From the NCBI RefSeq assembly GCF_900172325.1, contig NZ_FWFR01000002.1:434001-498000 (forward strand): DNA of 64,000 bases, read 5' to 3'. Shown one piece after another: positions 1-64,000 of the stretch. The notes beneath the pieces are model-generated. The model worked only from the letters and a program-made list of their open reading frames with translations, had not been told where the DNA came from and did not search any database. Source of the stretch: Oceanibacterium hippocampi. Lineage in GTDB: Bacteria > Pseudomonadota > Alphaproteobacteria > Sneathiellales > Sneathiellaceae. Within the stretch, counting starts at the first letter, position 1; every line of letters begins with the position of its first letter. Both the position numbers and the translations under genes were made by a program.

Positions 1-843
1 TGGTACCGGGCGCAGCGGGGCCAGGCGATCGCCATCGCCGCCATGGGCTTCCCGGCCGGCGAGGCACTCTTCCCGATCGTCGCCGTGGCCCTCGTCGCAT
101 GGATCGGCTGGCGCGAGACCTGGCTGGTCGCCGCCGGCGTCCTGCTCGCGGTCCTGCTGCCGGCGATGCTCCTGCTGCTCAGCCGTGGCCGCACCCCGAA
201 GGGCTACCGCGCCGACGGTGGCGACGATGACGGAACCGCGCCGCGCGACTGGACCCGCGGCGAGGTGCTTCGCGACCCGCTGTTCTACGCCCTCATGCCG
301 GGCCTGCTCGCCCCGCCCTTCATCCTGACCGGGGTGATCTTCAACCAGGTCCATCTGGTCGAGGTCAAGGGCTGGAGCCTTGCCGCCTTCGCCGTCGCCT
401 ACCCGGCCTATTCGCTGGCCGCGGTCAGCGCCTCGCTGCTCTACGGGATCGCCACCGACCGCTGGGGCTCCGGGCGGCTGCTGCCGGTCTACCTGCTGCC
501 GCTGGCCAGCGCCCTGGTCCTTCTCGCGTTCGGAACGGCACCCTGGACGCCGCTGGCCTTCATGGCGCTCAGCGGCTTCACCGCCGGGGCCGCGACGACC
601 CTGCTCGGCGCCCTGTGGGCGGAGATCTACGGCACCCGCCATCTCGGCGCGATCCGGGCACTGGCGGTCGCCTCGATGGTCTTCGCCACCGGCGTCGCAC
701 CCGGCATGATGGGCGCCCTGATCGATCTCGGGATCGACATCACCGACCAGATCCTGGCGATGGCCGGATACACCCTCGCCGCGGCCCTGCTCTTCCTCGG
801 GCTCAACATGGCGACCCCGCGGCTCACCCGTACCGCCGCCTGA
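1..843 (+). CDS. MFS transporter, C-terminal part (cut by left edge)
   Basis: The reading frame is open from the first base and ends at a TGA at 841-843, so this is the 3' part of a longer gene; about 280 residues are visible. The protein is strongly hydrophobic, with roughly seven to eight membrane segments separated by a charged cytoplasmic loop (about residues 60-85, rich in R, D and G), as in the central loop of 12-helix major facilitator transporters. A GxLxDRxGxxxxL-like motif (IATDRWGSGRLLP) follows the loop, which is the MFS signature between helices 8 and 9. The substrate cannot be read. Monocarboxylate-type MFS carriers are a likely group, but this is inference. Confidence 0.85.
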   Translation, partial: WYRAQRGQAIAIAAMGFPAGEALFPIVAVALVAWIGWRETWLVAAGVLLAVLLPAMLLLLSRGRTPKGYRADGGDDDGTAPRDWTRGEVLRDPLFYALMPGLLAPPFILTGVIFNQVHLVEVKGWSLAAFAVAYPAYSLAAVSASLLYGIATDRWGSGRLLPVYLLPLASALVLLAFGTAPWTPLAFMALSGFTAGAATTLLGALWAEIYGTRHLGAIRALAVASMVFATGVAPGMMGALIDLGIDITDQILAMAGYTLAAALLFLGLNMATPRLTRTAA

Positions 844-944
844 GACGCGCCGCCGGGTGGACGGGGCGGCAAAAAATTGTCACCATCCGCCGCACTGAAC
901 GGGAGCGCCCGGCCTCCCGTGGCGGCCAGGAAACGACGGCACGA

Positions 945-2504
945 ATGAGAACGACAGGATCAGCGAGAGCACGAACGAAGGCCGGCGTCGATGCCGCCGG
1001 CGAGGGTCGCGCGCTGCACAAGGCCGGACGGCTGAAGGAGGCGGCACGGGCCTACGAAAAGGCGCTCAAGGCCGACCCCCGGGATGACACGACGCGTTCC
1101 CTGCTCGGCGCCGCCCGGCTCGGCCTCGGCCAGGCGGGCGCCGCCGTCGACTGCTTCAGGATGCTGGTCCGGCGCGCGGGCGACGATCCCCGCAATCATT
1201 TCAACCTGGCGATCGCACTGACCGCAGCCGGACGGACCGAGGAGGCCGAGGCGAGCATCCGCGCCTGTCTCGAACGCGCCCCGGACGATCCGGCCGCGCT
1301 GAACAACCTCGGCGACCTGCTGCGCCGGCGCGGCGCGCTGGAAGAGGCCGAGCGACATTTCCGCAAGGCGCTCGCGCACGCCCCCGGCATGGTCGAGGCA
1401 ATGGTCAACCTGGCCGCCCTGCTCGCCAACCGCTACCAGACGGAACACCGCGACGAGGCCGAGGCATTGCTGCGCCGCGCCATCGCCGCGCGCCCGGGAC
1501 TGGCACGGGCGCACGAGATCCTCGCCCAGGTCATCGGCGCCCCCGGCCGCCGGGCAGAGGCGTTGGCCGCCGCCCGGGAGGCCGCCGCGCTGGCGCCCCG
1601 GGCGCTCTCCGCCCAGGTCGGCCTCGCCCGCGCCGCGATCCTGGCCGGCGATTACGAGGCGGCGGAAGCAGCCGCGTCCAGGGCGATCGAGGCCGATCCG
1701 GACTCCGCCGAGGCGCATTACCTGGCCGGGGCCGCGGCTTACAAGCTTAACCGCGTCGAGGCGGCACGCGCCGCCTTCGAGACCAGCCTCGCCCGCGATC
1801 CGGAAAACCGGTCGCCGAGCCACGCTGAATGCGTCGCCGCGCTTTTCGTTACGTTGCAGGCGCTCAGTCATGGCGAGCTGGCTGCCCCCCTGATGGATTA
1901 CAGGCGGCTGGTCCGCCCGGCGCTGCTGCCGCTGCCGGAGGGCTTCGCCGATCATGCCGAGCTCAATCGCAAGCTCGCGGCGGAGATCCGTGCCCATCCG
2001 ACCCTGCGGTTCGATCCGGAGGGTCGTGTCGCCCACGGCGCCGCGCTGACCGACAACCTGCTGGCCGACCCGAGCCCGGCCCACGCCGCCTTCATCGGTG
2101 CCGTCCGCCGGGCGATCGAGGATTACCGGACGGCGCTGCCGATCGAGCCCTCGCACCCGATCCTGCGGGCCCGGCCAAAGGCCTATCACATGGTCAGTTG
2201 GGCGACGCTGACCCGCGCCGGGGGCCTGATCGACAGCCATATCCACGAACATTCCTGGCTGTCCGGAGCCTATTACGCGACTCTCCCCGACATGAACGGA
2301 ACCAGCCCGGAGAACCCCGAAGGCTGGATCGAGTTCGGCCGGCCGACCCCGTTCTTCACCGCCGGGTTCGAACCGCTGGTTCATCTGGTGCGGCCCGAAC
2401 CCGGTCTTCTGGTGCTGTTCCCATCGGCATTGTTCCATCGAACCGTGCCGTTTACCGACGAGGCGGAACGAATCAGCCTGTCGTTCAACTGTTACCCGGA
2501 CTGA
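945..2504 (+). CDS. TPR-repeat protein with C-terminal 2-oxoglutarate/Fe(II) oxygenase domain
   Basis: 519 residues from the ATG at 945; the frame is open further upstream, but that part would overlap the MFS gene in another frame. Residues about 20-300 are a run of TPR helices with typical A-x-Y and P-x-x-A spacing. The last 200 residues resemble the putative 2OG-Fe(II) oxygenase family: a His cluster (SHIHEHSW) followed by a distal His (ALFHRTVPF) and an Arg (RISLSF) are in the order needed for iron and 2-oxoglutarate binding. TPR plus this oxygenase is a known domain pairing in proteobacteria, usually of unknown substrate. No signal peptide is seen, so it is probably cytoplasmic. The Shine-Dalgarno site is weak. 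Confidence 0.8.
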   Translation: MRTTGSARARTKAGVDAAGEGRALHKAGRLKEAARAYEKALKADPRDDTTRSLLGAARLGLGQAGAAVDCFRMLVRRAGDDPRNHFNLAIALTAAGRTEEAEASIRACLERAPDDPAALNNLGDLLRRRGALEEAERHFRKALAHAPGMVEAMVNLAALLANRYQTEHRDEAEALLRRAIAARPGLARAHEILAQVIGAPGRRAEALAAAREAAALAPRALSAQVGLARAAILAGDYEAAEAAASRAIEADPDSAEAHYLAGAAAYKLNRVEAARAAFETSLARDPENRSPSHAECVAALFVTLQALSHGELAAPLMDYRRLVRPALLPLPEGFADHAELNRKLAAEIRAHPTLRFDPEGRVAHGAALTDNLLADPSPAHAAFIGAVRRAIEDYRTALPIEPSHPILRARPKAYHMVSWATLTRAGGLIDSHIHEHSWLSGAYYATLPDMNGTSPENPEGWIEFGRPTPFFTAGFEPLVHLVRPEPGLLVLFPSALFHRTVPFTDEAERISLSFNCYPD

Positions 2505-2525
2505 ACGACGGGGCATGAGGCCGTC

Positions 2526-3032
2526 CTAGCGGAACGGGATCACGGCGACGATCAGACCGGACCGCGGGTCGATGGCAAGGCGGACCCATCCGCCGCGCGC
2601 GTCGCGGCCGTTCCGCCAGTAGTGGCGGCCGTCGAAATGGACCGGCCCGAGATCCCGGTAATGGCGCTGGTTGTAATAATGGCGGCCCTCGTAGTAGGGC
2701 GATGCCGGATGGCGATAGGTATCCCGATGCCATCGGCCACCGCCATAGGGGCTGCCATGGGCGCCCGGACGCCTCGACCAGTCGGACCGGCCGTGCTTGT
2801 CGCCATGGTGTTTCTTGTAATCGTGGCGATCCTTGTAATCGCGTTTCTTGTAGTGACGGTCCTTGTCGTGCCGACCCTTGTCGTTACGACCGTCGCGGTA
2901 GCCGTCATGGCCGCCGTCGACATGGATGACGACCGCCGCGGCCGGGCGTTTCGCGGAATCGGCGGCGGCGGGAAGGGTGAAGGCGGTCGCGGCAATCATG
3001 GCGACGGCAAGCAGTGTTTTGTGCATCATCAT
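2526..3032 (-). CDS. Histidine-rich periplasmic protein, RcnB-like
   Basis: 168 residues. The start at 3032 is chosen because AGGAG lies just upstream (3036-3040) and a clear signal peptide follows (three Met, Lys, then a hydrophobic stretch ending PAAADS). The mature part is a low-complexity region rich in H, K, D and R (about residues 45-110), then a C-terminal segment with HYWRNG and GWVRLAID that resembles the RcnB family of periplasmic nickel/cobalt homeostasis proteins. Role in metal binding or buffering is inferred from composition. It is transcribed away from the PepSY/two-component operon, with an operator shared between them at 3090-3126, so it is probably a target of that system. 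It lies convergent to the TPR gene. Confidence 0.72.
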   Translation of the reverse strand: MMMHKTLLAVAMIAATAFTLPAAADSAKRPAAAVVIHVDGGHDGYRDGRNDKGRHDKDRHYKKRDYKDRHDYKKHHGDKHGRSDWSRRPGAHGSPYGGGRWHRDTYRHPASPYYEGRHYYNQRHYRDLGPVHFDGRHYWRNGRDARGGWVRLAIDPRSGLIVAVIPFR

Positions 3033-3086
3033 CGTCTCCTGCGTTAGATCTAGTCCGAGTGAACGGGTTCGACCATGACGCACCGT

Positions 3087-3126
3087 GCATGAATGCCGCC
3101 TGAGACGATCATTCATGCGCCGTTCA
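3087..3126. promoter_or_regulatory. Four-element operator between divergent genes
   Basis: Tetranucleotides TGAA (3090), TGAG (3101), TTCA (3112) and TTCA (3123) are placed exactly 11 bases apart, making a palindromic pair of direct repeats. The two inner flanks also form a perfect 9-base inverted repeat, GCATGAATG (3087-3095) and CATTCATGC (3110-3118). Direct repeats with 11-base phase are typical of OmpR/PhoP-family binding sites. The same arrangement occurs at 5504-5540. The site lies 57 bases before the RcnB-like gene and 25 bases before the PepSY gene, so the adjacent response regulator is the obvious candidate ligand. Confidence 0.65.
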
Positions 3127-3151
3127 GTTTGCCGGCATTAGGAATTCCCGC

Positions 3152-3445
3152 ATGCGACGACGGTTACTCCTTGCCCTGATCTGCGCTTTTCTCGCCCTCG
3201 GCGCGGCGACGCCCGCCCTTGCGGTGAGCCAGGACGAGGCGCGCCAGGCGGTCCGCTCGGGCGAGGTGCTGCCGCTCTCCCGCATTCTCGGCCCGATCCG
3301 CCAGAACTATCCGGGCAAGCTGCTCGACGCCGACCTCGACCGGCGCGGCGGACGCTGGGTATACCGGATCAAGATCCTCGAGCCGAACGGTCGCGTCCGC
3401 GGGCTGACCGTCGATGGCCGGACCGGCCAGATCATCGGCAGATAG
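3152..3445 (+). CDS. PepSY-domain periplasmic protein
   Basis: 97 residues with a signal peptide (RRRLLLALICAFLALG, cleavage near PALA). The mature protein is a single PepSY fold: the segment GGRWVYRIKIL followed by a VDGRTGQII ending is characteristic. Such small PepSY proteins are often encoded directly before a response regulator and histidine kinase and are thought to modulate or sense for them. AGGAA sits 7-11 bases before the ATG. The gene is 12 bases upstream of the response regulator gene and certainly belongs to the same operon. Confidence 0.88.
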   Translation: MRRRLLLALICAFLALGAATPALAVSQDEARQAVRSGEVLPLSRILGPIRQNYPGKLLDADLDRRGGRWVYRIKILEPNGRVRGLTVDGRTGQIIGR

Positions 3446-3457
3446 GGAGCGAACGAC

Positions 3458-4129
3458 ATGCGAATTCTGGTCGTCGAAGACGAACCCGATCTCTCGCGCC
3501 AGCTTTCCACGGCGCTCGGCGACGCCGGCTATGCCGTCGACGTGGCGATGGACGGCGAGGAAGGCCATTTTCTTGGCGATACCGAACCCTATGACGCGGT
3601 CGTTCTCGATATCGGCCTGCCGAAGATGGACGGCCTGAGCGTGCTGGAGCAATGGCGCCGCGACGGCCGGGTCATGCCGGTCCTGATCCTCACCGCCCGC
3701 GACCGCTGGAGCGAGAAGGTTGCCGGAATCGACGCCGGCGCCGACGACTATGTCGCCAAGCCATTCCACATGGAGGAAGTGCTGGCCCGGATCCGCGCCC
3801 TGATTCGCCGCGCCGCCGGCAGCGCCAGCAACGAGATCGAATGCGGCCCGATGCGGATCGACACCCGGGCCGCGCGTGTGACCGTCGACGGGAACCCGGT
3901 CCGGCTGACCGCGCTCGAATACCGGCTGATCTCCTATCTGGCGCTCCATCGTGGCCGCATCGTCAGCCGCACCGAGATCATCGAGCATCTCTACGATCAG
4001 GATTTCGACCGCGATTCGAATACCGTCGAGGTCTTCATCGGGCGTCTCCGCAAGAAACTCGGGCAGGACCTGATCCGGACCGTCCGCGGCCTCGGTTACG
4101 TCCTGGCCGGCGAAGGTGATGCGGTCTAA
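3458..4129 (+). CDS. OmpR/PhoP-family response regulator
   Basis: 223 residues. The receiver domain (1-115) shows the acidic pair near the N-terminus (VEDEPD), the phosphorylatable Asp in VVLDIGLP near residue 51, the switch Thr in ILTARD and the conserved Lys in VAKPF near residue 101. The C-terminal part (about 125-220) is a winged helix with the usual ALEYRLISYL and NTVEVFIGRLRKKL segments. Its stop overlaps the start of the histidine kinase gene, so the two are translationally coupled. It likely binds the repeated operators at 3087-3126 and 5504-5540, which would make the operon autoregulated. Confidence 0.95.
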   Translation: MRILVVEDEPDLSRQLSTALGDAGYAVDVAMDGEEGHFLGDTEPYDAVVLDIGLPKMDGLSVLEQWRRDGRVMPVLILTARDRWSEKVAGIDAGADDYVAKPFHMEEVLARIRALIRRAAGSASNEIECGPMRIDTRAARVTVDGNPVRLTALEYRLISYLALHRGRIVSRTEIIEHLYDQDFDRDSNTVEVFIGRLRKKLGQDLIRTVRGLGYVLAGEGDAV

Positions 4130-5474
4130 CTCGCTCCTTTTCCGGCTCCTTCTCGGCGCCGCGATCTGGTCGGCGATCGCCCTGGTCGCCGGCGGCATCG
4201 CTCTCTCGGCAATCTTTCGCGAGCGGGTCGAGGACAATTTCGAACAGCGCCTGACGGTCCTCCTCTACGGTCTCGTCGCGGAACTCGACGTCGCCGAGGA
4301 CGGCGCGCTCGATGCCGCCTCGCCGCCCGGCGAACCCCGTTTTCACCAAGTCTACTCGGGCTGGTACTGGCAGGTCGATGGCGCCGACGGCGCGATTGCC
4401 CGCTCGCGTTCGCTGTGGGACCAGGCACTCGCCGCACCGTCCTGGGCGGACGGCGGGAGCGGTCCGCGCCGAAGCGCTCTCGACGGACCGGACGACAAGG
4501 CGCTGGTCGCGCTCAGCCTGCGGATCACCCTGCCCGCCATGCCCGACCGGCCGCTTATCGTCACCGTGGCCGGTGACCGGGCCGAGATCGACGCCGCCGC
4601 GGCGAGTTTCCAGCAGACCCTGATCTTCTCCCTCACCGCTCTCGGGCTCGGCCTGATCGTCGCGATCCTGCTGCAGGTCCGCTTCGGTCTTCGACCGCTC
4701 CGCAAGCTGCGCGACGGCCTGGCGGCGATCCGCGACGGTCGCGCCGAGACCCTGGACGAGGGCGTCCCGGACGAGATCCGCCCGCTTGCCCGCGAGCTGA
4801 ATGCCCTACTTCGCCAGAACGCGGCCGTGGTCGAGCGCGCCCGACGCCATGTCGGCAACCTTGCCCACGCGCTGAAGACCCCGGTGACGGTGCTCGGCAA
4901 CGAGGCGGCCGGCGACCGCTCCGGCCTCGGCGAACTGGTCACGCACCAGACCGAGCTGATCCGCCGCCAGCTCGATCACTACCTGGCCCGGGCGCGGACC
5001 GCGGCCACCGGTGGGGTCATCGGCGCCCGCACCGAGGTGCGCCCGGTCGCCGAGGCCCTGGTCCGGACCGTCGAGCGACTGCACCGCGACCGCGATCTCG
5101 ACATATCGCTGCAGGGCGACGACCTGCCCGACTTCCGCGGCGAGCGGGAGGATTTCGAGGAGATGCTCGGGAACCTCCTCGACAATGCCTGCAAGTGGGC
5201 CGGGAGCCGGGTCGTCCTGTCGCTCGGCACGAGCGGCGGCGCGCTGCGGATCGCCGTCGCCGACGACGGACCGGGACTGGACGCCTCGGTTCTCGATTCG
5301 GCGGTCCTTCGCGGCCGCCGGCTCGACGAGTCGGTCCCGGGCTCCGGCCTCGGCCTGTCGATCGTGAAGGATATCGCCGAACTCTACGGCGGGACGCTCG
5401 AACTCGGCACCGCTGCCCAGGGTGGTCTCGAGGCTCGCCTCACCTTGCCGGGCCTGCCGCGCCGGAACAGCTGA
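4119..5474 (+). CDS. Membrane sensor histidine kinase
   Basis: 451 residues from the ATG at 4119; a GTG at 4116 is equally usable. Both overlap the end of the regulator gene. Two membrane helices (about 9-33 and 168-188) enclose a periplasmic domain of roughly 130 residues. A HAMP-like linker follows, then a DHp region with the phospho-acceptor His in HALKTPV, and a HATPase domain with the N box (DNACKWAG), G1 box (DDGPGL) and G2 box (GSGLGLSIV). The stimulus is not visible in the sequence. The His-rich and surface-antigen genes sharing its putative operator suggest metal or envelope stress, which is inference. Confidence 0.94.
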   Translation: MRSNSLLFRLLLGAAIWSAIALVAGGIALSAIFRERVEDNFEQRLTVLLYGLVAELDVAEDGALDAASPPGEPRFHQVYSGWYWQVDGADGAIARSRSLWDQALAAPSWADGGSGPRRSALDGPDDKALVALSLRITLPAMPDRPLIVTVAGDRAEIDAAAASFQQTLIFSLTALGLGLIVAILLQVRFGLRPLRKLRDGLAAIRDGRAETLDEGVPDEIRPLARELNALLRQNAAVVERARRHVGNLAHALKTPVTVLGNEAAGDRSGLGELVTHQTELIRRQLDHYLARARTAATGGVIGARTEVRPVAEALVRTVERLHRDRDLDISLQGDDLPDFRGEREDFEEMLGNLLDNACKWAGSRVVLSLGTSGGALRIAVADDGPGLDASVLDSAVLRGRRLDESVPGSGLGLSIVKDIAELYGGTLELGTAAQGGLEARLTLPGLPRRNS

Positions 5475-5503
5475 TAGAAGCCCGCCGTTCGGGGCCGCGA
5501 ACA

Positions 5504-5558
5504 TGAACGGCCGATGAACGGCGCGTTCAGGCTCCGCTCAAACGGCGTTCCCTATTGT
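5504..5558 (+). promoter_or_regulatory. Second four-element operator and putative promoter
   Basis: TGAA (5504), TGAA (5515), TTCA (5526) and CTCA (5537) repeat the 11-base spacing and orientation pattern of the site at 3090-3126. A possible -10 hexamer TATTGT (5553-5558) follows 13 bases after the last element, 49 bases before the ATG of the surface protein at 5607. The match of architecture, not of overall sequence, indicates a common OmpR-family regulator. Confidence 0.6.
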
Positions 5559-5606
5559 CACCTGCATGAGCCGCGACGGGTCGCGGCGCTCCGTTGGAGA
5601 GGTCAC

Positions 5607-6074
5607 ATGAGGAATCTGTTCGTTACCGGTTGCCTTGCCGCGGCGCTGCTGATCGCGGCGACCGGCGCCGCCACGGCCGGCGGCCCCCGTCACCATGATC
5701 GGTCCTATCACGGGAAGGGCCACGGCTACGGCCATCACCGGGATTACCGGCATTACCGTCCGCACCACAAGCACTACAAGCACCGCCATCGCCACGGCAG
5801 CAGCTCGTCCCTCTTCCTGAATTTCCCGATCGTCGTGGCACCGCGCCCGGCGCCGGTCTATACCCCGCCGCCGCGCACGGTCTACGTGCCTGTACCGACA
5901 CCGGCACCGGCACCCGTTCCGTCCGTGAGCGGCGGCTACGACGGCAGCTATTGCCGGGAATACAGCACCACCGCTCAGATCGGCGGCCAGCCGCGCGAGA
6001 TGTACGGCACCGCCTGCCAGCAAGCCGACGGGAGCTGGAAGATCATCGGGCCGCTCACCCCGGTTCCGGACTGA
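5607..6074 (+). CDS. His-rich exported protein with RT0821/Lpp0805-type surface domain
   Basis: 155 residues. The start at 5607 is preferred because GGAGAGG stands upstream (5596-5602) and a signal peptide follows directly (NLFVTGCLAAALLIAATGAATA). The mature protein begins with a stretch dominated by His, Tyr, Lys and Arg (about 27-65), passes through a Pro/Val-rich spacer, and ends with the 17-kDa surface antigen domain, recognised by YCREYSTTAQIGG and YGTACQQADGSW. The C-terminus is closely similar to that of the next gene, so the two are partial paralogues. Exported, probably envelope-associated; exact role unknown. Confidence 0.78.
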   Translation: MRNLFVTGCLAAALLIAATGAATAGGPRHHDRSYHGKGHGYGHHRDYRHYRPHHKHYKHRHRHGSSSSLFLNFPIVVAPRPAPVYTPPPRTVYVPVPTPAPAPVPSVSGGYDGSYCREYSTTAQIGGQPREMYGTACQQADGSWKIIGPLTPVPD

Positions 6075-6117
6075 TCCCCGCCCGCATCGCCAACGACACG
6101 CGTAAGGAGAACAAGAA

Positions 6118-6600
6118 ATGACCCGCAAATCAGCCCTCCCCCTCGCCGCCCTGCTCGCCGGCGCTCTCGTACTCGGCGGCTGCGCGACCAACCAGCCCGG
6201 CCCGAAACAGGGTGTCGGCACGATCCTCGGCGCCATCGGCGGCGGCATTGCCGGCGCCCAGTTCGGCCATGGCAAGGGTCGCCTGGTGGCAACCGCCATC
6301 GGCACCCTGGGGGGCGCCGTGCTCGGCAATGCCGTCGGCCAGAGCCTCGACCGCGCCGACGCGACCTATGCGGCGCAGGCTCAGCAGGCAGCGCTCGAAC
6401 GCTATCCGAGCGGCGAGACGATCGAATGGCAGAACCCCGACAGCGGCCATTACGGCAGCGTCACCCCGCTCCGCACATATCGTTCGGACGGGCGCTATTG
6501 CCGGGAATATACCCAGACCGTCTGGATCGGCGGCCGCCAGAGCGAGGCCTATGGCGAGGCCTGCCGGCAGCCGGACGGCAGCTGGCAGATCCGCCAGTAA
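6118..6600 (+). CDS. RT0821/Lpp0805 family surface lipoprotein (17-kDa antigen type)
   Basis: 160 residues. A lipoprotein signal with lipobox LGGC places the lipidated Cys near residue 22. Next comes a glycine-zipper hairpin (GTILGAIGGGIAGAQFG and AIGTLGGAVLGNAVG), the hallmark of the rickettsial 17-kDa antigen family, and then the C-terminal surface domain with YCREYTQTVWIGG and YGEACRQPDGSW. AAGGAG precedes the ATG by 7 bases. It lies 43 bases after the His-rich paralogue and is probably cotranscribed with it. Confidence 0.9.
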   Translation: MTRKSALPLAALLAGALVLGGCATNQPGPKQGVGTILGAIGGGIAGAQFGHGKGRLVATAIGTLGGAVLGNAVGQSLDRADATYAAQAQQAALERYPSGETIEWQNPDSGHYGSVTPLRTYRSDGRYCREYTQTVWIGGRQSEAYGEACRQPDGSWQIRQ

Positions 6601-6636
6601 CTGCCGCCCGTCCCGGTAACCCTCAGGCGGTGGCGC

Positions 6637-8685
6637 TCAGTTGCCGAGCAGGTTCTTCAGCGTCTTCTTCACGTCCGGCTTGGCCGGCGCCTCGCCACTC
6701 CCGGACGTCGCCGCGCCGCCGTCACCGCCCTGCAGGACCTTGCCGAGGGCGCCCGCCGCGCCGCCTTCCTTGACCCCCTTGAGGGTGTCCTTGACGCTGT
6801 CGACCGCGGCACCCGGATCCTTCACCAGGTCCTTCACGACGCCTTCCATGTCGGGACGATAGGACAGATTGTCCCACGGCCCCTCGATGATGACCGGGAC
6901 CGCGAGCCCCTTCTTGTCGGTCGCGCCGCCCTGGCCTTCGAGGCTCGCCACCACCTTCGGCGTCACGCGGTAGTTGACGGTCCGCGCCGGCAGGTCCGAG
7001 GTTCCGGCGCCGTTCACCCGGATCAGCGGGTTCAGCAGCACCATGTCCTTGTTCTCGAGCTGGCCGTCGGTGATCGTGAAGGTGCCCGAAAGCTCCGCGA
7101 AATCGGTCTTCTGCTCGCCGCCGCCGCCGGAGAAGGCCGTCGTGACGTTGCGCACCATGGCGGCGAGATTGATGCCGTTGATGGAACCGTTCTCGAACTT
7201 GATCGCGCCCTTGCCATTGAGGCTTTCAACCATCGCCCGCTGGCTCTTGCCGCTGGCGGTGACGGCGACTTCGATCCGGCCGGTGCCTTCCAGCTTCTCG
7301 AAGCCGGCGGCGTCGGTCAGCAGCGGCTGGGCCTGGATGCCCTCGAGCACGAACTGCTCGCTGAGCGCCGGCACGGCCTTCGAGGCATCGAGGCCGATCT
7401 TGCCCTGCCCCTTGCCGCCATAGAGGTTGAGTTCGCTGAGATCGACCCCGAGAACGGCGTTCTTCAGCGTCATCGCCAGCGCGCTGCGGCCGATCTTGAG
7501 TTCCTGCACATGCAGGCCCTCGACGCTGAGCTTGAAATCGACATCGGCAGCACCGAGCCCGGAGAAGTCCATCGGCTCGTCGCTCCAGCCGGCAGCGGCA
7601 GCCTTGCCGCCCGAACCGGACGTGGTGCCGGAGCCCTGCCCGCCCGATCCGGCGGCGTCCGCCTTTTCCTTCGGCAGGTAGGGATTGACGTCGACCAGCC
7701 CGAGATCGAGCCGCCCGCTGAGCGCCGGCCGCGCGCCACCAAGCGCGACCGCCAGATCGCCGGTGCCCTTGATGTCGTCGAAGGCGATCGTGGCCTCGTT
7801 GAAGGAGACCTTCTGGCCGGTTGCGTCGAGCGCGCCCTTGACGGCAAAGGCCAGCGGCGTCGCGAAGTCGGCCTCAAGCGGCTGCCCGGCCCAGGCGGCG
7901 AGCGCCGTCAGCGACGGGATCTCCAGATCGACGTCGCCGGTTACCCGCGGCGCCTTGCCGACGGTCACGGTCCCGGCATATCCGGCGGTGACGACGGCAG
8001 ACTTGAGGTTCATCACGATCTCGGAGGTGCCATTTTCCAGGATCGGCCGGATGGTCGGCGAATCGATTGCCAGTTCCAGCTTCTCGCCGTTCTGCACCAG
8101 CGATCCGCTCGCCTTGAAGGGACTGTCGAGCCCGGTCAGCGCGACGTCGAAATTGATCTGCTCCAGAACCACCTTCTGGCCGGTCGACTGGTCGTCGTAG
8201 ATGACCCGGCCGTCGACGATACGCACCTCGCCGAGACTGATCTCGCTCGGCCCTCCGACCCCGCCGGCGCCGCTTTCGGCGGCCGGCGCCTCGCCCGGCG
8301 TCCCGAAGGCCCAGTTGGGCTTGCCCGCCTTGTCGACTGCCAGGTGGATGTCGGGCTCAACGAGCACGAAGCGGCCGAGCTTGACGTTGCCGCTCAGCAG
8401 CGGCAGCACCTCGAGCTCGATCCCGAGTTCCTTCAGCCGCACCATGTCGGCCGGCTCCTGTCCGGGGGCATTGGCGAAACGGACATCGGTGGCCTGCAAT
8501 TCCAGCCGGGGCAGCAGCGACAGGCTGAAGTCGCCGTCGATCGCAAGATCGCGACCCGTCGCCTCCTTGGCACGGACGATGACCTGTTCGCGGATCGTCT
8601 CGATCGGGATCACGAAGGGCAGGATCACCGCCGCCGCGACCACGATCACGACGAGGACGAGAAGGCCGATCAGGAGTTTTTTCAT
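6637..8685 (-). CDS. AsmA family protein
   Basis: 682 residues from the ATG at 8685 (an in-frame start 51 bases upstream would add an unlikely N-terminal tail). It starts with a single membrane anchor (LLIGLLVLVVIVVAAAVILP) and continues as a long beta-rich periplasmic domain with the AsmA N-terminal signature (ATGRDLAIDGDFSLSLLPRLEL) and a C-terminal AsmA-like repeat ending near the VNYRVTPKVVASL segment. A Gly/Ser-rich spacer interrupts the middle. AsmA proteins are inner-membrane anchored and take part in outer membrane lipid and protein homeostasis. It is convergent with the surface lipoprotein gene; no operon partner is evident. Confidence 0.9.
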   Translation of the reverse strand: MKKLLIGLLVLVVIVVAAAVILPFVIPIETIREQVIVRAKEATGRDLAIDGDFSLSLLPRLELQATDVRFANAPGQEPADMVRLKELGIELEVLPLLSGNVKLGRFVLVEPDIHLAVDKAGKPNWAFGTPGEAPAAESGAGGVGGPSEISLGEVRIVDGRVIYDDQSTGQKVVLEQINFDVALTGLDSPFKASGSLVQNGEKLELAIDSPTIRPILENGTSEIVMNLKSAVVTAGYAGTVTVGKAPRVTGDVDLEIPSLTALAAWAGQPLEADFATPLAFAVKGALDATGQKVSFNEATIAFDDIKGTGDLAVALGGARPALSGRLDLGLVDVNPYLPKEKADAAGSGGQGSGTTSGSGGKAAAAGWSDEPMDFSGLGAADVDFKLSVEGLHVQELKIGRSALAMTLKNAVLGVDLSELNLYGGKGQGKIGLDASKAVPALSEQFVLEGIQAQPLLTDAAGFEKLEGTGRIEVAVTASGKSQRAMVESLNGKGAIKFENGSINGINLAAMVRNVTTAFSGGGGEQKTDFAELSGTFTITDGQLENKDMVLLNPLIRVNGAGTSDLPARTVNYRVTPKVVASLEGQGGATDKKGLAVPVIIEGPWDNLSYRPDMEGVVKDLVKDPGAAVDSVKDTLKGVKEGGAAGALGKVLQGGDGGAATSGSGEAPAKPDVKKTLKNLLGN

Positions 8686-8810
8686 GGCACGGTCACCGGA
8701 TGTCAGGGGGCAGGACGAGACGCGGACGCGAAACACTTATCCGAAGAAGATAGTCCCAATCGTGACAATCGCCAATGTCGGTGACTGTTCGCCCCCCGGT
8801 TCCATCCCGT

Positions 8811-9503
8811 TCAGAACGGCTGGCCGACCGCGCGGGTAAGGAACCGCATCAGCGGTGTGGCCGCCCGGAAGGTCGCGCCGACGGCCTCGACGAAATCCGG
8901 CCGGAGGGCGAAATCCGGTGCCTCCCGCCGCATGCCGAAGAAGCTCTTCCGCTTCAGGTCCTCGATATGGGGATGGTCCTTGTCGAAGTCGCGCGGCGGT
9001 CGCGACAGCCCGTCGCCATGCACGCCACCGAAGGTCTTGGCGAAATCCCGGTCACCGATCACCTTGTCCCAGCCGCCGTCGGGTTTCGCGATGGCCTCGC
9101 GGATAGCCTTGAGCTGCGGCGACGGCGGCAGCCATATGCCGCCGCCGAAGAAGATCTCGTCCGGCGCCAGATGCACGTAGTATCCCGGCGCATGGGCATC
9201 CTTGCCGGCGGCATGCCGGAACTGGACGGCACCATGCTCCTTGTAGGGCCGCTTGTCCTTCGAGAAGCGCACATCCTTGTAGATGCGGAACATCGACCCG
9301 CCATTGGGGCGCGGGTCGGCCACGAAATGCGCCGAGATCGCGCCGAGCCGGGGCGCCATCGCCTCGATGAAGCTCGACAACGGGGCCACGACCTCGGCCT
9401 TGTAGCGATCCTTGTTGGCATTGAACCAGTCGCGGTCGTTATGCGCCGCAAGTTCCCTGAAGAAGGCGAAGAAAGCCGGTGAAAAGCCCGGAAAGTCGGT
9501 CAT
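8811..9503 (-). CDS. DUF2461 domain protein (TIGR02453 type)
   Basis: 230 residues; start at 9503 chosen for GAGGGAGA 8 bases upstream, 19 codons inside the longest open frame. The N-terminal FFRELAAHNDRDWFNANKDRY is the family signature, and the following RIYKDVRFSKDKRPYK and GYYVHLAPDE segments also fit. The family is widespread and its biochemical role is not established. It appears to be transcribed alone. Confidence 0.9.
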   Translation of the reverse strand: MTDFPGFSPAFFAFFRELAAHNDRDWFNANKDRYKAEVVAPLSSFIEAMAPRLGAISAHFVADPRPNGGSMFRIYKDVRFSKDKRPYKEHGAVQFRHAAGKDAHAPGYYVHLAPDEIFFGGGIWLPPSPQLKAIREAIAKPDGGWDKVIGDRDFAKTFGGVHGDGLSRPPRDFDKDHPHIEDLKRKSFFGMRREAPDFALRPDFVEAVGATFRAATPLMRFLTRAVGQPF

Positions 9504-9580
9504 GGCGTCATCTCCCTCGCGCGCTGCAATAGCAGGACTATGAGAACATATCGGGAACAACGATGGTGAGCAACCGCCGC

Positions 9581-10180
9581 CTATCCGGCCCCGGCGAGGC
9601 GCAGCCTGAGCCCCTGCAGGCCAATCAGCGTCTTGGCGTCGAGAATCGAACCGTTGTCCAGCATCCGCCAGACCTCGGCCAGTGTCGGTTCGATCAGGCG
9701 GATGTCCTCATGTTCGTGATCCAGGCCGCCGCCGCCCGCGACCCGATCGCCCGATCCGATCTCGCCATAGAACATGTGGACCCGCTCGGCCGAGCCGCCG
9801 GGCGAGGCGAAATACCAGCCCCAGCTTTCCAGCGCGCCGACGCGATAGCCGGTTTCCTCGAGGATCTCGCGGCGCATCGTCGCCTCCGCCTCTTCGCCCG
9901 CGTCGATCATCCCGGCCGGGATCTCGACCAGCCAGCCGCTGCCGCCGTCGACCGTTGCGACGCGGAACTGTTCGGCGAGCACGACGGTGCCGGCGGATGG
10001 ATTGTAGAGCACGGCCGCGGCCGCATCGCCCCGCATCAGCACCCGGCGTTCCATCGGCCCGGCGAAGCCGCCGTCGAAGCGCTCGAAGCTGACGGAGACC
10101 GTGTCGACCGGCAGGAAGCCGTCCAGCAGCCGGGACCGGTCGTGGATGGTGTAACGCCTGCCGCTGCCTGTCTCGCCCAT
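9581..10180 (-). CDS. Nudix hydrolase, ADP-ribose pyrophosphatase-like
   Basis: 199 residues. A complete Nudix box is present near residues 105-127: G, five residues, E, seven residues, then REILEETGY. The region before it (RRVLMRGDAAAAVLYN and VLAEQFRV) matches the ADP-ribose/GDP-mannose pyrophosphatase subgroup (NudF/NudK type), which cleaves nucleoside diphosphate sugars in a metal-dependent way. The exact substrate is not decidable here. It is divergent from the GcvT-family dehydrogenase at 10322. Confidence 0.9.
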   Translation of the reverse strand: MGETGSGRRYTIHDRSRLLDGFLPVDTVSVSFERFDGGFAGPMERRVLMRGDAAAAVLYNPSAGTVVLAEQFRVATVDGGSGWLVEIPAGMIDAGEEAEATMRREILEETGYRVGALESWGWYFASPGGSAERVHMFYGEIGSGDRVAGGGGLDHEHEDIRLIEPTLAEVWRMLDNGSILDAKTLIGLQGLRLRLAGAG

Positions 10181-10321
10181 GGTCCTGCCCGTCCCTGCGC
10201 TGTCGCTGTGCGCCTATGTCGCAATTCGACCGCTCTGAGGTCAATACGGGACAGCCATGCCCCCTCTTCCCTCTGACATGCTTTCATGACCGGAACGGGA
10301 TGGTCGAGGGAGTTCGATGCA

Positions 10322-12736
10322 ATGAAATCGCATGCGCGCGTCGTGGTGATCGGCGGCGGGGTGGTCGGCGCCAGCGTCCTCTACCACCTGACCCGCTTCG
10401 GCTGGCACGACGTCGTGCTGGTCGAGCGCGCCGAGCTCACCTCCGGCTCGACCTGGCACGCGGCCGGCGGCATGCACACGCTCAACTCGAACCGCAACCT
10501 CGCCAGCCTGCAGAAATACACGATCGACCTCTATAACGAGATCGAGGAGAAATCCGGCCAGTCGGTCGGCCTGCACCGGACCGGGCTGATGTATCTCGCC
10601 GCCTCGCCGGACCGCCTCGATTACATGAAGGCGGAGCGCGCCAAGGCCCGCTTCCTCGGTCTCGATCTCGACTTCATCTCGATGGCCGATGTCGAACGCT
10701 TCAATCCGCTGGTCGACAGCAGTCATTTCATCGGTGCGCTCTACGATCCGAACGACGGCAATGTCGACCCGTCCGGCGTCACGCATGCCTATGCCAAGGC
10801 GGCCCGGCAGAACGGCGCCGAGGTCTATCGCCACAACCGGGTCACCGAACTTGTGCCGACCGCCGACGGCGGCTGGCGCGTGGTCACCGAGGGCGGCACG
10901 ATCGAATGCGAGGTCGTGGTCAATGCCGGCGGCCTCTGGGCCCGGGAGGTCGGCCACATGGCCGGCGTCGAGTTGCCGATCCTCCCCTGGGAACATCAGT
11001 ATCTCATCACCGAGGCGATGCCGGAGATCGAGGCGCTCGACCGGGAACTGGTCGCGACCATCGATTTCGAGGGCGAAAACTATACCCGGCAGGAGGGCAA
11101 GGGCTTCCTGATCGGGACCTACGAACAGGGTTGCGTGCCCTGGTCGCGCGACGGCACGCCGTGGGACTTCGGCCACGAGCTCCTGCCCGCCGACCTCGAC
11201 CGGCTGATGGACCAGATGGAGGTCGCCTACCGGCATTACCCGGCGCTCGCCAATGCCGGCATCAAGCGGGTGATCAACGGCGCCATGGTGTTCGCCCCGG
11301 ACGGCAATCCGCTGATCGGCCCGGTGCCGGGCCTGCGCAATCATTTCGCCGCCTGCGGCGTGATGGCGGGCTTCAGCCAGGGCGGCGGCGTCGGCCTCGC
11401 GGTCGCCGAATGGATCATCGAGGGCGAGCCGCCGATGGACGTCTTCGCCATGGATGTCGCCCGCTTCGGCGGCTTCGCGACGAAGGGCTACACCCACGAC
11501 AAGAGCCGGGAGAACTACCAGCGGCGCTTCTCGATCTCGTTCCCGAACGAGGAGCTTCCCGGCGCCCGGCCGCAGCGGACGACGCCGGCCTATGATCGCC
11601 TCAAGGACATGAACGCGGTCTTCGGCCAGTCATACGGGCTGGAACACGCGCTCTGGTTCGCCCCGGCCGGGACCGAGCCGCACGAGACGCCGACTTTCCG
11701 CCGCTCGAACGCCTTCGAGGTTGTCGCCGGGGAATGCCACGCGATCCGCGACGCTGTGGGCCTGCTGGAAATCGCCAACTTCGCGAAATACGAGATTGCC
11801 GGCCCGGACGCCGAAGGCTGGCTCGACGGCATCCTCGCCAACCGGCTGCCGAAGTCCGGCCGCATGCTGCTCTCGCCCATGCTGTCGCCGAAGGGCCGGA
11901 TCATCGGCGACCTCACCGTCGCCCGGCTCGCCGACGACCGCTTCATGCTGTTCGGCTCCGGCGCGGCCGAGGCCTATCACCTGCGCTGGTTCCGCGGCCT
12001 GCTGCCCGATGCCGGGGTGACGCTCAGCCCCCGCATGGCCGATCTCGGCGGCTTCGCGATCGCCGGCCCGAAGGCACGCGAACTGCTCGCCCGGCTCTGC
12101 CCGGACGATCTCGCGACCGAGGCCTTCCCGTTCCTGCATATCCGCGAGACCGAGGTCGCGAACGTTCCGGCCCTGGTCGCCCGGATCTCCTATACCGGTG
12201 AACTCGGCTACGAGATCTATGTGCGGATGGACTATGTCCGCCGCCTGCTCGACGCGCTGCTCGCCGCCGGCGCCGATCTCGGGATCCGTCCGTTTGGCGG
12301 ACGCGCGCTCAACTCGGTTCGCTTCGAGAAGAATTTCGGCGCCTGGACGCTGGAATTCACCCCCGACTACGGCCCCAGGGCGGCCGGTCTCGACCGTTTC
12401 GTCGATTTCCGGAAAAGCGCCTTCATCGGCCGCGAGGCGGCGCTGGCCGAGCGCGACGGCGAGGTCGCGCGGATGTTCTCCACCCTCGTCATCGAGGCGG
12501 TCGACGCCGACGCGAGCGGCAACGAGCCGGTCTTCCATGACGGCCGGGTGGTCGGGTTCACGACCTCCGGCGCCTACGGCCACCGGACGGCGCGGAGCTA
12601 TGCCCACTGCTACATCCCGCCGGCCCTGCGCGACGCCGCGGCAGACTTCGAAGTGGAAATCCTGGGCGAACGGCGCCCGGCCAGGCTGGCACTCGAACCG
12701 GTCTACGATCCGACCGGCGCGAAGATGCGGCAATAG
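10322..12736 (+). CDS. FAD-dependent dehydrogenase of the GcvT family (dimethylglycine/sarcosine dehydrogenase-like)
   Basis: 804 residues; start at the ATG at 10322 with GAGGGAG about 9 bases upstream. The N-terminal half is a DAO-type FAD domain with the dinucleotide motif VIGGGVVGASVLYHL and the segment STWHAAGG, whose His is the covalent FAD attachment residue in dimethylglycine and sarcosine dehydrogenases. The C-terminal half (about 430-800) is a folate-binding GcvT domain (for example ISYTGELGYEIYV). Proteins of this build oxidise N-methylated glycines and pass the one-carbon unit to tetrahydrofolate. The specific amine is uncertain, since many paralogues act on other N-methyl compounds. 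Confidence 0.88.
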   Translation: MKSHARVVVIGGGVVGASVLYHLTRFGWHDVVLVERAELTSGSTWHAAGGMHTLNSNRNLASLQKYTIDLYNEIEEKSGQSVGLHRTGLMYLAASPDRLDYMKAERAKARFLGLDLDFISMADVERFNPLVDSSHFIGALYDPNDGNVDPSGVTHAYAKAARQNGAEVYRHNRVTELVPTADGGWRVVTEGGTIECEVVVNAGGLWAREVGHMAGVELPILPWEHQYLITEAMPEIEALDRELVATIDFEGENYTRQEGKGFLIGTYEQGCVPWSRDGTPWDFGHELLPADLDRLMDQMEVAYRHYPALANAGIKRVINGAMVFAPDGNPLIGPVPGLRNHFAACGVMAGFSQGGGVGLAVAEWIIEGEPPMDVFAMDVARFGGFATKGYTHDKSRENYQRRFSISFPNEELPGARPQRTTPAYDRLKDMNAVFGQSYGLEHALWFAPAGTEPHETPTFRRSNAFEVVAGECHAIRDAVGLLEIANFAKYEIAGPDAEGWLDGILANRLPKSGRMLLSPMLSPKGRIIGDLTVARLADDRFMLFGSGAAEAYHLRWFRGLLPDAGVTLSPRMADLGGFAIAGPKARELLARLCPDDLATEAFPFLHIRETEVANVPALVARISYTGELGYEIYVRMDYVRRLLDALLAAGADLGIRPFGGRALNSVRFEKNFGAWTLEFTPDYGPRAAGLDRFVDFRKSAFIGREAALAERDGEVARMFSTLVIEAVDADASGNEPVFHDGRVVGFTTSGAYGHRTARSYAHCYIPPALRDAAADFEVEILGERRPARLALEPVYDPTGAKMRQ

Positions 12737-12767
12737 CGGCGCCTGCCGCCCCTGCCCGCGCCTTCAA

Positions 12768-12974
12768 TCAGGTCGGGTCGCGGCGGGCCGACGCGAGCGC
12801 CTGCCGCGCCCAGGGCAACCCGAACCCGAACAGTCCGGCGGCGATCCCGGCCGGCGCGGCGGCGCCGATGATCGCCTTCTCGGCAAATCCGAACATCAAG
12901 CCGAATACGGCGATCGCGGTACCGGCGAGCGCAGCACCCGCATATCCGTACAGAGCCGATTTTATGAAGATCAT
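12768..12974 (-). CDS. Small membrane protein, unknown
   Basis: 68 residues, start supported by GGAGG at 12983-12987. It carries two hydrophobic segments rich in Gly and Ala (about 8-30 and 33-55) with a short charged turn, so it is probably a two-helix inner membrane protein. I do not recognise the family. A TTAA-N7-TTAA box lies 31-45 bases upstream of its start, in the region that would hold its promoter. Confidence 0.55.
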   Translation of the reverse strand: MIFIKSALYGYAGAALAGTAIAVFGLMFGFAEKAIIGAAAPAGIAAGLFGFGLPWARQALASARRDPT

Positions 12975-13323
12975 TGTTCTGCCTCCGTTCTGTTGCGGAT
13001 AATTTTAACCAATTTTTAACCAAATTCTTGCTTTTCGCAAGATGATGCTTGGCCGCACCTCATCTGTACTGTTAACCATTTTCATTAACCTTGTTTGACG
13101 CTCTTCCGCCTGCGTCGCGACCGGAACCGGGCCGCGCCGACCACCCGTCCCGGCCGAGGCCCGCCCGGAATTCTTTTTCGGGAAGGCCCGTCGCGCACGG
13201 GCATCGCCATGACGCAAATCGTCTATCATCGACGTTCGAGGCGGCCGCAAATCGGCGGAGCGAAACCGCCCGCCACGGCCGTCATGGGCCGCACGGCATG
13301 GCATGGCGTTCAGGGAGGGAGCA
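12975..13323. other. 349-base AT-rich intergenic region
   Basis: The part next to 12975-13095 is unusually AT-rich for this window and holds four TTAACC elements (two near 13005-13021, two near 13071-13092) and a small hairpin, TCTTGC with GCAAGA around 13027-13042. The remaining part up to 13300 is GC-rich; it has open frames without a convincing start or family and I treat it as non-coding leader of the FAD oxidoreductase gene. Confidence 0.5.
13005..13019. promoter_or_regulatory. CtrA-type box TTAA-N7-TTAA
   Basis: TTAA at 13005-13008 and TTAA at 13016-13019 are separated by exactly seven bases, and each is followed by C, as in the CtrA consensus of alphaproteobacteria. Further TTAACC half sites occur about 55-75 bases downstream, spaced nine bases apart rather than seven. 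Binding by a CtrA orthologue is inference. Confidence 0.45.
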
Positions 13324-14628
13324 TTGGCGAGCCAGTACGACGCGATCATCATCGGGGCCGGGATCATCGGCGGCTCGATCGGCCATGAACTGGCCGCCAA
13401 GCGCTGGAAGACGCTGAACGTCGACAGGCTGCCGGCGGCCGGCTACGGCTCCACCGGCGGCTCCTGCGCGATCATCCGGACCCATTACTCGACGTTCGAC
13501 GGCTCTGCCCTCGCCTACGAGGGTTTCTTCTACTGGGACGACTGGGCGAGTTACCTGGGCGTGCAGGACGAGCGCGGGCTGGCGAAATTCCACAAGACCG
13601 GCTGCGTCGTCATGAAGACACGGCAGAACCGCTACCTGAAGCCGGTCTGCGACAACATGGATGCGCTTGGCATCCCGTGGGAGGACTGGGACGCGGAGCG
13701 GGTGCGCAAGGCGATCCCGGTCTTCGACACGAAACTGTTCTCACCGCCGAAGCGTCTCGACGACCCGCATTTCGGCGAACCGACCGGTGGCGAGCTTGCC
13801 GGCGGCGTGTTCTTCCCGCTCGCCGGCTATATCAGCGACCCGCAACTGGCAAGCCACAACGTCCAGCGCGCCGCCGAGGCCAGGGGCGGCGAATTCCTGT
13901 TCAATGCGGAGGTGGTGAAGATTCTGCGCGCCGATGGCCGGGTCACCGGGATCGAGCTGGCTGACGGGCGGACGATCGCGAGCCCCGTGGTGATCAACGT
14001 CGCCGGCCCGCATTCCTCCAAGATCAACCGCATGGCCGGCGTCGAGGAGGGCATGAAGATCAAGACCCGGGCACTGCGGCAGGAGGTCGTGCATGTCCCG
14101 GCCCCGGCAGGTTACGACGTCGAGAAGACCGGCTATGTCACGTCGGACAGCGACATCGCCTGCTACATGCGGCCCGAGCTTGGCAACAACATCCTGGTCG
14201 GTTCCGAGGATCCCGAATGCGACGAGCGCGAATGGGTCGATCCGGACGACTACAACACCGACTTCACCGATCAGTGGCGGGTCCAGGCGTTGCGCGCCGC
14301 GCAAAGGATCCCGAGCCTCGGCATCCCGAGCCGCATGAAGGGCGTGGTCGACCTCTACGACGTCACCGACGACTGGATCCCGATTTACGACCGCTCCGAC
14401 CTGGACGGCTTCTACATGGCGATCGGCACCAGCGGCAACCAGTTCAAGAATGCCCCGATTGCCGGCAAGATGATGGCGGCGCTGGTCGAGGCCTGCCAGG
14501 CCGGTCACGACCATGACCGCGATCCCCTGACCTTCCGCCTGCCGAACATCGGCCGCGAGATCAGCGTCGGCTTCTACTCGCGCAACCGCCACATCAACCC
14601 GGAAAGCTCCTTCTCGGTGCTCGGCTGA
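13324..14628 (+). CDS. FAD-dependent oxidoreductase, DAO family (sarcosine oxidase beta-like)
   Basis: 434 residues if translation starts at TTG 13324, which has AGGGAGGGA directly upstream (13312-13320); an ATG at 13303 would add seven residues but lacks a good ribosome site. The N-terminus has the FAD motif IIIGAGIIGGSIGHEL, and GSTGGSCAIIRTHYS follows, as in the glycine/sarcosine oxidase beta family. The C-terminal GTSGNQFKNAPIAGKMMA closes the FAD site. It shares its orientation with the GcvT-family dehydrogenase 0.6 kb upstream, and both may serve N-methyl or secondary amine oxidation. The substrate is not known. Confidence 0.85.
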   Translation: MASQYDAIIIGAGIIGGSIGHELAAKRWKTLNVDRLPAAGYGSTGGSCAIIRTHYSTFDGSALAYEGFFYWDDWASYLGVQDERGLAKFHKTGCVVMKTRQNRYLKPVCDNMDALGIPWEDWDAERVRKAIPVFDTKLFSPPKRLDDPHFGEPTGGELAGGVFFPLAGYISDPQLASHNVQRAAEARGGEFLFNAEVVKILRADGRVTGIELADGRTIASPVVINVAGPHSSKINRMAGVEEGMKIKTRALRQEVVHVPAPAGYDVEKTGYVTSDSDIACYMRPELGNNILVGSEDPECDEREWVDPDDYNTDFTDQWRVQALRAAQRIPSLGIPSRMKGVVDLYDVTDDWIPIYDRSDLDGFYMAIGTSGNQFKNAPIAGKMMAALVEACQAGHDHDRDPLTFRLPNIGREISVGFYSRNRHINPESSFSVLG

Positions 14629-14639
14629 ACGGCCGGACA

Positions 14640-14670
14640 GACGGGCCGGCCCCACCGGAGCCGGCCCGTC
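14640..14670. terminator. Bidirectional hairpin between convergent genes
   Basis: An 11-base perfect stem (GACGGGCCGGC at 14640-14650 with GCCGGCCCGTC at 14660-14670) encloses a nine-base loop. It lies between the ends of the FAD oxidoreductase (+) and the RutE-like gene (-). There is no strong T-run on either side, so its action as an intrinsic terminator is likely but not certain. Confidence 0.6.
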
Positions 14671-14675
14671 ACGGT

Positions 14676-15266
14676 TCAGATGATCTCGGCGATCTGGTCG
14701 AAGGCAAGCCGTGGGCCGCGCGGATGGAGCGCCGATGCCTCGCCGTGGCCAATGTTGATCAGGAAGTTCGAGCGGTAGCGGCCGTCGGGAAAGAATTCCC
14801 GGTTCACGCCCTCGGCGTCGAAGCCGGACATCGGCCCGACATCGAGCCCCACCGAACGGAGCGCGACGATCAGGTAGGCGCCCTGGAGCGAGGAATTGCG
14901 GAAGGCGGTTTCCGCCGCCATGTCCGGATTCCCGTCGAACAGCGGCTTGACGTCCATGAACGGGAAAAGCGTCGGCAGGTGATCCTGGAAGCGGCTGTCC
15001 TGGGCGACGATCGCCGTCACCGGCGCGCGCATCGTCTTGTCGACATTGCCCGGCGAGAGCAGCGGACGGAGCCGTTCCTTGGCCTCGGTCGAGCGCAGGA
15101 AGAGCACCCGCATCGGCGAGGCGTTGAAGGCGGTCGGCGCCCACCTGGCCAGATCATAGGCTTCGGTCAGCAGGGCCGGGTCGACCGGCTTATCGGTCCA
15201 CTGCATGTGCGTACGTGCTTTGCGGAATTGGCGATCGAGCAATGCTTCGGCGGGGTGTACGGTCAT
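14676..15266 (-). CDS. rutE: Nitroreductase-family malonic semialdehyde reductase, RutE-like
   Basis: 196 residues; start at 15266, preceded by GAGGAACAGGACC. The segments FRKARTHMQWTDKPV, APVTAIVAQDSRF, RNSSLQGAYLIVALRSVGLDVGPMSGFD and PRLAFDQI match the RutE group throughout, and length is as expected (about 196). In the Rut pyrimidine pathway RutE reduces malonic semialdehyde to 3-hydroxypropionate with an FMN cofactor. No other rut genes are nearby, so the protein may act on another aldehyde or as a general nitroreductase. Confidence 0.85.
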   Translation of the reverse strand: MTVHPAEALLDRQFRKARTHMQWTDKPVDPALLTEAYDLARWAPTAFNASPMRVLFLRSTEAKERLRPLLSPGNVDKTMRAPVTAIVAQDSRFQDHLPTLFPFMDVKPLFDGNPDMAAETAFRNSSLQGAYLIVALRSVGLDVGPMSGFDAEGVNREFFPDGRYRSNFLINIGHGEASALHPRGPRLAFDQIAEII

Positions 15267-15460
15267 GGTCCTGTTCCTCGTTCGGATCGACTGCCGGCAG
15301 GCCCGCCGGCTCATGCCTCTCAATTAGGGAACGGCACCTTTGTTCAACAATATGACATCCAGAACCACTTCGTATCCTGAATGGAAACAATAGAAGCCGA
15401 GGCGGCCCGGCCGCGGTTCTGTCCGGTCTGTCCGGCCCCGTTGCCTGCCGGCGACCGGCC

Positions 15461-16369
15461 GTGCTGAAGGCGGCCGCCCCGGCCCCGGGCAGCCGGGACA
15501 ACGAAACCGGCATGCTGATGATGGTGACGGCGATGCTGATGGTGCCCGGTATCGATGCCTTCGCGAAGGTCCTGACCCAGACCATGCCGAGCGGCGAGAT
15601 CGCCGCTGCCCGTTTCGTCTTCCAGAGCGTGCTTCTCGCGCCGCTGATGCTGTTCCGCCCGCGCAGGACAGCCGGTCTCGGGCTATTGCCGAATGCACTC
15701 CGTGGCGGACTGCTGGCCGCGGCGACCCTGCTCTTCTTCAGCGCCCTGGCCTACATGCCGCTCGCCGAAACGGTCGCGATCTTCTTCGTCGAACCGCTGA
15801 TCCTGACCCTGCTCTCGGTACCGCTGCTTGGCGAGAAGATCGGCTGGCGCCGGATTGTCGCGATCTCCGTCGGCCTTGCCGGCGCGATGATCGTGATCCG
15901 GCCGAGCGCCGCCCTGTTCGGCCTCGCGGCCTTCCTGCCGCTTGGCGCGGCGACCTGCTTCGCCTTCTACCTGATCCTGACGCGCCGGCTGGCGCCCTCC
16001 GGCGACGCCGTGACGATGCAGTTCCTCGCCGGCGTCTTCGGGGCGCTGATCATGGCGGTGGCGCTGGTCATCGGCTCATTCGCCGGCATCGCCGTGCTCG
16101 ACCCGGTGATGCCTGACGGCCGCGAGTTCCTGATGCTGGCCGGTCTCGGGGTCATCGCGACGATCGGCCACCAGCTCGTCGTGCTCGCCCTCAGGCGCGC
16201 CTCGGCCGGACTGCTTGCACCGTTCCAGTATCTGGAGATTGTCAGCGCGACCATCCTGGGCTACCTGGTTTTCGCGGAGTTTCCCGGACCGACGACCTGG
16301 CTCGGCATCGTCCTGATCGTCCTTTCCGGGGTCTATGTCTTCCACCGCGAACGGCGGCTCAAGGGCTGA
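15461..16369 (+). CDS. EamA/DMT family transporter
   Basis: 302 residues from a GTG at 15461; an ATG at 15512 is possible but would cut into the first helix. About ten hydrophobic helices in two EamA repeats are visible, with the family landmarks ARFVFQSV after helix 2 and AETVAIFFVEPL near helix 4. Such carriers export amino acids, purines or small metabolites. The gene is convergent with a second EamA transporter, six bases apart, which is probably a distant paralogue in reverse orientation. Confidence 0.88.
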   Translation: MLKAAAPAPGSRDNETGMLMMVTAMLMVPGIDAFAKVLTQTMPSGEIAAARFVFQSVLLAPLMLFRPRRTAGLGLLPNALRGGLLAAATLLFFSALAYMPLAETVAIFFVEPLILTLLSVPLLGEKIGWRRIVAISVGLAGAMIVIRPSAALFGLAAFLPLGAATCFAFYLILTRRLAPSGDAVTMQFLAGVFGALIMAVALVIGSFAGIAVLDPVMPDGREFLMLAGLGVIATIGHQLVVLALRRASAGLLAPFQYLEIVSATILGYLVFAEFPGPTTWLGIVLIVLSGVYVFHRERRLKG

Positions 16370-16375
16370 GCCGGC

Positions 16376-17299
16376 CTACATCTTGTCGGCGATGCCCGGG
16401 ACCGACAGACTGCGGCGGAGGCGCATCTCGCGATGCATGATCACCCCGGCGCTGGTCACGATGACGGCGCTGCCGATCCAGGTGAAGGCGTCGGGCGCTT
16501 CGCCGAAGGCGACATAACCGATCAGCGCCGCCCAGACCAGTTGCAGGAAGCGGACCGGCTGGGTCACGCCGAGGTCGGCGACCTTGAAGGCCTGTGCCAT
16601 GGCGAGATGGGCGCCGGTCGCAAGTGCGGCCGTCAGGAACAGCCAGATCAGTTCGGCGATTGTCGGCGTGCGCCAGATGAAATAGGCGACCGGGCCGATC
16701 ATCACCGTCACGGATACCGACAGGAAGGCGACGATCACCAGCGCCGGATCGGTCCGGGTCAGGCGCTTGGCGATCAGGTCGGACATGGCGAACAGCGGCG
16801 CCGCGATCAGCATGACGGCCGCGCCCGGCTCGATCGCCGCCACGCCCGGGCGGAGAATGATGAGCACGCCGACGAGGCCGAGCACGATCGCCCCGATCCG
16901 GTAGATGCGGATGCGCTCGCCAAGGAACAGCGCGGCGCCGATGGTCACGAAGACCGGCGAGGTGAACCCGAGCGCCGTGACTTCGGCGAGCGGGACCCGC
17001 GCCATCGCGTAGAACCAGAGCATCACGCCGGTGCCGTGGGCCATTCCGCGCATGATATGCCAGCGGATGCTCGAGCCGACGATGTCGACGATCCGCAGCC
17101 GAAGCAGGATCGGCAGCATCAGGATCAGCCCGAAGAAATAGCGCAGGAAGGCCGCCTGCACCGGGTTCATGTCACTGCCGAGATAACGGACGATGGCCAT
17201 GAAGCCGGCGAAGCAGATACCGCCGAGCGCCATCAGGAGCACACCGGCCGTATTGCCGGACATGCGGGCGCCGATGGCCCGGATTGAAGACGGAACCAT
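16376..17299 (-). CDS. EamA/DMT family transporter
   Basis: 307 residues. Ten predicted helices in two repeats; RYFFGLILMLPI after helix 2 and AEVTALGFTSPVF around helix 4 are the usual EamA landmarks, and the second repeat ends with LQLVWAALIGYVAFGE. The C-terminus is a short basic tail. Substrate unknown. A 163-base region upstream (17300-17462) contains an AT-rich stretch suited to a promoter. Confidence 0.88.
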   Translation of the reverse strand: MVPSSIRAIGARMSGNTAGVLLMALGGICFAGFMAIVRYLGSDMNPVQAAFLRYFFGLILMLPILLRLRIVDIVGSSIRWHIMRGMAHGTGVMLWFYAMARVPLAEVTALGFTSPVFVTIGAALFLGERIRIYRIGAIVLGLVGVLIILRPGVAAIEPGAAVMLIAAPLFAMSDLIAKRLTRTDPALVIVAFLSVSVTVMIGPVAYFIWRTPTIAELIWLFLTAALATGAHLAMAQAFKVADLGVTQPVRFLQLVWAALIGYVAFGEAPDAFTWIGSAVIVTSAGVIMHREMRLRRSLSVPGIADKM

Positions 17300-17462
17300 C
17301 TGTCAACTCTGCTTTGCGGTCATTCGCTGAGAAATCTAACCTTTATTTACCCATCCAGTCAGAGCAAAGCTCGCACGGCAGCTATGTTCCCAGCGAACGC
17401 CTCGCGCGATCCTCGTCGCCTCCCCGAAGGCGGGCCGCCGCCGCGCCCCGACCGGGAAGGCG

Positions 17463-17891
17463 TCAGCCGGCGGACCTGACGGCTGCCTCGCTTCGCGAGA
17501 ACACGGCGCTCGCCCGGCAGACTCGCTTGCCGTCGACGTTCATATGCGCGTTGGCAAAGGCGAGGCGGTTGCCCAGGCGCTCGATCTCGACCTCGATTTC
17601 CAGCCAGTCGCCCTTGCGGACCGTTCCGACGAAATCGGTCGTCAGGCTCGCGGTGGTGAGATTGGCCGGAGGATCGACCGAGAGCGCGGTATTGTAGCCG
17701 AGCGCGATGTCGGCGAGCGTCATGAACAGCCCGCCGTGGGCGAAGCCGCGGCCGTTGCAATGCTTCTCCTCGATCCTGAGCCCCAGCACGAAACCGCCCT
17801 CGACGCCGTCCCGGTAGAAGACCGGTCCGACGAGATCGATGAACGGGCTCGTCCGGAACAGCGGTTTAAAGCCTTCAGGCAAGTCGGACAT
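17463..17891 (-). CDS. PaaI-type hotdog thioesterase
   Basis: 142 residues with a single hotdog fold; the motif GFAHGGLFMTLADIALGYN contains the helix and the HGG turn typical of PaaI/YbgC-related acyl-CoA thioesterases. The gene starts 18 bases after the aromatic acyl-CoA monooxygenase gene ends and is presumably cotranscribed, which suggests that it hydrolyses the hydroxylated CoA thioester or a related dead-end product. Confidence 0.88.
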   Translation of the reverse strand: MSDLPEGFKPLFRTSPFIDLVGPVFYRDGVEGGFVLGLRIEEKHCNGRGFAHGGLFMTLADIALGYNTALSVDPPANLTTASLTTDFVGTVRKGDWLEIEVEIERLGNRLAFANAHMNVDGKRVCRASAVFSRSEAAVRSAG

Positions 17892-17909
17892 GCTCCCCCT
17901 CTCGTTCCT

Positions 17910-19043
17910 TCAGTGACAATTGCGGCGATAGTCGCGCATGAAGCGCGGCGCCATCCGGTTCAGTCGTTCCTCGTCCACGCGCCCGGCCCGGGTGATGTAG
18001 CTCCGCGCGAAGCGCCAGGGATCCTGCGCCATGTGGCTGGCAAAATCCTCGTACCATTCGGCGCTCCGGTTGGCGGCGGCGACCAGCTTGTCGACGACCG
18101 GCCGGCGGGCCGCCTCGTAAGCCGCGAGCGCCACCCCGAGGTCATCGGGCGTAGCGCCGAGCGCCCGGTCGAGGGCGATCGCGTCCTCCACGGCAAGCCG
18201 GGTGCCGGACCCGATCGAGTAATGCGCGGTATGCAGCGCGTCGCCGAGCAGGACATGCCGGCCGCCGTGCCAGCGCGCGCAGGCGAGCTTCGGGAAGTTC
18301 CGCCAGTGCGACTTGTTGCCGACAAGCGGCGCCCCTTCGAGCACATCGGCGAAGATCTCGCCGCAGAGCGCCCGCGTCGCGGCCTCGTCCATCCCGGCGA
18401 AGCCGGCCCGTTCCCAAGCAATCGGGTCGGCCTCGACGATGAAGGTGCTCATCGTCGGCGTGTAGCGATAGTGATGGGCGTTGAAGGCACCGAACTCGGT
18501 CTCGACAAAGGTCTGGGTCAGGGTGTCGAACGGCTTCTCCACGCCGTACCAGACGAAGCGGTTGCCAAGATGATCGATACGGGCGCCGAAATCGACCGGC
18601 GCCGCCTCGCGGACCAGCGAATTGACGCCGTCGGCACCGACCACCAGATCGGCCCCGGCAAGCGCATCGAGGCTCTCCAGCCGCGATCCGAAGACCAGCC
18701 GGGCGCCGGCGTCGCGCGCACGCGCCTGGAGCAGGGTCAGCAGGTGCAGCCGTCCGATGGCCGAGAAGCTGACCCCGTCGATCCGGATCGTCTCGCCCCG
18801 ATGGATGACCGTTATGTCGTCCCAGCTTTCCATGTGCGGGATGATCGCGTCATGGGTTTCCGGATCGTCCGCCGCGAGGAATTCAAGCGCCCGGCCGGAA
18901 AACACCACGCCGAAACCGAACGTCGCGTCGGCCGCGTTCTGCTCGTGCACCGTGACGTCGAGCGCTGGCCAGCGCCGCTTCAGGAGATAGGCGAGATAGA
19001 GCCCGGCCGGGCCGGCGCCGACGATGGCAATGGAGCGCAGCAT
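17910..19043 (-). CDS. FAD-dependent monooxygenase resembling the hydroxylase half of anthraniloyl-CoA/salicylyl-CoA monooxygenase
   Basis: 377 residues from the ATG at 19043 (a TTG at 19067 is an alternative). FAD motifs are all in place: IVGAGPAGLYLAYL at the N-terminus, DLVVGADGVNS in the middle and GDALHTAHYSIGSGT in the C-terminal third. The stretches FGFGVVFSG, NRFVWYG and STFIVEAD are characteristic of the N-terminal half of the bifunctional salicylyl-CoA 5-hydroxylase / 2-aminobenzoyl-CoA monooxygenase. Here the second, OYE-like reductase half is missing and a thioesterase gene follows instead. Substrate assignment to an aromatic CoA thioester is inference from that resemblance. Confidence 0.8.
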   Translation of the reverse strand: MLRSIAIVGAGPAGLYLAYLLKRRWPALDVTVHEQNAADATFGFGVVFSGRALEFLAADDPETHDAIIPHMESWDDITVIHRGETIRIDGVSFSAIGRLHLLTLLQARARDAGARLVFGSRLESLDALAGADLVVGADGVNSLVREAAPVDFGARIDHLGNRFVWYGVEKPFDTLTQTFVETEFGAFNAHHYRYTPTMSTFIVEADPIAWERAGFAGMDEAATRALCGEIFADVLEGAPLVGNKSHWRNFPKLACARWHGGRHVLLGDALHTAHYSIGSGTRLAVEDAIALDRALGATPDDLGVALAAYEAARRPVVDKLVAAANRSAEWYEDFASHMAQDPWRFARSYITRAGRVDEERLNRMAPRFMRDYRRNCH

Positions 19044-19139
19044 GGAGTCCGCCAGTGTCCGGGACAATCAAGAGCGATACGGTCACGCGGAGCATAGACG
19101 TGGCGACCGGCGGCGGACAACCGGGCGGATTCGCACAGC

Positions 19140-19982
19140 TCAGTCCCGTTGCCGGTCATGGGCTTCGTCGCTTGCCTCCCATATCATCCGGCTGCCGGGC
19201 GCGCAGCCCAGCATCTCGATCGGGTCGCGATTGTCGACGTGACCGTAGAGGCCCTGGTAGACGCTGTAGCCGCAGAGTTCCTGCAGCCGGCGGGGGAAGC
19301 CACGCATCTTCCCGGCCGGGACGCCGAGCTGCTGGTTCTCCTGCTGGCGCACCCAGCCGGCGCAGTAATAGCAGGCGATGCCGTAGCGCCGCTCGGCGGT
19401 CCGGTTGCCGCCGCCGCCGTGCCAGAGCGCGCTGTCGAAGAACATCGCGCTGCCGGCCGGCATCTCGGCGGCGAGGCTGTCATGCGAACTGAAATAGTCG
19501 GGCGCGTGGTCCAGACGGTGACTGCCCGGCACGACCCGCGTCGCGCCGTTCGCCTCGGTGAAGTCGGTCAGGGCCCACATGCAGTTGACCGCGAGCGGCG
19601 GATGCGGCCGCGGCAGCGGGATCAACTGGCTGTCGGCGTGGATCGGCTGTGCCTCCTGCCCCGGCCCGAGAACGATCGCGGAAAGCGACGAGAGCTGCAG
19701 GCCGCTGTCCAGCACACCTTCGGCGATGGAGAGGGTCGGCGGATGCACCGGGATCCGGGCGAAGATCGCGTCATGGGCAAGCAGATTGTAGATTCGCAGC
19801 GTCTTCAGCCCTTCGAAGCGGGTACGGGCATAGCCCTGCCCCTCCTCCGCTTCCAGCCGATCGATGGCGGCGCGCAGGCCGGCGATCAGCTCGGCGGGCA
19901 CCACGTCGGGAACCACAGTGAAACCCTGGTCCCGCATTTCCGCCAGATGGCGCGCCCGCGCCGCCTCGGACAGACCGCCCAT
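19140..19982 (-). CDS. Phytanoyl-CoA dioxygenase family protein
   Basis: 280 residues; start at 19982 with GGGAGGGC upstream, well inside a longer open frame whose extra 65 codons look non-coding. The Fe(II) ligands are visible as His and Asp in PIHADSQ and a distal His in ALWHGGGGNRT, whose Arg would bind 2-oxoglutarate. The VVPGSHRLDHAP segment is typical of the PhyH fold. Substrates of bacterial members are diverse and cannot be predicted here. Confidence 0.85.
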   Translation of the reverse strand: MGGLSEAARARHLAEMRDQGFTVVPDVVPAELIAGLRAAIDRLEAEEGQGYARTRFEGLKTLRIYNLLAHDAIFARIPVHPPTLSIAEGVLDSGLQLSSLSAIVLGPGQEAQPIHADSQLIPLPRPHPPLAVNCMWALTDFTEANGATRVVPGSHRLDHAPDYFSSHDSLAAEMPAGSAMFFDSALWHGGGGNRTAERRYGIACYYCAGWVRQQENQQLGVPAGKMRGFPRRLQELCGYSVYQGLYGHVDNRDPIEMLGCAPGSRMIWEASDEAHDRQRD

Positions 19983-20070
19983 GTTTCGCCCTCCCCTGGT
20001 CGACCCGGACAGTGGCCATGGTGACCGGGCCGGGCCGGGCCGCGCAAGCCCCGTCCGTACCAGGGACCGG

Positions 20071-21156
20071 TCAGGCGCGGGCGGAGAACATCGACACCAG
20101 CAGGCCGCGGGGTTCCCGGCGGATCGCCTCGACCCAGACCCAGGCCGCCGCGATCGAAATCGCCGGATTGACGGCATAGAAGACCGGGTACCAGGTGCCG
20201 TAGTAGTCGCCGAAGAAGGGCATCCACAGATGCCAGAGCGCGGTCATGACCAGCAGATGGCTGCAGAACAGCGGGAACACATAGGGATCGTAGCGGGCGA
20301 TCATGTCACCCAGCCGATTGCCGTCCCGGTTCAGCCAGCCGGCGAAGATCCAGAAGGCGAGCGCCCCGAGGAAACGGCGGATCTCGATGAAATTCGCCTT
20401 GTGGGCGACCGCGAACTGGTCCACCGGCGTGATGATCTCGAGCTGCCGGGCGACGTCGTAGGCCGAGATCAGCACGAGGTAGACGACGAAGGAGGTGACG
20501 ATCGGGGCCGCCCAGCGATCGAGAATGTCGGTCGGAATCCCGCGATCGGCGACGATGATGCCGAGCGTGAACAGGAGCGGGATGATCGGCCGCATGACGA
20601 AATAGAGTTTGACGTCGGTCGCGAACCAGGCAAACAGCGCGGCCAGCAGCAGCACCGGGAAACGCCGGGCAACGGCGCGCAAGACAGGAAACAGCAGGAA
20701 ACAGGCGAACAGGTCGCGCAGGAAGGCGAGCTGGGTGTTGATCGGCGGTGAACCGAGGGCAAACACCAGGTTGACCCATTCCGGCGCCGTGATGTCGAAC
20801 CGGTCGATCAGCTCCTGGCGCCCGAGGAAGATGCCGGACGCCACGACGACCAGCACCGCCAGGACGTTCCACGAGACCATCGGGACAATCAGCGTGCGGA
20901 AACGCTTGCGGATCAGCGTCGGGTAACTGTCGCGCTTGCAGCTCAGCACCGCCAGATAGCCGCCGATGATGCTGAGTAGCGGTGTCGATGCCCGCCCGAA
21001 GATGTCGGAGAGGATGAACCGGACCACGTCGAACGGGCGATAGCCGAACTGCTGGTAGTCGAGTTCCTCGGCGCCCGGACTGATATGGGCGAAGAGCATG
21101 AATCCGATACAGAGCGCCCGCGCGATGCGCATGCGTCGCGACAATTCCGCGTTCAT
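20071..21156 (-). CDS. Acyltransferase 3 family membrane protein
   Basis: 361 residues with about ten membrane helices. The N-terminal FMLFAHISPG carries the His that is essential in acyltransferase-3/OafA-type enzymes, which transfer acyl groups from the cytoplasm to extracellular glycans or lipids. A strong GGAGGGGGGG ribosome site precedes the start. No glycan biosynthesis genes are near, so the acceptor is unknown. The phytanoyl-CoA dioxygenase gene follows in the same direction, with 88 bases between them. Confidence 0.8.
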   Translation of the reverse strand: MNAELSRRMRIARALCIGFMLFAHISPGAEELDYQQFGYRPFDVVRFILSDIFGRASTPLLSIIGGYLAVLSCKRDSYPTLIRKRFRTLIVPMVSWNVLAVLVVVASGIFLGRQELIDRFDITAPEWVNLVFALGSPPINTQLAFLRDLFACFLLFPVLRAVARRFPVLLLAALFAWFATDVKLYFVMRPIIPLLFTLGIIVADRGIPTDILDRWAAPIVTSFVVYLVLISAYDVARQLEIITPVDQFAVAHKANFIEIRRFLGALAFWIFAGWLNRDGNRLGDMIARYDPYVFPLFCSHLLVMTALWHLWMPFFGDYYGTWYPVFYAVNPAISIAAAWVWVEAIRREPRGLLVSMFSARA

Positions 21157-21349
21157 GGAAATGCCCCCCCTCCGGCAACTGTTACTGCAATCATTCCGAC
21201 AAGCGTTTCAGACGATCCGAACAACTCCTCGCGCCCGTCGAAAGACAGTCACGCCCCTCATGTCTACGTCGAATGTGTTAACCTTCGATTATTGGAAATT
21301 CAACCACGACGGTCACAAAATCCGCGGCTTCGCGCCCTTTCGACGCCGT

Positions 21350-22561
21350 TCAGGCGGAGGTTTGGCGCGCGCTTGCCGCCCAGCGCGCGAACGCCAGCGA
21401 CACCACCCCGAGCAATGCGAAGGCGGTGACAAGCGGGACGATGGTGCCGTCGTAGAGAAGCCCGATGACGATCGCGAGGAGCACCGAAATCAGGGTCGAC
21501 ACCGAGCCGACGACCGCCGCGCCGATGCCCGCGATATGGCCAAGCGGCTCCATCGCCAGCGCGTTCAGGTTGCCAAACAGCATGCCGATGCAGAAGAAGA
21601 TCCCCATCAGGAAAAGCACGAACTGCCAGAGCGGTGGATGACCGTCAGCGAGCAGCGCGAGCGGCAGGAAGCCGAACGAGAGCGCGATCAGGACAACCAG
21701 GGCAAGGCTGCTCAGCCGCTGCATGCCGAAACGCATGACGAGGCGACCGTTGGCGATCGAGGCCGCGCCGATCGCCAGCGCAAGCGCGCCGAAATAGATC
21801 GGGAAGGCCTCGCCGAGCGCGTATTGCACCTGGAAGATCTGCTGGGCCGAGCTCAGATAGGCGATGAACGCGCCGCTCACCGTGCCGGTCGCCAGGATAT
21901 GACCGAGCACCGAGCGATTGCGGAAGCACTCCGCTATGCCCGACAGCAGGACGCGCGACGACAACCTGCGCCGTCGCTCGCGCGGCAGGGTTTCCGGTTG
22001 CCGCAACAGCAGCCAGAGCGAGGCGGTCACGGCAAGCAGCAGGAACATCACGAAGATCGCCCGCCAGCCGGCAAGCAGCATGACCGCCTGGCCGAGCGCC
22101 GGGGCCAGTGCCGGAACCAGGATGAAGACCGCCATCACGAAGGACATGATGCGCGCCATCGCGCGACCCTCGTGCCGGTCGCGGACCATGGCGACCGTGA
22201 CGATTCTCGGCCCCGCCGCGCCCAGCCCCTGCAGGAAGCGGCCTGTCAGCATCTGCTCGAAATCGGCGGCGAACAGCGACAGCAGGCAACCGGTCATGAA
22301 GATGAAAAGGCCGAGATAGATGGCGTTCTTACGGCCGATGCTGTCGGACAGCGGCCCGTAGAAGATCTGCCCGAACGAGAATCCGATGAACAGCGCCGTC
22401 ACGAGGAGCTGGTTGTTGTTCTCGTTGACGACGCCGAGCGCCGCGCCGATTTCCGTCAGCGCCGGAAGGATCGCATCGATCGACATCGCGGTCAGCGATA
22501 TCAGCAACGCCATCAGCGCGACGAATTCCGCGGCGCCCGCCGCGGCGCGATTGTCAGACAA
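21350..22561 (-). CDS. Bcr/CflA-type multidrug efflux MFS transporter
   Basis: 403 residues, 12 predicted helices. The N-terminal SIDAILPALTEIG and GQIFYGPLSDSIGRKNAIYLG segments match the Bcr/CflA drug-resistance group, and GRFLQGLGAAGPRIVTVAMVRD is the corresponding helix-4/5 motif. The likely role is proton-driven export of antibiotics or small toxic compounds. A 193-base region (21157-21349) behind its stop separates it from the acyltransferase gene. Confidence 0.9.
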   Translation of the reverse strand: MSDNRAAAGAAEFVALMALLISLTAMSIDAILPALTEIGAALGVVNENNNQLLVTALFIGFSFGQIFYGPLSDSIGRKNAIYLGLFIFMTGCLLSLFAADFEQMLTGRFLQGLGAAGPRIVTVAMVRDRHEGRAMARIMSFVMAVFILVPALAPALGQAVMLLAGWRAIFVMFLLLAVTASLWLLLRQPETLPRERRRRLSSRVLLSGIAECFRNRSVLGHILATGTVSGAFIAYLSSAQQIFQVQYALGEAFPIYFGALALAIGAASIANGRLVMRFGMQRLSSLALVVLIALSFGFLPLALLADGHPPLWQFVLFLMGIFFCIGMLFGNLNALAMEPLGHIAGIGAAVVGSVSTLISVLLAIVIGLLYDGTIVPLVTAFALLGVVSLAFARWAASARQTSA

Positions 22562-22600
22562 AGAATGCTCTCCCCGGATCCGGCGTCGCCGGTCGTCGCG

Positions 22601-22894
22601 CTACTTGAACTCGGTTTCGACGAAGGCGAAGGGCGCCGCGCCGCTGTTGATCACATTGTGCGACACGCCCGCCTCCCGGAAGTAGGAAGCGCCTGCCCGC
22701 ATCGGCACCCGCGTTTCCTTGCCGTTGTCGTCGACGATCGTCAACTCGCCATCGCCGAGCGGCACGACGACATAGTCGAATCCGTGAACATGATGCCCGG
22801 TCTCCGCGCCCCGGGCGAACTCCCAAAGCGCGACCCGGGTCCGCGCGTTGTCGACCTGGATCGTCGCCACGGCCTTCTGCCGGTTGGTTGCCAT
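22601..22894 (-). CDS. Small cupin protein
   Basis: 97 residues from the ATG at 22894, with GGAGAGCG upstream; the GTG immediately before it is less likely. A single cupin barrel is seen: motif 1 around HHVHGFDYVVVPLGDGEL supplies three His and a later Glu position, and motif 2 around AGVSHNVINSG supplies the last His. It may bind a metal and act as an isomerase, dioxygenase or sensor. It lies 51 bases downstream of the maleylacetate reductase gene and is probably in its operon. Confidence 0.82.
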   Translation of the reverse strand: MATNRQKAVATIQVDNARTRVALWEFARGAETGHHVHGFDYVVVPLGDGELTIVDDNGKETRVPMRAGASYFREAGVSHNVINSGAAPFAFVETEFK

Positions 22895-22945
22895 CACTCG
22901 CTCTCCTGTCTCGCTGGATCCGGATGATACCGGCCGGGCGGGGCG

Positions 22946-24136
22946 CTAGTCGACCTGCCCGGTATTCGCCTGCCCGAGCAGCGCCAGCACGTCGTCCGCG
23001 GTCCGGAGCGGAACCGGGTTGCTGCGCACCCACGGATTGGCAAGAGCCGATTCGGCAATCCGCTGCCAGGCGTCCCGCGGCACCGAGACGGCATCCAGCG
23101 TCCGCGGCAGGCCCAGCCCGGCGATCAGGTCGTGAAGCGCCCTCGCCGCGCTCGGCGCCGCCGGATCGAGCGCCATTCGCACCCATTCCGCCCGCTCCGG
23201 CATCGACGGGCTGTTCAGCGCGACCACATGCGGCAGCATCACGCAGGAGGTATGGCCGTGCGGCACCCCGGCGACGGCGCCAAGCTGGTGGCCGATCCCG
23301 TGCGAGGCGCCGTATGACACCTTCATGATCCCGCTCGAGGCGAGCCAGACGCCGAGCTGGCAGGTCGCGCGCGCTGCCAGGTCGTCGGGGCGCGCACTCA
23401 CCGCCTTCAGGCCATCGCCGAGTAGCCGGAGGGCGTGCAGCGCAAGGCCGTCGACATAGGCGCTCGGCGCCCGCGACATGATCCCCTCGACCGCATGGTC
23501 GACCGCGCGGATTCCGGTCGAAAGCCACAGCCATTCCGGCGTCAGCAGCGTGATCGCGGGGTCGTAGATCACCGTCTCCGCCGGGAAGCTACGGCTCAGG
23601 AAGGCGACCTTGGTATGGGTCTCCGGATCGACGCTGGCGCCGACCGAACCGAACTCCGCGCCCGACATCGTCGTCGGAACGGTGATGTGGGGACAGCGCG
23701 GCGCCGGGTGCGGCGACGGCGCCATTGTCCCGGATTCGTCGACGCCCGCGCGAATCGCCAGCACCGCCGGGCCGTCGCCGGCACCCGCCGCGTCGGCGAT
23801 CCGGGCGACCTTGACGAGGTCGATGACCGAGCCGCCGCCGACCGACAGGATCAGGTCCGGGTCGAGGGCGCGGATCCGCCCCACCAGGTCGAGGACGCAG
23901 GACAGCGGCGAATGGGCAACGACATCATCGAAGGTCCCGGCATGGCGAGGCCCGAGCGCCGCGACGATCGAGCGGATCGCGTCGGTTTGTCGAGAAAGCG
24001 AGCGTGACGCGACGACAAGCACCCGCCGGGCGTCCCTGCGGGCCGCCTCGGCGGCGACCGTTTCGGCCGCGGGCCGGCCGTGGATCACCGCCTTCTGATC
24101 GGAATATTCGTAGGCCCCCGCCTCGTATTGCAGCAT
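22946..24136 (-). CDS. Iron-containing alcohol dehydrogenase, maleylacetate reductase-like
   Basis: 396 residues; start at 24136 chosen for AGGAGAGGA upstream. The NAD-binding segment SVGGGSVIDLVK and the metal-binding His residues in DHAVEGIMS, HGIGHQLGAV and HGHTSCVMLPHV are those of group III alcohol dehydrogenases. The overall pattern fits maleylacetate reductase, which reduces maleylacetate to 3-oxoadipate in aromatic ring degradation. No ring-cleavage dioxygenase is adjacent, other than the small cupin of unknown activity. Divergent from the nitronate monooxygenase gene. Confidence 0.82.
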   Translation of the reverse strand: MLQYEAGAYEYSDQKAVIHGRPAAETVAAEAARRDARRVLVVASRSLSRQTDAIRSIVAALGPRHAGTFDDVVAHSPLSCVLDLVGRIRALDPDLILSVGGGSVIDLVKVARIADAAGAGDGPAVLAIRAGVDESGTMAPSPHPAPRCPHITVPTTMSGAEFGSVGASVDPETHTKVAFLSRSFPAETVIYDPAITLLTPEWLWLSTGIRAVDHAVEGIMSRAPSAYVDGLALHALRLLGDGLKAVSARPDDLAARATCQLGVWLASSGIMKVSYGASHGIGHQLGAVAGVPHGHTSCVMLPHVVALNSPSMPERAEWVRMALDPAAPSAARALHDLIAGLGLPRTLDAVSVPRDAWQRIAESALANPWVRSNPVPLRTADDVLALLGQANTGQVD

Positions 24137-24294
24137 CGCGTCCTCTCCTGTTGCCGGCCCAACGTTACCGCCGGCAGCGCCGTACGAATACGGCAAACAC
24201 GCGTCGCCGGCGAGAGCCGGCAGGCCACCCTCTTGCCCGGCGCCATCGCTTCGTCCTATCAAACATCACCGCAGCCGAGCTGGAGTGAGACCGG

Positions 24295-25263
24295 ATGACC
24301 CTGCCGACCTTCCTGAAAGAGCGCCTGTCGATCCCGGTTATCGGTTCGCCGCTCTTCATCATTTCGAACCCCGACCTCGTGATCGCCCAGTGCAAGGCCG
24401 GCATCGTCGGCTCGTTCCCGGCCCTCAACGCCCGGCCGGAAAGCCTGCTGGACGAATGGCTGCACCGGATCACCGAGGAACTGGCGGCGCATGACCGGGC
24501 CCACCCCGAGCGGCCCTCGGCGCCGTTCGCGGTCAACCAGATCGTCCATCGCTCGAACGAGCGGCTGGAGCGGGATCTGGCGCTCTGCGTGAAATACAAG
24601 GTGCCGATGGTCATCACCTCGCTCGGCGCCCGGCCCGAGCTGAACGACGCCGTACACAGCTACGGCGGCATGGTCATGCACGACATCATCAACAACCGCT
24701 TCGCCCACAAGGCGATCGAGAAGGGCGCCGACGGCCTGGTCGCGGTGGCCGCCGGGGCCGGCGGGCATGCGGGCACGATCTCGCCCTTCGCCCTGATCCA
24801 GGAAATCCGCGAATGGTTCGACGGGCCACTGGCGCTCTCGGGCGCGATCGCGACCGGCAATGCCATCCTCGCGGCAATCGCCGCCGGCGCCGATCTGGCC
24901 TATATCGGTTCGGCCTTCATCGCCACCGAGGAGGCGAACGCGGACGCCAGCTACAAGCGCATGATCACCGAATGCGAGGCCGGCGACATCGTCTACACCA
25001 ACCTCTTCACCGGCGTGCACGGCAACTATCTGAAGCCGTCGATCACCAATGCCGGGCTCGACCCGGACAACCTGCCGGTCAGTGACCCGACGAAGATGAG
25101 CTTCGGTTCCGACCGGGAGCGCGACAAGAAAGCCTGGAAGGACATATGGGGCTGCGGCCAGGGCATCTCGGCGGTCAAGGAGGTGTTGCCTGCGGCGGAA
25201 CTCGTCGCCCGGCTGAAGACCCAATACGACGCGGCGCGCGACCGGATCGGCCGGGCCGCCTGA
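24295..25263 (+). CDS. Nitronate monooxygenase (2-nitropropane dioxygenase family)
   Basis: 322 residues. A flavin-binding TIM barrel with the family landmarks SPLFIISNPDLV near the N-terminus, GLVAVAAGAGGHAGTISPFAL in the middle (the region containing the catalytic His) and AYIGSAFIATEEA for FMN phosphate binding. It oxidises alkyl nitronates such as propionate-3-nitronate to aldehydes and nitrite. A GAGTGAGAC sequence precedes the ATG. Confidence 0.9.
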   Translation: MTLPTFLKERLSIPVIGSPLFIISNPDLVIAQCKAGIVGSFPALNARPESLLDEWLHRITEELAAHDRAHPERPSAPFAVNQIVHRSNERLERDLALCVKYKVPMVITSLGARPELNDAVHSYGGMVMHDIINNRFAHKAIEKGADGLVAVAAGAGGHAGTISPFALIQEIREWFDGPLALSGAIATGNAILAAIAAGADLAYIGSAFIATEEANADASYKRMITECEAGDIVYTNLFTGVHGNYLKPSITNAGLDPDNLPVSDPTKMSFGSDRERDKKAWKDIWGCGQGISAVKEVLPAAELVARLKTQYDAARDRIGRAA

Positions 25264-25299
25264 AAGGACGCATGGCAGGACCGGCCCGGCGGCGATCGC

Positions 25300-25431
25300 T
25301 CAGTTGCCGAGCCGGACACTCCCGTCGAGGGTGTATTTCTGCGTGGTCGTCTGCGACGTCAGGTCGAGAACGACGGCGGCCCCGCCGGACACCACCACCA
25401 GGGCGATAACGGCAACCAGAAAAGCTTTCAT
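25300..25431 (-). CDS. 43-residue single-helix small protein
   Basis: A complete small frame, ATG at 25431 to TGA at 25300-25302, with GAGGGG about 12 bases upstream. The peptide starts Met-Lys-Ala-Phe and has one hydrophobic segment of about 18 residues, then a polar tail (SQTTTQKYTLDGSVRLGN). It looks like a membrane-anchored or exported microprotein. I recall similar very short membrane peptides in related genomes but cannot name a family. It stands between the nitronate monooxygenase and the WD40-cytochrome gene, and the rest of this 230-base interval seems empty. Confidence 0.5.
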   Translation of the reverse strand: MKAFLVAVIALVVVSGGAAVVLDLTSQTTTQKYTLDGSVRLGN

Positions 25432-25493
25432 CGGCGTCTGTTCCCCTCAAAAGCGCCCGTCGAGCCTAACCCGACCCGGGTCGATGCGGCAAA

Positions 25494-26855
25494 TCACTCG
25501 TCTCCCGGCGCGCCGGTGATGCGCACGAGATAATCGATCAGGATATCGCGGTCCGCCTCGCTCGGCAGCCGCTGCAACGGCATCTTCGAGCCGGGCGTCA
25601 GGTTCTCCGGCCCGATCGCGAACAGCTCGGCCACGGTTTCCCGCGTCCAGACGATGTCGCTGTCCCGGAGCGCCGCCGAATAGGGATAGCCGGGCACGCT
25701 GCCGGCGCGGCGTCCGAAGACGCGGTAGAGCGTCGGTCCGGCCCGGTTGCCGCCATCCGCGGTCACCGTGTGACAAACTTGGCATTTGCGGAACAGCTCG
25801 GCGCCGCGCCTGTTTTCATCGGCCTCCGCCCCTGCCCCGGTCCCGGCCCGCGCCATCCGCCCATTGCCGGGCGCGCGGTCGATTTCCATGCCATCGTCGG
25901 CCGACCAGAGCCGGAGTACCTCGTCCGACCCGGCCGAGAGCAGAATCTCGCCTTCGGCGGCGAAACCGAGGCCCCAGACCGCGCCGTCATGGGCGGCCGC
26001 CTGCCAGAGCAGGCGGCGCCCGGCAAGGTCCCAGAAATTGACGAACCCGGCCGCATCGCCGCTCGCCAGATGGCGGCCGTCGGCAGAGATCGCGAGCGAC
26101 AGCACCGGGCTCTCATGGCCTTCGAGGTGACCGGTCTCGCGCCGCGTCGCAACGTCCCAGAGCCGAACCGACTGATCGATCGAGGCGGAGGCGAGAGTCG
26201 AGCCATCGGGACTGAACGCCAGCCCGTTGACGGCGAAATCGTGGCCGAGCAGTTGGCCGAGCACGACGCCATCGGCGATCCGGCGGATCGTGATGCCGCC
26301 ATCGTGATCGCCGGCGGCGGCGATCCCGCCGTCCGGCGAGACCGCCAGGCAATTGACGTTGAACTCGATCTGCCAGGTCGCCCGGAGCGGCTGCTCCGCA
26401 TCCAGATCCCAGAGCCGGATCGTCCGGTCCCAGCCGCCCGTCAGTGCGCGCCGCCCGTCCGGGGCGAGCGCGAGCGCCACGGCCTTGCCGCGGTGCGCCT
26501 CGAGGCGGCGGAGTTCCTCGCCGCCGTCGAGGTCCCAGAGGATCAGCACCCCGTCATCGCCAAGCGAGAGGCCCTGGTGCGCGCCCGGCCGGATGGCGAC
26601 GGCATTGACGGCCGCGTCATGCCCGACGAACTGGCGGAGCGGCTCGCGATTCGCCAGGTCCCAGAGGATCACGTTGTAGTCGAAGCCGCCCGAGAGCGCG
26701 ACGCGCCCCGAGCGATCGGCAGCGACGGCCCGCACCGGCCCGCCATGGGCGGCAAGTTCCGCCGCTGCCGGCCCGCCGAGGCAGCAGACCAGCAGCGTCA
26801 GGACCGCCACAGGCCGGCGGAACGCCGCCACCACACGCTGTCGCCCCCTTGCCAT
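25494..26855 (-). CDS. WD40-repeat protein fused to a C-terminal cytochrome c domain
   Basis: 453 residues. A signal peptide (residues 1-32, ending PAAAE) is followed by seven WD40-type repeats (about 35-325), each with a GH-type start and a W-D or W-S end. A class I cytochrome c domain then carries the haem motif CQVCH at 358-362 and a probable axial Met in GSKMPLQ near residue 425. It is therefore a periplasmic beta propeller with one c-type haem. It starts 18 bases after the formate dehydrogenase gamma gene ends, so it is probably the last gene of that operon and may accept or relay electrons from FDH; that function is inference. Confidence 0.85.
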   Translation of the reverse strand: MARGRQRVVAAFRRPVAVLTLLVCCLGGPAAAELAAHGGPVRAVAADRSGRVALSGGFDYNVILWDLANREPLRQFVGHDAAVNAVAIRPGAHQGLSLGDDGVLILWDLDGGEELRRLEAHRGKAVALALAPDGRRALTGGWDRTIRLWDLDAEQPLRATWQIEFNVNCLAVSPDGGIAAAGDHDGGITIRRIADGVVLGQLLGHDFAVNGLAFSPDGSTLASASIDQSVRLWDVATRRETGHLEGHESPVLSLAISADGRHLASGDAAGFVNFWDLAGRRLLWQAAAHDGAVWGLGFAAEGEILLSAGSDEVLRLWSADDGMEIDRAPGNGRMARAGTGAGAEADENRRGAELFRKCQVCHTVTADGGNRAGPTLYRVFGRRAGSVPGYPYSAALRDSDIVWTRETVAELFAIGPENLTPGSKMPLQRLPSEADRDILIDYLVRITGAPGDE

Positions 26856-26873
26856 GCGGATGCCGGTGCCAGC

Positions 26874-27959
26874 CTAGTCGTCGCCGGCGCCCGGCTGCCG
26901 CCCGATCTCGTCCATCCAGACGCTGTGATGTTCGCGCGCCCAGTTCTCGTCGACATCGCCGGAGCCCATCGCGTCGAAGGCCCCCTGCATGCCGAGCGTG
27001 CCGATATAGATATGGCCGAAAATGACGACGATCAGCCCGATTCCGACGATGGCGTGCCAGAGCTGGGTAAGCTGCATTTCGGCGGTCGCGCTCAAGCTTG
27101 TCGGCAGATCGAGCCCTAGAAGGTTGAGCAGCCGGAAGGTGCCCTCGAAATAGCTGATCTCGAACGGGAACATCAGGCCGAGGCCGGTCAGGCTGATCGA
27201 GATGCCGCCGATGATCACCAGCCAGTAAAGGATCTTCTGGCCGGCATTGAACTTGCGCGCCGGCGGATGCTTGCGGCCGCCCAGCATGCCGCCGGCCTTG
27301 ACCAGCCAGATCAGGTCGTAGCGGTTCGGGATATTCTGCCGGATCCACAGCACCAGGATCAGCACGAGGCCGATCATGAAGGCGAAGGCGACGTAATTGT
27401 GCAGATACTTGCCGGCCTGGGTGATCGTCGCGAACGCCTCCTTGCCGAGCAGCGGGATGATCAGTTCCCGCCCGAACATCAGGTTGAGGCCGGTCAGCCC
27501 GAGAACCACGAAGGAGAGCGCCGTCAGCCAGTGGGCGAAGCGCTCGAACCCGTTGAAGCGGCGCACGGTGCGACCGCTCAGGCCGTGATCGACACGGATC
27601 CGGCCACGCAGCGCGAAGAACAGCGCGAGCAGGGCCAGCATGCCGACGAGGGCGATGCCGCCCCAGAACTTAAGCGGCCCGTTCCGCCAGATCCGCCAAT
27701 CCTCGCCGTTGCTCTGGATCAGCACCCCGGCCTGCTGGTTCGGCAGGCTCACATTGCCGCTCTCGCCCTGGCGGATGGCCCGCCAGAAATTCGAATCGCT
27801 CGAATTGCCGAGCGCGTTGCCCGGCACCGCTCCGGCGTCCTGGGCCAGGGCCGCCGGCGCGGTCGCCAGGAATACACCGCCCAGCCCGGCGGCAACGAAC
27901 AGGATGACGAGCAGCGTGCGCAGGGCACGGCCGCAGGCAAGCACCGGTTGGGTCCGCAT
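26874..27959 (-). CDS. Formate dehydrogenase gamma subunit (cytochrome b)
   Basis: 361 residues. An N-terminal exported region is followed by a transmembrane segment (about 83-103) and then the four-helix diheme cytochrome b core. Haem-ligand His residues are visible in FERFAHWLTAL, KYLHNYVAFAF and QLWHAIVGIG, with another in FGHIYIGT. The subunit anchors the periplasmic FDH to the membrane and passes electrons to quinone. It is the third FDH gene, 90 bases after the beta subunit. Confidence 0.93.
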   Translation of the reverse strand: MRTQPVLACGRALRTLLVILFVAAGLGGVFLATAPAALAQDAGAVPGNALGNSSDSNFWRAIRQGESGNVSLPNQQAGVLIQSNGEDWRIWRNGPLKFWGGIALVGMLALLALFFALRGRIRVDHGLSGRTVRRFNGFERFAHWLTALSFVVLGLTGLNLMFGRELIIPLLGKEAFATITQAGKYLHNYVAFAFMIGLVLILVLWIRQNIPNRYDLIWLVKAGGMLGGRKHPPARKFNAGQKILYWLVIIGGISISLTGLGLMFPFEISYFEGTFRLLNLLGLDLPTSLSATAEMQLTQLWHAIVGIGLIVVIFGHIYIGTLGMQGAFDAMGSGDVDENWAREHHSVWMDEIGRQPGAGDD

Positions 27960-28049
27960 GACGCCACCTTCAGGAAGGAATGGAAATGTCGCGACGGGGA
28001 CGACGGGACGCGATCATGAGACCGCGCCCCGCCCCCTTGTCTGGCCTCG

Positions 28050-28646
28050 TCAGCCGCCGGCCTTCGACCGATAGGCCGTGCCCCAGCCCCAGGCGCCGGA
28101 GCCGAAGCCCCGGGCGACGACACGCTCGCGGTAGATCGACGAGACGGTATCCCCGTCACCGCCGAGCAACGCCTTGGTCGAGCACATCTCCGCGCAGAGC
28201 GGAAGCTTGCCCTCGGCGAGCCGGTTGCGGCCGTATTTCTGGAACTCGGCCGCGGAGTTGTCCTCCTCCGGGCCACCGGCGCAGAAGGTGCACTTGTCCA
28301 TCTTCCCGCGACTGCCGTAGTTCCCGGCCTGCGGATATTGCGGCGCCCCGAACGGACAGGCGTAGAAGCAATAGCCGCAGCCGATGCAGAGATCCTTCGA
28401 GTGCAGGACCACGCCATCGTCGGTTTCGTAGAAGCAGTCGACCGGGCAGACCGCCATGCACGGCGCGTCCGAGCAGTGCATGCAGGCCACCGAGATCGAC
28501 CGTTCGCCGGGCTTGCCGTCATTGATGGTGACGACCCGTCGCCGATTGACCCCCCACGGAACCTCATGCTCGTTCTTGCATGCGGTCACGCAGGCATTGC
28601 ACTCGATGCAACGCTCAGCGTCGCAGAGGAACTTCATTCTTGCCAT
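28050..28646 (-). CDS. fdh3B: Formate dehydrogenase FDH3 beta subunit, four [4Fe-4S] clusters
   Basis: 198 residues. Ferredoxin-type cysteine motifs are CIECNACVTACKNEH near the N-terminus, CMHCSDAPCMAVCP near 60, CIGCGYCFYACP near 95 and a final CTFC with CAEMC near 120-155. This order fits the FDH3 beta type. It relays electrons from the molybdopterin subunit to cytochrome b. It begins 12 bases after the alpha gene stop, with AAGGAG before its start, so it is translated from the same message. Confidence 0.95.
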   Translation of the reverse strand: MARMKFLCDAERCIECNACVTACKNEHEVPWGVNRRRVVTINDGKPGERSISVACMHCSDAPCMAVCPVDCFYETDDGVVLHSKDLCIGCGYCFYACPFGAPQYPQAGNYGSRGKMDKCTFCAGGPEEDNSAAEFQKYGRNRLAEGKLPLCAEMCSTKALLGGDGDTVSSIYRERVVARGFGSGAWGWGTAYRSKAGG

Positions 28647-28658
28647 TTCAAGTTCTCC

Positions 28659-31532
28659 TTACGCCGGCTCGATACGGCAGAGTGTCGCCTTGGTTTCCTG
28701 CATCTGGGTCACCGAGTCGTAGCCGTATGTCTGCGCCGTGTTCGAGGCTTCGCCGAGGACATAGGGATCCGCGCCCTTGGGATATTTCGCCCTCAGGTCC
28801 TCGCCCTGGAAGTGACCGCCGAAATGGAACGGCATGAAGGCCACGCCGCGCCCGACACGTTCCGTCACCAGCGCCGCGACCTTGACCTTGGCGCCCGACG
28901 GGCTGTGCAGCCAGACCTGCTGCTTGTCGCGCAGGTTGAGGCCGTTCGCGTCGTACGGATTGATTTCGACGAACATTTCCTGCTGCAGTTCCGCCAGCCA
29001 CGGGTTGGAGCGCGTCTCCTCGCCGCCGCCCTCGTATTCCACGAGTCGTCCGGAGGTCAGGATCATCGGGAACTCGACCGAGAAATCCTGCTTCTGGATC
29101 GATGCGTACATCGTCGGCAGCCGGTAGAACTTGCGATCCTCGTAAGTCGGGTAGTCGGCCACGAGATCGCGCCGCGAGGTGTAGAGAGGCTCGCGGTGGA
29201 GCGGTACCGGGTCGGGGAAGTTCCAGACCACGCACCGCGCCTTGGCATTGCCGAAGGGCGCGCAACCATGCTTGATCGCGACCCGCTGGATACCGCCTGA
29301 CAGGTCGGTCTTCCAGTTGGTCTTGTCACCGGCGACAGCATCGATGGCCTTGCGCTCGTCGTCCGTCAGATCGCCATCCCAGCCGAGTTTCTTCAGCATG
29401 GCCATGGTGAATTCCGGATAACCGTCCTTGATCTCCGAACCGACCGAGTAGACGCCGTCGGCAAGCAGGTTCTGGCCGTCCCGTTCGACCCCGAACCGGG
29501 CCCGGAAGGTCAGTCCGCCCTCGGCCACCGGCCGCGAGGTGTCGTAGAGGATCGGTGTCCCGGGATGCTTCATCTCCGCGGTACCCCAGCATGGCCAGGG
29601 CAGCCCGTAGACCTCGCCGTCCAGCGGCCCGCCGGTCGCGCGCAGTGTCGTCCGGTCGAAGGTGTGCTGGTACTGCATGTGCATCTTCAGCCGTTCCGGC
29701 GACTGGCCGGTATAGCCGACGGTCCACATGCCGCGGTTGAATTCCCGGGTGATGTCCTCGACGACCGGATCGGTGCCCTTGACCTCGATATTGCGGAACA
29801 TCTCGTCCGCGATGCCGAGCTTCTTGGCGAACAGGTACATGATCTCGGCGTCGTTCTTCGATTCGAAGACCGGGTCGATGACCTTGTCCCGCCACTGCAG
29901 CGACCGGTTGGAGGCGGTCACCGAGCCCGAGGTCTCGAACTGGGTGGCCGCCGGCAGCAGGTAGACGCCGTCCTTGCGGTCGTGCATCACCGCGGCAACG
30001 GTCGGATAGGGATCGACGACGACGAGAAGATCGAGCTTCTCCATCGCCTCCTTCATCTCCGGACCGCGGGTCTGCGAGTTCGCGGCATGGCCCCAGAACA
30101 CCATCGCCCGGACATTGTCCGGCTGATCGATGTTCTCCTTCGCCTCGAGCACGCCGTCGATCCAGCGCGAGACCGGGATACCGTTGTCCTCCATCAGTTC
30201 CTGGGAGGCGAAGCGGGCCTTCAGCCACTCGTAGTCGGTTTCCCAGACCCGGGCCCAGTGCTGCCAGGCGCCGGCCTTGAGGCCGTAGTAACCCGGCAGG
30301 GTGTGCGACATCACGCCCAGATCGGTCGCGCCCTGCACGTTGTCATGGCCACGGAAGATGTTGGTGCCGCCACCGGCGACGCCCATGTTGCCGAGCGCCA
30401 GCTGCAGGATGCAGTAGGCACGGGTGTTGTTGTTGCCGTTGGCATGCTGGGTCGAGCCCATGCACCAGATCACCGTCGACGGCCGGTTGTTGACCATCGT
30501 GCGGGCCACGCGGGCGAGCTGCGAGCCCGGCACGCCGGTCACCCGCTCGGTCTCCTCCGGGGTCCATTTGGCGACCTCGGGCCGGATCTGGTCCATGCCC
30601 CACACGCGGGTGCGGATGAACTCCTTGTCTTCCCAGCCATTCTCGAAGATGTGCCAGAGAATGCCCCAGATCAGCGCGACGTCCGTACCGGGACGGAAGC
30701 GGACATATTCGTCGGCATGCGCCGCGGTGCGCGTGAAGCGCGGATCGCAGACGATCAGGGCCGCGTTGTTCTCTTCCTTCGCCTTCAGCAGATGAACCAG
30801 CGAGACCGGGTGGGCCTCGGCCGGATTACTGCCGATCAGGAACATCGCACGGGAATTGTGGATGTCGTTGTAGCTGTTCGTCATGGCGCCGTAGCCCCAG
30901 GTGTTGGCAACACCTGCGACCGTGGTCGAATGGCAGATCCGCGCCTGGTGATCGACGTTGTTCGAACCCCAGTAGGAGGCGAACTTGCGGAACAGATAGG
31001 CCTGCTCGTTGGAATGCTTGGCCGAACCGAGCCAGTAGACCGAGTCGGGACCGGACTTCTCGCGGATCTGCAACATCTTGTCGCCGATCTCGTCGATCGC
31101 GTTTTCCCAGCTCATCCGCTCCCATTTGCCGTCGACCAGCTTCATCGGATATTTCAGCCGGCGTTCGCCATGGGCATGCTCGCGCACCGATGCGCCCTTC
31201 GCGCAATGGGCCCCGAGATTGAACGGGCTGTCGAAGCCGGGCTCCTGCCCGATCCAGACGCCGTTCTTGACCTCGGCGATCACCGTGCATCCGACCGAAC
31301 AATGGGTGCAGACGCTCTTGATCTGGGTGACGTTGCCCGCCGCCGTGGCGGTCTGGGCTTCCGCCTTCCGGACGGTTCCGCCGGTCACCAGCGAGGCGGC
31401 CGCGAGGCCTCCCGCGGTCAACCCGGAGCGCCTCAGGAAGGTGCGTCGGTCGATGGCACTGCCGGTCAGTCCGGCAAGGGCCTTGGACAAACGGGGGCCT
31501 CTCGCAACCCCGTTGGTCTTCTTTCTGAGCAT
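28659..31532 (-). CDS. fdhA: Formate dehydrogenase alpha subunit, Mo/W-bis-MGD, cysteine type, TAT-exported
   Basis: 957 residues. A twin-arginine signal (DRRTFLRRSG, R29-R30) leads to export across the inner membrane. The N-terminal [4Fe-4S] cluster is bound by C75, C78, C82 and C110. The catalytic residue is Cys at about position 200 (in ARICHST), where many FDHs have selenocysteine; no in-frame UGA is needed. The following SNPAEAHPV and C-terminal SGRLVEYEGGG segments fit bis-MGD oxidoreductases of the formate dehydrogenase alpha family. GGAGAGG precedes the start. Nearby tungstate-type transporter genes make W as likely as Mo. Confidence 0.96.
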   Translation of the reverse strand: MLRKKTNGVARGPRLSKALAGLTGSAIDRRTFLRRSGLTAGGLAAASLVTGGTVRKAEAQTATAAGNVTQIKSVCTHCSVGCTVIAEVKNGVWIGQEPGFDSPFNLGAHCAKGASVREHAHGERRLKYPMKLVDGKWERMSWENAIDEIGDKMLQIREKSGPDSVYWLGSAKHSNEQAYLFRKFASYWGSNNVDHQARICHSTTVAGVANTWGYGAMTNSYNDIHNSRAMFLIGSNPAEAHPVSLVHLLKAKEENNAALIVCDPRFTRTAAHADEYVRFRPGTDVALIWGILWHIFENGWEDKEFIRTRVWGMDQIRPEVAKWTPEETERVTGVPGSQLARVARTMVNNRPSTVIWCMGSTQHANGNNNTRAYCILQLALGNMGVAGGGTNIFRGHDNVQGATDLGVMSHTLPGYYGLKAGAWQHWARVWETDYEWLKARFASQELMEDNGIPVSRWIDGVLEAKENIDQPDNVRAMVFWGHAANSQTRGPEMKEAMEKLDLLVVVDPYPTVAAVMHDRKDGVYLLPAATQFETSGSVTASNRSLQWRDKVIDPVFESKNDAEIMYLFAKKLGIADEMFRNIEVKGTDPVVEDITREFNRGMWTVGYTGQSPERLKMHMQYQHTFDRTTLRATGGPLDGEVYGLPWPCWGTAEMKHPGTPILYDTSRPVAEGGLTFRARFGVERDGQNLLADGVYSVGSEIKDGYPEFTMAMLKKLGWDGDLTDDERKAIDAVAGDKTNWKTDLSGGIQRVAIKHGCAPFGNAKARCVVWNFPDPVPLHREPLYTSRRDLVADYPTYEDRKFYRLPTMYASIQKQDFSVEFPMILTSGRLVEYEGGGEETRSNPWLAELQQEMFVEINPYDANGLNLRDKQQVWLHSPSGAKVKVAALVTERVGRGVAFMPFHFGGHFQGEDLRAKYPKGADPYVLGEASNTAQTYGYDSVTQMQETKATLCRIEPA

Positions 31533-31571
31533 TGACCTCTCCGATATGTCAAAGAGTTGTCGAAGTCGCGG

Positions 31572-31769
31572 CTAGAAGCGCGCGAGCTCGTAATAGGTCT
31601 TCACATGTGCGGTTTCCCGATAGCCCGCGGATTTTCCCGCGACCGGCACGGCCGCCTCGACGGTCGCCGCCTGTGTCGCGAGTGCGACACCGCCGGTGGT
31701 AGCCCCGAGCGCGGCGAGCTTCAGGAAGTCGCGGCGTTCCGGGGAAGCCGGCTTCGCTTTCTCATTCAT
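31572..31769 (-). CDS. Small TAT-signal protein of formate dehydrogenase loci
   Basis: 65 residues; start at 31769 preceded by GAGGGA. The sequence ERRDFLKLAALGATTGGVALA is a clear twin-arginine signal, and the short C-terminal part ends with ETAHVKTYYELARF. This is the family described as the formate dehydrogenase region TAT target, regularly found directly upstream of fdhA; its function is not known. It lies 39 bases before fdhA. Confidence 0.88.
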   Translation of the reverse strand: MNEKAKPASPERRDFLKLAALGATTGGVALATQAATVEAAVPVAGKSAGYRETAHVKTYYELARF

Positions 31770-31856
31770 CGCCAATCCCTCTTGTTGAAGGTGTGAACCA
31801 CTTACGCGACTAAATACTGGCAAAAGATACGGGTTCGTTCCGGCGCGGGTCGCGCC

Positions 31857-32528
31857 TCAGTCGAGCATCTGGAAGGCCAGCGACTCGACCTCCAGGAAGC
31901 GCCGCCCGAGCATGCCGATGGGGACGTAGAGATCGGCCGATTCGGCGGTTTCCAGGTCCTCGAAGAACTGGCCCATCCAGGGGCCGATATGGCTGCCGAA
32001 GAAGGTCCGCTGCGCCGCCAGTCCGAGCGGCGCACCGAAGCTGCCGCCGATCAGGCCGGCCATGATCTCGCAGAGCGTCGCCGCGTGATCCTCCGGGATC
32101 CGGTTCTGCTCCGCCCGGCCGACGCCGAGCACGGCAAGGTCGGCGCGCAGCGCGGCCAGCGGCTTCTCGTTCAGGAATCCGGTCAGGTAGAAGGAGCCGT
32201 GCGGTACCAGTTCGCCGCGGCCGAGGCCGATGAAAAGCGCCTGGTATTCCTCGCGCGCCGCCCGCGGGCTCGTTCGCGCGGCAACCCGCGCCAGATCCGC
32301 CATGGCTATTCCGAGCGGCGTCTCATCGCCGGTCAGGCCGGCCGCCACCTGGAGCAGTTCCGCATCCGGCTCGACCGCCAGGAACCGCGCCAGCAACGTG
32401 TAATGCTGCGCGCGCGCAAACTCTTCCTCCGGGATGTCGTCCGGAATTTCCTGAATGTCGGGCTCCGTCGGCAATGTCTGATCGACAGCCTCGGGGAGCC
32501 TCGCGGCGCGCCCCTTGCTCTCCGTCAC
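31857..32528 (-). CDS. TorD/DmsD-type molybdoenzyme chaperone
   Basis: 223 residues if started at the GTG at 32528, which has AAGGG a few bases upstream; the frame stays open further upstream, but the added residues would run into the DUF3306 gene. A helical protein with the family landmarks EEYQALFIGLGRGELVPHGSFYLTG in the middle and HIGPWMGQFFEDLE near the C-terminus. TorD proteins bind TAT signals and help cofactor insertion into the molybdenum enzyme, here presumably FdhA. Start position is uncertain. Confidence 0.82.
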   Translation of the reverse strand: MTESKGRAARLPEAVDQTLPTEPDIQEIPDDIPEEEFARAQHYTLLARFLAVEPDAELLQVAAGLTGDETPLGIAMADLARVAARTSPRAAREEYQALFIGLGRGELVPHGSFYLTGFLNEKPLAALRADLAVLGVGRAEQNRIPEDHAATLCEIMAGLIGGSFGAPLGLAAQRTFFGSHIGPWMGQFFEDLETAESADLYVPIGMLGRRFLEVESLAFQMLD

Positions 32529-32658
32529 ATCAACCCTTGGCGTTTCGCGGCGGCCCGTTTCTTTTGAACGGCGGGCCTGCCTGCCCTCAGAATCCTGTAT
32601 CCCATCAACCCTATACCTCTTCGTCGGCAACCACCAAGCCTTTCGGGCAGGACACCGG

Positions 32659-33345
32659 CTAGCCGGCGTCCTCACCCTTCGATCTCGCCGCGGATCCGAC
32701 CATTCCCGCGCCAGGCGTTCCGTCTTCCTCGCCGTCCGGCGGCCCATCCGTGGCCTCCGTCTCAGGCACGTCCGGCGCGTCATTCGACGGTTCATCCGTT
32801 GCGGGTCCGTCATTCGCCGCGATCACCGCGGGTTCGGCCGGACCGGTCTTGGCGGCCTCGCCATCCTCGGTGAGTTCCTTGAGGAAGCCGCGACCGACCT
32901 TGTAGGCGGTCTTCATGCCCGGGATGACCCGCGCCGCATCGGTGAAGTCGTCACCGTAATCGACCAGGCCGTCGACGTTGGCGAGCACCGGGTCGAGCCG
33001 CCAGAGCCGCCGCAGGGCGAGGCGCCGGACAGCGTCGGGCACATCCTTCTTCATGAAGACGGTGAAATCGCCGTCCCGCTCCATCGCCTCCGGGTCCGGC
33101 AGCGCCGCGTCGTCCCGCGCCTGTTCTTCGGCTGCGACGCCCGGCGCCGGCACGGCAGCGGCGTCGCCCGACAGCAGACCGGGCGCCCGTCCAGGCAGTT
33201 CATCGACGTCCGGGTCGGCCACCGCCACCGTTGTCTCGTCCGGCATGACCGGCGCCGCCCGTCCACGCAGCGACAGCCGACCGCTTTCGCGGGACAACTG
33301 CTTCCGGCGCGCCCAGCGGTCGAGGAATTTTCCCTGTTCAGCCAA
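32659..33345 (-). CDS. DUF3306 protein of the FDH operon
   Basis: 228 residues. The N-terminal FLDRWARRKQLSR and the central DFTVFMKKDVPDAVRRLALRRLWRLDP with DYGDDFTDA are the conserved DUF3306 core; the C-terminal 70 residues are acidic and low complexity. Members are confined to formate dehydrogenase loci and are of unknown function. Its start overlaps the end of the DUF3305 gene by eight bases. Confidence 0.88.
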   Translation of the reverse strand: MAEQGKFLDRWARRKQLSRESGRLSLRGRAAPVMPDETTVAVADPDVDELPGRAPGLLSGDAAAVPAPGVAAEEQARDDAALPDPEAMERDGDFTVFMKKDVPDAVRRLALRRLWRLDPVLANVDGLVDYGDDFTDAARVIPGMKTAYKVGRGFLKELTEDGEAAKTGPAEPAVIAANDGPATDEPSNDAPDVPETEATDGPPDGEEDGTPGAGMVGSAARSKGEDAG

Positions 33346-33847
33346 TGCCGGTCCCCTTCGGCATCACCCGCGGTTCGGGCGCGAAGGCCCCGCCGTCGGG
33401 ATTGTGCGGCCGCCGCTTCCGCTTGAGGAACCGTTCGTCGACATGGTGTCGGTCGATATATCCCTGTACCCAGGCGATGATGCCGGGCGGCATCTCGACC
33501 GGTTCGACGATTTCCTCGCCGCTGTCGAGATAGTCCTGCGCCTCGAACGGCGAGGCCGTCACCATATGGACGGCGATGTCGTTCTCCACCTCGCGCTCGT
33601 CGGGGCGGAGCACGACGTAGAGGACCGGGGTTTCGTTCGACAGATTGACCCTGTAGGCCTCGGTCTCGCTCCGATGCAGGACCAGCTCGAGGGTCGCCGC
33701 ATGAAAACGCTGCCAGCCATCCCCCTCGGCCAGCAGGCGCCAGCGGGCGGTTGGCGGCGCGCCCACGATCACCCCCGCCGGCAGCCAGAAATGGTCCTGC
33801 CAGGGATGATTGCTCGTGCGCCGCTCGATCACGACACCGAGCGTCAT
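33338..33847 (-). CDS. DUF3305 protein of the FDH operon
   Basis: 169 residues from the ATG at 33847, which has AGGAG seven bases upstream inside the longer frame; the ATG at 33865 lacks a comparable site. The N-terminal GVVIERRTSNHPWQDHFWLP and the later VNLSNETPVLYVVLR match DUF3305, a companion of DUF3306 and formate dehydrogenase. It is the first gene of the leftward fdh operon, so the promoter should lie in 33848-34055. Confidence 0.88.
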   Translation of the reverse strand: MTLGVVIERRTSNHPWQDHFWLPAGVIVGAPPTARWRLLAEGDGWQRFHAATLELVLHRSETEAYRVNLSNETPVLYVVLRPDEREVENDIAVHMVTASPFEAQDYLDSGEEIVEPVEMPPGIIAWVQGYIDRHHVDERFLKRKRRPHNPDGGAFAPEPRVMPKGTGIG

Positions 33848-33964
33848 GGCTTCGCTCCTGGTCATCGGATGCGCCTTTTGCGCCGCCCTCCCCCTGAGGC
33901 CCTGTTATCCACAAGCATAGGGACGGTCCCGACGGAACTTCAAGCGGCGAAACGCCCGATCACA

Positions 33965-33977
33965 TCCACATGGTGGA
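33965..33977. promoter_or_regulatory. Inverted repeat in the divergent FDH promoter region
   Basis: TCCAC (33965-33969) and GTGGA (33973-33977) form a perfect palindrome around ATG. It lies between the DUF3305 gene (leftward fdh operon) and the polyferredoxin gene (rightward), about 120 and 80 bases from the starts. A weak sigma-70-like -35 TTGTCA (33992-33997) stands on the rightward side. A role as regulator site is inference. Confidence 0.35.
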
Positions 33978-34055
33978 AAGTTGATTGCCGCTTGTCAGAA
34001 AGACTCCTGATAGTGTTAGCGTAGCGGTCAAAAGGATCGCGGGGAGGAAAACCGG

Positions 34056-36134
34056 GTGGAATACAACGGCAAGAAAATTCTTGTTTGCGACTGCGAACAC
34101 AGCATGCCGATCGACGGCGACAAGCTTGTCCGGGCCTGCGGTGCCAAGGGCCCGCTCGAGGTACAGACCCAGCTTTGTCGTGCGCAGATCGACAATTTCC
34201 GCGCCGCACTCGTCGACGGTGTCGGCGATATCGTGGTCGCCTGCACCCAGGAGGCGCCGCTGTTCGCCGAGATCCATGACGAGATGGGCTCGGAACGGCG
34301 GCTGATCCACTCCAACATCCGCGAACGGGCCGGCTGGTCGGCCGATGCCGACGCGGCATTGCCGAAGATCGCCGCCCTGCTCGCCGAGGCCACAGTCGAG
34401 GTCCCGGACGCCCCGACGCTGACCATCGAATCCGACGGTGTCTGCCTGGTGTACGGCCGCGACGAGGTGGCCTTCGCCGCCGCCGAACGGCTATCGCAAC
34501 GTCTGGATGTCACCCTGCTGCTCGACGGCCGGCCCGACCTGCTGCCGCCGCGGGTCGGCGAGGTGCCGGTCTTCGGTGGCCGGATCGCGAAGGCAAGCGG
34601 TCATTTCGGCGCCTTCGAGCTGGTCGTCGACGATTACGCGGCGCCCCGGGTCTCGTCCCGCGCCGGCCTTGCCTTCGATCCCGGCCGCGATGGCGCGCGC
34701 TCGACCTGCGATCTCATTCTCGACCTGTCCGGGGGCACGCCGCTGTTTCCCGCCGGCGGGCGCCGGGACGGTTACTACCGTGTCGATCCGGCCGATCCGG
34801 TCGCGGTCGAGCGGGCGATCTTCGACATCGCCGACATGGTCGGCAGCTTCGAGAAGCCGCGCTATGTCGCCTTCGAGCCTTCGCTCTGCGTGCACAGCCG
34901 GAACCGCATCACGGGCTGCCACCGCTGCCTGGACGCCTGCCCGGCCGGGGCGATCCGGCCGGCCGGCGACACCGTCGAGATCGACCCCCATCTCTGCGGC
35001 GGCTGCGGCAACTGCGCCAGCGTCTGCCCGACCGGCGCCGCGGCCTATGCGCTGCCGCCCCAGGACGCGTTGTTGCTGCGGCTGCGAACACTGCTCGAGA
35101 CCTACCGCAAGGCCGGCGGGGAATCCCCGGTCCTGCTGCTGGTCGACGAGCCGTTCGGCGAGGACATGATCGCCGCCTCGTCGCGCCAGGGTCGCGGCCT
35201 GCCGGCCAATGTTCTCCCGTTCGCCGTCAACGAGGTGACCCAGCCGAGCTTCGATTTCATCGCCTCGGCGTTCGCCTATGGCATTACGCATCTCGTCATT
35301 CTCGTGCCGCCCAAGCGGCGGCAGGAGAGCGATTCGCTGGCCGGGCAGACGGCGATGATCGAACGCCTGCTGGACGGCCTCGGCTACGCGCCGGGCGCGG
35401 TGGTCTTCCTCGATTGCGACGATCCGGAGCGGCTTGAGGAAAGCCTCTGGACGCTGACCCCGCGACCGGGAGCCGAGGCCGGAAGCTTCATGCCGCTCGG
35501 CACCAAGCGGGCCAACGCGGCGCTCGCCCTCGGCCACCTGCAGAAGGTGGCGCCGGCCCCGGCCGACCGCGTCGCCCTGCCGGCCGGTGCCCCGTTCGGC
35601 TCGGTCGAGATCGATGTCGACGGCTGCACGCTCTGCCTGTCCTGCGTCTCGACCTGCCCGGTCAACGCGCTGCGCGACGATCCGGACCGGCCGCGCCTGT
35701 CATTCGTCGAGAACGCCTGCGTGCAATGCGGACTCTGCGTCGCCACCTGCCCGGAAAAGGTCATGCGGCTCGAACCCCGCTACGATTTCACCGCGGCGGC
35801 CCGGAACGAACGCCTGGTGAAGGAGGAAGAGCCTTACGAATGCGTCCGCTGCGGCAAGGAATTCGGCACCAGAAGCTCGGTCGAGCGGATCGTCGCCGCG
35901 CTCGCCGGCAAGCATTCGATGTTCCGGGACCCGGCCGCGGTCGAACGCATCCGGATGTGCGAGAATTGCCGGGTCGTCGTCCAGTTCGAGGCACAGGACA
36001 ATCCGTTCGCCGGTGCGCCGCGACCGAAGGTCCGCACCACCGAAGACGACCTTCGCGAGCGCGAGGCCGAAATCGAGGAAGCCCGCAGGAAGCTCCTCGC
36101 CGAGCGCAAGGGCACCGACGACAGCCAGACCTGA
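34056..36134 (+). CDS. Polyferredoxin-type 4Fe-4S protein of FDH loci
   Basis: 692 residues from a GTG at 34056, preceded by GGGGAGGA. Four ferredoxin motifs are visible: CHRCLDACP near 288, CGGCGNCASVCP near 314, CTLCLSCVSTCP near 525 and CVQCGLCVATCP near 560. Two further Cys pairs near the end (CVRCG and CENC) may bind zinc or iron. The middle part (about 340-500) has no Cys motif and resembles the subunit-like region of HdrA/MvhD-related proteins. Genes of this build occur with formate dehydrogenase and may link FDH to another electron carrier. The protein has no signal peptide and is probably cytoplasmic. Confidence 0.82.
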   Translation: MEYNGKKILVCDCEHSMPIDGDKLVRACGAKGPLEVQTQLCRAQIDNFRAALVDGVGDIVVACTQEAPLFAEIHDEMGSERRLIHSNIRERAGWSADADAALPKIAALLAEATVEVPDAPTLTIESDGVCLVYGRDEVAFAAAERLSQRLDVTLLLDGRPDLLPPRVGEVPVFGGRIAKASGHFGAFELVVDDYAAPRVSSRAGLAFDPGRDGARSTCDLILDLSGGTPLFPAGGRRDGYYRVDPADPVAVERAIFDIADMVGSFEKPRYVAFEPSLCVHSRNRITGCHRCLDACPAGAIRPAGDTVEIDPHLCGGCGNCASVCPTGAAAYALPPQDALLLRLRTLLETYRKAGGESPVLLLVDEPFGEDMIAASSRQGRGLPANVLPFAVNEVTQPSFDFIASAFAYGITHLVILVPPKRRQESDSLAGQTAMIERLLDGLGYAPGAVVFLDCDDPERLEESLWTLTPRPGAEAGSFMPLGTKRANAALALGHLQKVAPAPADRVALPAGAPFGSVEIDVDGCTLCLSCVSTCPVNALRDDPDRPRLSFVENACVQCGLCVATCPEKVMRLEPRYDFTAAARNERLVKEEEPYECVRCGKEFGTRSSVERIVAALAGKHSMFRDPAAVERIRMCENCRVVVQFEAQDNPFAGAPRPKVRTTEDDLREREAEIEEARRKLLAERKGTDDSQT

Positions 36135-36138
36135 CGGC

Positions 36139-36163
36139 CGCCGGAGCCCCTGCAGGGCCGGCG
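36139..36163. terminator. Hairpin between convergent genes
   Basis: CGCCGG (36139-36144) pairs with CCGGCG (36158-36163), and the inside contains the palindrome CCCTGCAGGG. It sits just behind the polyferredoxin stop and the end of the oppositely directed small membrane gene, and could serve both. No T-run follows. Confidence 0.5.
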
Positions 36164-36167
36164 CGTC

Positions 36168-36452
36168 CTATTCGCTGGCCGTCGTGCTCCGGCAGTAGGC
36201 CTCGGCGCGGCTCAGGAACGTTTCCGCCTGACGGGCATCGTAGACGCCGTCCGCGAGTTCCTTGTCGATCGCCGCGCGGCGCTCATGCAAGCAGGCGACG
36301 AAGGCCGCCTCGTTCGGGCCTGCCGCTTCCGCCTGGCTACCCATGATCCGGTCCTGGGCGATGACGAAGATGACGCCGGCGAGCCCGAGAAAGACGAGAA
36401 AGGAAATCGCCCTCGCCAGAATACTGTCGAGAAAACCGCGCTTTGATGCCAT
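36168..36452 (-). CDS. Small membrane-anchored protein of the FDH locus
   Basis: 94 residues. One membrane helix (about 15-33), then a polar domain with two Cys (ACLHERR and EAYCRST) that could form a disulphide if it faces the periplasm. I do not recognise a family. It follows the DUF6494 gene by 11 bases and is the last of a four-gene leftward string, which ties it to FDH by position only. Confidence 0.7.
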   Translation of the reverse strand: MASKRGFLDSILARAISFLVFLGLAGVIFVIAQDRIMGSQAEAAGPNEAAFVACLHERRAAIDKELADGVYDARQAETFLSRAEAYCRSTTASE

Positions 36453-36463
36453 GTCCGTTCCCC

Positions 36464-36670
36464 CTATTCGAGCGTGATATCGCCGTCGATCCCGACTTCC
36501 AGCCCGACGGCGCCGATCTTCAGCGTGACCGTCGCGGCGACGGTTTCGTTGCCCGAGAGCCGGCCCGAGTCGAGCGCCTCGCGGATCGCCGTCTCGATCT
36601 CGCGCTGCGAGGTGACGCCGACCTTCTTGAGAAACTTGCGCAAGCTCATGTTGAAGGCTTCTTCGTTCAT
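36464..36670 (-). CDS. DUF6494 protein
   Basis: 68 residues. The pattern MSLRKFLKKVGVTSQREIE followed by a short beta-rich end (LKIGAVGLEVGIDGDITLE) fits the DUF6494 family, found next to formate dehydrogenase genes in alphaproteobacteria. Function unknown. GGAGGATTAAG lies before the start. It is encoded between the DUF6352 gene and the small membrane gene. Confidence 0.82.
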   Translation of the reverse strand: MNEEAFNMSLRKFLKKVGVTSQREIETAIREALDSGRLSGNETVAATVTLKIGAVGLEVGIDGDITLE

Positions 36671-36694
36671 AATCTTAATCCTCCCTCGGGTTTG

Positions 36695-37705
36695 TCATGA
36701 TAGCGGCGCCAGCGGCAGGTTGACGAGCAGGTTCTGAGGCTTGAAGCGGACCATGCCGTCCGTCGTCATGGCAAGCGCCAGGTAGACCGGGCGCCCCTGT
36801 GCGTCCGGCAGGATCCGCGACTCGTCGGCGAACTCCAGCCGGAACAGCGCGAGCAGGCGGCCAAGCGTCTCCTCTTCCAGTTCCTGGCCCTCGTAGAGGG
36901 AGTTCAGGATCGCGCTGGCCTCGACGTCGAGTCCGGTATGCCAGCGCCATTGCTCGTCGCTGATCTTCTGTACTGGATGAATACGGCTCTCGACGCCGAG
37001 CATGTGCAGGATCCAGCGCTCCATGACCCGGCAGAGCGCATCCTGGCCGGGCCGGCCGAAGGTCAGGTCGAAGACCATGTCGAAGCGGTCGCTGCGCGCC
37101 CAGTAGCCGTCTCCGTTGCCCTTGTTCAGAATATCGAGCTCGACCTCGTTCATGTCGGTGCCCGCCTCGACCAGGAGCTGCCCGAGAGAGCCCAGTCCGC
37201 CGGTCCGCCGGTGCATCTCGACGACTTCCGCGTCGGCAAGCAGGGCGCCGGATTCCCGCAGCGTCACCTTCTGGTTGCGGAAGAAAAGCTCGCCCGCGCG
37301 CGCCTGGTAGGGATCGTCGCAGCCTTCCATCGCACTGCGTAGGACCACGTGCACCAGGTGATCGAGGAACAGTGCCGGCCAGCTCACCTGCCGGCCGAAG
37401 AACCCGAGGTAGCAACGCTCCGCCGTGCCCGCCTCGACCAGCGCGTCGCGAAACGAGAGCAGCAGGCGGTAGTTCTCGATCGCGTCGGGGTCGGCGAGCG
37501 CGGCGATCTCGCTTTCGGACACGGCCCGCCTGGGTTCGGTCAGCAGCGCCTCGTGCAGACGCCGCTCGGCATCGTTGGATTCGGCGACCGGTTCCATCTC
37601 CGGGCGCAGGAAATAGGCACGCAGGAAATCGTCGGTGACGACCAGATGGCCGTTGTCGTCCGGGTCCAGCAGATTGTGGCCGGAAACGCGCCAGAAATCA
37701 GGCAT
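36695..37705 (-). CDS. DUF6352 protein
   Basis: 336 residues. The N-terminal DFWRVSGHNLLDPDDNGHLVVTDDFLRAY and the central FFGRQVSWPALFLDHLVHVVL and NGDGYWARSDRFDMV are typical of DUF6352, a family of unknown role that travels with FDH genes. No signal peptide or membrane segment is apparent. Its start overlaps the preceding biotin-ligase-like gene by eight bases. Confidence 0.85.
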   Translation of the reverse strand: MPDFWRVSGHNLLDPDDNGHLVVTDDFLRAYFLRPEMEPVAESNDAERRLHEALLTEPRRAVSESEIAALADPDAIENYRLLLSFRDALVEAGTAERCYLGFFGRQVSWPALFLDHLVHVVLRSAMEGCDDPYQARAGELFFRNQKVTLRESGALLADAEVVEMHRRTGGLGSLGQLLVEAGTDMNEVELDILNKGNGDGYWARSDRFDMVFDLTFGRPGQDALCRVMERWILHMLGVESRIHPVQKISDEQWRWHTGLDVEASAILNSLYEGQELEEETLGRLLALFRLEFADESRILPDAQGRPVYLALAMTTDGMVRFKPQNLLVNLPLAPLS

Positions 37706-38504
37706 CGGGCCATCCCCTGGGTGCTTGCATCGAGAGTCCCTTCCTGAGCTTCAATCCGACCGGTTTGCCGTCCTTGCGGAGTACGAGATCGCCCGGCGCC
37801 TCGAGTCCGACGACCTGGCCTCGCAACGTCTTGCCGCCGGCATGAATCGGCACCGCCTTGTCCCGGCCGTCGGCCCGCCCGAGCCATTCGGTCGCGATCA
37901 TCTCGAAGCCGTCCTCTTCCCAGCGCCGCATCCAGGACATCAGGTAACGGGCGAAGCTCGCGATCAGCATGTCCGGCCGCAGGCCGATGCAGCTTTCCGC
38001 CTCCAGCGTGGTGCTGCGCAACCTGCCCTGGGCGTCGGGCGGCGGCAATTCGCCGCCGATCGCGACGCTGACGCCGAGTACCAGCCAGTCCGGAACGGCG
38101 CTCTCGGCCGCTTCCGGCCCGAGCAGCGCAAGCCGGGCGGCAGGCAGGCCATTGACGATGATCCGGTCCGGCCAGCGATAGGTGACGGCGACTTCTGGCG
38201 GAATCAGAGCCCCGAGCGCGGAACCGAGCGCGAGCGCGGCGACATGGACCACGCCGCGCGAAACGCGCATCTCGTTCTCGGGGCCGAGCACGACGGCGAA
38301 GATCGCCCGGCTCGGATCCGGTGCCCAGAACAGCGTTCCCGGATCGGCGCCGTCGGCGGCGGCCGTCGCTGCGGCATCGAGCGTCGCGGACGGGTCGGTC
38401 AGGATGACCGGATGGAACAGGGGCGGCAGGTCGAGAGCGGCTTGCATGGCCGGAGGATAGCAAAGCGGGGCGCAACCGCCAGAGGGGTCTTGCAGCTTTT
38501 CCAT
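37698..38504 (-). CDS. Biotin/lipoate-protein ligase-like protein (DUF4444 type) with altered active-site motifs
   Basis: 268 residues from the ATG at 38504, with GGGGGAAG about nine bases upstream; an in-frame ATG at 38447 (LPPLFHPV directly after it) is the alternative. The fold resembles the biotin/lipoate A/B ligase superfamily with a C-terminal SH3-like part (GQVVGLEAPGDLVLRKDG). However, the glycine/arginine loop GRGRxGR of active biotin ligases is absent, and the KWPND motif appears as RWPDR. The protein may therefore bind a cofactor or carrier without being a ligase. It leads the DUF6352/DUF6494 string of the FDH locus. Confidence 0.75.
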   Translation of the reverse strand: MEKLQDPSGGCAPLCYPPAMQAALDLPPLFHPVILTDPSATLDAAATAAADGADPGTLFWAPDPSRAIFAVVLGPENEMRVSRGVVHVAALALGSALGALIPPEVAVTYRWPDRIIVNGLPAARLALLGPEAAESAVPDWLVLGVSVAIGGELPPPDAQGRLRSTTLEAESCIGLRPDMLIASFARYLMSWMRRWEEDGFEMIATEWLGRADGRDKAVPIHAGGKTLRGQVVGLEAPGDLVLRKDGKPVGLKLRKGLSMQAPRGWPDA

Positions 38505-38582
38505 TTTCGTCGCTTCCCCCTATCTGCTTGCGATGGCATGCTTTTGTCGCCCGGTCCGGGAGGGGAGGCCCGCAATGCGGCA

Positions 38583-39275
38583 ATGACCGACATCCTGAAT
38601 GCGTTCGTCCTCGCGATTGAACTGATTTTTGGCGGCGACCCCGAGTTCGTCGAGATCGTCGGCCTGTCGCTCTACGTCAGCCTTACCGCGGTCGGGCTGG
38701 CCTCGCTGATCGGCCTGCCGCTCGGCGCGCTGGTGGCCGTCTACCGCTTCCCCGGCCGTGGTACGGTGATCGTCATACTCAATTCCCTGATGGCGCTGCC
38801 GCCGGTCTTCGTCGGCCTGTTCCTCTACCTGTTGCTGTCGCGAAGCGGCCCGCTCGGCTTCCTCGGCCTGCTCTACACGCCCGGCGCGATGATCCTCGCC
38901 CAGTGCGTGCTGGCAACGCCGATCGTCGCCGCCCTGGCGCACCAGGCCATGCGGACGCTCTACGAGGAATACATGCAGCAGCTCTGTTCGCTCGGCGCCC
39001 GCACCCGGCAGGTCATCCCGACGGTGCTCTGGGACGGCCGGCTGCGTCTCGTCTCGGCGGTGATGGCCGGCTTCGGCCGGGTCAGCGCCGAGGTCGGCGC
39101 GGTGCTGATCGTCGGCGGCAATATCGCCAACGTGACGCGGGTGATGACAACGACTATCGCGCTCGAGACCAGCAAGGGCAACCTCGCGCTGGCCATGGCG
39201 CTCGGGCTGGTCCTGCTGCTGATCGCGCTCGGCGTGAACGCCGCCGCCGTCCTCATTTCCCGTACGGCACGATAG
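38583..39275 (+). CDS. tupB: Tungstate-type ABC transporter permease
   Basis: 230 residues from the ATG at 38583. Five to six helices with the TupB landmarks PEFVEIVGLSLYVSLTAVGLASL at the N-terminus, ALPPVFVGLFLYLLLSRSGPLG in the middle and EVGAVLIVGGNIANVTRVMTTTIALETSKG near the end, which is the permease EAA-like coupling region. The family imports tungstate, less often molybdate or vanadate. GGAGGGGAGG lies upstream. A gene for the substrate-binding protein is not beside it. Confidence 0.88.
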   Translation: MTDILNAFVLAIELIFGGDPEFVEIVGLSLYVSLTAVGLASLIGLPLGALVAVYRFPGRGTVIVILNSLMALPPVFVGLFLYLLLSRSGPLGFLGLLYTPGAMILAQCVLATPIVAALAHQAMRTLYEEYMQQLCSLGARTRQVIPTVLWDGRLRLVSAVMAGFGRVSAEVGAVLIVGGNIANVTRVMTTTIALETSKGNLALAMALGLVLLLIALGVNAAAVLISRTAR

Positions 39276-39284
39276 GCGGACCGG

Positions 39285-39998
39285 ATGGCGATACTCCCCT
39301 GCCGTGCCGAAGGGCTGTCATTCCGCGCCGACGGCAAGCCGCTGCTCGGCCCGCTCGATCTCGAACTCGACGACGGCGGGACGACCGTCATCCTCGGCCA
39401 TAACGGCGCCGGCAAGAGCCTGCTGCTCAACCTGCTGCACGGGCTGATGCCGCCGAGCGCCGGCCATGTGCGCTGGCTCGGTCCCGACGGGGCCGACAAC
39501 CGCCGCCGACAGGCGATGGTCTTCCAGAAACCGGTCATGCTGCGCCGCTCGGTCCTGGCCAACGTCGAATACGGCCTCAAGCTGCGCGGTGTCGCCAGGG
39601 CCGAGCGCCGCCGGCGCGCCGCGATCGTGCTGCAGCGAACCGGCCTCGCCGATATCGCCGAGCGGCAGGCGCGCGCGCTTTCCGGGGGCGAGCAACAACG
39701 CCTGGCGCTCGCCCGGACCTGGGTGCTGGAGCCGGAAATCCTGTTTCTCGACGAACCGACCGCGAGCCTCGATCCCGGCGCCATCGCCGCCGTCGAGGCA
39801 ATCGTGACGGAGATCCGCGATGGCGGCACCAAGATCGTCATGACGACGCACGATATGGGCCAGGCCCGCCGGCTCGCCGACGAGGTGATCTTCCTCGCCC
39901 GCGGCCAGGTCGCCGAACGCGGCCCGGCCGGAGCGTTCTTCGCCGGCCCTGCGAGCGATCCGGCGCAGGCCTTCCTCGAGGGCCGGCTCGCCTGGTAG
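39285..39998 (+). CDS. tupC: Tungstate-type ABC transporter ATPase
   Basis: 237 residues. Walker A GHNGAGKS, Q-loop MVFQKPVML, signature LSGGEQQRLALART, Walker B ILFLDEPTASLD and the switch His in MTTHDMGQA are all present. It starts nine bases after the permease gene and is the energising subunit of the same transporter. Supply of tungsten or molybdenum to the FDH cofactor is the most plausible role. Confidence 0.9.
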   Translation: MAILPCRAEGLSFRADGKPLLGPLDLELDDGGTTVILGHNGAGKSLLLNLLHGLMPPSAGHVRWLGPDGADNRRRQAMVFQKPVMLRRSVLANVEYGLKLRGVARAERRRRAAIVLQRTGLADIAERQARALSGGEQQRLALARTWVLEPEILFLDEPTASLDPGAIAAVEAIVTEIRDGGTKIVMTTHDMGQARRLADEVIFLARGQVAERGPAGAFFAGPASDPAQAFLEGRLAW

Positions 39999-40014
39999 GG
40001 CCTGCCGCCCTGCG

Positions 40015-41202
40015 CTAGGGCGCGACCCGTTCGCCGAGATGGCGGATTGCCGCCTCGGTTCCGCCCTTGCCGTGCGGAATCCCGAGGGCGACGAGGGCCG
40101 CCTCGACCGAGGCCAGCGTACCGAGCATCATCGGCCCGTTGACATGGCCCATATGGGCGATCCGGAAGGCCCGGTCGCCGAGCGCGCCGAGCCCGATGCC
40201 GAGGACGACGCCGAACTTCTCGCGAAGATAGTCGAGCAGCAGGCGCGGCCCGCGCGAGTCCTTCATGATGACCGGGGTCACCGACGGCGAACGCTCGGCC
40301 GGAACCAGGATATTGAACTCGAAGTCGCCGCCCTCGGCCCAGCGCTCGACGGCCGCGTGGGTCGCGCCGGCGAGCAGGCGGTGCCGCTCGAACGCCACCT
40401 CGAGACCCTCGGCGAACAGCATGTCGAGCGCCTGGCGGAGCGCGAACAGCAGATGTTCCGGCGGTGTGCCGCAATATTTCTCGTAATGACGCTCGCCCTC
40501 GCGCGCCGTCCAGTCCCAGTAATGGGTCCGCAGGTCCGCGGTCTCGTGAACCTTGCGCGCCCGCTTGCTGGTGCCGACGAATCCCAGGCCGGGCGGCGAC
40601 ATCAGCCCCTTCTGGGAGCCGGCGACGGCGACATCGACGCCCCAGCCGTCCATGTCGAACGGCATGGTGCCGAGCGAGGCGATGGTATCGACAAGATAGA
40701 GCGCCGGGTGGCCGGCCGCCGCGATCGCCCGTCCGATCGCCGGGATATCGTTCAGGACCCCCGAGGCGGTATCGACCTGGACAACCAGAACGGCCTTGAT
40801 CTCGTGCGCCGCATCGGCCCGAAGCCGCGCCTCGACCGCGTCCGGATCGACCGCCCGGCGCCAGTCGCCGGGCAGCACTTCGACCGCGAGGCCGAGCCGG
40901 CTCGCCGTCTCGCCCCAGCCGATGGCGAAACGGCCACTTTCAAGGACCAGCACCTTGTCGCCCCGCGACAGCGTGTTGGTCAGCGCCGCCTCCCACGCGC
41001 CATGGCCGTTGGCGATGTAGATATAGCTCCGGCCCGACGTGCCGAAGATTCGCCGGAGATCCGCGTGGCAGCGGTCGGTGATCTCGATCAGCGGCCCGGA
41101 ATAGATGTCGATCGCCGGGCGATGCATCGCCCGCAGCACCTCGTCGGGCACCGTGGTCGGTCCCGGAATGGCCAGAAACTCCCGGCCGGCTCGCACGCTC
41201 AT
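40015..41202 (-). CDS. Class V aminotransferase, alanine/serine-glyoxylate type
   Basis: 395 residues. The fold-type I PLP enzyme has the N-terminal IPGPTTVPDEVLRAM, the cofactor Asp region VDTIASLGTMPFDMD and the Schiff-base Lys in AGSQKGLMSPPGLG. The group transaminates glyoxylate with Ala or Ser as donor. The start codon overlaps the stop of a possible 82-residue frame (ATGA at 41199-41202). Confidence 0.88.
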   Translation of the reverse strand: MSVRAGREFLAIPGPTTVPDEVLRAMHRPAIDIYSGPLIEITDRCHADLRRIFGTSGRSYIYIANGHGAWEAALTNTLSRGDKVLVLESGRFAIGWGETASRLGLAVEVLPGDWRRAVDPDAVEARLRADAAHEIKAVLVVQVDTASGVLNDIPAIGRAIAAAGHPALYLVDTIASLGTMPFDMDGWGVDVAVAGSQKGLMSPPGLGFVGTSKRARKVHETADLRTHYWDWTAREGERHYEKYCGTPPEHLLFALRQALDMLFAEGLEVAFERHRLLAGATHAAVERWAEGGDFEFNILVPAERSPSVTPVIMKDSRGPRLLLDYLREKFGVVLGIGLGALGDRAFRIAHMGHVNGPMMLGTLASVEAALVALGIPHGKGGTEAAIRHLGERVAP

Positions 41203-41447
41203 GACCTAGCCTCTTCGATGATCCCCGTTGTCCGGGTCCGACAGGGCGCCCGACCCGTTTCCCCTTCTTCCCCTTCATCCGTCCCCTGACGAGCCTTCCG
41301 TGTTGCCGGCCGGTCGTCCGCGATGTCGAGCAGGGGCCGCGTCACACGGGTGAGACCGGGGCGATTTCCGGGGCTGCCGAACGGGTGCGGGATACCCGCG
41401 TCCTCGACAAGGCCGGGAGTGGCCAAGCAGTCGGTGATCCTGTTCAT
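41199..41447 (-). CDS. Possible 82-residue upstream protein, coupled to the aminotransferase
   Basis: ATG at 41447 is preceded by a very strong purine run (GGGAGGGGGCGGGA) and the frame ends in TGA overlapping the ATG of the aminotransferase by four bases. The first half has the high GC third positions of real genes here; the second half is less typical and rich in Glu, Gly, Thr and Arg. No family is recognised. It may be a short gene, a leader peptide or a decayed gene end. The remaining part of the 375-base interval (41448-41577) shows nothing else. Confidence 0.35.
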   Translation of the reverse strand: MNRITDCLATPGLVEDAGIPHPFGSPGNRPGLTRVTRPLLDIADDRPATRKARQGTDEGEEGETGRAPCRTRTTGIIEEARS

Positions 41448-41577
41448 TCCCGCCCCCTCCCGAAGGCCCGGCCGGGTCTCCGCCCGATCCGCGTCAACAA
41501 CTAGCGCCAAGCCGCCTGCCGGGCAACGCGGCAGGTGCCGCGGCGAAGCCTTTTGCGCGCCCCGCAAAGACCGGCGC

Positions 41578-42798
41578 TCAGGCGCCCAGCCCGAACAGAT
41601 CGCCGGCCCGCGCGACCAGGTGTCGGCCGATCGGGATCGCCGAGGTCGCCGCCGGCGAGGGCGCGTTGCAGACATGCAGCGACCGCGCGGTCTCGCGGAT
41701 CAGGAAATCGTGGATCATCGTGCCGTCGGCGGCGACCGCCTGGGCCCGGACGCCGGCCGGATAGGGCTGCAGGTCGTCCAGTTCGAGCGACGGGCAATAG
41801 CGCCGGCAGAGCGCCAGGTAGCGTCGGCGCGACAGCGAGCTCCACATCTCGTTGCAGGCCGGCCCGAGGTTGCGCCCGATCAGCCGCCAGAAGCCGCCGA
41901 AGCGCGCCATCGCGGCCAGGTCACGGGCGGAGACGTCGCCGAAGCGGTAGCCCTCCCGCGCGAAGGCGAGCACCGCGTTCGGCCCGACCGTGACATAGCC
42001 CCCGATCATCCGCGTCAGGTGGACGCCGAGGAAAGGCAGCGCCGGATCAGGTATCGGATAGATCAGGTGCGAGACGATGCCGTCGAGGTGGGACGGCAGG
42101 CGGAAATATTCGCCGCGGAACGGGACGATGCTGAAATCCGCGGCGATCCCGCAGAACCGCGCCAGCCGGTCGGCCATCAGCCCGCCGCAGGCAACCAGGT
42201 GGCGCGCCGTCAGATGTTCCCCGACGCCGTTCGCGGCGGCCAGCTCGACGCGGACATCGTTGGCGCTCTCGGAAATCCCGACGACCTCGACACCGGTCCG
42301 CACCTCGCCGCCCAGGCGCGCGATTTCTTCCGCCATCCTGCGCGCGATCGCCGGATAGTCGGCGATTCCCGTGGTCGGCACGCGAATGGCGCCGACCCCC
42401 TCGATGTTGGGTTCCAGCGCCCGGAGCGCCGCCCGGTCGAGCAGGGTCGCGTCGAGGCCGTTCTCCAGGCAGCGTGCATGCAGCGCGATCATGCGCTCGC
42501 GCTCGTCCTCGCCGGTGGCGACAAGCAGCTTGCCGCATTGCTCGAAGGCGATGCCGTGCTCGCGAGAAAAGGCGATGGTCGCCTCCACCCCTTCCTTGCA
42601 GAAGCGCGCCTTCAGGCTGCCCGGCTGGTAATAGACCCCGGCATGGATGACGCCGCTGTTGTGGCCGCTCTGGTGACGGGCGACCTCGGTTTCCTTCTCC
42701 AGCACGGTGACGGCGAGGCCGGGATGGGCCTTCAGAAGCTGCCATGCGGTCGACAGGCCGACGATGCCGCCGCCGATAACGATCAGATCCGATGCCAT
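41578..42798 (-). CDS. lhgO: L-2-hydroxyglutarate oxidase
   Basis: 406 residues. FAD motif VIGGGIVGLSTAWQLL at the N-terminus, then EVARHQSGHNSGVIHAGVYYQPGSLKARFC, which is the signature of the L-2-hydroxyglutarate oxidase/dehydrogenase family, and NAPSPAATSAIPIG near the C-terminus. The enzyme oxidises L-2-hydroxyglutarate to 2-oxoglutarate with electrons passed to quinone or oxygen. Apparently monocistronic; it is 130 bases from the upstream frame. Confidence 0.92.
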   Translation of the reverse strand: MASDLIVIGGGIVGLSTAWQLLKAHPGLAVTVLEKETEVARHQSGHNSGVIHAGVYYQPGSLKARFCKEGVEATIAFSREHGIAFEQCGKLLVATGEDERERMIALHARCLENGLDATLLDRAALRALEPNIEGVGAIRVPTTGIADYPAIARRMAEEIARLGGEVRTGVEVVGISESANDVRVELAAANGVGEHLTARHLVACGGLMADRLARFCGIAADFSIVPFRGEYFRLPSHLDGIVSHLIYPIPDPALPFLGVHLTRMIGGYVTVGPNAVLAFAREGYRFGDVSARDLAAMARFGGFWRLIGRNLGPACNEMWSSLSRRRYLALCRRYCPSLELDDLQPYPAGVRAQAVAADGTMIHDFLIRETARSLHVCNAPSPAATSAIPIGRHLVARAGDLFGLGA

Positions 42799-42877
42799 AG
42801 AACAATTCGCCCGTCCGCCAATCCGGCCCTGTGTCCGGAGCGTCCTTCAATAATCGGGATCGACCCGAATGCAAGCC

Positions 42878-43756
42878 TCACGAGGCCGCCTCCTCCAGCA
42901 GCCAGTCGCGAAATGCCACCAGCCGGAGATCGTTTGCCCGCGCCTCCGGATAGACGAACTGGAAAGGCCGGTCGGAATGGCGGATGACATCGAAGAGCCG
43001 CACCAACCGTCCGCTTTCGAGCTCGGGCCGAACCAGTCCCCCGATGCCGATGGCGATGCCGAGACCCTCGATCGCCGCCTGGAGCGCCAGGTTGAGGCTT
43101 TCGAAGCGCAATCCCCTCTGCCCGTCGATCCCGCCGACGCCGGCGGCGGCCAGCCAGCGCGGCCAGTCGTCGGGGCGCGGGGCATCGTGCAGCAGGGTAT
43201 GGCGGGCCAGGTCGGCCGGCACGCGGATCGACCGCGCCAGTTCCGGCCGACAGACCGGGAACAGTTCAACCGGCAGCACCCGGTGGCTGACGAAGCCCTT
43301 GAGCGGCACCTCGGGGCGGACCACCATCGCCGCGTCATAGTCGGCATTGCGGAAATCGAACGGCCCCATCGAGGTGGTGAGCCGCACGTCGATCTCCGGA
43401 TGACGGTCGTAGAAACGCCCCCAGCGCGGGATGAACCAGCGGATCGCGAAGGTCGGGTAGGCGCCGATCGAGAGCGCCGATGCCACCCCGCCCTGCCGCA
43501 GGCGGTCGGCGGCGGCGGCGATATGCTCGAGCGACGGGGCGATATCGTCGAGGAAGCGCCGTCCCGCCTCGGTCAGTTCGACCCGCTTGTGATGGCGGCG
43601 GAACAGCGCGGTGCCAAGCTGCTCCTCCAGCGCCCGGATCTGCCGGCTGATCGCCCCGGCGGTCAGGTTCAGTTCGGCCGCCGCCTTCGAAAAACTCAAG
43701 CTGCGCCCGGCGACCGTGAAAGCCTGGAGCGCCGCACTGGCTGGAAGCCGTCGCAT
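42878..43756 (-). CDS. LysR-family regulator, GcvA-like
   Basis: 292 residues. The N-terminal winged helix-turn-helix contains LPASAALQAFTVAGRSLSFSKAAAELNLTAGAISRQIRALEE, and RRHHKRVELTEAGRRFL follows, both typical of the GcvA branch. A periplasmic-binding-like effector domain fills the rest. It is transcribed divergently from the AidB-like acyl-CoA dehydrogenase gene with 112 bases between them, so that gene is the likely target. Confidence 0.92.
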   Translation of the reverse strand: MRRLPASAALQAFTVAGRSLSFSKAAAELNLTAGAISRQIRALEEQLGTALFRRHHKRVELTEAGRRFLDDIAPSLEHIAAAADRLRQGGVASALSIGAYPTFAIRWFIPRWGRFYDRHPEIDVRLTTSMGPFDFRNADYDAAMVVRPEVPLKGFVSHRVLPVELFPVCRPELARSIRVPADLARHTLLHDAPRPDDWPRWLAAAGVGGIDGQRGLRFESLNLALQAAIEGLGIAIGIGGLVRPELESGRLVRLFDVIRHSDRPFQFVYPEARANDLRLVAFRDWLLEEAAS

Positions 43757-43868
43757 GAGCGCCCTCCCCTGGTTGCGATTCGTTCAACCATAACCCGACA
43801 ATTCATCGTTTGCGAGCGGCCGCCATGCGGGCGAGAATCGGCGGCAACAGGTTGTCACGCGGGGAGCA

Positions 43869-45650
43869 ATGGAAATGACCGTTCAGGAAAAGATCGCGGC
43901 CGCGCCCAAACCGACCGGTTCGGACTGGCTGGCGCCCGATTGCCACGGCGAGAACTTCTTCGAGATCGACGGCAGCCTGCAATCCTTGCTCGGCCATTAC
44001 CTGCCTGACGATCTGCGCCGCCACATGACGCCGCTCTACCATCGTCTGGGCGAAATTGCCGGTACCCGTCTCGACGAACTGGCGCGGACCTGCGACCGCC
44101 ATGTGCCGGTCCTCCATCACCGCGACGCCATGGGCCGCAATCGCGACTGGATCGAGTTTCACCCCGCCTATCGCGAGATGGAGAAGATCGGCTTCGGCGA
44201 TTTCGGCATTCACTGCATGTCGAACCGGGCCGGCGTCCATGGCTGGCCGACGAAGGTCCCGCCGGTCGGGAAATACATCTTCCAGTATCTTTTCGCGCAG
44301 GCGGAATTCGGCCTGCTCTGCCCGCTGTCGGTGAGCGAGACCAGCGCGCTGTTAATCGACCGCTATGCCGACGATGCACTGAAGGCGAAATACCTGCCGC
44401 GCATGCAGAGCCAGGACATGACAGAGCTCATGACCGGCGCCCAGTTCATGACCGAGAAGGCCGGCGGCTCCGATGTCGGCAACAGCGAACTGACGGCCCG
44501 CCTTGAGGACGGCGTCTGGCGGCTCTATGGCGACAAGTGGTTCTGTTCCTGCGCCGATGCCGATGTCGGCCTGCTGCTGGCCCGGCCGGAAGGCGCGCCT
44601 GGCGGCAGCGGCGGCCTGTCGCTCTTCCTGCTGCCCAAGACCCTCGACGACGGCAGCCGCAACCGCTACCGGATCGTCCGCCTAAAAGACAAGCTCGGGA
44701 CCCGCTCGATGGCGTCCGGCGAAATCATCTTCGAGGGCGCCGTCGCCCATCCGATCAGCAGCGCCGGGCCGCATCCGAACAACGGCCTGAAGCTGATGCT
44801 TGACCAGGTCAACATGTCGCGGCTCTCGCATGGCGTCCGCGCGGCCGGCATGATGCGCCGCTGCCTCAACGAGTCGCTCGCCGTGGCTCGGAACCGCGTC
44901 GCCTTCGGCGGCCGGCTGATCGACAAGCCGCTGATGCGGCGGTCGCTGATGAAACTGATGGTGCCGACCGAACAGGCGCTCTCCTTCTCGCTGTTCACCG
45001 CCGTCACGCTCGACCAGGCCAACCGGGGCGACCGCAAGGCGAAACAGTTGCTCCGCATCCTCACCGGGCTGCTGAAATTCCGCACCGCGCGCGACAATAT
45101 CCGCGTCGCCACCGGGGCGATGGAAGTCCGCGGCGGCAACGGCTTCATCGAGGACTGGGTGAATGCCCGGCTCCTTCGCGATGCCCATGTCGGGGTGATC
45201 TGGGAGGGAACGTCCAACATCAACGCGCTGGACGTGGTGATGCGGGCAGTCGGCAAGGTCGGCGCGCACGAGGATCTGGCAACAGCCCTCGGCGACATGG
45301 CCGCCGGCGACGCCATTCCCGGCCAGTTCCAGGGCGAACTCGGCGGCCTCGTCAAGCGCGCCGTCGCCTTCGCCGGGGAAGTCGCGGCAGCGGGCGACGA
45401 AGGCCGCTCGCGGCAGGCGGCGGACGCCCTCTACAATGTCACCAGCGCGGTCCTGCTGGCCGGCGAAGGGGCTGCGTCGGGCCTGCGTGGCGGCGATGCG
45501 CGGCGCCTCCTGCTCGCCCGCATGGTGGTCGATCACCGGTTGCGCCCGGCCGATCCGCTGTCCGGCTCGGCGAGCGACACGGCGCTGATCGATGCGCTCC
45601 TCGACGAGCGGCCGGTCGACCTCGCGACCGCCCAGGGCCTCGTCGGATAG
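43869..45650 (+). CDS. Acyl-CoA dehydrogenase, AidB-like
   Basis: 593 residues, longer than standard acyl-CoA dehydrogenases (about 380-400), as in the AidB branch. The FAD/substrate region MTGAQFMTEKAGGSDVG, LKDKLGTRSMASGEI and the C-terminal NGFIEDWVNARLLRDAHVGVIWEGTSNIN are all diagnostic, with the catalytic-type Glu in WEGT kept. AidB-like proteins bind DNA and flavin and their substrates are unclear. GGGGAG precedes the ATG at 43869. Probably controlled by the divergent LysR regulator. Confidence 0.9.
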   Translation: MEMTVQEKIAAAPKPTGSDWLAPDCHGENFFEIDGSLQSLLGHYLPDDLRRHMTPLYHRLGEIAGTRLDELARTCDRHVPVLHHRDAMGRNRDWIEFHPAYREMEKIGFGDFGIHCMSNRAGVHGWPTKVPPVGKYIFQYLFAQAEFGLLCPLSVSETSALLIDRYADDALKAKYLPRMQSQDMTELMTGAQFMTEKAGGSDVGNSELTARLEDGVWRLYGDKWFCSCADADVGLLLARPEGAPGGSGGLSLFLLPKTLDDGSRNRYRIVRLKDKLGTRSMASGEIIFEGAVAHPISSAGPHPNNGLKLMLDQVNMSRLSHGVRAAGMMRRCLNESLAVARNRVAFGGRLIDKPLMRRSLMKLMVPTEQALSFSLFTAVTLDQANRGDRKAKQLLRILTGLLKFRTARDNIRVATGAMEVRGGNGFIEDWVNARLLRDAHVGVIWEGTSNINALDVVMRAVGKVGAHEDLATALGDMAAGDAIPGQFQGELGGLVKRAVAFAGEVAAAGDEGRSRQAADALYNVTSAVLLAGEGAASGLRGGDARRLLLARMVVDHRLRPADPLSGSASDTALIDALLDERPVDLATAQGLVG

Positions 45651-45654
45651 CCTT

Positions 45655-46572
45655 TCAGGCGCCTTCCGGCCGGGGCAACGAACCTGCCGCGCGGCGGATC
45701 AGGGGCGCGGCGAAATCGACGAAGGCGCGGATCTTGGCAGCCGCGCGACTGCCCTCCTGATGAACGAGGTGGACCGGGACCTCGCGGCTCTCGTAGCCGG
45801 CCAGCAACTCGACGAGCGCGCCCCGGGCAATCGCCGCATCGACCTGGTAGGAGAAGGCCCGGGCGATCCCGAAGCCGGCAATCGCGGCGTCGATCGCGGC
45901 ACTTACCGTGTTGACCCGGAGCGTCGGCGCCGGACGGGCGACACGGCGGACGCCGCCGCGCACGAAATCCCAGTTCCCTGCCGCGCCGCTGCCGGTGGCG
46001 AGGACGATCCTGTGCCGGGCGAGATCCTTCGGCGCCTGCGGCGCGCCATGGCGGTCGAGATAGGCGGGCGCCGCCACGACAATACGGCGGAGCGTCCCGA
46101 CCCGGCGCGCGACAAGCGATGAATCCGGCAGGTCGCCGATGCGGAGCGCGACGTCGAAACCCTCCTCGATCAGGTCGGCAATGCGGTCGAGAAAGACCGC
46201 CTCGGCGGTCATCGCCGGGTGACGGTCAAGGAAGTCGCAGAGGGCCGGCGCGACGAAGCGCTCGCCGAACAGCACCGGGGCGGTCACCCGGAGCCGGCCA
46301 TGCGGCGCCTCGTGCAAACCGGCGGCCGACGCCTCCGCCTCGTTCAGGTCGCGCAGGATGGTCGCCGCGTCGACCCGGAAGCGCTCGCCGGCGGCGGTCA
46401 GTGCCACCCGGCGCGTGGTCCGCACGAAAAGCGCCGTCGCCAGGCGCGCCTCCAGCGCCGATATCGTCCGCGTCACCGCAGGCGGCGACATGCCGAGCCG
46501 TCGGGCGGCGGCGCTGAACGCGCCCTCCTCCGCCACGGCGAGAAAGGTCGAAAGTTCCCGGAATCGATCCAT
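45655..46572 (-). CDS. LysR-family regulator
   Basis: 305 residues; start at 46572 with GGAGGAAT directly upstream. The HTH region (FLAVAEEGAFSAAARRLGMSPPAVTRTISALEARL) is followed by LFVRTTRRVALTAAGERF and an effector domain, with a C-terminal PLIRRAAGSLP tail. The start codon overlaps one of three ATTATTCC/GGAATAAT octamers in the divergent promoter, which strongly suggests autorepression together with control of the flavin-fold gene at 46681. Confidence 0.92.
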   Translation of the reverse strand: MDRFRELSTFLAVAEEGAFSAAARRLGMSPPAVTRTISALEARLATALFVRTTRRVALTAAGERFRVDAATILRDLNEAEASAAGLHEAPHGRLRVTAPVLFGERFVAPALCDFLDRHPAMTAEAVFLDRIADLIEEGFDVALRIGDLPDSSLVARRVGTLRRIVVAAPAYLDRHGAPQAPKDLARHRIVLATGSGAAGNWDFVRGGVRRVARPAPTLRVNTVSAAIDAAIAGFGIARAFSYQVDAAIARGALVELLAGYESREVPVHLVHQEGSRAAAKIRAFVDFAAPLIRRAAGSLPRPEGA

Positions 46573-46616
46573 TATTCCTCCAGATGGAATAATTTCTTTC
46601 GATCTTCCATTATTCC
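46571..46616. promoter_or_regulatory. Three-octamer inverted repeat operator
   Basis: ATTATTCC (46571-46578), GGAATAAT (46586-46593) and ATTATTCC (46609-46616) are perfect copies in alternating orientation. The first two form a palindrome with a seven-base spacer, the last two one with a 15-base spacer. The first copy overlaps the LysR start codon. It is the only AT-rich part of this region and is a very probable site for the LysR protein. Confidence 0.7.
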
Positions 46617-46680
46617 GGCGATGCATGAAAGAGACTATCTTCCCGGTAACGTCGACCATCCTCGAACGGGGAGACCTGCA

Positions 46681-47310
46681 ATGACCCGCGCCTTTACCGA
46701 GATCGCCTTCACGCCGACCGTGCTCGCGGAGCAGGAGCGCCAGGGCTCGGCCCGCGCCTATCGGGCAATCATGGCCCCGGGCGCGGAACCGGCCGACCGG
46801 CTCGGCCTTGCCGAGGCCCGTTTCGTTGCCGCCAGGGACGGCTTCTACCAGGCGACGGTGTCCGAGACCGGCTGGCCCTACGTGCAGTTTCGCGGCGGAC
46901 CGGTCGGGTTTCTCAAGGTGGTCGACGAGAAGACCCTCGCTTACGCCGATTTCCGTGGCAACCGGCAGTATCTGAGCGTCGGCAACCTGAAGGCCGATGA
47001 CCGGGTGGCGCTTTTCCTGATGGATTACCCGAACCGCCGACGGCTGAAGATCTGGGGCCGGGCGCGACTCATCGACCTGGCCGACAACCCGGACCTGGTG
47101 GCCAGCCTGCACGATCCCGCCTACGAGGCCCGGCCCGAACGCGCGGTGGTGATAACCGTCGCCGCCTTCGACTGGAACTGCCAGAAGCATATCCCGTCGC
47201 GGCTGACCCTCGACGAACTGGAATTCCACCTGTCGCCGATCCGGGACGAGCTGAACACCCTTCGCGCGGAGAACGCGGCGCTCAAGGAACGGCTGGCGGC
47301 AACGGCCTGA
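46681..47310 (+). CDS. Pyridoxamine 5'-phosphate oxidase-fold flavoprotein
   Basis: 209 residues, start at 46681 preceded by GGGGAG. A split-barrel flavin-binding fold: VSETGWPYVQFRGGPVGFLKVVDEKTLAYADFRGNRQYLSVGN matches the general stress/PNPOx-like group, and RRRLKIWGRARLID follows. The C-terminus has a heptad-like helix (LNTLRAENAALKERL). Likely an FMN reductase or oxidase of unknown substrate, controlled by the divergent LysR regulator. Confidence 0.88.
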   Translation: MTRAFTEIAFTPTVLAEQERQGSARAYRAIMAPGAEPADRLGLAEARFVAARDGFYQATVSETGWPYVQFRGGPVGFLKVVDEKTLAYADFRGNRQYLSVGNLKADDRVALFLMDYPNRRRLKIWGRARLIDLADNPDLVASLHDPAYEARPERAVVITVAAFDWNCQKHIPSRLTLDELEFHLSPIRDELNTLRAENAALKERLAATA

Positions 47311-47318
47311 AAGCCCCG

Positions 47319-48623
47319 TCAGCGGCGCTGCACTTCGTCGAGCCGGAGCGCGTAGAGCCCGCCCGCCGTGGCCATCGCCGCGAAAAGCCAGATCACGGTC
47401 CGCGCGCCGGCCAGTTCCGCGATCACCCCGAACCCGCCGCCGATGGCGAGCAGCAGTCCGATCGCGGTATTGGACAACGCCGTGTAGGCGGCGCGCTTCG
47501 CGTCCGGCGCCATGTCGACCACATGCGTCGAGCGGCCGATCCGGACCCCGTGATGGGCGATCATCAGGATGAACAGGAAGATCGGGTAGACCGATCCGGC
47601 GAGCCCGCTACTGGCGGTGAACCCGTCGAAGAGCGCGACCCCGGCAAGCGCCGACGCGGCGACGAACCCGGCGGTGGCGAGCACCTTGCGGCTCGAAGTA
47701 TCGGAGAATCGGCCCCAGGCATAGGTGCTGACGACCGCCGCGAGACCGGCCGCGACGACGAACAGTCCGAGACGGCCGAATTCCCGGGCCTCGCCACCGC
47801 CTGACAGCGACAGCAGGTAGGGCGGCGCGAGCGCCGTCGCCATCAGGAGCCCGCGCGCAATGATGAAATCGCGCAGTTCCGGAGCCTCGCGAAGCAGCGC
47901 GATCTGGCGGAACGGGCTGGGCCGCTCGTCACCCTCGGGCTCGGTCGCCTCCTCCCGGAGGCCGGCGAACAGGATCCCCGCCAGCAGCCAGAATCCGGCC
48001 GCGACGAAAAGCGCGCCACCGACCACCGCGAGCGTCCGGTCGAGCAGGCCGAAACTGAGCAGCGTGCCGTAGACCAGCACCAGCGCCGCGGCGACCGTGT
48101 TGGCCGTGCCCGTCGCCGTGCCGCGCGTCGCCCGCGCGACGGTGCGGCCGAGCACGTCCTTGTAGGCGACCGAGCAGACGCTGCGGGCCAGCGAGAAGAG
48201 CGCCAGCAGCAGGACCACGGTCCAGCCGGCGACCACGCCGTCCAGCGTCAGTACCGCGACAGCCATCCCGGCGACCATCAACCCCTGGACGATGCTGCCG
48301 CCACTCCACAGCCATTTTCGCACCCGCAGGCGGTGCATGAAGGCGCTGACGGCGAGTTGCGGCAACAGCGCGCCGGCCTCGCGAACCGGGACCAGGAAGC
48401 CGATCAGGTAGGCCGGTGCGCCGAGCGCGTTCAGGAGCCAGGGCAGCACGAGCTTCGGATCGGCAAGGCCATCACCGGCCTTGGTCGCGGCCAGCGCGGC
48501 CACGTGGATCAGGAAGTTCCGCGGCTGCGCCTCGCGGATCCCGGGCGACAGTTCGTTGAGCGCGGTCTCGTTCTGGTCGCCGGTCAGGCGGTCGTAGGCG
48601 GCCTCGGCCAGACGTCCGCTCAT
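47319..48623 (-). CDS. MFS transporter
   Basis: 434 residues, 12 predicted helices after a 50-residue hydrophilic N-terminus. GFLVPVREAGALLPQLAVSAFM and RVRKWLWSGG mark the first half, and RFSDTSSRKVLATAGF the second. Substrate unknown. It overlaps the upstream DUF2177 gene by four bases, so both belong to one leftward unit starting with the TPP enzyme or the acyl-CoA dehydrogenase. Confidence 0.87.
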   Translation of the reverse strand: MSGRLAEAAYDRLTGDQNETALNELSPGIREAQPRNFLIHVAALAATKAGDGLADPKLVLPWLLNALGAPAYLIGFLVPVREAGALLPQLAVSAFMHRLRVRKWLWSGGSIVQGLMVAGMAVAVLTLDGVVAGWTVVLLLALFSLARSVCSVAYKDVLGRTVARATRGTATGTANTVAAALVLVYGTLLSFGLLDRTLAVVGGALFVAAGFWLLAGILFAGLREEATEPEGDERPSPFRQIALLREAPELRDFIIARGLLMATALAPPYLLSLSGGGEAREFGRLGLFVVAAGLAAVVSTYAWGRFSDTSSRKVLATAGFVAASALAGVALFDGFTASSGLAGSVYPIFLFILMIAHHGVRIGRSTHVVDMAPDAKRAAYTALSNTAIGLLLAIGGGFGVIAELAGARTVIWLFAAMATAGGLYALRLDEVQRR

Positions 48624-49027
48624 GCCGGCCCGCCGATGGCGGCTGCGGCATGGAAGCCGGCCAGCGCCGAGGCCCCGGTGAGACAGCTCCCCCAGGCCAG
48701 GTCGACGGCGGAGAGCCGCCAGGGCCAGCCTTTCAGGGTCGCGAGATTGGTCAGGTTGTAGGCGCCGTACGCGACCAGCCCGAGCAGCAAGCCCCGGCCG
48801 AGCACCGCCACGGCGCTACCCGTCTCAAGCGCTGGCAATACGGCAAAGACGACGATGCCGACGACATGGACGAGATAGAACAGGAAGGCGACGCCAAGAC
48901 GCGGCCGCGGCCGCAGCATATCGCCGAGCCCGGTGACATAGAAGCGCCGGGCGACGATGCCGAGCCACAACAGGTCAAGGACGAGGAACGCGGCCAGCGC
49001 CGCGCCGTAGGCAACGAACGGCTGCAT
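48620..49027 (-). CDS. DUF2177 family membrane protein
   Basis: 135 residues from the ATG at 49027, which follows the stop of the TPP enzyme gene by ten bases; an ATG at 49054 would overlap that gene. Four membrane helices; LVLDLLWLGIVARRFY in the first helix and YGAYNLTNLATLKGWPW are typical of DUF2177. Function unknown. Confidence 0.85.
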   Translation of the reverse strand: MQPFVAYGAALAAFLVLDLLWLGIVARRFYVTGLGDMLRPRPRLGVAFLFYLVHVVGIVVFAVLPALETGSAVAVLGRGLLLGLVAYGAYNLTNLATLKGWPWRLSAVDLAWGSCLTGASALAGFHAAAAIGGPA

Positions 49028-49037
49028 CGCCAGGGCC

Positions 49038-50681
49038 TCAGAAGGCGTCGTCATAGGCGCGCGCTCCGATCTCGCAGGCAACCAGCGTGAAGCCGTCGCG
49101 GCGAAAGCCGGCGGCCAGTTCCCGTTCCAGCGTCGCCACGTCGGTTGCCCGGCAGCCATGGCCTCCCATCGCGGCCGCCACGGCGGCTAAATCCGTCGCC
49201 CCGAAATCGACGCCGACATTGCGCCGGCTCGCGCCGCGCTGTTTCAGTTCGATCAGCGCCAGCGACGCATCCACCATGACCAGGACGACCAGCGACAGCT
49301 CGAGATCGCGAAGCGTGGCAAGCTCGCCCAGCACCATCTCGAGCCCGGCATCGCCCATGACCGCCAGGACCGGCCGGTCCGGTGCCGCCAGCTTGTGGCC
49401 GATCGCGAGCGGAAGCGCGCAGCCCATCGTGCAGAGCGCGGTCGATTGCAGCAGGGTCCGTTCGGCGTAACAGGTCCACATCTGGCTCAGCAGGATGCGG
49501 TGGGCGCCGCTGTCGGCGGTCACCACGGTGTCCCGGGGAACGGCCCGCCGGGCCGCGGCGAAGGCCGCATGCGGCCCCCAGGCGGGCCTGTCGGCGAACA
49601 GGCCGTGCAGCCGGGCACGGGCCTGCGCCGGCGCCCGCTCCGGCCAGGTCTCGCCGCCCGGCTCAAGGCCGGCGCCGATGGCGGCGATGCCCCGTCCGAC
49701 ATCGCCGACGAACGAGAGCGCGGCGCCGTGCATGCCGTGCCGGTTCGGAACATGGGTGAATTCGATGGCTTTCGCCGGGTCCCAGGGATCACGCCAGCCG
49801 ATGCGCATCTCGATCGGGTCGTAGCCGGCCAGCAGGATCAGGTCGGCGGCCTCCAGCAGCGGCATCACCTCGCGGTCCGAACGGGGCGACAGGCCGTGCC
49901 CGCCGAGCGCAAGCTCGTGATCCTCGGGCAGGATGCCCTTGGCCTTGTAGGTCGTGAGCAGCGGCATCCGGAACCGCTCGACGAGCGCGCGGATCTCGAT
50001 CCCCGCGTCGTGATGCAGCGCGCCCATGCCGGCGATCATCAGGGGCCGCACCGCGTTCGCCAGCATTGCCCGGGCCTGGTCCAGCGCCGCCCCGCCGGCC
50101 GGCGCCATCGGCGGTTCCATCGGCACCGCGACCCGGCCCGGCTCGCGCTGGTCGTGGCCGGCGAGTCCGATCGGGACATCGACATGGACAGGCCCCGGCG
50201 GATCGGCGAGCGCGATCGCCACCGCCCGGTCGATCAGCAGGTCGGCGGCCCCGTCGACCATCGACAGGCTGGCCTTGGTGATCGGCCGCATCAGCGCCTG
50301 ATGGTCGAAGACCTGGTGCGTATAGGATGCGGCTTCGACCGCATCCACCGCGCCGGACAGCACGATCAGCGGCACCTGGTCCTGCCAGCCGTTGGCGACC
50401 GCGTTGACCCCGTTGGCAAGGCCCGGGCCGATGGTGGCAAGCAGGATGCCCGGAGCACCGGTCGCGTGGAAGCTGCCCTCCGCCATGAAGGCGGCCGAAT
50501 TCTCGTGCTTGCAGAGGGTGAAGGCGATGCCGGCATCGTCGAGCGCCTGCATCATCGCCAGGACCTCGCCGCCGGGAATGCCGAAGGCATGGCGGCAGCC
50601 GGCGGCATGGAGCCGCCGGGCGATCAGCGTCGCGACGTCAGGCAACGCCGCGGTCCCGGCCACTGCCGTCCGCGGCGGCAA
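49038..50681 (-). CDS. Thiamine pyrophosphate enzyme, acetolactate synthase/decarboxylase-like
   Basis: 547 residues. The N-terminal FGIPGGEVLAMMQALDD and CKHENSAAFMAEG contain the conserved catalytic Glu of TPP decarboxylases, and the central domain (LMIAGMGALHHDAG) is present. In the C-terminal cofactor motif, the GDG start is GDA (MGDAGLEMVLGEL) and the usual Asn of the Mg site appears as Val (VMVDASL), which is unusual. The enzyme could decarboxylate a 2-oxo acid; it is probably not the biosynthetic IlvB. Its 5' end overlaps the acyl-CoA dehydrogenase gene by 44 bases. Confidence 0.85.
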   Translation of the reverse strand: MPPRTAVAGTAALPDVATLIARRLHAAGCRHAFGIPGGEVLAMMQALDDAGIAFTLCKHENSAAFMAEGSFHATGAPGILLATIGPGLANGVNAVANGWQDQVPLIVLSGAVDAVEAASYTHQVFDHQALMRPITKASLSMVDGAADLLIDRAVAIALADPPGPVHVDVPIGLAGHDQREPGRVAVPMEPPMAPAGGAALDQARAMLANAVRPLMIAGMGALHHDAGIEIRALVERFRMPLLTTYKAKGILPEDHELALGGHGLSPRSDREVMPLLEAADLILLAGYDPIEMRIGWRDPWDPAKAIEFTHVPNRHGMHGAALSFVGDVGRGIAAIGAGLEPGGETWPERAPAQARARLHGLFADRPAWGPHAAFAAARRAVPRDTVVTADSGAHRILLSQMWTCYAERTLLQSTALCTMGCALPLAIGHKLAAPDRPVLAVMGDAGLEMVLGELATLRDLELSLVVLVMVDASLALIELKQRGASRRNVGVDFGATDLAAVAAAMGGHGCRATDVATLERELAAGFRRDGFTLVACEIGARAYDDAF

Positions 50682-51861
50682 GACGGAGATGCCCGTCGCG
50701 GGTCTGCGGCAGCTTCATGCCGAGGATCGAACCGGCGACCTGGGTGCGCAGGATCTGGGCCGTGCCCCCGCCGATGGTGAACATGCGGACATCGCGGGCC
50801 ATCCGCTCGAGCGGGCGGTTCCGGGAATAGCCGGCGGCGCCGTGAACCTGCAGCGCGTCGTTGACTACCTTGAAGGCGGTTTCGGCGGCGAAGATCTTCG
50901 CCTGCGCCGCCTCGCGCATGTCGGGAAAGCCGGTGCCGGCACCGGCCGCCGCCTTGTAGATCAGCGACTGGGCGGCGGCGAGGCCGATCGACATGTCGGC
51001 CAGCATCCATTGCAGGCCCTGGAACTCGGCGATCGGGCGGCCGAACTGATGGCGTTCCTTCGCATAGGCAAGGGCGATCTCGTAGGCGCCCTGGGCGATC
51101 CCGAGGGCGACCGTGCCGGCGCCGACGCGCTGGGCATTGTAGGCGTTCATCAGGCCGGCAAAGCCGCGTTTCAGCCCCTCCGGCGGGATCAGCGCCATGG
51201 CCGCCGGGATCTCCAGGTCCTCGAACAGGATCTCGGTTTCGGGAATGCCGCGCAGACCCATCGCGGGTTCGCGCCGGCCGATCTTCAGCCCCTCGTCCTC
51301 GCCGCGCACGGCGATGAAGCCGCCGATGCCCTGGTCCTGCCCGTCCTCGATCACGCGCGCGAAGATCAGGTGCAGGCGCGAGACGCCGCCGCCGGTGATC
51401 CAGTGCTTGCGGCCGTTCAGGACATAGCGGTCGCCACGCTTCACCGCGGTCGTCGTCATCTCGGTGGCGGCCGATCCAGCGTCCGGTTCGGTGATGCAGA
51501 TCGCCGGCTTGTCGCCGTCGAGCACCAGCGCCGCGGCGCGGCGCTTCTGCGCCTCGGTGCCGAACTTCATGATCGCGCCGATTGCCCCCATGTTGCCCTC
51601 GACGACGATCCGGCCGGTCACACCGCAGACCTGCGCCATCTCCTCGATCACCAGCACGACATCGAGATAGGACAGCCCCTGCCCGCCGTATTCGGCCGGG
51701 ATCGTCATCCCCATGAAGCCCGCCTCGGTGAGCCTCGCCACGTTGTCCCACGGATACTCCTCCGTGCGGTCGACTTCCGCCGCCCGGCCCAGGATCTCGC
51801 CCCGGGCCAGCGCCCGCGCACGCGACTGCAGCCGCTGCTGTGCCTCGTCCAGTCCGTACAT
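50638..51861 (-). CDS. Acyl-CoA dehydrogenase with GGGT in place of the catalytic EGT motif
   Basis: 407 residues; start at 51861 preceded by AAGGAAT. Typical features are MTIPAEYGGQGLSYLD, CITEPDAGSAATEM, RHWITGG-like substrate region (NGRKHWITGG) and QFGRPIAEFQGLQWMLADM. At the position of the catalytic Glu, where standard enzymes have YEGT, this protein has IGGGTAQILR. Such variants are known among non-canonical acyl-CoA dehydrogenases that use another base or a different reaction. It is followed by the overlapping TPP enzyme gene, suggesting a shared pathway. Confidence 0.9.
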   Translation of the reverse strand: MYGLDEAQQRLQSRARALARGEILGRAAEVDRTEEYPWDNVARLTEAGFMGMTIPAEYGGQGLSYLDVVLVIEEMAQVCGVTGRIVVEGNMGAIGAIMKFGTEAQKRRAAALVLDGDKPAICITEPDAGSAATEMTTTAVKRGDRYVLNGRKHWITGGGVSRLHLIFARVIEDGQDQGIGGFIAVRGEDEGLKIGRREPAMGLRGIPETEILFEDLEIPAAMALIPPEGLKRGFAGLMNAYNAQRVGAGTVALGIAQGAYEIALAYAKERHQFGRPIAEFQGLQWMLADMSIGLAAAQSLIYKAAAGAGTGFPDMREAAQAKIFAAETAFKVVNDALQVHGAAGYSRNRPLERMARDVRMFTIGGGTAQILRTQVAGSILGMKLPQTRDGHLRLAAADGSGRDRGVA

Positions 51862-52019
51862 CGGAATTCCTTCCAGTTGCCCAACCCGGGACCGTCGAAC
51901 CACGGCAGGCCCGGCGTCGTTCTATCCTCGACCGCGACGGCGCGGGCCGCAAGCCCGCTCGACAGCCCGTCGCCGGCGCAATAGATAGGTGTCCAGACTT
52001 CTTGCAAGGGAGCGCCATC

Positions 52020-52724
52020 ATGGCAAAGGAGAAAGTCGCGATCGTGACCGCCGGTGGCAGCGGCATGGGAGCCGACTGCGCGCGCAAACTTTCCGAGGAC
52101 GGCTACAAGGTCGCCATACTCTCCTCCACCGCCAAGGCGAAGGCGCTCGCCACCGATCTCGGCGGCATCGCGGTGGTCGGCTCGAACCAGTCGAACGAAG
52201 ACCTCGGCGCACTCGTCGAGGCGACGATGAACGCCTGGGGCCGGATCGACGTCGTCGTCAACAGCGCCGGCCACGGGCCGAAGGGGGCGATCCTCGAGAT
52301 CAGCGACGAGGACTGGCAGCTCGGCATGGACACCTACCTGCTCAATGTCGTCCGTATCGCCCGCCTGGCGACACCGGTGATGAAGAAGCAGGGCGGCGGC
52401 GCCTTCGTCAACATCTCGACCTATGCGACCTTCGAGCCGGAGCCCGATTTCCCGACTTCCGGCGTGTTCCGGGCGGGCCTCGCGGCCTTCACCAAGCTCT
52501 TCACCGACCGCTACGCGGCCGACGGCATCCGCATGAACAACGTGCTGCCGGGCTTCGTCGACAGCCTGCCCGAGAAGGATGCGCGCCGGGAACGGATCCC
52601 GATGGGCCGCTATGGCAAGGTGCGTGAGGTCGCCGAACTGGTCGCCTTCCTCGCCTCCCCGAAGGCGTCATACATCACCGGGCAAAATATCCGCATCGAC
52701 GGCGGACTGACCCGCTCGGTCTGA
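52020..52724 (+). CDS. SDR-family protein lacking the YxxxK catalytic pair
   Basis: 234 residues; start at 52020 preceded by AAGGGAG. The Rossmann motif is TAGGSGMG and NSAG is present, then VNISTYATFEP gives the catalytic Ser position. Where the active-site Tyr-x3-Lys should occur, the sequence reads SGVFRAG, with Ser in place of Tyr and Arg in place of Lys. The C-terminal YITGQNIRIDGGLT is normal. So it probably binds NAD(P) but has lost or changed catalysis. It is divergent from the acyl-CoA dehydrogenase gene. Confidence 0.85.
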   Translation: MAKEKVAIVTAGGSGMGADCARKLSEDGYKVAILSSTAKAKALATDLGGIAVVGSNQSNEDLGALVEATMNAWGRIDVVVNSAGHGPKGAILEISDEDWQLGMDTYLLNVVRIARLATPVMKKQGGGAFVNISTYATFEPEPDFPTSGVFRAGLAAFTKLFTDRYAADGIRMNNVLPGFVDSLPEKDARRERIPMGRYGKVREVAELVAFLASPKASYITGQNIRIDGGLTRSV

Positions 52725-52838
52725 GCCGGCCGCGACGGCGCCTTCAACGGCCGGCGCTTGTCGGCGCTAAACGGGCGGTGTAAACCGGATCCGATTTCTC
52801 GGCCGCGCCCGCACCGGCCCAAGCAACGAAACGATGGT

Positions 52839-53612
52839 ATGCCGAAAAAAGACACCTGGCCGCGCCGCCAGCAATTGCTCGCGGTCATTCGCCAGCAGGG
52901 CTATGCCACCAACGAGGATCTGGCCCGCCAGTTCGGCGTCACCGTCCAGACGATCCGCCGTGATCTCAACAAGCTGGCCGACGCCGGCCGGGTCGCCCGC
53001 CATCACGGCGGCGCGGCGGCGTCCTCGTCGATCGAGAACATCGATTATTCCGAACGCCAGGTCCTGAACCCGGCGGAGAAGGGCCTGATCGCCCGCGAGG
53101 CCGCGGCCGAGATCCCCAACCGCTCGTCGCTGTTCATCAATATCGGGACCACGACCGAGGCCTTCGCCCATGCGCTGGTCAACCACCAGGACCTGCGGAT
53201 CATCACCAACAACCTGAATGTCGCGGCGATCCTTTCGAAGGAGACCGATTTCCGAATCATCATGGTCGGCGGCAATCTCAGGAACCGGGACGGCGGCGTG
53301 GTCGGCCAGGCGTCCTGCGAGATGATCGAGCGCTTCCGCGTCGATTTCGGGATCATCGGGATCAGCGGCATCGACGAGGACGGCACCCTGCTCGATTTCG
53401 ACTATGACGAGGTCCGGGCGGCGCAGACGATCCTGCGCAACTCACGCAAGACCTTCCTGCTCGCCGATCACAGCAAGTTCTCGCGCCGGCCGATGGTCAA
53501 GATGGGCTCGCTGAAGGAAATCGCCGCGCTGTTCACCGACCGCAGGCCGCCCAAGGCGCTCGGCGAACTGCTCGAGCAATGGGGTACCCGCGTCCATATC
53601 GCCGCGCCCTGA
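52839..53612 (+). CDS. DeoR/GlpR-family transcriptional regulator
   Basis: 257 residues from the ATG at 52839. The N-terminal HTH (RRQQLLAVIRQQGYATNEDLARQFGVTVQTIRRDLNKL) is diagnostic of the DeoR family, and the sensor domain shows LFINIGTTTEAFAHAL and TFLLADHSKF as in GlpR. Such proteins respond to phosphorylated sugars or glycerol-3-phosphate. It follows the SDR gene by 114 bases and is convergent with the acyl-CoA synthetase gene. Confidence 0.92.
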   Translation: MPKKDTWPRRQQLLAVIRQQGYATNEDLARQFGVTVQTIRRDLNKLADAGRVARHHGGAAASSSIENIDYSERQVLNPAEKGLIAREAAAEIPNRSSLFINIGTTTEAFAHALVNHQDLRIITNNLNVAAILSKETDFRIIMVGGNLRNRDGGVVGQASCEMIERFRVDFGIIGISGIDEDGTLLDFDYDEVRAAQTILRNSRKTFLLADHSKFSRRPMVKMGSLKEIAALFTDRRPPKALGELLEQWGTRVHIAAP

Positions 53613-53618
53613 GCCGGG

Positions 53619-55406
53619 TCAGGCCGTCTCGATCGCCTTGAGGCCCAGTTCCTCGATCATCGCGTCGCGCATCAGGAACTTCTGCGCCTTGCCGGTCACC
53701 GTCATCGGCAGTTCGTCCCGGAAGCGGACGTAACGCGGGACCTTGTAGTGGGCGATCTGGCCCTGGCAGAAGTCGCGGATCTCCTCCTCGCTCGACGTCT
53801 GGCCCGGCTGAAGGACGATCCAGGCGCAGAGCTCCTCGCCGTAACGCTCGCTCGGCACGCCGAAGACCTGGGCCTGCTGCACCTTCGGATGGCGATAGAG
53901 GAACTCCTCGACCTCGCGCGGATAGATGTTCTCCCCGCCCCGGATCACCATGTCCTTCACCCGGCCGACGATGTTGCAATAGCCCTCGGCATCGAGGGTC
54001 GCGAGATCGCCGGTATGCATCCAGCCGCCGGCGTCGATCGCCTCGGCCGTCCGCTCGGCATCGTTGTAATAGCCGCGCATCACCGAATAGCCGCGCGTGC
54101 AGAGTTCACCCTGCTCGCCGACCGGCACCACCTGCCCCTCCCCGTCGACGATCTTGACCTCGACATGGGGATGAATGCGGCCGACCGTCGCGACCCGTTT
54201 CTCGAGCGGATCGTCGACGTCCGACTGGAAAGAAACCGGGCTCGTCTCGGTCATCCCGTAGGCGATCGTCACCTCGCTCATATGCATGTCGGCGACGACC
54301 CGCTTCATCACCTCCACCGGGCAGGGCGAGCCCGCCATGATGCCGGTCCTGAGCGAGCCGAGCTGGAACTTCCGGAAGTCAGGGTGATCCAGCATCGCGA
54401 CGAACATGGTCGGCACGCCGTAAAGCCCGGTGCAACGTTCGGCCTCGATGGCGGCAAGCGTCGGCCCCGGCTCGAAACCCTCGCCCGGGAAGATCATCGC
54501 CGCGCCCTTGCTGACGCAGCCGAGCGTGCCCATCACCATGCCGAAGCAGTGATAGAGCGGCACCGGGATGGCGAGCCGGTCGACCTCGGTGAAGCCGATC
54601 GCCCGGGTCACGAAATGGGCGTTGTTGACGATGTTGTAGTGGGTCAGCGTCGCACCCTTGGGCGAGCCGGTGGTGCCCGAGGTGAACTGGATGTTGATCG
54701 GCTCGTCCGGATCGAGGGCGGCCGAGATGCCGGGCAGCCTGAGTTTCTGCGCCGGTCCGCCGAGCCGCATCAGATCGCCGAAGGCGAGCATGCCCGGCGT
54801 CGGCTCCGAACCCATCCGGACGACGATGCGGAGCGCGGGCAGCTTCGCCGCGCGGAGCTTGCCCGGCTTGCAGTCGGCCAGTTCCGGCGCCAGTGTCTGC
54901 ACCATGCCGACATAGTCCGAGGTCTTGAACCGGTCGGCGGTAACGAGCGCCTTGCAGCCCACCTTGTTGAGCACGTATTCGAGCTCCGACAGGCGGTAGG
55001 CCGGATTGATGTTGACCAGCACGAGCCCGATCTGCGCGGTCGCGAACTGGGTGAGCAGCCATTCCTTCCGGTTTGGCGACCAGATCCCGATGCGGTCGCC
55101 CTTCTCCAGCCCGAGGGCGAGCAGGCCGGCGGCGAGGTCGTCGACCTCGCGGTCGAGATCGTAATAGCTCAGCCGCTCGCCTGTCGCGCTGAAGACGGCC
55201 GCGTCGCGCGGCCCGAAGCGGGCCACGGTCGCCGCCATCATTTCCGGGATCGTCTCGCGCCGGAGCGGTTCCGAGCGGTCGCCGGAGACATAGGACTTGC
55301 CGTCGAGCGGCCGGATGCAGGCGCCGGCCACGGGCGCGCCGCCGCGCGCCGCATCGCGCAGGCTGACGGACAGCCGCCCGCCGCGCGGTTCAGACAGTTT
55401 CGACAT
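53619..55406 (-). CDS. AMP-binding acyl-CoA synthetase
   Basis: 595 residues. The phosphate loop [17 protein letters not shown], the core [13 protein letters not shown] and the C-terminal hinge [22 protein letters not shown] are those of medium/long-chain fatty acyl-CoA synthetases. The terminal [11 protein letters not shown] contains the catalytic Lys. It ends 53 bases before the amidase part of the next leftward gene begins to be read, and may be a separate unit or the last gene of the transporter string. Confidence 0.92.
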
Positions 55407-55459
55407 CCGTCACCTCCCTCGCCGCCGCCGGCGAGCCCAGGCCCGCCGTGCCGCAGGCG

Positions 55460-57979
55460 CTACATCGCCCGCCAGTCGCCCAGTTGCTCGAAGGCGTGCG
55501 CGGCCCGATAGATCGTCATCTCGTCGTAATTCTTGCCCACCAGCATCATGCCGACCGGCAGGCCCTCGCTCATGCCGCAAGGCAACGACATGGCCGGAAA
55601 GCCCGAACTGTTGAAGGGCGCGGTGTTGCCGACCATCTCGAACGCCCGCTGCACGTAGAGCGCGAGCGCCGCGTCTGGCGGCGGGATCTCCTGCGCCTTC
55701 ATCGGCAGCGTCGGCAACAGCAGGAGATCGTAGGCGCGGAACGCCTCCTTGTAGCGCAGCGTGGCCCGGCGCATCAGGTTCTGCGCCTTGCCGTAGAAGC
55801 GGCCGCGATAGCGGGTCTGGAAATACTCGCCGAGGAACATGCAGGTCTTCAGGCTCGAGGAAAGCTCGTCGGCCCGGTTTTCCCAGTTGGCGAAATGGTC
55901 GACCATGCTCGGCAGGAACAGGCCGCGATGGTTGGTGCCCGACGTATTGCCGTGCATCATCATGTCCTGGAGGCCCTCGACCGTGATCGCGGTCCAGTAG
56001 TCAGGCACCAGAAGATGATCGGGGATCGAGATTTCCTCGACCCGGGCGCCGAGTTCGCGGTAGCGCTCGGCCGCGGCGCGAACCTTCTCGTCGACGTCCG
56101 CCTCGCTTTCCGGCCGGCCGAAGCCCTCGCGCAGGATGCCGATCCGGAGCCCCTGCACGCCCTTGCCGAGCGCCTCCGTGTAGCGATAGGTGCGCGGCTT
56201 GTATTGCCGGGGATCGAGGCCGTCCTCGCCGGCCAGGACCTCGAGCAGCAGCGCGTTGTCGGCGACATTGGCGGTCAGCGGGCCGACATGGTCGATCGTC
56301 TGCTCGACCGGCATCACGCCGGTATAGGGCACGAGGCCGTGCGTCGGCTTCATCCCGTAAGTCCCGCAATTGCTCGACGGAATGCGGATCGAGCCGCCCT
56401 GGTCGCCGGCGATCGCCATGTCCACCTCCCCGGTCGCGACGAGCACCGCCGAACCGCTCGACGAGCCGCCGGCCATGTAGCCGTGCTTGTAGGGATTGTG
56501 GACCGGACCGGTGGCGTTGGTGTGACTGCCGCCGGACAGGCAGAGGTATTCGCAATGGGACTTGCCGACGATGGTCGCGCCGGCATCGAGCATGCGGGTG
56601 ACGATGGTGGCGTCGATCTCCGGCACGTAGCCTTCCATGATCGAGGAGCCGTTCATCATCGGCACGCCGGCCAGGCAGACGGTATCCTTGAGGACGATCC
56701 GCTTGCCGCGCAGCGGGCCGTCCGCCGCGCCCTTGATGTCGGTCTTGTAGTACCAGGCGTTGAGCGGATTCTCGCTGGCGTCCGGCCGGTAGCCGGGGGA
56801 ACGGGGATATTTCACCTCCGGCAGGAAGTCGGGCGCCGCGGCAAGCCGGTCGTAGGCCTCCATGTAGGGCTCCATGACCGCGAGGTATTCCGCGAGATCG
56901 CTGTCACTCATCGACAGCCGGAGCCGTTCGCTCATCTCGCGCATCTGGCCGAGGGTCGGTCGTTTCACGCTCATTGTCGTCGCCTTCGCTGTCGCCGGGC
57001 TGAAGGTTGAAGAGGTCGCGGGCCGCGCGCCGGCCGGCACCGCGGATCGGGATGGCGGCGGGGCCGGGCGCAACGGCATCCGTTCCGCCTCGGGCAACCG
57101 GGCGCCCGGGTCCCGTCGCTCGCCGGACGGGTGACGGAGCGGCGCGTCGAAGACCGCCGCCGCCGGGGCGCCTGCCGGTTGCGTCGCCGCGGCGGGCGAC
57201 GCTTTCGGCGGTGTCCGCGCTACAGTCATCCGCCCGGTCGTCCGCGCCGCGCCGAAGCCGAGAAACTCCTCGACCCGGCCCTTCTGCTGCAGGTCGGCGC
57301 CGGAAATCTCGGCGGTGATCCGGCCCCGCTCGAGCACCAGGACGCGGTCGGCAAGCGCATGGATGAACTCGAAATTCTGCTCGACCAGCAGGATCGAGAG
57401 CCCGCGATCAGCCTGCAGGCCCGTCAGGGTCTGCTCCATTTCCTCGATGATCGACGGCTGGATCCCCTCCGTCGGCTCGTCCAGCAGCAGAAGCCAGGGA
57501 TCGCCCATCATCGCGCGGGCCAGCGCCAGCAGCTGCTGCTCACCGCCGGACAGCGCGCCGCCCTCCCGATCGATCAGGCGGCGGACCTGGGGAAAACTGT
57601 CCAGCACGCGCTCGATCGTCGCATTCTCGTCGTCGCCGCCGACCTCCTGGAAGGCCATCCGCAGGTTGTCGCGAACGCTGAGCTTCGGGAACACGCCGCG
57701 ACCCTGGGGCACATAACCGAGGCCGCGCCGGGCGCGCTCATGCGCCGAAAGCTTGCCGATGTCCTGGCCGTCGAAGCGGATGGATCCGCTCTTCGCCGGC
57801 AGCAGGCCGATGATCGTCTTCAGCAGGGTCGACTTGCCCATGCCGTTATGGCCGAGCACACCCACGATCTCGCCCGACCCGACCGCCAGGTCGATGCCGT
57901 GCAGGACCGGAATGCGCCCGTAGCCGCCATGCAGGCCCTTGACCTCGAGAAGTTCGGTCGCCGTGTTCACGATCGGCAC
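55460..57979 (-). CDS. LIV-type ABC ATPase fused in frame to an amidase-signature hydrolase
   Basis: 839 residues in one open frame. Residues 1-242 form a complete LivF/UrtE-type ATPase: Walker A GHNGMGKS, Q-loop PQGRG, signature LSGGEQQLLALAR, Walker B LLLLDEPTEG and the LIV-type VEQN. Residues 243-335 are a Pro/Ala-rich linker. Residues 336-839 are a complete amidase with the Ser-cis-Ser-Lys triad: Lys in IVLKDTV, cis-Ser in AGGSSSGSA and the nucleophile in GDQGGSIR. An internal ATG at 56974 with AAGG upstream could also give the amidase alone. No stop separates the two halves. The likely function is import-coupled hydrolysis of an amide; the fusion could also arise from loss of a stop. Confidence 0.85.
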   Translation of the reverse strand: MPIVNTATELLEVKGLHGGYGRIPVLHGIDLAVGSGEIVGVLGHNGMGKSTLLKTIIGLLPAKSGSIRFDGQDIGKLSAHERARRGLGYVPQGRGVFPKLSVRDNLRMAFQEVGGDDENATIERVLDSFPQVRRLIDREGGALSGGEQQLLALARAMMGDPWLLLLDEPTEGIQPSIIEEMEQTLTGLQADRGLSILLVEQNFEFIHALADRVLVLERGRITAEISGADLQQKGRVEEFLGFGAARTTGRMTVARTPPKASPAAATQPAGAPAAAVFDAPLRHPSGERRDPGARLPEAERMPLRPAPPPSRSAVPAGARPATSSTFSPATAKATTMSVKRPTLGQMREMSERLRLSMSDSDLAEYLAVMEPYMEAYDRLAAAPDFLPEVKYPRSPGYRPDASENPLNAWYYKTDIKGAADGPLRGKRIVLKDTVCLAGVPMMNGSSIMEGYVPEIDATIVTRMLDAGATIVGKSHCEYLCLSGGSHTNATGPVHNPYKHGYMAGGSSSGSAVLVATGEVDMAIAGDQGGSIRIPSSNCGTYGMKPTHGLVPYTGVMPVEQTIDHVGPLTANVADNALLLEVLAGEDGLDPRQYKPRTYRYTEALGKGVQGLRIGILREGFGRPESEADVDEKVRAAAERYRELGARVEEISIPDHLLVPDYWTAITVEGLQDMMMHGNTSGTNHRGLFLPSMVDHFANWENRADELSSSLKTCMFLGEYFQTRYRGRFYGKAQNLMRRATLRYKEAFRAYDLLLLPTLPMKAQEIPPPDAALALYVQRAFEMVGNTAPFNSSGFPAMSLPCGMSEGLPVGMMLVGKNYDEMTIYRAAHAFEQLGDWRAM

Positions 57980-57980
57980 C

Positions 57981-58697
57981 TCATGCCTTCTTGCCGAGAT
58001 AGACGTCGCGCACCCGCCGGTCGGCGAGCACCCGGTCGACCTGGTCGTCGACCAGCACCGCGCCCTGGTAGAAGACCGTCACCCGGTCGGCGATGGCGCG
58101 GATGAACTGCATGTCATGCTCGACGATGATCAGCGCGGCGTGGCGGTTGATGTCGCGGATGATCGCCGACATCCGTTCGACTTCCTCCGCCGTCATGCCG
58201 GCCGCCGGCTCGTCGAGCAGCACCAGCCAGGGTTTCGCGGCCAGCACCGTCGCCAGCTCGACCCGCTGGCGCTCGCCGTGGGCCAGACGATCGACGGTCC
58301 GTTCGGCGATGTCGCCGAGATCGAAGCGTTCGATCATCTCCTCCACGGCGAGCCGGGCCTCGGGCGCCGAATGCACCCGCTGGGCCGAGATCCAGACATT
58401 CTCGGCGACCGTCAGCCCGTCCATGACGCTCGGCACCTGGGTCTTGATGCCGACGCCGAGCCGCGCGATGCGATGCGGATCGAAGCCGGTCGTGGTCTCG
58501 CCACGGATCATCACCTCGCCCTCGGTCGGGCGCAGAAGACCGGTCAGGCATTTGAAGAAGGTGCTCTTGCCGGCCCCGTTCGGCCCGATCAGGCAGCGCA
58601 GTTCGCCGGCGCGGAGCTGGAAGTCGACATTGTCGACCGCGGTGACGCCACCGAAGCGCATCGACAGGCCCTGGGTCTCGACGACGATCTGGCTCAT
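57981..58697 (-). CDS. ABC transporter ATPase, LivG/UrtD type
   Basis: 238 residues from the ATG at 58697, which overlaps the stop of the permease gene (ATGA). Walker A GPNGAGKST, the long Q-loop region with VGIKTQVPSVMDGLTV, the signature LAHGERQRVELATVL (an unusual AHGER in place of SGGQ, as in UrtD) and Walker B WLVLLDEPAAGM are seen. It ends one base before the start of the ATPase-amidase fusion. Confidence 0.93.
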   Translation of the reverse strand: MSQIVVETQGLSMRFGGVTAVDNVDFQLRAGELRCLIGPNGAGKSTFFKCLTGLLRPTEGEVMIRGETTTGFDPHRIARLGVGIKTQVPSVMDGLTVAENVWISAQRVHSAPEARLAVEEMIERFDLGDIAERTVDRLAHGERQRVELATVLAAKPWLVLLDEPAAGMTAEEVERMSAIIRDINRHAALIIVEHDMQFIRAIADRVTVFYQGAVLVDDQVDRVLADRRVRDVYLGKKA

Positions 58698-59719
58698 GAC
58701 GCGTTGTCCTGGCGCCGGGCCGGGCGTCGCGAGCGGCGCCGGCGGCGGCCGAAGGTCCGGAAGAACAGGTCGCGGATGGTCGGCACGATGCCGCGCGGCA
58801 GGAGCAGCACGACGAGCACGAGGATCAGGCCGAGCACGATCGAATTGTCGACCATCGACTGCTGGCCAAGGAGGAATTTCAGGTAGCCGAGCGCCACCGC
58901 GCCGAAGATCGGTCCGGCCAGCGTGCCGAGGCCGCCGACGATGCACCAGATGATGATCTCGGCAGACTGGCCGAGGCTGAACAGGCCGGGCGTGACGATC
59001 TCCGCCCAGCTCGCATAGAGCGTGCCGGCGAGCCCGGCGATCGCCCCGCCGACGGCGAACAGCAGGGTCTTCCGCGCCCGAACGTCATAGCCGAGAAGCT
59101 CGGCGCGCAGCTCGTTCTCGCGGATGCCGACGGAGACCCGGCCGAACGGACTGGCGAGCAGCCAGCGGACCAGCCCGTAGACCAGCAGGAGCGCCACCGC
59201 GCAGACGATGTAGAGCCGGTCGTCGTAGAGATAATCGTCGGGGCTGCCCGGCACGTTCAGGGTCTGGTAGCCCGGGATCCCGTTGAATCCGCCCAACCGG
59301 GCATCGCCGATGACATGGGCGGAGCCCGCCGTGGCATTCATGAACTTGAAGAAGATCAGCGTCACCACGAGCGTGATCACGCCGAGATAGACGTCCGAGA
59401 GCCGGCCGTAGAACATCATCGCGCCGAGGACCAGCGCGAACAGCGCCGGCACCACGATGCCGAGGATGAAGGGCACGCTGCTCTCGCCGATATTGACCGC
59501 GGCGATGGCGTAGCTGTAGGCACCGAGACCGTAGAACGCCGCCTGGCCGAAGCAGAGGATGCCGCCGAAGCCCCAGACGAGGCCGAGGCTGAGCCCCAGC
59601 ATCCCGTAGATCACCAGCACGGTGAGCGTGTAATACTGCATCACGAACGGCAGCAGGATCAGCGCCACCGCGCCGATCGCCATCGCCCGCCAGATCGACA
59701 GAGCCTCGCCCGGGCGCAT
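58694..59719 (-). CDS. ABC transporter permease, LivM/UrtC type
   Basis: 341 residues with eight to ten helices. The landmarks GLVWGFGGILCFGQAAFYGLGAY near the N-terminus and FGRVSVGIRENELRAELLGYDVRARKTLLFAVGGAIAGLAGTLYASW in the centre are typical of the LivM/UrtC permeases. The C-terminal tail is basic. It overlaps the first permease by one base (TGATG) and the ATPase gene by four, so the whole unit is translationally coupled. Confidence 0.93.
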   Translation of the reverse strand: MRPGEALSIWRAMAIGAVALILLPFVMQYYTLTVLVIYGMLGLSLGLVWGFGGILCFGQAAFYGLGAYSYAIAAVNIGESSVPFILGIVVPALFALVLGAMMFYGRLSDVYLGVITLVVTLIFFKFMNATAGSAHVIGDARLGGFNGIPGYQTLNVPGSPDDYLYDDRLYIVCAVALLLVYGLVRWLLASPFGRVSVGIRENELRAELLGYDVRARKTLLFAVGGAIAGLAGTLYASWAEIVTPGLFSLGQSAEIIIWCIVGGLGTLAGPIFGAVALGYLKFLLGQQSMVDNSIVLGLILVLVVLLLPRGIVPTIRDLFFRTFGRRRRRSRRPARRQDNAS

Positions 59720-60585
59720 CAGAGACGGCCCTTCAGGAAGCGCCCGGTGATCCCCTGCGGCAGCAGGCGGAGCAGGATCACCGCGGCGATCAGCAGCGCC
59801 ACCTCGCCGACCACGGGGGTCGCGGCGAAGGTGAAGATCTGGGCGACCACGCCGAGCAGACCGGCGCTCGACATCAGCCCGGCGATGATCGACGGCCCGC
59901 CGACGATCACGGTGATGAAGGCCTTGGCGATATAGGCGCCGCCGCTCGACGGCACGAGACCGACCAGCGGCGCCAGGATGCCGCCCGCCAGCCCGGCGAG
60001 CGCCGATCCGGCGACGAAGGTCACCATGTAGATGCGCGACGTGTTATGGCCGATCGCCGAGGCGATGTCCGATCGCTGCATCGTGCCGCGCGCGACCAGG
60101 CCGACACGTGTCCAGCGCAGCACGGCGAAGACCGCGAGCAGAAGGATCACCGCGACGACGATAATGAAGAAGTTGTAGCCGTTGATCTGGTAGGCGCCGA
60201 TCGTGAGGCCCGAGATCGGCGTCGAGATGCCGGTCGTCGTGTTACCGAAGATCATCGTCACCAGGCCGATGAAGAGCAGGCTGAGCCCCCATGTCGCCAG
60301 CATCGTGTCGACCAGCCGGCCGTAGAGATGGCGGATCACCAGCCTTTCGACGACGAGGCCGATCAGCCCGACGACGATCGGCGCGACGATGATCATCGCG
60401 ACATAGACGTTGATGCCGAGATTGACCGCGACGATGGTCGCGTAACCGCCCATCATCATGAACTCGCCATGCGCGAGATTGATCACCCGCATCATGCCGA
60501 AGACCACCGCAAGCCCGGCGCCGATCAGCACCAGGCTGGCCACCGCATAGAGAATTTCGACAAGAATGACGGCCGCGAGATCCAT
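59719..60585 (-). CDS. ABC transporter permease, LivH/UrtB type
   Basis: 288 residues, eight helices. GLAVVFGMMRVINLAHGEFMMMGGYA near the N-terminus and RSDIASAIGHNTSRIYMVTFVAGSALAGLAGGILAPL in the second half are the LivH/UrtB landmarks. It starts 67 bases after the binding protein gene and is the first of the two permeases. Confidence 0.93.
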   Translation of the reverse strand: MDLAAVILVEILYAVASLVLIGAGLAVVFGMMRVINLAHGEFMMMGGYATIVAVNLGINVYVAMIIVAPIVVGLIGLVVERLVIRHLYGRLVDTMLATWGLSLLFIGLVTMIFGNTTTGISTPISGLTIGAYQINGYNFFIIVVAVILLLAVFAVLRWTRVGLVARGTMQRSDIASAIGHNTSRIYMVTFVAGSALAGLAGGILAPLVGLVPSSGGAYIAKAFITVIVGGPSIIAGLMSSAGLLGVVAQIFTFAATPVVGEVALLIAAVILLRLLPQGITGRFLKGRL

Positions 60586-60652
60586 CGGGCTCCTCGCGCT
60601 TGGGGCTGTCGAAGGGGTTGCGGGGACGGCCGTGGCCGCCCCCGCACCCGGC

Positions 60653-61879
60653 TCAGATCTTGATTTCGTACTGCTGGTTGTCGTCCGGATTGGCCTGGAG
60701 GTCGCAGACCGCCTGTGTATCGAGCGGCGGGCGCTGCGAGAAATCCTCGAGAACCTTCATCTTCTGGTCCTGGAATTCCATCAGATGCACGTCCAGCGTC
60801 GCATGATGGGTCTTCGGATCGATGGTCACCTTGCCGCCCGGCCCCTCGATGGACAGGTCGGCCTCCAGCGCCTCGATCACCGGCATGCGGTCCTGCGTCC
60901 CCGCCTTCTTGACCGCCTCGGCCCACAGCCAGACGCCCTGGTAGGTCGAGACCGCGAGTTCGTGGATGTCGTCGGTGTTGCCGAATTTCTCCGCCCACTT
61001 CTTCAGGAAGGCCTGGTTGGTCGGGCTCGCCAGCTCGTGCGAGTAGTTGTAGGCGACGCGGATGCCGTTGCCTTCCTCCGGTGTCAGCACCTTGTGTTCG
61101 TTGCCGACGCCGATCGTGGTGGAGGCCATCGGGATCTTCTTGTTGAGGCCGGCCGCCGCCCACTGGCGGTAGAAGGACAGATGCGCACCGCCGACCAGGG
61201 CGGAGACGATCAGGTCGGGCGCCGCGCTCTGGATCTTGGCGATGGTCGAGCCGAAATCGGCGACATCGAGCGGGAAGAAGTCGGTCGAGACTACCTCGCC
61301 GCCGGCTTCCTGCGCATACTTGGTCACCCACTTGGCGGTGATCTGGCCGTAATTGTAGTCGGCCGCGAGGATATAGACCTTCTTGCCCCAGTCCTTCACG
61401 ACGTTCGGGATCAGCACCGCGGCCTGCTGTGCCGGGGTGACGCCGGTGATGAAGATGTTCCGGTCGCAGACCCCGCCCTCGTACTGGACGTTATAGAAAT
61501 AGAGCGTCTTGCTCTTGCGGAGCGTCGGCCGGATCGCCTCGCGCGAGGCCGACAGGATGCCGCCATGGACGACGTCGACCTTGTCCTGGCGGGCAAGCTG
61601 CTGGCCGTACTGCGTATAGAGCGCCATGTCCGACTGGGTGTCGTAGGAGACGAGCTCGATCTTCTCGCCGTTCAGGCCGCCGGCGGCGTTGATCTCCGCC
61701 ACGGCGAGCTCGGTCGCCTTCTGCATCGGCTTACCGTAGGCGTCGAAGATGCCGGAGGTGTCGAGGATCGAGCCGAGCTTGATCATCTCGGCGGCATGCG
61801 CCGGAACCCAGGGTACGAGGCTGGTCGTCGTGGCAAGGGCAGCCGCCCCCGCCAGCAGGTCGCGTCGGGTCAGGTTCAT
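60653..61879 (-). CDS. Substrate-binding protein, UrtA-like (amide/urea type)
   Basis: 408 residues. A twin-arginine-like export signal (NLTRRDLLAGAAALATTTSL, cleavage near AHA) is followed by a periplasmic type I binding fold: IKLGSILDTSGIFDAYGKPM and ILSASREAIRPTLRKSKTLYFYNVQYEGG fit the UrtA/FmdD branch for urea and short amides. The ATG overlaps the stop of the flotillin gene. The ligand is inferred only from the family and from the fused amidase. Confidence 0.9.
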   Translation of the reverse strand: MNLTRRDLLAGAAALATTTSLVPWVPAHAAEMIKLGSILDTSGIFDAYGKPMQKATELAVAEINAAGGLNGEKIELVSYDTQSDMALYTQYGQQLARQDKVDVVHGGILSASREAIRPTLRKSKTLYFYNVQYEGGVCDRNIFITGVTPAQQAAVLIPNVVKDWGKKVYILAADYNYGQITAKWVTKYAQEAGGEVVSTDFFPLDVADFGSTIAKIQSAAPDLIVSALVGGAHLSFYRQWAAAGLNKKIPMASTTIGVGNEHKVLTPEEGNGIRVAYNYSHELASPTNQAFLKKWAEKFGNTDDIHELAVSTYQGVWLWAEAVKKAGTQDRMPVIEALEADLSIEGPGGKVTIDPKTHHATLDVHLMEFQDQKMKVLEDFSQRPPLDTQAVCDLQANPDDNQQYEIKI

Positions 61880-63519
61880 CAGTTGTCCTCCGTTTTCTGG
61901 TTGGGGGCGCCGCCCGAGACCGTGCCGCGCTGCGCCGACCGGCTGGCGCTCTCCTGAACCCGGCCGGCCAGATTGACATCCATGTCGAGACCGATCTCCT
62001 CGCCGATCCGACGCATCGCCGGAAGCTGCACCGCCATGCCGAGGATCGACTGCAGGGCCTGGTCGAAGGGTCCGCTGATCCCCTCGCCCGCACCCGAACC
62101 GCCGCCGCCGCCGCCGTTGCCGCCGAGGCCCGCGATCTGGTTGATGCGGATCGACTTGATCTTCTCGACCGGCTTCATCATCTGCGTGGCGATCTCGGGC
62201 AGCCGGTCGAGCCGGTGCATGTCGAGCTTCATGCGGATGACCGGCTCGCTGAGCCCGTTCTCGGCCTGGATCAGCGCCGACTTCCCTTCCGATTCGGCCA
62301 ACATGCGGGCGCGCTCGGCGCCGGCCCGAAGCTCGGTCGCATTCGCTTCCGCCTGCGCCATCGCGACCAGGTTGTCGACCTGGGTCTTGATCCGCGACTT
62401 CTCGACCTCGGAGGCCTCGCGCGCCTTCATCAGGGCGATCTCGCGGGAACGTTCGGCGGCGGCCTGGTCCTTCTGGGTCTGGACATGTTCCTGGGCCAGC
62501 ACGACCTCGGCCCGCGCCTTCTCCGATTCCGCCGCCGCGCGGGTCTCGTCCGCCTTCTTGGCGGCGAGCCGGATCGCGCTGTCGATCTCGGCGAACTCGA
62601 CCGCGTGCAGGGCCTCGATCTCCTGTTCGCGCAGGCTGCGGTCGCGGGCGATCTCGGCCTGTTTCAGGGCCGCCTCGCGCGCGATTTTCGCCGCCTCGAT
62701 CCTGCGGTCGGCGTCGCTCCGGCTCTGCGCGATCCCGGCATCGCTCTCGGCCTCGCGCTCCTGCAGCGCCTGGCGCTGGGCGATCTCCGACTCGCGATGC
62801 TGCTGTTCCAGCGAGATGCGGCGCTGCGCCTGCTCGAGCTGGGTCTCGCGAACGACGATATCGGCCTCGGCCTCGATCCGCGCGCGCGCCTTGCGGTTGT
62901 CGGAGACGATCTCGGCAAGCTTCCGCATGCCGACCGCGTTGAAGACGTTGTTCTCGTCGAGCGCCGCGAACGGCGTCTGGTCGAGATGGACCAGCGACGC
63001 GGCATCGAGCTTCAGCCCGCTCTCGCCGAGATTCTCGGCAAGGAGGGCCGCGACCGCGTTGACGAAGGCGGCCCTTCCCTGGTGCAGCGCCTCCATGGTG
63101 CGCTCGGCGGCGACCGCCTGCATGGCGTTGATCAGCTTGCCCTCGATCAGGCGCTGCAACTCGCCGCCACGCAGGGAACGCGCGCCGAAGGCCTGGGCGG
63201 CGGTGGCGATGCCCTCGGCCGTCGGGATCACGCGGACATGGAATTCCATCTCGACGTCAAGCCGCAGGCGATCCTCGGTGATCAGCGACTGGCGCCCGGC
63301 CCGGGCGATGTCGAGGCGCTGCGTGTTCATCGCGATCACATCCACCTTGTGGAGGATCGGGAGCGCCAGGCAACCGCCGTCGATGACCACCAGGCGCCCG
63401 CCGGCGCCGGTCCGGATCAGCGCCGTGTCACGTCCGCTCTTGACGTAGAAGCGATTGAGAAAAAGCACCGCCAGGACGATGGCGACGATCAGGCCGAGAA
63501 CGAGCAAAAGCCAGAGCAC
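61879..63519 (-). CDS. Flotillin-like SPFH protein
   Basis: 546 residues from the GTG at 63519, which has GGGAGGA five bases upstream; an ATG at 63540 would place that ribosome site inside the gene. One N-terminal membrane helix, an SPFH domain (about 30-200; FLNRFYVKSGRDTALIRTGAGG and QSLITEDRLRLDVEMEFHVRV), a long Ala/Glu/Arg coiled coil (about 210-430) and a Gly-rich C-terminal stretch. This is the flotillin/YqiK architecture of membrane microdomain scaffolds. Its stop overlaps the ATG of the binding protein gene, tying it to the amide transporter unit. Confidence 0.9.
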   Translation of the reverse strand: MLWLLLVLGLIVAIVLAVLFLNRFYVKSGRDTALIRTGAGGRLVVIDGGCLALPILHKVDVIAMNTQRLDIARAGRQSLITEDRLRLDVEMEFHVRVIPTAEGIATAAQAFGARSLRGGELQRLIEGKLINAMQAVAAERTMEALHQGRAAFVNAVAALLAENLGESGLKLDAASLVHLDQTPFAALDENNVFNAVGMRKLAEIVSDNRKARARIEAEADIVVRETQLEQAQRRISLEQQHRESEIAQRQALQEREAESDAGIAQSRSDADRRIEAAKIAREAALKQAEIARDRSLREQEIEALHAVEFAEIDSAIRLAAKKADETRAAAESEKARAEVVLAQEHVQTQKDQAAAERSREIALMKAREASEVEKSRIKTQVDNLVAMAQAEANATELRAGAERARMLAESEGKSALIQAENGLSEPVIRMKLDMHRLDRLPEIATQMMKPVEKIKSIRINQIAGLGGNGGGGGGSGAGEGISGPFDQALQSILGMAVQLPAMRRIGEEIGLDMDVNLAGRVQESASRSAQRGTVSGGAPNQKTEDN

Positions 63520-63702
63520 GGTGTCCTCCCCCCTCCGCATCCGGGGCCATGCACGGCCGGACGCAATCGGATCAACGCCGAGATCTACGCATCATTTATT
63601 TTCTATTTCAAGTGTTTTATTTTCCGTTTCAACATTTCTGCGAACCCGGCCGAAAGCCACGGAAAGGCTGGCGAGACTCCCGGTCGACGGCCTGGTCGCG
63701 GC
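63520..63702 (-). promoter_or_regulatory. AT-rich promoter region of the flotillin-transporter unit with tandem repeat
   Basis: Two 17-base copies, TTTATTTTCTATTTCAA (63595-63611) and TTTATTTTCCGTTTCAA (63616-63632), differ at two positions and repeat with a 21-base period, about two helix turns. On the coding strand each copy begins TTGAAA, a -35-like hexamer. The region is strikingly AT-rich within GC-rich DNA. It could be a regulator operator, an UP element or doubled promoter. Confidence 0.55.
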
Positions 63703-64000
63703 TCAGAAAATCCGTTCGGGGGTCGCGAAAAGATGACCGTCGGCGCGGGCAAGATAGATCGGCAGCGCCTTCTTCTGGTTGTCCCAGTAGCGTCCCTGGC
63801 GGGCGCTGACGTATTCGAGCGGCTGGTTCGGCGCGAGCGCCATGCCGGGACCGGCCTGGGCGACCGCGGCGGCCAGGAAATTGACCCCTTCGTAAAGCGA
63901 CTGTCCGAGCGCGTTGAGGACCGGCGCATACTCGCCGTGGCAGGCGAAATAGCGTTCCTTGAAGGCGATGTTGCGGTCGGTCCGCAGCCCCCCGAAATAG
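63703..64000 (-). CDS. Periplasmic-binding-type protein, C-terminal part (cut by right edge)
   Basis: The leftward frame ends at TGA 63703-63705 and stays open to the window end, giving about 99 residues. The segments GLRTDRNIAFKERYFACHGEYAP and ALGQSLYEGVNFLAAAV fit the C-terminal part of a type I periplasmic binding fold as in AmiC-like amide sensors or ABC binding proteins. This is a tentative assignment. It is encoded just before the flotillin-amide unit in the same direction, and could be its sensor. Confidence 0.6.
   Translation of the reverse strand, partial: YFGGLRTDRNIAFKERYFACHGEYAPVLNALGQSLYEGVNFLAAAVAQAGPGMALAPNQPLEYVSARQGRYWDNQKKALPIYLARADGHLFATPERIF

Follow-up and report, generated by a model that had tools for sequence, protein, structure and literature searches.

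An alphaproteobacterial UrtE-type importer ATPase joined in one frame to an amidase, in an operon with a flotillin gene

The ABC importer UgpBAEC is co-encoded with UgpQ, a cytoplasmic hydrolase that acts on the imported compound as a separate protein. Separate-gene operons of an importer and an amidase are also found on Tistrella mobilis pTM2, Agrobacterium pAtAF1_95 and Aureimonas pAU20a, where genes for a binding protein, two permeases, one or more ATPases and an amidase are clustered. In Klebsiella and Pseudomonas, amiE/urt clusters contain importer and amidase genes, and uptake of acetamide or formamide has been inferred for them (PMC13209695). Importer-amidase operons and the family of each half described below are already known; the apparently new aspect is the covalent fusion.

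The window, by which we mean the whole analyzed stretch of 64,000 nucleotides from Oceanibacterium hippocampi, contains an operon that resembles these systems in that a hydrolase is encoded with an importer. It differs from UgpBAEC/UgpQ in that the hydrolase is fused to the transporter, and from the three clusters on pTM2, pAtAF1_95 and pAU20a, in which ATPase and amidase are separate proteins and flotillin is absent. Its features are as follows.

55460-57979, minus strand: fused gene for a UrtE/LivF-type ABC ATPase, a linker and an amidase (open frame; Pfam and NCBIfam matches for both halves; same fusion in 25 sequences)
57245-57979, minus strand: ATPase part, residues 1-245 (ABC_tran at 26-170; UrtE TIGR03410, 271 bits; invariant motif residues)
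56975-57244, minus strand: linker, residues 246-335, 42% Pro+Ala (frame and stop test; dN<dS; pLDDT < 50)
55463-56974, minus strand: amidase-signature enzyme, residues 336-839, including the N-terminal helical part, with Lys431, cis-Ser506 and Ser530 (NF005565 at full length; alignment to 3A1K/3A1I)
57981-58697, minus strand: UrtD/LivG-type partner ATPase, unfused (TIGR03411, 230.6 bits, below the cut-off of 304.1)
58694-59719, minus strand: UrtC/LivM-type permease (BPD_transp_2; TIGR03727, 250 bits)
59719-60585, minus strand: UrtB/LivH-type permease (BPD_transp_2; TIGR03622, 253 bits)
60653-61879, minus strand: UrtA/AmiC-type substrate-binding protein (Peripla_BP_6 and Peripla_BP_5)
61879-63540, minus strand: flotillin-family (SPFH) protein (Pfam Flot and Band_7; co-occurrence with the fusion)
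63703-64000, minus strand: terminal part of a second gene with the binding-protein fold, which continues past the window end (L120:3704-4921; Peripla_BP_6; adjoins the operon in most relatives)
53619-55406, minus strand: acyl-CoA ligase (AMP-binding) downstream of the fusion (NF009233, 886.5 bits, above the cut-off of 832; downstream in most clusters)

The fused gene is one uninterrupted frame of 839 codons plus stop, from a GTG start at 57979 to a stop at 55460. An earlier sequence-only reading of this DNA had reported a single frame of that length without naming the strand, and the frame is borne out on the minus strand. An alternative in-frame GTG lies three codons downstream, at 57970; on inspection of the sequence, the AGGUG ahead of it is better spaced, and the true product may be a protein of 836 residues that begins there.

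In the ATPase half, residues 26-170 match the Pfam family ABC_tran with 119 bits (cut-off 25), and the nearest NCBIfam model is UrtE TIGR03410, with 271.2 bits slightly below its cut-off of 285.8. Walker A (K49), Q-loop (Q92), signature (S144/G145), Walker B (D167/E168) and switch (Q201) residues are all present, and together with a co-encoded binding protein, two permeases and a LivG/UrtD-type ATPase they characterize this half as a LivF/UrtE-type importer ATPase. In the amidase half, residues 411-822 match Amidase PF01425 (304.3 bits, cut-off 27), and residues 336-838 match positions 1-505 of the 506 in NF005565 (PRK07235; 779.6 bits, cut-off 545). Because this match runs along the whole model, the amidase is complete, as had been claimed, including its N-terminal helical part. 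Its alignment with the amidase of the Rhodococcus nitrile pathway (3A1K/3A1I) spans 437 residues (E 6e-140); that solved enzyme, unlike the fusion, has no ABC ATPase attached. Lys96, Ser171 and Ser195 of 3A1K, which we take to be its catalytic triad, align with Lys431, Ser506 and Ser530, so that the Lys-cisSer-Ser triad occupies identical positions. The nucleotide-binding motifs and the triad had been read as intact, and all of these residues are indeed found and are invariant across 24 aligned fusions; the sole variation among the motif residues checked is a Ser/Thr swap at one Walker A position. Both halves look active because of this invariance. None of the solved chains listed contains both halves. 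A full-length structure model has a mean pLDDT of 57.6, with the ATPase part confident and the amidase part poor, probably as a result of a shallow alignment, and is uninformative on the relative placement of the two halves.

The fusion is present in 25 sequences including that of the window, all from Alphaproteobacteria. Five relatives from the same family (G003, G004, G007, G018 and G022) are fused in frame, without a stop. Nine more fused loci, from Nitratireductor alexandrii, Mesorhizobium, other Rhizobiaceae and alphaproteobacterial bins, belong to a different genome collection, and eight additional fusions, from further families, turned up among 385 sampled genomes of the class. On two complete Sulfitobacter plasmids, the fusion is a single gene annotated only as "amidase", which hides the ATPase half from annotation. 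A Pseudosulfitobacter plasmid, in which the match reaches the end of the record, probably carries another. Outside the class, a sample of the phylum gave five genomes from other classes that had a strong amidase match, and none of them has the fusion. The sequence-only reading knew of no established family with this domain order. We likewise found no published description in the open-licence literature searched, which omits most subscription journals, and PMC10781810 contains nothing on the transporters; the architecture is nevertheless recurrent. That recurrence, and the linked flotillin gene, had escaped the earlier reading.

In several unfused relatives, urtE lies directly before the amidase gene. 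Nitrile hydratase genes are close to the unfused clusters of Tistrella and Agrobacterium, and the latter also has an aldoxime dehydratase gene, which links the amidase lineage to carboxamide metabolism. No nitrile hydratase gene was found within about 9 kb on either side of two fused Sulfitobacter clusters in annotated records, which suggests that these two import the amide itself. Since the separate-gene relatives keep the same partners, the fusion is dispensable for the pathway.

One relative, G009, has neither the fusion nor the flotillin. In the UrtE tree, its UrtE (L112:4588-5361) nests among fused relatives with support of 99/97, and the protein terminates in a short linker remnant, ...FLGFGAARSTRATVG..., followed by a stop. 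Its amidase gene (L112:11933-13444) lies about 6.6 kb from urtE and groups with an unfused lineage in the amidase tree. G009 is best read as an apparent secondary split of a former fusion, with the amidase replaced by one of another lineage. In the amidase tree, a weakly supported branch (56/22) has all fused rows on the same side; the UrtE tree requires three changes and rejects one fused clade (p = 1.6e-6), partly owing to the nesting of G009. A single origin of the fusion is weakly allowed by the amidase tree and disfavored by the UrtE tree.

The window genome is a draft in 18 contigs, which might lead one to think that a frameshift or a sequencing or assembly error has joined two genes, and a high-GC linker may stay open by chance, as it did in a fraction of 0.39 of shuffles of the window linker alone. 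However, the same join occurs in 24 further sequences, two of them complete plasmids, and close relatives carry the fusion rather than all having separate genes with a stop near residue 242, the pattern by which the sequence-only reading would have recognized such an error. The joining region is Pro/Ala-rich as that reading had said, with a length of about 90 residues (246-335) rather than 93, and pLDDT is below 50 across residues 242-336. Across 23 linkers there are no in-frame stops, whereas the two alternative forward frames contain 25 and 20, and the linkers have 15 different lengths of 33-90 codons, every one divisible by three. In close pairs, the linkers align with whole-codon gaps and have a dN several-fold above that of either domain, and linker dN is below dS in each pair with estimable dS. 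Because dN is high yet below dS and gaps are of whole codons, the linker fits a translated, loosely constrained and fast-evolving tether. An artefact is rejected on the basis of the fused relatives and the coding tests of the linker, and we regard its chance as negligible.

One chain could still be accompanied by a second product, with a readthrough fusion and a free amidase initiated at the internal ATG, 56974. All fusions retain the Met with which the amidase begins, and the Shine-Dalgarno duplexes ahead of it are as a group somewhat stronger (mean -5.5 kcal/mol) than those of control internal ATGs (-3.7 kcal/mol). However, they are weaker than those of the separate relatives (-8.7 kcal/mol; p = 0.0002 for fused versus separate amidase starts), and the independent start that the sequence-only reading had proposed to look for is weak in the window, at -4.3 kcal/mol. 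Relative to the separate genes, the Shine-Dalgarno appears to have been largely lost in fusions, and such dual output seems to us rather improbable, even though in three of them (L074, L077 and L078) the duplex is still strong, at about -11 kcal/mol; in these, an independent start may persist, which would give fused and free amidase. It could also be argued that adjacent urtE and amidase genes were joined simply by loss of the urtE stop, giving one chain without benefit beyond a fixed stoichiometry. The side-by-side genes of unfused relatives, the fast evolution of the linker and the apparent return of G009 to separate genes are consistent with such neutrality. That the fusion has been retained in many families whose sequences have diverged widely, that its indels preserve the frame, that the catalytic residues do not vary and that the internal Shine-Dalgarno is largely lost all speak against it, and we consider it unlikely.

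We favor a functional fusion, placed in its operon. The gene order is flotillin, binding protein, UrtB, UrtC, UrtD, the UrtE-amidase fusion and acyl-CoA ligase, and an operon with the binding protein, UrtB, UrtC, UrtD and usually the ligase is conserved among fused clusters. The frame containing the UrtD gene, 57981-58946 on the minus strand, is with 321 residues too long for UrtD; the likely start is the ATG at 58697, which overlaps the urtC stop and gives 238 residues. The importer resembles the urea importer UrtABCDE in subunit make-up and in the best NCBIfam matches of its ATPases, permeases and binding protein. However, none of the five subunits reaches its urea-transporter cut-off (score/cut-off: UrtE 271.2/285.8, UrtD 230.6/304.1, UrtC 176.7/296.2, UrtB 189.4/250.3, UrtA 242.4/492.75), and UrtE carries an amidase; a true urea transporter is rejected on these scores. 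The nearest solved structures of the binding protein are 8TG1, the urea-binding 7S6E/8HIC/7S6F and the amide-binding AmiC 1PEA.

Judged from sequence, it is fairly probable that one polypeptide serves both as the ATPase subunit of an amide/urea-type (HAAT, UrtABCDE-like) importer and as an amidase that hydrolyzes the imported carboxamide, tethered at the cytoplasmic face. The sequence-only reading had proposed that the amidase is tethered to its own importer, which would hold if UrtB, UrtC and UrtD take up the ATPase half into their complex; the conserved operon supports this assembly, and import may then be coupled to hydrolysis. The ATPase half would pair with UrtD beneath the UrtB/UrtC permeases, and the flexible linker, 33-90 residues depending on the genome, would keep the amidase near the permease's cytoplasmic exit. 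A small neutral amide, once imported, could leak back across the membrane, and a tethered amidase could cut the incoming amide at the exit to a charged carboxylate and ammonium before this back-leak occurs. The neighboring ligase would usually activate the acid to a CoA thioester and commit it to CoA metabolism. Because the fusion involves UrtE but not UrtD, there would be one amidase per importer. The Rhodococcus amidase presumably dimerizes, and a dimer, if formed here as well, could bridge two importers, a speculation that would fit a clustering role of the flotillin.

The flotillin gene scores above both Pfam cut-offs (Band_7 53.8 bits, cut-off 23.6; Flot 119.1 bits, cut-off 27). Of the fused loci, 22 include sequence upstream of the gene for the binding protein, and all of these have the flotillin gene; the 10 unfused loci for which at least 4 kb of upstream sequence is available all lack it. 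Tree-based independent contrasts of fusion and flotillin point in the same direction in 3/3 cases, a number too small for significance alone. The cluster L107 has the fusion and the flotillin, with the acyl-CoA ligase absent within about 6 kb downstream, and G009 has a ligase without the fusion or the flotillin; flotillin thus tracks the fusion and not the ligase. SPFH proteins are thought to aid the assembly of membrane complexes, although this is debated (PMC8656257, on Agrobacterium membrane domains). The flotillin may gather the transporters in membrane patches, and, given how tightly the two genes are linked, the fusion protein is a concrete candidate for the client of a bacterial flotillin. 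The fuller proposal, that of a self-contained uptake-and-hydrolysis unit in which a carboxamide ABC importer carries the amidase covalently on one ATPase, depends on the operon's flotillin for clustering and physically couples import to the first catabolic step, we put forward as tentative. Assembly into the importer, an amide substrate, trapping or channelling and a role of the flotillin are what we infer in it. Whether the import of a nutrient is physically coupled to its first catabolic step is a question usually debated on the basis of loose associations. In this case, the link is covalent in many genomes and apparently undone in G009, and the separate-gene relatives are natural controls, which makes the benefit of tethering directly testable.

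The second binding-protein-fold gene is a probable ligand sensor; beyond it lies a divergent gene with a match to a MarR profile, and an equal order is annotated in Sulfitobacter. Elsewhere in the window, 50638-51903 (minus strand) encodes an acyl-CoA dehydrogenase-like protein that matches NF042439, 3-sulfinopropanoyl-CoA desulfinase, with 681 bits (cut-off 600), and it adjoins a thiamine-diphosphate enzyme gene at 49038-50681 (minus strand); a role of this pair (49038-51903) in organosulfur degradation is possible. Upstream, outside the window, NosZ-like and NosD-like genes (L120:10120-13386) place a nitrous oxide reductase cluster near the operon.
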